Assembly: GCA_018725425.1 (NCBI GenBank)
Contig: QLUL01000028.1
Location: 1-10,053 of the forward strand
Origin: Chloroflexota bacterium
GTDB taxonomy: Bacteria > Chloroflexota > Dehalococcoidia > SZUA-161 > SpSt-899
DNA length: 10,053 nucleotides
Direction of reading: 5' to 3'
Positions 1 to 10,053 of the stretch are shown here, in pieces. Made by a program: the position numbers and the translations under genes. Numbering within the stretch: the stretch's first letter is position 1; each line of letters starts with the position of its first letter. Under the pieces are notes generated by a model. It was not told the origin of the DNA. It ran no database searches and was given only the letters and a program-made list of their open reading frames with translations.

Positions 1-145
1 GCTTGTATCCGCAGTGCTCACTCCAGAGCGAGCCGAACATCCCCAGCTCGACGATGGTAGGCTCCCGCCCCAACAGCTTTATGATGCGCTGGTACTCCCC
101 TTCGGAGAGGGCGACATTTTCCAGGTCCTGCTTGCTGATGGACAT
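1..145 (-). CDS. purL: Phosphoribosylformylglycinamidine synthase subunit PurL (N-terminus only)
   Basis: This is the first 48 codons of PurL, the ATP-dependent catalytic subunit that converts FGAR to FGAM in purine synthesis using ammonia delivered by PurQ. The visible N-terminus reads MSISKQDLENVALSEGEY and continues to an EPTIVELGMFGSLWSEHC stretch, the strongly conserved start of small-type PurL including the SEHC motif with the family's catalytic histidine. The gene runs off the left edge. An in-frame ATG at 154 overlaps the stop of the preceding nucleotidyltransferase gene as ATGA, but the GAGGGG ribosome site sits only one base before it. The ATG at 145, nine bases from that site, is the better start. 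Its partner purQ is 2.7 kb away on the same strand, separated by an accessory segment. Confidence 0.93.
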   Translation of the reverse strand, partial: MSISKQDLENVALSEGEYQRIIKLLGREPTIVELGMFGSLWSEHCGYK

Positions 146-150
146 AATAC

Positions 151-489
151 TCATCCCCTCTTTTCGAGGAGCGCAACTCCCGATTGCAGGATTTCTTCCA
201 GGAAACTGTCCTCTTCTGTTTCCGTTACTTCTTGGGGAGTCAAACCCTCAGCCTGAATGGGAGCCAAAATCCTTGCTGCTGCCATCCCGAGAAGCTCACT
301 TCGCTCCCTGATATTCATTCCTTGAAAATCTTCAGAGACAATCAGTAAATCGATATCGCTCCCCTCTGCAGCCATTCCTTTAGCAAAAGAACCATAGAGG
401 ATCATTTTCTCTGGTTTTACCCCTAAATTTTCGAGTTGTTGAGAATATCTTTTTATGATTCCTTCAATCTGGAGTCTTGCTTTAGCCAT
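151..489 (-). CDS. Minimal nucleotidyltransferase (MNT / NTP_transf_2 domain)
   Basis: A 112-residue single-domain nucleotidyltransferase of the DNA polymerase beta superfamily. The active-site signature is G33-S34, ten residues, then D45-I-D47 (GSFAKG...SDIDLL). This GSx10DxD spacing is the one found in MntA-type AMP-transferring antitoxins and other minimal nucleotidyltransferases. No HEPN partner gene is present. Instead the upstream gene, overlapping by 37 bp, encodes a winged-helix protein, and the two read as one transcription unit. The start ATG has a good GAAAGAGG ribosome site seven bases upstream, inside the regulator gene. The last ~14 residues are encoded by one copy of a 26-bp direct repeat, and the stop codon overlaps a potential purL ATG. 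Plausible roles are nucleotidylation of a toxin, the regulator or a tRNA; the substrate cannot be read from sequence. Confidence 0.88.
   Translation of the reverse strand: MAKARLQIEGIIKRYSQQLENLGVKPEKMILYGSFAKGMAAEGSDIDLLIVSEDFQGMNIRERSELLGMAAARILAPIQAEGLTPQEVTETEEDSFLEEILQSGVALLEKRG
169..194. repeat. 26-bp direct repeat, left copy
   Basis: This 26-base stretch containing ACTCCCGATTGCAGGATTT recurs at 2826-2851 with one mismatch (A175 versus G2832). On the minus strand it encodes the last part of the nucleotidyltransferase (ILQSGVALL). It lies 24 bp upstream of the purL start at 145. Confidence 0.85.
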
Positions 490-806
490 TGAACAACCTC
501 TTTCGTTCTTTTCAGATAGTCACTTGCTACCTCTTCGGGATAGCTCGAAAAGAATGAATTGATCCTTTTTATCCCTTCTCTCGCGATACTCAAGGAGTAA
601 ACCCTTTCCTTTCCTACCCTTTCCGAGCGAAGAATCCCGATGCTTTCAAGATTTCTCAGTTCCCGGCTGACTATGGCCAGGTCCGATCCCAGAATAGCCT
701 GGAGTTGACGGACATAGAACCGCTCTCCCGGGTGAGCGAAGAACCAGACGAGTATTTTGGAACGGGTTGAAGACCCAAGCAATCTCGGTAATACACCCTT
801 GCTCAT
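453..806 (-). CDS. Winged-helix (ArsR/MarR-like) transcriptional regulator paired with MNT
   Basis: A 117-residue protein with a winged helix-turn-helix over residues ~12-75: a first helix (TRSKILVWFFAHPGERF), a YVRQLQAILG helix, a recognition helix around LAIVSRELRNLESIG, and the wing (ILRSERVGKERVYSLS). The ~40-residue C-terminal tail is helical and may bind the nucleotidyltransferase or mediate dimers. It is the first gene of a pair with the MNT gene, overlapping it by 37 bp, an arrangement seen in many archaeal and bacterial genomes where wHTH and MNT domains are adjacent or fused. There is no Shine-Dalgarno before ATG 806, and a promoter lies so close that the mRNA is probably leaderless. 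Palindromic sites over that promoter suggest autoregulation. The family assignment is solid; the role in defence or toxin-antitoxin function is inferred. Confidence 0.82.
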   Translation of the reverse strand: MSKGVLPRLLGSSTRSKILVWFFAHPGERFYVRQLQAILGSDLAIVSRELRNLESIGILRSERVGKERVYSLSIAREGIKRINSFFSSYPEEVASDYLKRTKEVVQWLKQDSRLKES

Positions 807-815
807 CGTTGCTTT

Positions 816-851
816 ATTATCAACATTTGCTGACCTTTTGTCAACGTTGAT
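816..851 (-). promoter_or_regulatory. Promoter and palindromic operator of the wHTH-MNT pair
   Basis: Read on the minus strand, a perfect -35 TTGACA (839-844) is followed after 17 bp by GATAAT (816-821, five of six consensus bases). Transcription would start near 809, about three bases before the regulator's ATG at 806, so the message would be essentially leaderless; no ribosome site is visible. A perfect 10-bp palindrome TCAACGTTGA (841-850) overlaps the -35, and ATCAAC at 819-824, over the -10, is an inverted match to GTTGAT at 846-851. This is the expected layout for autorepression by the encoded winged-helix protein, though binding is inferred. Confidence 0.65.
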
Positions 852-879
852 GAAGGGCGATATATTCCTGCACCCTGAA

Positions 880-1350
880 CTATTGCTTATTTTGTAATTC
901 CTGAAGGACTTCTCGCAAAATCTTGGTCTTCGCCTTGGACAATCTTTCTTGCTTGAGCTCTTCCAGTAGCTTCAATTTCCCTGTTTCAACAAGGATGTCC
1001 AGGAAATCCCCAAAGTCCTCATTTCTAATCCCTGCCCTCAGGATTTGTCGCACCTCGTAGTCTGCTTCGGGTGTATCAAGTTCGAGGAGAAAACAGAAGA
1101 TTACCGATCGGAAGCCCGAGGCGACTGTGGGGAGAGAGATGTTTTGAGCCAGCAGGCGTATCGGGGACACCTGGAGCGGCTCTGGATGCCTTTTGGCAAT
1201 ATCCATCAACGCATCCAGGGCCGCCAGCCTCACGTCCTCCGAGCGGTCTATAAGCCCCAGGAACAGCTCAAGAAGCGTACCCAGGTTCCATTCAGCCCGA
1301 CCCAGAGAAAGCATTTCGGAGAGCCTTTCTTTTGTCCAGCCTCCTGGCAT
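880..1350 (-). CDS. HEAT-repeat-like helical protein of unknown function
   Basis: A 156-residue, largely helical protein that I do not recognise as a named family. Residues ~20-55 (LLELFLGLIDRSEDVRLAAL, then DALMDIAKRHPEPL) look like a HEAT/ARM helical pair, with weaker repeats to about residue 130 and a charged coiled tail (LLEELKQERLSKAKTKILRE). Such proteins usually serve as binding scaffolds. A strong GGAGG ribosome site lies six bases before ATG 1350. The frame is open for 22 more codons upstream (1351-1416) and reads like protein (LVKAIPEEILDELLQARR) but has no ordinary start codon, so an older, longer version may have been cut by the TAG at 1417-1419. It lies inside the segment separating purQ from purL. 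Confidence 0.6.
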   Translation of the reverse strand: MPGGWTKERLSEMLSLGRAEWNLGTLLELFLGLIDRSEDVRLAALDALMDIAKRHPEPLQVSPIRLLAQNISLPTVASGFRSVIFCFLLELDTPEADYEVRQILRAGIRNEDFGDFLDILVETGKLKLLEELKQERLSKAKTKILREVLQELQNKQ

Positions 1351-1426
1351 CTCACACCTCCTCGCCTGAAGTAACTCATCCAGAATTTCCTCAGGTATAG
1401 CCTTAACTAAGACGTCCTAGCCGATG

Positions 1427-1905
1427 CTAACCCAAGAGACGCATGATCAAATTGGCTACAATAGTGGTTATGACAGCAGTTAGGACAGCGATGATTACAG
1501 TCCGGATATTACCCTTGAAGAAATCCCACATTTTGCGATACCAAGACCGCATAAGCAAATGAGCATGGTCAATACCTACCGGAGTAGGCTTAATACCAAA
1601 ATAATCCCGATAATCCAGCTCAAAAGTCTCGCCAGGAGTAGTTACGACAAAACAGTTCGCCTCAAGAGTCAGTCAAGAGTAGTTACGAACCCTCTAGCTA
1701 CTAACTCTTTCACAGCAACACAAATCTCGTCTTTATCATCACGGCTATAATCTTCTGGTTTTGATTTGCCTGATGACAAAATGCCAGAAGAGAATGCTAA
1801 ATCGGTTCCCAATGCACCTTCTGTTCTCAGTTTAGCACCATCCTGAGCCTCCCATAACCGCACCAAGGTCTTCATCATCTGTTCAGGATATTCGCTTGGC
1901 TTCAC
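1427..1905 (-). pseudogene. Frameshifted gene for a C-terminally membrane-anchored protein
   Basis: Two reading frames together make one plausible protein. The first is 78 codons from ATG 1905, starting MKPSEYPEQMMKTLVRLWEA and ending ELVARGFVTTLD with stop TGA. The second, in another frame, runs from about 1672 to a TAG at 1427-1429, reading CFVVTTPGETFELDYRDYF, then RSWYRKMWDFFKGNIR and a single hydrophobic helix TVIIAVLTAVITTIVANLIM. Between them are short direct repeats (1662-1688). Removing 11 bp gives one continuous 155-aa frame; removing a 41-bp period gives 145 aa. The start overlaps the stop of the upstream nuclease-like gene as ATGA, so the two were co-translated. The family is not recognised. 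It is probably inactive, although the 78-aa N-terminal part could still be made. Confidence 0.55.
1636..1688. repeat. Short nested direct repeats at the frameshift point
   Basis: On the plus strand, TCAAGAGT occurs at 1662-1669 and 1673-1680 (11-bp period), and GAGTAGTTACGA occurs at 1636-1647 and 1677-1688 (41-bp period). Both periods leave a remainder of two when divided by three. Collapse of either repeat therefore rejoins the two frames of the broken gene, which points to slippage or microhomology duplication as the cause of the break. Confidence 0.7.
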
Positions 1906-2775
1906 TGTCTTTCCCCTTCCTGGTATCCCTCCACCACAGCCACTTCCTCATCGGTCAGACCATAAATCTGGTAAACCCTGACGCAATCGCTGAACTTCTT
2001 CAACTGGTCATCATAGACGATTCCCCCGGCTTCTCGCTTTGCCAACAATTGCTGGTATTCTCTGTATTCCCGCCCTCTAAGCTCAAGCTGACCTTGAATT
2101 TCTTCCGCTACCAATCTCATTGCGCCCTGCAAATCCTCCAGCAGTTGGGAAAAGATAGTAGGGTCGGAGACATCCAGCTCCGGCTCCTTATAGAGTTCTT
2201 CCTCAGACACGAAGGTGAACTCTCTGGAGAGATACCTGAGCTTCAGCAGTTGGTCAACCTCAGTTTCACTGAGTCCATCGATGCCCTTAGCCAAAAATCT
2301 GCGGTAGGCATCCTGTAAATTGACTTGCTTTATCAACTGAGCCCAGATCTTCCACCCCCTCCGGGTGGTGCCAGGCTTCCAGGCGAACCCCATCGCTGAG
2401 GATAGCAAATCTTGCTGCTAGCTCATCGGAATAACTGTGCAAGCGCCTCTGATGCTCAGTAAGGTCCTTTAGCAGGCTGCTCTGGGTTTCGATGACAATC
2501 ACCGGGTGATTTTGGGGGTCGTGGATGATGGTATCCGGCCTGCCGGTGGGGATAGTCTCCTCGGGGCCGAAGTCCTGCTGGGGATGATAGCCAAGAGCTA
2601 CAAACAGGGGCTTAACGATATTGTCGCGCATAAGAAACTCATCGTTTCTCTCGCGACTTTGAAGATAGGATAGGTAGGGTTTTCCTTTGTGTCTGAAGCC
2701 CTCAATCACGCCGAAAATCATGGCGATAAAGTCGGCGTCGAGTTTGGAGTAGTGCTTTCGGCTAGCTGTCGGCAT
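1902..2775 (-). pseudogene. Frameshifted HsdR-N-like (PD-(D/E)xK) restriction-type nuclease gene
   Basis: A gene for ~290 residues split by one extra base. The 5' frame (ATG 2775 to 2287) carries the N-terminal nuclease-like domain of type I/IIG restriction subunits: GYHPQQDFGPEETIPTGRPD (D81), a strand PVIVIETQ (E96, Q98 in place of the usual E-x-K lysine), a helix with Q109 and Y115, then FAILSDGVRLEAWHHPEG. The 3' frame continues IWAQLIKQVNLQDAYRRFLA and ends VYQIYGLTDEEVAVVEGYQ, like the tail of type IIG restriction proteins. A run of five C (2355-2359) is the likely slip site: with four, the protein reads HHPEGWKIWAQLI. No methyltransferase or helicase is present, so this was a small or already reduced protein. 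Assembly error is an alternative. Confidence 0.62.
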
Positions 2776-2825
2776 TGCTCTTCTTCCCTAGGATTAGAGT
2801 CGCCCTACAGTGGCTTCTTTGCTCA

Positions 2826-2851
2826 GAGCGCGACTCCCGATTGCAGGATTT
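2826..2851. repeat. 26-bp direct repeat, right copy
   Basis: The match to 169-194 is 25 of 26 bases in the same orientation. It sits just after purQ (stop 2865-2867) and before the nuclease-like gene. Read in the nucleotidyltransferase frame it gives QILQSGVAL then a stop, so it could be a remnant 3' end of a second nucleotidyltransferase gene, one arm of an inserted element, or a dispersed repeat. A 7-bp inverted pair GAGTCGC/GCGACTC (2797-2803, 2830-2836) adjoins it. Confidence 0.8.
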
Positions 2852-2864
2852 GTAGCCGCACTCT

Positions 2865-3572
2865 TTACGGGTGCGTTTCCTTTCCCGCATGCACCGACAG
2901 GATGGAGTCGAAAAACGCCCGGCCGTCCGTTCCGCCGAGGATCTCCTCGCAGCAGCGCTCGGGATGGGGCATCATCCCCAGCACGTTCCCCTCGGCGTTG
3001 GTTATGCCGGCGATGTTGGAGAGCGAGCCATTGGGATTAGCCGCCTCGGTAATCTCTCCTGAGGGGGTTGAGTAGCGTAGCACGACCTGGCCATTGGCCT
3101 CAAGCTCGGCAAGGGTGGCCTCATCGGCGAAATAGCATCCCTCATAGTGAGAAATGGGCATGCGCAGCACCCGCCCCGTCTGGCAAGCGGAAAGGAAGGG
3201 CGAGGAGGTGTTCTCCACACGCAGGTGAACCCACTGGCACCGATATTGCAGGTGAACGCTGCGGAGCAGCACGCCGGGCAGGAGTCCCGCCTCGCAGAGT
3301 ATTTGAAACCCGTTACAGCTACCGAGAACCAGTCCACCACCGGCAGCAAAGCGCTCCACCGCACCCATCACCGGGGAAAATCGGGCGATGGCTCCCACGC
3401 GAAGATAGTCGCCGTATGAAAAGCCACCGGGGAGGATCACGCAGTCGTAACGGGACAGGTCTGTCTCCTTGTGCCACACATATTCGACCTCCTGCCCGAA
3501 GACCTCGTCCAGCACATGGTGGAAGTCCATATCGCTCCAGGTGCCGGGGAAGACGACAACCCCAAATTTCAC
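2865..3572 (-). CDS. purQ: Phosphoribosylformylglycinamidine synthase subunit PurQ (glutaminase)
   Basis: PurQ is the class I glutamine amidotransferase that hydrolyses glutamine and passes ammonia to PurL. The 235-residue length fits the family (~220-240). The protein begins (M)[15 protein letters not shown]; the oxyanion region is [12 protein letters not shown]; the nucleophile elbow is GSCNGFQ (Cys86); the His/Glu pair is in MMPHPER (about His203, Glu205). The GTG start at 3572 is chosen because homology begins there and an AGGAG site lies ten bases upstream. The longer frame from 3620 adds 16 residues unlike the family. It follows the membrane protein gene with a 91-bp gap on the same strand. 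The third subunit, PurS, is not found nearby. Confidence 0.95.
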
Positions 3573-3663
3573 GCTCAAATCACTCCTGCGAGTAGGAGAG
3601 TATTTGCGAGGATGCATCACAGATTACACTATTGGTGCAAAAACAGATTGCCATCGGCAAGGA

Positions 3664-4032
3664 TTACTTAAAGGCTAGAATGACTGCCACGCCACTCGCC
3701 AGATTAGCAATCGCTGACACCCACCGCGAAGAGCTGTCATTAAGGGCCTCCTCTATCACCTTGGACCCTCTTTCGGAGCCCCAAGCAAAGGTTAAAATCA
3801 CTTCAAGCAGGTAAAGGGCGCCGATGCCGATTATTACCCAAGGCCACCTGGCTGCAGGGGCAGTCACGAAGAAGCATATTGCAATCAGCGCAGAGACTAC
3901 GCCTGACTGATACCACCTTTCTTTCCAGAAAAGCAGGAACCGCCTCCACGCCGCCGGGCTGAGGATAAAGAAAATCCCGCAAACAAAAATAATTAAACCA
4001 ATAAATTGAACTACGATTATCATCGCTATCAT
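3664..4032 (-). CDS. Small four-helix membrane protein of unknown function
   Basis: A 122-residue hydrophobic protein with four likely membrane segments (about residues 4-24, 44-58, 64-84 and 104-120). The positively charged loop after helix 1 (WRRFLLFWKERW) suggests an inside location for that loop by the positive-inside rule. A soluble stretch (GSERGSKVIEEALNDSSSRW) precedes the last helix. The start IVVQFIGLIIFVCGIFFIL-SP-W loosely recalls small DUF2065/YjeT-like membrane proteins, but I cannot assign it firmly. An AGGAGG ribosome site lies ten bases before ATG 4032 and overlaps the region just after the yqeY stop (15-bp gap). The gene therefore belongs to the rpsU-yqeY transcript and precedes purQ. 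Confidence 0.75.
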   Translation of the reverse strand: MIAMIIVVQFIGLIIFVCGIFFILSPAAWRRFLLFWKERWYQSGVVSALIAICFFVTAPAARWPWVIIGIGALYLLEVILTFAWGSERGSKVIEEALNDSSSRWVSAIANLASGVAVILAFK

Positions 4033-4047
4033 TCGTGTGAATGCCTC

Positions 4048-4272
4048 CTAATCCGGGCGATTCGCCTTGCTGAATTCAGCGATGCTCTCGCGATATCGCT
4101 TTGCTTGCTGCGACAGGACATTCATCACCGCGGCGTCATCCAGGAGATGCCGTTTGGCGATCTCGGCGTTCTTGATCGCTGCCCTCGCCATACGAAGCGC
4201 CGACAGTCGCGCCTTATCCCCGGACTTCGTGGCGACCTTGAGATCGGTCGCCAGCCTATCCTGCAGTGTCAA
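4048..4272 (-). CDS. yqeY: GatB/YqeY-domain protein, N-terminal half only
   Basis: Seventy-four residues match the first half of YqeY: LQDRLATDLKVATKSGDKAR, LSALRMARAAIKNAEI and a QQAKRYRESIAEFSKANRPD ending. Family members are usually ~148 residues, with a second helical domain resembling the tRNA-binding tail of GatB. Here the frame stops at TAG immediately where the second half should begin, and the following DNA encodes an unrelated membrane protein. The start is TTG 4272 with AGGA eight bases upstream. It sits 23 bp after rpsU, the usual partner of yqeY. The first half is well conserved, so this may be a functional short form or a truncated gene. The function of YqeY is not established. 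Confidence 0.82.
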   Translation of the reverse strand: MTLQDRLATDLKVATKSGDKARLSALRMARAAIKNAEIAKRHLLDDAAVMNVLSQQAKRYRESIAEFSKANRPD

Positions 4273-4295
4273 GTCTGTCGTCCTACGGAACTTTG

Positions 4296-4499
4296 CTATT
4301 TACCGAAGTAGGGGCCGCGCGAACTTCTGCGGCTCTTGCGCATCTTGGTTGCCCTTTTCCTCTTGAGCTTGATCGAAGGCTTCTCAAAGTACTCCCGCCG
4401 GCGATACTCGGCGAGAATACCCTCCTGCTGCACCTTCCTGTTGAAGCGCCTGAGCGCGCTTTCGAGCGACTCGTGTCCCTCTATTCTTACGTCAGTCAA
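4296..4499 (-). CDS. rpsU: 30S ribosomal protein S21
   Basis: A 67-residue bS21, the small basic protein of the 30S platform that helps mRNA binding. The sequence has the family core ESLESALRRFNRKVQQEGIL, then AEYRRREYFEKPSIKLKRKR and a basic tail KMRKSRRSSRG. The length is in the normal range (58-70). The start is TTG at 4499 (giving MTDVRIEGHES), supported by a GGGAGG site nine bases upstream; the ATG just before it hits a stop at once in its own frame. It is the first gene after a perfect-consensus promoter, followed by yqeY, the membrane protein and purQ on the same strand. Confidence 0.96.
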   Translation of the reverse strand: MTDVRIEGHESLESALRRFNRKVQQEGILAEYRRREYFEKPSIKLKRKRATKMRKSRRSSRGPYFGK

Positions 4500-4537
4500 C
4501 CAGCATCGCCTCCCCTTGTGTTTTTCTAACCATGAGG

Positions 4538-4567
4538 ATTATAACTGCTTTTGGACTCCCCTGTCAA
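4538..4567 (-). promoter_or_regulatory. Perfect sigma-70-type promoter of rpsU
   Basis: On the minus strand TTGACA (4562-4567) and TATAAT (4538-4543) are separated by 18 bp, both exact consensus matches. The predicted start is near 4531, leaving a leader of ~30 nt containing the GGGAGG ribosome site of rpsU. It probably drives rpsU, yqeY, the membrane protein gene and purQ. One arm of a 12-bp inverted repeat (4543-4554, partner 4618-4629) lies in the spacer. Confidence 0.85.
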
Positions 4568-4629
4568 GAAAGGCCCTCCCGAAGTACAATACCATCGCCC
4601 CCACCCCCTTGTGTCCACCAAAAGCAGTT
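4543..4629. repeat. 12-bp perfect inverted repeat around the rpsU -35 box
   Basis: AACTGCTTTTGG at 4543-4554 is the exact reverse complement of CCAAAAGCAGTT at 4618-4629. The 63-bp interval between them contains the -35 hexamer of the rpsU promoter, and the left arm occupies the promoter spacer. It may be an operator pair, a degraded element end or a chance match. Confidence 0.6.
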
Positions 4630-4631
4630 TG

Positions 4632-4684
4632 CAGGGGTCAGGGATCGGGGGACAGGAGCTAATCCCTGTTAACACTGACCCCTG
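4632..4684. repeat. REP-like palindrome at the 3' end of tmk
   Basis: Ten-base arms CAGGGGTCAG (4632-4641) and CTGACCCCTG (4675-4684) are perfect reverse complements. An inner pair ACAGG/CCTGT (4652-4656, 4665-4669) makes a two-tier hairpin. The last codons of tmk (ending ARGQC and TAA) are inside the right arm. It resembles extragenic palindromic repeats; with no T-run following, it is not a classic terminator, though it could shield the tmk mRNA 3' end. Confidence 0.75.
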
Positions 4685-5301
4685 GCAACTGGTAGAGACT
4701 GCTGCACCCTTTTCCAGACCAACTCACCTATCTTCTTCCTGGGCTGAGCGGCATCAATCAGTAACCAATGCTCGGGATCGGCATTGGCCATCTCCAGGTA
4801 GCCCTGCCGCACCCGACGGTGAAAAGTGATCTCCTCCCGCTCGAAGCGGTCGCTCGTGGACGCCCTGCCTTTGCGACGCAGTCCCTCTTCTGCCTCCAGA
4901 TCCAGCAGGACAATGAGATCAGGGTGAAGTCCTCCGGTAGCGATCTCGTTGATCGTTTCGATGGTTTGGAGCTCCAATCCTCGCCCATAACCCTGGTATG
5001 CCCGTGTAGACGCGGTGTAGCGATCGCTGATAACGATGTAATTCTGATCCAGAGCAGGACGAATGACCTCTGCTACCAACTGGGCGCGGCAGACGGCGAA
5101 CAGGAGCAGCTCGGTTAGCGGATGAATCTCTGTTTCTCTATGCTTCAGAAGCCTCCCGATTTTATCTCCGATGACGGTGCTCCCCGGTTCTTTCACCAGG
5201 AGCACCGGGACCCCTGAGGCGGAAAGACGTCGCCTCAGCGCCCTCGCCTGAGTGCTCTTGCCGCTTCCTTCCACACCCTCGAATAGTATAAATAATCCCA
5301 C
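4669..5301 (-). CDS. tmk: Thymidylate kinase (dTMP kinase)
   Basis: Tmk phosphorylates dTMP to dTDP with ATP in the cytoplasm. Starting at GTG 5301 the protein is 210 residues, the normal size. It shows the P-loop GVEGSGKST (residues 9-17), the DR(Y/H) motif in VISDRYTASTRAYQGYG, a DLIVLLDLEAEEGLRR strand-helix, and a lid-type GRASTSDRFE. The open frame extends to ATG 5382, but the extra 27 residues are unlike the family and would cover the promoters. The promoter -10 lies nine bases before GTG 5301 and no ribosome site is visible, so a leaderless mRNA is likely. The C-terminus (LPVARGQC) runs into a REP-like palindrome and may be a recent extension. It is divergent from glmM. Confidence 0.94.
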   Translation of the reverse strand: MGLFILFEGVEGSGKSTQARALRRRLSASGVPVLLVKEPGSTVIGDKIGRLLKHRETEIHPLTELLLFAVCRAQLVAEVIRPALDQNYIVISDRYTASTRAYQGYGRGLELQTIETINEIATGGLHPDLIVLLDLEAEEGLRRKGRASTSDRFEREEITFHRRVRQGYLEMANADPEHWLLIDAAQPRKKIGELVWKRVQQSLPVARGQC

Positions 5302-5310
5302 TATATCGAA

Positions 5311-5339
5311 ATTATAAACCATGACGCCGTCTGGCGCAA
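5311..5339 (-). promoter_or_regulatory. tmk promoter, probably giving a leaderless mRNA
   Basis: On the minus strand a perfect TATAAT (5311-5316) follows TTGCGC (5334-5339) at 17 bp. The expected start near 5303-5304 is only two or three bases before the GTG at 5301, where Tmk homology begins. The absence of any Shine-Dalgarno sequence supports leaderless translation. Confidence 0.6.
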
Positions 5340-5349
5340 GGTCAGATAT

Positions 5350-5378
5350 TTGATAATCTCCGCTGTATAGTCTAATAT
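5350..5378 (+). promoter_or_regulatory. glmM promoter, back-to-back with the tmk promoter
   Basis: TTGATA (5350-5355) and TAATAT (5373-5378) are spaced 17 bp. The predicted start near 5385 leaves a ~28-nt leader before ATG 5413. Ten base pairs separate its -35 from that of the divergent tmk promoter. A GGTTC-AC-GAACC inverted repeat (5390-5401) lies just past the start site and could be an operator or a leader hairpin. Confidence 0.5.
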
Positions 5379-5412
5379 ACATTGTGAGGGGTTCACGAAC
5401 CTTACCTAAAAC

Positions 5413-6756
5413 ATGCGTTTATTCGGAACGAGCGGAATAAGAGGGGTGGTGGGGGAGGAGCTGGCCGTAGATTTCTTGCGGGATATCGGTCGGGCGATAG
5501 GCGCCAATTTACCCCCGGGGGCGGGAGTCTGCGTTGCCACCGATACTAGGCTGAGCCGCGAGCTCGTTAAAGGTGCGGTCGTCTCCGGCCTGCTCTCTTC
5601 CGGGATAGATGTAACCGATCTCGGAATCCTTCCCACTCCGGCGCTGGCTTTTCTGACCCGGGAGCTGGAGTTCGACTCAGGGCTCATGATTACCGCCTCT
5701 CACAACCCCCCGGCCTTCAACGGGATAAAGATATTCAACGCAGACACCCTTGGCTACAGCGTCTCTCAACAGGAAGCCATAGAAGGGACTTACGATCGCC
5801 GGGATTTCCGGAGTGGCTCTTTCGGAATCCTTCGTGACCATGAAAAGGTAAGGGAGAAGTATTTCGATCGTCTATTGGAAAGGTTTTCAGGCAGGGACTT
5901 TGATCGGGGATTGAAGGTAGTTATTGATGCCGGAAACGGCGCCGCCTCGGGGTTTGCCACTGACCTTTTCTCAGCGCTGGGACTTGATGTTATTCCTCTA
6001 AACGATGATCCGGACGGGCTATTCCCGGGAAGGGGCGCCGAGCCTACCGCGGAGACTCTCGGGGGCACGGTGAGGTTCCTGAGGGAGATGGGTGGTGACA
6101 TTGCAATCTGCTTTGACGGCGACGCTGACCGAGTGGTCTTCTGCGACCGGGAGGGTTTCCTCGGATTTAACGAGATGGCTGCCTTTATCGCAAGGCTCAT
6201 AGCGAAAGAGAGTGGCAAGGCGAAGGTTGCCGCTACCATCGAGGTGGGGAATCTGCTCGACCTGGCGCTTGAAGACCTGGACGCAGAGGTGGTGAGGGGA
6301 AAAGTCGGTGATGTCCACCTCGCTCACCTCGTCCGTCAACTCAATGCCGCCATCGGCGTCGAGGACGTCGGGGTCTATATCATGCCGGAGATGGGTTCAT
6401 ACCCCGAGTCCATGTTCACTGCCTTGACCCTGCTTAGCCGGATAACTTCCCCCGCCGACATCAGGGAGTTCCTGAGACGTCTGCCCCGATTTTTCCTGCG
6501 AAGGGAAAAGGTACGCTGCCCGAACGAACTCAAAGAAGTGACCATGGAGAAAATCAAAGAGACGGCCGTTGTCTTCAGGGCAGATGAGATAAACCTCCTC
6601 GATGGCGTAAGGCTCGACTTCGAGGACGCGTGGATGCTCATCCGGGCCAGTGGGACGGAGCCCGTGATTCGGATCATAACCGAGTCGCCCCGGGAATCAA
6701 GGGCGCAAGCGCTTCTGGATGAGGGGATTCGACTGGTTCACCAGGCTTTGGGTTAG
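5413..6756 (+). CDS. glmM: Phosphohexomutase, probably phosphoglucosamine mutase GlmM
   Basis: A 447-residue alpha-D-phosphohexomutase. GlmM interconverts glucosamine-6-P and glucosamine-1-P on the way to UDP-GlcNAc and the cell wall. The N-terminal GTSGIRG, the catalytic phosphoserine loop TASHNPP (Ser96), the metal site DGDADR (235-240) and the phosphate-binding loop RASGTEP (411-417) are all present and correctly spaced. The sugar-binding loop, normally G-E-x-S-G-H, reads P-E-M-G-S-Y here (325-330), so the substrate could differ (phosphomannomutase, phosphoglucomutase or an archaeal-type GlmM). No strong ribosome site precedes ATG 5413, but homology starts at MRLFGTSGIRG. It is the first gene of the plus-strand block, 29 bp before queH. 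The stop lies in a GGGTTAG tandem repeat. Confidence 0.9.
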   Translation: MRLFGTSGIRGVVGEELAVDFLRDIGRAIGANLPPGAGVCVATDTRLSRELVKGAVVSGLLSSGIDVTDLGILPTPALAFLTRELEFDSGLMITASHNPPAFNGIKIFNADTLGYSVSQQEAIEGTYDRRDFRSGSFGILRDHEKVREKYFDRLLERFSGRDFDRGLKVVIDAGNGAASGFATDLFSALGLDVIPLNDDPDGLFPGRGAEPTAETLGGTVRFLREMGGDIAICFDGDADRVVFCDREGFLGFNEMAAFIARLIAKESGKAKVAATIEVGNLLDLALEDLDAEVVRGKVGDVHLAHLVRQLNAAIGVEDVGVYIMPEMGSYPESMFTALTLLSRITSPADIREFLRRLPRFFLRREKVRCPNELKEVTMEKIKETAVVFRADEINLLDGVRLDFEDAWMLIRASGTEPVIRIITESPRESRAQALLDEGIRLVHQALG

Positions 6757-6769
6757 GGGTTAGGGGTTA
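6750..6769. repeat. GGGTTAG short tandem repeat
   Basis: Nearly three copies of a 7-bp unit start inside the last codons of glmM and include its stop codon (6754-6756). They fill most of the gap to queH. It is likely a slippage product; such G-rich runs can also fold as a G-quadruplex on the plus strand. Confidence 0.75.
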
Positions 6770-6785
6770 CAACTTCGGGAAGGCA

Positions 6786-7388
6786 ATGATGCGCTCTATT
6801 CTTCTGCACTGCTGCTGCGGACCCTGCACGACTTATGTAGTTAAATGGCTGCGGGACCACGACCATGAAGTCACCGGCTTCTGGTATAATCCTAATGTCC
6901 ATCCCTTTACAGAGCATCAAAAACGCCTGGAATCGATGGAAGCACTGGCAAAACAGATGAGCCTTCCACTGATCATTGCTGATGGCTACGAGATGGTGGA
7001 TTACTTCCGGGCCGTTGTCGGTCGCGAGGGAGACCGCTGTCCCGAGTGCTATCGCCTGCGGATGGACAGGACAGCCCGGGCTGCCAGGAAGAAGGGCTTC
7101 GACACCTTTTCTACCACCCTTCTCATCAGCCCCTATCAGAATCAGGAACTGATAAGGGAGATCGGCGAGCGGGCCGGGAGGGAGAATGGGGTAGAGTTCT
7201 ACTATCGGGATTTCCGCGATGGCTTTCGTGAGAGTCAGCGGGTATCTGGAGAACTCAGTCTCTACCACCAGAGATATTGTGGCTGTCTTTACAGCGAAGT
7301 GGATAGGCTGAAGGAAGATAGGCTGAAGGAAACTATTAGCCTTCAGGCAGGCACTGGCGAGGGACAAGCCCCCGCGCTACGCTGCTAA
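6786..7388 (+). CDS. queH: Epoxyqueuosine reductase QueH
   Basis: QueH (formerly DUF208) carries out the last step of queuosine synthesis, reducing epoxyqueuosine to queuosine in the wobble position of tRNAs; it is unrelated to cobalamin-dependent QueG. The protein has the hallmark cysteine sets: LHCCCGPC (9-11, 14), CPECY (85, 88) and YCGCLYSE (165, 167), which in the family supply the iron-sulfur cluster and a redox pair. Domain length is ~175 residues. Beyond that lies an odd tail: a 15-bp tandem duplication (DRLKE twice) and ~14 residues encoded by a palindromic repeat (GTGEGQAPALRC). Two ATGs are possible; the GGGAAGG site is only two bases from 6786 and five from 6789, so 6789 may be used. 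Other queuosine genes are not in the window. Confidence 0.94.
   Translation: MMRSILLHCCCGPCTTYVVKWLRDHDHEVTGFWYNPNVHPFTEHQKRLESMEALAKQMSLPLIIADGYEMVDYFRAVVGREGDRCPECYRLRMDRTARAARKKGFDTFSTTLLISPYQNQELIREIGERAGRENGVEFYYRDFRDGFRESQRVSGELSLYHQRYCGCLYSEVDRLKEDRLKETISLQAGTGEGQAPALRC
7302..7331. repeat. 15-bp tandem duplication within queH
   Basis: GATAGGCTGAAGGAA occurs twice back to back (7302-7316, 7317-7331), adding five codons (DRLKE) in frame after the conserved YCGCLYSE motif. Confidence 0.9.
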
Positions 7389-7444
7389 ACGTAGCACCGA
7401 GGTTTATCCTCGGCAACGACCGGCGGGGGACAAGCCCCCGCGCT
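7357..7444. repeat. Cluster of four hairpins with a duplicated 18-bp repeat
   Basis: The 18-bp GGGACAAGCCCCCGCGCT is present at 7361-7378 and again at 7427-7444. Around each, a stem forms: GCGAGGG/CCCCCGC (7357-7375, one mismatch) and a perfect GCGGGGG/CCCCCGC (7423-7441), both with ACAAG loops. Between them lie GCTACG/CGTAGC (7376-7381 and 7390-7395, loop 8) and CCGAGG/CCTCGG (7397-7402 and 7408-7413, loop 5). The first hairpins overlap the 3' end of queH. It resembles a REP/BIME-type mosaic. None has a T-run, so rho-independent termination is doubtful. Confidence 0.8.
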
Positions 7445-7469
7445 GCGATGAATGAAGGAGGACGAGTCA

Positions 7470-8261
7470 ATGACAGGGCAAGATTTCGATTACCTCACCA
7501 GGAGGGTCGCCGATCTCATCCTCACCTCCCGAAGGGTGGTGGTCTTCACCGGAGCCGGGATCAGCACCGAATCAGGGATTCCCGATTTCCGCGGCCCGGG
7601 CGGCCTCTGGACCAAATATGATCCCGAGATTTTCACCATCCAGCGATTCCTCCACGATCCCGAGGCCAGAAGACTCTACTGGAAACTCCGCGGCAGTGGG
7701 AAATTCATGCACCCCGATGTTCAGCCGAATCCGGCCCATTACGCCGTGGCCGAACTGGAAAAGATAGGCAAACTGGATTGCGTCATCACCCAGAATGTGG
7801 ATGGACTACACGAGATGGCGGGGAATTCTCCGGACAAGGTGATCCATCTACATGGAACCATGGAAAAGGTGAAGTGTCTCCAATGTGGAAGGCAATATTC
7901 GATGGATGAGGTCTATCAATGGATGAGCCAGGGAATAGAAGTCCCCGATTGCCCGCAGTGCGAGGGCCTGCTCAAGCCACAGGTCGTCTTCTTCGGCGAG
8001 GCCATGCCAGTCTGGGAGACGGCCGAGGCGCAGCGTCGCTCCGAAAACTGCGACCTCTGCATCGTCATCGGCTCCTCACTGGTGGTCTATCCAGCGGCGC
8101 TTATGCCCCAGTATGCGCTGCAGGGGGGAGCCAGGCTGGCCATCATCAACCGGGAAGCCACGGATTTGGACCCCTCCGCCGATGTTTGTATCCATGAAGG
8201 GGCCGGCAAGACAATGTCCACTATTATGGCCATAGTAAGGGAGGTAATGGGTAATAGGTAA
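7470..8261 (+). CDS. cobB: NAD-dependent protein deacylase, Sir2/CobB family
   Basis: A 263-residue sirtuin that removes acyl groups from lysines using NAD. Motifs in order: GAGISTESGIPDFRG (28-42, NAD site), TQNVDGLH (107-114), catalytic His128 in HLHGT, a zinc ribbon of C136/C139 and C161/C164, KPQVVFFGE, GSSLVVYPA (201-209) and the NREAT nucleotide loop. The start ATG 7470 is preferred over ATG 7452 because AGGAGG (7456-7461) is eight bases ahead of it. The FRGPGGLW loop does not show the paired Tyr/Arg of desuccinylating SIRT5-like enzymes that I would expect near here, so plain deacetylase activity is more likely; this is an inference. It is separated from queH by the hairpin cluster and lies on the same strand. 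Confidence 0.95.
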   Translation: MTGQDFDYLTRRVADLILTSRRVVVFTGAGISTESGIPDFRGPGGLWTKYDPEIFTIQRFLHDPEARRLYWKLRGSGKFMHPDVQPNPAHYAVAELEKIGKLDCVITQNVDGLHEMAGNSPDKVIHLHGTMEKVKCLQCGRQYSMDEVYQWMSQGIEVPDCPQCEGLLKPQVVFFGEAMPVWETAEAQRRSENCDLCIVIGSSLVVYPAALMPQYALQGGARLAIINREATDLDPSADVCIHEGAGKTMSTIMAIVREVMGNR

Positions 8262-8272
8262 CTGCAAAGCTG

Positions 8273-8404
8273 ATGGCTGAACGCTTATTGAATAATCACA
8301 TTCACAGGAGGTATAAAGAAACCGGCAAGGTGCAGCGGAAGGTTCTTCGGGAACAACACGGGCAGGCCGGGGATGGTCCGGAGAGTGTTATCGCTAAATC
8401 ATAA
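8273..8404 (+). CDS. Possible 43-aa small basic protein upstream of the DUF5678 gene
   Basis: An open frame of 43 codons, beginning MAERLLNNHIHRRYKETGKV and ending GDGPESVIAKS, fills the 155-bp gap between the deacylase and DUF5678 genes. The basic composition and RRYKETGKVQRKVLREQ helix look protein-like. There is no clear ribosome site before ATG 8273; a GGAGG lies inside the frame at about 8306-8310. Its TAA (8402-8404) overlaps the AAGGAGG ribosome site of the next gene, which would permit coupling. It could be a remnant of a DNA-binding antitoxin-like domain or non-coding leader. Confidence 0.3.
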   Translation: MAERLLNNHIHRRYKETGKVQRKVLREQHGQAGDGPESVIAKS

Positions 8405-8416
8405 GGAGGCAAAGGC

Positions 8417-8611
8417 ATGACTAAGAATTTCGAGGCGTACCTCAGGCTCGATAAAACTGGCTTAGAGAATAAATATGTGGTTATTGTACATGGGGAAATA
8501 GTTGCCAGCGGTGAAGACATCGAGAATATGCTCGGGAGAGTGAGACGAGAATATCCACATGAAATACCCTTTGTGGCAAAGATTCCTGATGAGAGGATGT
8601 TGATTCTATGA
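8417..8611 (+). CDS. DUF5678 domain protein
   Basis: A 64-residue protein whose whole length fits the small DUF5678 fold: aromatic start (NFEAYLRLDKTGLENKY), strands VVIVHGEIVASGEDIENML, a basic helix (GRVRREYPHEI) and the typical end PFVAKIPDERMLIL. The function is unknown. A strong AAGGAGG lies seven bases before ATG 8417. Its TGA overlaps the ATG of the next gene (ATGA), so it is translationally coupled to the retropepsin-like protease. As far as I recall, this two-gene order recurs in other genomes, suggesting the products act together, perhaps as substrate or regulator and protease. Confidence 0.78.
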   Translation: MTKNFEAYLRLDKTGLENKYVVIVHGEIVASGEDIENMLGRVRREYPHEIPFVAKIPDERMLIL

Positions 8612-9006
8612 TCCGTCATCGATTTAGGGAGGAGAGAAGCAGTTTAGGCAAGGTTCTCCGCCCAGTTGCCGAAGTGGTTTTGGAGAAAGATGCGCTTAGT
8701 GTAGGAATGCCCATGTACATAGACTCTGGCGCCGATATTTCTATGATTCCTCTACGTTTCGGGAGGGCTCTTGGTTTTAAGCAAGATGAGGGAGATACTA
8801 TCCAGGAGATTAGGGGTATCTCGGGGGCGAGTATTCCCTATATCCTCAAGGAGGGTACTTTGGTGTTGAATGGCGAACGCTTGAAAATAAGAATAGCATG
8901 GGCGCTGGTGGAAGAGGTGCCAATGTTGATGGGAAGGATGGACATATTTGATAAATTTCGTATAATTTTTGAGCAGAGGAGCGGATGGATTGATTTTGAG
9001 AAGTAG
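8608..9006 (+). CDS. Retropepsin-like aspartic protease
   Basis: A 132-residue single-domain protein with the retroviral-type aspartic protease signature YIDSGADISMIPLRFGRALG (catalytic Asp39 in D-S-G-A-D), a flap-like stretch (EIRGISGASIPYILKEG) and a late MLMGRMDIFDKFRIIFEQ segment similar to the second core motif of such proteins. One active-site triad per chain implies an active dimer, as in retropepsins. There is no signal peptide or membrane segment, so it is cytoplasmic. It starts inside the stop of the DUF5678 gene. No linked transposon, phage or polyprotein gene is present, so this is a cellular protease of unknown target rather than a retroelement piece. Confidence 0.8.
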   Translation: MIRHRFREERSSLGKVLRPVAEVVLEKDALSVGMPMYIDSGADISMIPLRFGRALGFKQDEGDTIQEIRGISGASIPYILKEGTLVLNGERLKIRIAWALVEEVPMLMGRMDIFDKFRIIFEQRSGWIDFEK

Positions 9007-9045
9007 CGTCACAAAGTCACAGCCACTATTGGAATGATAGCTGTC

Positions 9046-10053
9046 ATGGACGAGAAAAGCTTGGAGATGCTTGAATTCCCCAGAGTCAGAGAGATACTCG
9101 CCGGCTTCACCTCCTTCTCGGCAAGTCGCGATCTGGCCCTCAATTTGCGGCCGTCCGCTGACCCGGAGCTAGTTTCCCTGCTGCTGCGGCAGTCAGCCGA
9201 GGCGCGCCGGCTTCTGGCCACGAGTCCGGGCTTTTCCGTCGGCCGAGCCGTCGATGTGCGGGAGGCCACTGGAATGGCCGCCCGGGGGAAGATGCTCGAG
9301 CCTCTAACCCTGGTGGATATCCAAGCGACCCTGGCCGCGGCGCGCCTTCTGCGCTCCAGTCTCGAAAAACTGGCCGGCGAGTTCCCCTCGCTCTGGGGTA
9401 TCGCCGAGCCGATCGTTGCTCTGCCTCAGTTGGAGCAGGCCATCGCTCGATGCATCGGTGCCACCGGAGAGCTGCTGGACACGGCCTCGGCCAGGCTGGC
9501 CGAGTTGAGGCGTCAGTTGAGAGAGAAGCGCCAGCAACTGCTGGATCGCCTCGATGGCATCATCAAGTCAGCCAGGGGTCTAGTTCAGGAGCCACTGGTT
9601 ACCGAGAGGGAAGGACGATATGTCATCCCTGTGAGGGCAGAGCTTCAAAAGGGGTTGAAGGGAATCGTCCATGATGTCTCCAACACCGGGGCAACGGTAT
9701 TTGTCGAGCCCTGGATGACCGTAGAGCTGGGCAATGAGCGGCGTCAGCTCGCCATCGAGGAGCAGCGGGAGGTGGAGCGGATCCTGGCGGCCCTCAGCGC
9801 CGATGTGGGGGCGAACCGGGCTGCCATATCGGCGAACATTGCTCTGATCGCCGAGCTGGACCTGGCACTGGCGAAGGCGAGGTATGCCGAGATGGCAAGG
9901 GCCACCGAGCCTTTCCTGAGTTCTGAGTGCAGAGTCTGGAGGTCAGAGTCCCCCGCCTCCGCCCCCGACTCCCAACTCTCGACTCTCGACCGGCCGAATG
10001 TACTGCGCCTCGTTGCTGCCAGGCACCCGCTGCTCAAAGGGAAAGCGGTGCCT
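9046..10053 (+). CDS. mutS2: Endonuclease MutS2 (N-terminal 336 residues; continues past window)
   Basis: MutS2 is a MutS-family ATPase with a C-terminal Smr nuclease domain; it acts in suppressing recombination and, in some bacteria, in rescuing collided ribosomes. The visible part matches the N-terminal and core/lever domains: MDEKSLEMLEFPRVREILAG, QRQ-type coiled regions, REGRYVIPVRAELQKGLKGI, VHDVSNTGATVFVEPW and LVAARHPLLKG. The Walker motifs and Smr domain would lie beyond the right edge. ATG 9046 is chosen by homology; an in-frame ATG at 9034 adds four residues, and neither has a strong ribosome site. Residues 292-315 (9919-9990) form a Ser/Pro-rich insert unlike the family. Confidence 0.94.
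   Translation, partial: MDEKSLEMLEFPRVREILAGFTSFSASRDLALNLRPSADPELVSLLLRQSAEARRLLATSPGFSVGRAVDVREATGMAARGKMLEPLTLVDIQATLAAARLLRSSLEKLAGEFPSLWGIAEPIVALPQLEQAIARCIGATGELLDTASARLAELRRQLREKRQQLLDRLDGIIKSARGLVQEPLVTEREGRYVIPVRAELQKGLKGIVHDVSNTGATVFVEPWMTVELGNERRQLAIEEQREVERILAALSADVGANRAAISANIALIAELDLALAKARYAEMARATEPFLSSECRVWRSESPASAPDSQLSTLDRPNVLRLVAARHPLLKGKAVP
9919..9990. repeat. Repeat-like in-frame insert in mutS2
   Basis: Seventy-two bases between ATEPFL and the LRLVAARHPLL region encode SSECRVWRSESPASAPDSQL then STLD. The DNA is made of GAGT/GACTC-rich half repeats, including TCTCGACTCTCGAC near 9978-9990, and low-complexity C runs. MutS2 proteins normally have a short linker here, so this looks like an intergenic repeat captured in frame. 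Confidence 0.5.

Follow-up and report, generated by a model that had tools for sequence, protein, structure and literature searches.

HEPN and MNT proteins together form a type VII toxin-antitoxin (TA) module (PMC11586414), and fusions of HEPN proteins with wHTH domains have been described (PMC3710099). A chromosomal insertion spot for ccd TA genes is reported from the folA-apaH region, where REP sequences also occur (PMC7167474), a ParDE-like TA from Microcystis has an identical direct repeat on either side (PMC7935541), and orphan antitoxins are reported from marine metagenome-assembled genomes (PMC12654330).

The DNA analysed here (the window) is a stretch of 10,053 nucleotides from a Chloroflexota bacterium (contig QLUL01000028.1), in which about 2.7 kb separate purQ from purL, both genes having the same orientation, as an earlier note on this sequence had described. 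That note had proposed a mobile island bracketed by two 26-bp direct repeats. Our analysis does not support this reading, and the repeats probably do not mark the termini of any such island. We consider it likely, instead, that both repeats are the 3' end of an MNT gene (complete beside purL, and reduced to a 5'-truncated relic beside purQ), and that the pair arose via recombination at a spot for TA genes.

Gene content of the purQ-purL interval

Six ORFs, all on the same strand, lie between purQ and purL (Table 1). The earlier description of the interval as carrying accessory genes is supported and, again in agreement with that description, no transposase or integrase was found among these ORFs by Pfam or NCBIfam. 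The G+C content of the interval is 0.487, versus 0.556 for the contig after purQ, and PADLOC gave one weak match (MTase_I) for the HSDR_N ORF. Within the explanation that we judge likely as a whole, the interval would be what decay has left of a gene cluster with toxin-antitoxin and defence-like members.

Table 1. Positions of the features discussed, in window coordinates.
Position	Strand	Feature	Basis and remarks
2..154	-	purL 5' end, FGAR-AT linker domain	Pfam PF18072, E 2.6e-15; start at 154, truncated by contig start
151..489	-	MNT nucleotidyltransferase	PF01909/PF18765; MntA-like below cut-off; 85% identical to G004 MNT
169..194		Repeat copy 1	Coding DNA, MNT 3' end; ILQSGVAL on minus strand
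456..550	-	HEPN gene tail, last ~32 codons	In frame behind wHTH; HEPN tail of P0005, 73% over 38% of query
551..806	-	wHTH part of chimeric ORF 453-806	N-terminus of P0002, P0003; HTH_metalloreg below cut-off; PDC-M05A
880..1350	-	156-aa ORF without family match	Pfam, NCBIfam, PADLOC
1431..1905	-	Apparently one broken gene, frame change near 1670	ORF 1669-1905, then second-frame stretch ending hydrophobic; single gene suggested
1902..2408	-	168-aa ORF, second frame, overlapping HSDR_N ORF	Probably C-terminal part of same frameshifted gene, judging from frames
2287..2775	-	HSDR_N_2 ORF, like N-terminus of type I restriction R subunit	PF13588, E 2.6e-6; relatives P0006, P0007 (124, 93 aa)
2826..2851		Repeat copy 2	Probable MNT 3'-end relic, 36 bp (2816-2851), 31/36; same-frame ILQSGVAL-TGA
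2852..2883		Fragment of dispersed REP-like two-hairpin repeat	Abuts copy 2; supplies last purQ codons
2865..3620	-	purQ	PF13507, E 1.7e-42

The gene adjoining purL encodes an MNT whose catalytic motif (GSX10DXD) is intact, and which is thus, by motif, predicted to be catalytically intact as well. Its stop codon overlaps the purL ATG (ATGA), and AGAGGGG in its last codons may serve as a Shine-Dalgarno-like site of purL. In the eight proteins scanned with PADLOC, the MNTs match PDC-M05A and PDC-S09; by its identity to the MNT of a genome of the same genus (G004), the window MNT belongs with a HEPN-MNT pair and not with the wHTH-MNT proteins found. In G004, the MNT stands beside purL together with its HEPN partner, as a complete pair, whereas only the C-terminal tail of a HEPN toxin gene lies beside the window MNT. 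This tail is the second half of a chimeric ORF, the two halves of which are matched by different proteins: the HEPN protein P0005 for the tail and, for the wHTH part, the wHTH-MNT single proteins P0002 and P0003, to whose N-terminus it is 87-90% identical over 59% of the query. The DNA homology of the window to G004 ends at 550, and PADLOC assigns PDC-M05A, Csa3, CasR and SoFic to the wHTH ORF. Judging from these matches, the window MNT is the antitoxin of a HEPN-MNT pair, now an orphan without toxin, the toxin having apparently been replaced in frame by the wHTH domain. The window suggests a decay path for such a module, with the toxin disappearing except for its tail and the antitoxin remaining intact.

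At the other side of the interval, the repeat that supplies the purQ end belongs to a dispersed type, the 24-base core of which occurs at six places in the genome with up to one mismatch. A copy of this repeat in another locus (L088) folds with a z of -3.3, and the window fragment with a z of 0.33 (no better than shuffles).

The separation of purQ and purL is, in itself, ordinary in this class. The two genes had been taken to be normally adjacent, an assumption that the relatives do not support: among the matches listed (purQ in 147 genomes, purL in 150), 90 pairs share contig and strand, the window itself standing outside these 90, and 47 of them are 600-3500 bp apart, against 38 with less than 300 bp. 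In G004, purQ and purL are convergent with 3.7 kb between them, and in two genomes of the same family (G005 and G007) they lie on different contigs, the ORF after purQ in G007 being read as folD. The gap loci examined comprised 42 of the 48 that measure 597-3500 bp, and three shorter ones; in a scan that covered 9 of the 81 gap ORFs, TA genes over the Pfam cut-off were present between purQ and purL in five class genomes (G009, G089, G096, G128 and G152). As the same explanation would have it, with the same likelihood, the purQ-purL gap is a place that takes up TA genes in several relatives.

Origin of the repeat pair

The 26-bp direct repeat with a single mismatch was confirmed (25/26 identical, 2657 bp from start to start), and the similarity extends to 31 of 36 bp (159-194 and 2816-2851), the copies diverging outside. 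The longest exact direct repeat in the window measures 19 bp, compared with a maximum of 17 among 200 dinucleotide shuffles. The search for further copies that the earlier note had suggested returned, for a 19-base core in the window's own genome, just the pair at up to two mismatches, and a third place with three. A 20-base core (up to two mismatches) was found in three of 393 class genomes, namely its own and two with a single isolated 2-mismatch match, and a reversed control pattern likewise gave one match. The 26-mer was also considered as a mobile dispersed repeat and rejected, with two places in its own genome (up to two mismatches) and only two further ones in the 393 class genomes.

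Copy 1, which the earlier note had placed just before purL, is not intergenic but coding sequence of the MNT ORF, and the lone mismatch between the copies (GTT/GTC) is synonymous. Since copy 2 keeps the same frame (ILQSGVAL followed by a stop) and differs by this synonymous change, it is probably the leftover of an MNT gene end beside purQ. Over the 26 bp, copies 1 and 2 differ at one position, copy 1 and G004 at three, and copy 2 and G004 at four, a pattern that fits a duplication postdating the divergence from G004. No second repeat copy was found in G004, either by purQ or in the 20 kb compared.

The view of the repeats as brackets of an inserted unit is not supported, because copy 1 is the native MNT 3' end, which G004 carries in the same position, with no second copy in the 20 kb compared; excision between the repeats would thus delete the body of the MNT gene, whose end provides the overlap with purL. 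The 2657 bp calculated for such an excision agrees with the start-to-start distance of the repeats; the remaining gap would be 53 bp with purL starting at 154, and the 62 bp of the earlier note fits a start three codons later. We regard it as quite unlikely that the interval is a discrete, non-autonomous element of 2.66 kb that was inserted by way of the 26-bp repeats and can be excised between them. In favour of such an element are the lower G+C content of the accessory genes enclosed by the repeats, the shared strand of the six ORFs, and the integrases elsewhere in the genome (six PF00589 matches). Besides the nature of copy 1, this element is opposed by the lack of integrase or transposase families in the interval, by a 26-mer with only a weak hairpin (z -0.34) and by the absence of the repeat, as a pair, from the 392 other class genomes. 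No attC-like folded site, as in an integron gene cassette, was recognised at the repeat (same z; the core-site consensus was compared by eye), no terminal inverted repeats of a MITE or insertion sequence appeared at the interval ends among the 25 pairs listed out of 27, and an Rfam scan of the window gave 0 matches at gathering score. An empty site with a single repeat copy, which the earlier note had proposed to look for, was not found in the 393 class genomes (one per species, some incomplete). Nor was a close relative with adjacent purQ and purL and one MNT, which tells against the explanation that we judge likely. Homologous recombination, offered in the same note as a route, remains reasonable; the repeat-bracketed non-autonomous element offered with it is not supported.

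An assembly artefact is very improbable, although the metagenome-assembled genome is fragmented (342 contigs, 81% complete) and the contig begins inside purL. The protein cluster of the chimeric ORF occurs on four contigs, the longest of which (16,272 bp) exceeds the window's own, an argument that covers the chimera and not copy 2; as for the repeats, a single base in 26 distinguishes the copies, and beyond that stretch they diverge.

A somewhat less remote, still rather unlikely, alternative is that copy 2 was never part of a second MNT, and that it is a short templated (filler) duplication of the MNT end made in break repair at the purQ end. The duplicated stretch measures only 36 bp and stops right at the REP-like fragment by which the purQ end was altered. 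It is too short to prove a whole second MNT; a short templated duplication would look alike. A longer relic in a similar layout speaks against the filler: in another locus (L129), a 5'-truncated MNT stretch (165 bp at 76%, the last 53 bp at 92%) lies upstream of an intact HEPN-MNT pair. The frame retention of copy 2 and its synonymous mismatch are compatible with an MNT relic and with a filler duplication alike.

The gene content, the reading frames, the lone synonymous mismatch, the comparison with G004 and both parts of the chimera are observed directly. For the origin from an MNT gene end, which we prefer, we infer the following order of events and recombination step. Once the lineage had separated from that of G004, recombination at purQ-purL, involving either TA cassettes or copies of the MNT, would have placed a further copy of the MNT end near purQ, and the dispersed REP-like repeat, together with decay, would then have removed the rest of the MNT relic. 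In the same history the toxin partner would have been lost, its first ~90 residues being exchanged in frame for the wHTH domain, and the outcome would be the motif-intact, toxin-less MNT with a stop codon overlapping the purL start.

Toxin-antitoxin cassettes and duplicated gene ends in relatives

Inserts bracketed by copies of core-gene ends were found in some relatives: three families have HicB or HicBA in this setting at the 3' end of purQ, with closely related HicB genes, and HicBA stands once at the purD start. These purQ cases count against the preferred origin of the window's pair, in that intact gene and fragment stand in the opposite order. The purQ 3' end, seen as the repeat in at least six of 45 purQ-purL gap loci, was rejected as the source of the window repeat, being absent from it.

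The MNT loci used were the best 80 of at least 227; of these 80, 62 have 800 bp on both sides. Bracketing direct repeats occur at 15 of these 62 loci versus 10 of 180 control genes, the latter ten coming from five repeat-rich loci (Fisher p 1.2e-4), and at 6 of 455 random intervals from the same MNT loci. For the narrower class, in which an upstream ORF of at least 60 aa on the same strand has the repeat as its 3' end, the counts are 7/62 versus 4/180 (p 0.007), one of the seven (L152) depending on an ORF of 89 aa, perhaps not a true gene. The window lies outside both the length and the span limits of this bracket test, another point against the preferred origin. For HicB, a looser test gave no clear excess (6/29 versus 20/136), and only a tight one stood out, with 5/28 versus 3/400 random intervals, an exploratory result since the test was defined with the cases already known, and since the purQ cases that gave rise to it make up two of the five. 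Integron attC sites behind the direct repeats near MNT genes in several loci were also considered and rejected, as the stretches inspected looked like terminators, palindromes and gene-end copies; six MNT loci scanned contained three seven-base matches to integron core-site patterns.

Tentatively, and with more doubt than confidence, we suggest that small TA cassettes (HEPN-MNT, HicBA) move by end-duplicating insertion at the ends of host genes, with purQ-purL as a preferred place and the window repeat as a decayed trace, the MNT being the target. On landing at the end of a gene, a cassette would have a duplicate of that gene's last or first ~40-90 bp on its far side, so that the target gene remains intact. 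The duplicated host-gene ends on both sides, taken from the relatives, are a concrete signature that makes the insertion route of TA cassettes testable. We did not recognise this signature in the literature searched, which lay outside subscription papers, and we do not claim that it is absent from print.

Comparison with described systems

Compared with an integrase-type genomic island, the interval contains no gene that matches an integrase family in Pfam or NCBIfam, and of the direct repeats at its sides one is native gene sequence. The window resembles the PADLOC candidate PDC-M05A, a wHTH-MNT single protein, in that its ORFs match the two halves of it (5-71 and 91-184 of 201), but divides the domains between two ORFs instead of joining both in one protein. 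With the HEPN-wHTH fusions (PMC3710099), it shares the joining of a wHTH and a HEPN part within a single ORF; the known fusions keep a HEPN domain, whereas the window retains only a tail. Direct repeats adjoin the TA genes of the Microcystis ParDE-like system (PMC7935541) as they do here, with the difference that those repeats are external to the TA genes and follow a caspase-homolog gene. The ccd spot at folA-apaH (PMC7167474) is similar to the window in combining TA genes and REP-like repeats at a plastic spot between core genes; the window differs in its core genes, its duplicated gene end and its lost toxin. In relation to the type VII HEPN-MNT modules, in which the MNT adenylylates HEPN, the window has an MNT with the catalytic motif and keeps the HEPN gene tail, and G004 has the complete pair, but the window HEPN is cut to its last ~32 residues behind the wHTH and the MNT is an orphan. 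In this last respect, it is like the orphan antitoxins of marine metagenome-assembled genomes (PMC12654330), having an antitoxin without its toxin.

The repeat and the MNT gene

The 26-bp direct repeat claimed by the earlier note is indeed present, with one mismatch between its copies, which lie 2657 bp apart from start to start, and their similarity extends past the 26-mer (31 of 36 bases). Exact repeats within the window reach 19 bp; in 200 shuffles they did not exceed 17. The search for further copies that the note proposed was made in the window's own genome (1.52 Mb in 342 contigs, 81% complete), where the 19-base core occurs at both window copies and at one place with 3 mismatches. A 20-base core, at no more than 2 mismatches, is present in 3 of 393 class genomes (the window's own with two copies, and two others with one 2-mismatch match each), and a reversed control pattern gave one match in 393. 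The repeat is therefore real and beyond chance, and it is no dispersed element.

The ORF containing copy 1 has a Pfam match to NTP_transf_2/Polbeta and an intact GSX10DXD motif, and is, judging from its sequence, an MNT-type antitoxin (the partner of HEPN toxins). In its frame copy 1 reads ILQSGVAL followed by LEKRG-stop and copy 2, in the same frame, ILQSGVAL followed by a stop, the sole mismatch (GTT to GTC) encoding valine either way. In G004, a genome of the same genus, the MNT end holds the homologous 26 bases (3 differences to copy 1 and 4 to copy 2), and no second copy was found in the 20 kb compared, which indicates that copy 1 is the gene's own sequence, with copy 2 probably a younger, partial duplicate of the MNT end. 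The REP-like fragment beyond copy 2 also provides the last part of the purQ frame; a complete copy of this element, in locus L088, folds as two hairpins (z -3.3), and the window fragment folds no better than shuffles.

The repeat is best read as the end of the MNT gene plus a relic of an MNT end. The copies would have arisen by recombination among toxin-antitoxin (TA) cassettes or MNT copies, at a place that takes up TA genes in several relatives. The alternative of a repeat-bracketed mobile unit splitting purQ from purL, put forward in the earlier note, is weakened, because copy 1 is coding, no recombinase family was seen in the interval and no empty site in the 393 class genomes (one per species).

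Apparent decay of the interval between purQ and purL

All six ORFs of the interval lie on the same strand as purQ and purL. The HSDR_N_2 ORF and the ORF overlapping it look like fragments of one broken gene.

Features of the purQ-purL interval
Feature	Position	Strand	Remark
MNT ORF	151-489	-	contains copy 1
Copy 1	169-194		beside purL
Chimeric ORF	453-806	-	wHTH part and HEPN tail
ORF	880-1350	-	no family found
Apparently disrupted ORF	1431-1905	-	from its frames, looks like a single gene disrupted by a frame change
ORF	1902-2408	-	other frame, overlaps HSDR_N_2 ORF
HSDR_N_2 ORF	2287-2775	-	Pfam match; adjoins purQ
Copy 2	2826-2851		beside purQ
REP-like fragment	2852-2883		begins right beyond copy 2; repeat with 6 places in the genome

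The wHTH part of the chimeric ORF is 87-90% identical to P0002 and P0003 (single wHTH-MNT proteins), with 59% of the ORF covered; the terminal part of the ORF resembles the tail of the HEPN protein P0005 (73% over 38%). DNA homology between window and G004 spans 154-550 and ends at 550, and where the window has the chimera, G004 carries a complete HEPN gene (PF05168, E 1.7e-21). Taken together, these matches indicate that a DNA-binding-type domain took the place of the HEPN toxin in frame, with the toxin's tail, overlapping the MNT start, being retained. Since the chimera's protein cluster covers 4 contigs (the longest of 16,272 bp), it is no quirk of the window contig alone. Additionally, the window lacks about 384 bp that lie between MNT and purL in G004 and contain a frame resembling HicB, which scores below the Pfam cut-off.

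The interval looks decayed and could hardly work today as a toxin-antitoxin or restriction system. MNT itself appears catalytically intact, judged by its motif, and may survive as a passenger on the purL transcript, given the overlap of its stop codon with the start of purL.

Elsewhere in the window, 8417-9006 holds a DUF5678 ORF whose end overlaps that of the next ORF, which is aspartyl-protease-like (under the Pfam cut-off), and a 39-nt direct repeat (82%) at 7346-7384 and 7412-7450 surrounds the end of ORF 6786-7388.

Duplicated gene ends at purQ and purD

Searching 245 class genomes at E 1e-20, we found purQ in 213 and purL in 208; among the matches listed, both occur in 122 genomes, as 90 pairs on the same contig and strand, 3 on opposite strands (including G004) and 29 on different contigs. 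The premise that the two genes normally adjoin is not supported here, a 2.7-kb gap being ordinary: 47 of the 90 same-strand pairs lie 600-3500 bp apart, 38 less than 300 bp, 4 at 300-600 bp and 1 at 8460 bp. In our reading, the contents of the 45 gap loci inspected include repeated membrane proteins and transporter-like ORFs. A Pfam scan of TA candidates (9 of 81 gap ORFs and three more ORFs, all from G009) placed HicB in G009, ParE in G089, and HicB with HicA in G096, G128 and G152 over the cut-off; a further candidate in the G117 gap had no Pfam match.

The purQ 3'-terminal stretch is duplicated within the gap in at least 6 of these 45 loci (G128, 65 bp, 82%; G096, 51 bp, 98%; G019, 61 bp, 85%; G009, 47 bp, 91%; G197, 55 bp, 87%; G216, 110 bp, 90%). 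A HicBA pair makes up the insert in G096 and G128, with the second purQ-end copy at the purL start or 51 bp before it. The G009 insert comprises HicB and three other ORFs, with no HicA match found in it, and within its gap, at L038 5602-5727, a 78-bp stretch copied from the purL 5' end (87%) is followed immediately by the 47-bp purQ-end copy, an arrangement that resembles two tandem purQ-end/cassette/purL-start units. The three best matches of the G128 HicB among 386 genomes are those of these three purQ sites (G128, G096, G009), from three families. HicB is more alike (91% in G009 and 85% in G096, relative to G128) than purQ (76% between G009 and either of the others), which points to horizontal transfer into one same site. 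Likewise, G288 (locus L236) has a HicBA pair ahead of purD, bracketed by purD-start duplicates at 1405-1461 and 2021-2077 (57 bp, 98%, one on the far side), with an HTH/PIN pair farther upstream.

Bracketing repeats and toxin loss among MNT relatives

Among the best 80 of 227 MNT relatives (from named genomes), a HEPN match lies directly upstream in 51, only downstream in 10 and in neither position in 19; none has a wHTH match upstream, and none has purQ or purL in its locus. Direct repeats of 30 bp or more with no less than 80% identity, lying within 800 bp on both sides, bracket MNT in 15 of the 62 testable loci among these 80; random intervals gave 6 of 455, and other genes from these loci 10 of 180 (Fisher p 1.2e-4). 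Seven of the 15 repeats are the 3' end of an ORF that lies upstream on the same strand (control 4/180). For HicB, the broad test gives no clear excess (6/29 against 20/136), and only a tight, post hoc version does (5/28 against 3/400). Both sets of bracket counts are exploratory.

L129, in which an intact HEPN-MNT pair is preceded by a 5'-truncated part of MNT, resembles the window. In L099 a 38-bp repeat occurs four times (4784, 5512, 6333 and 7434; spacing about 0.7-1.1 kb), with HEPN-MNT in one interval and one copy forming the 3' end of an ORF. The duplicated-end signature across relatives is the lead of greater interest.

Reading frames in 7 odd-looking MNT loci, we found HEPN cut to its C-terminal part ahead of an intact MNT in five (L094, L095, L102, L110 and L112); L104 resembles them but has a stretch of N on its upstream side, and L105 carries a frameshift. 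Toxin loss with retention of tail and antitoxin has therefore occurred on more than one occasion. Orphan antitoxins in themselves are already known (PMC12654330).
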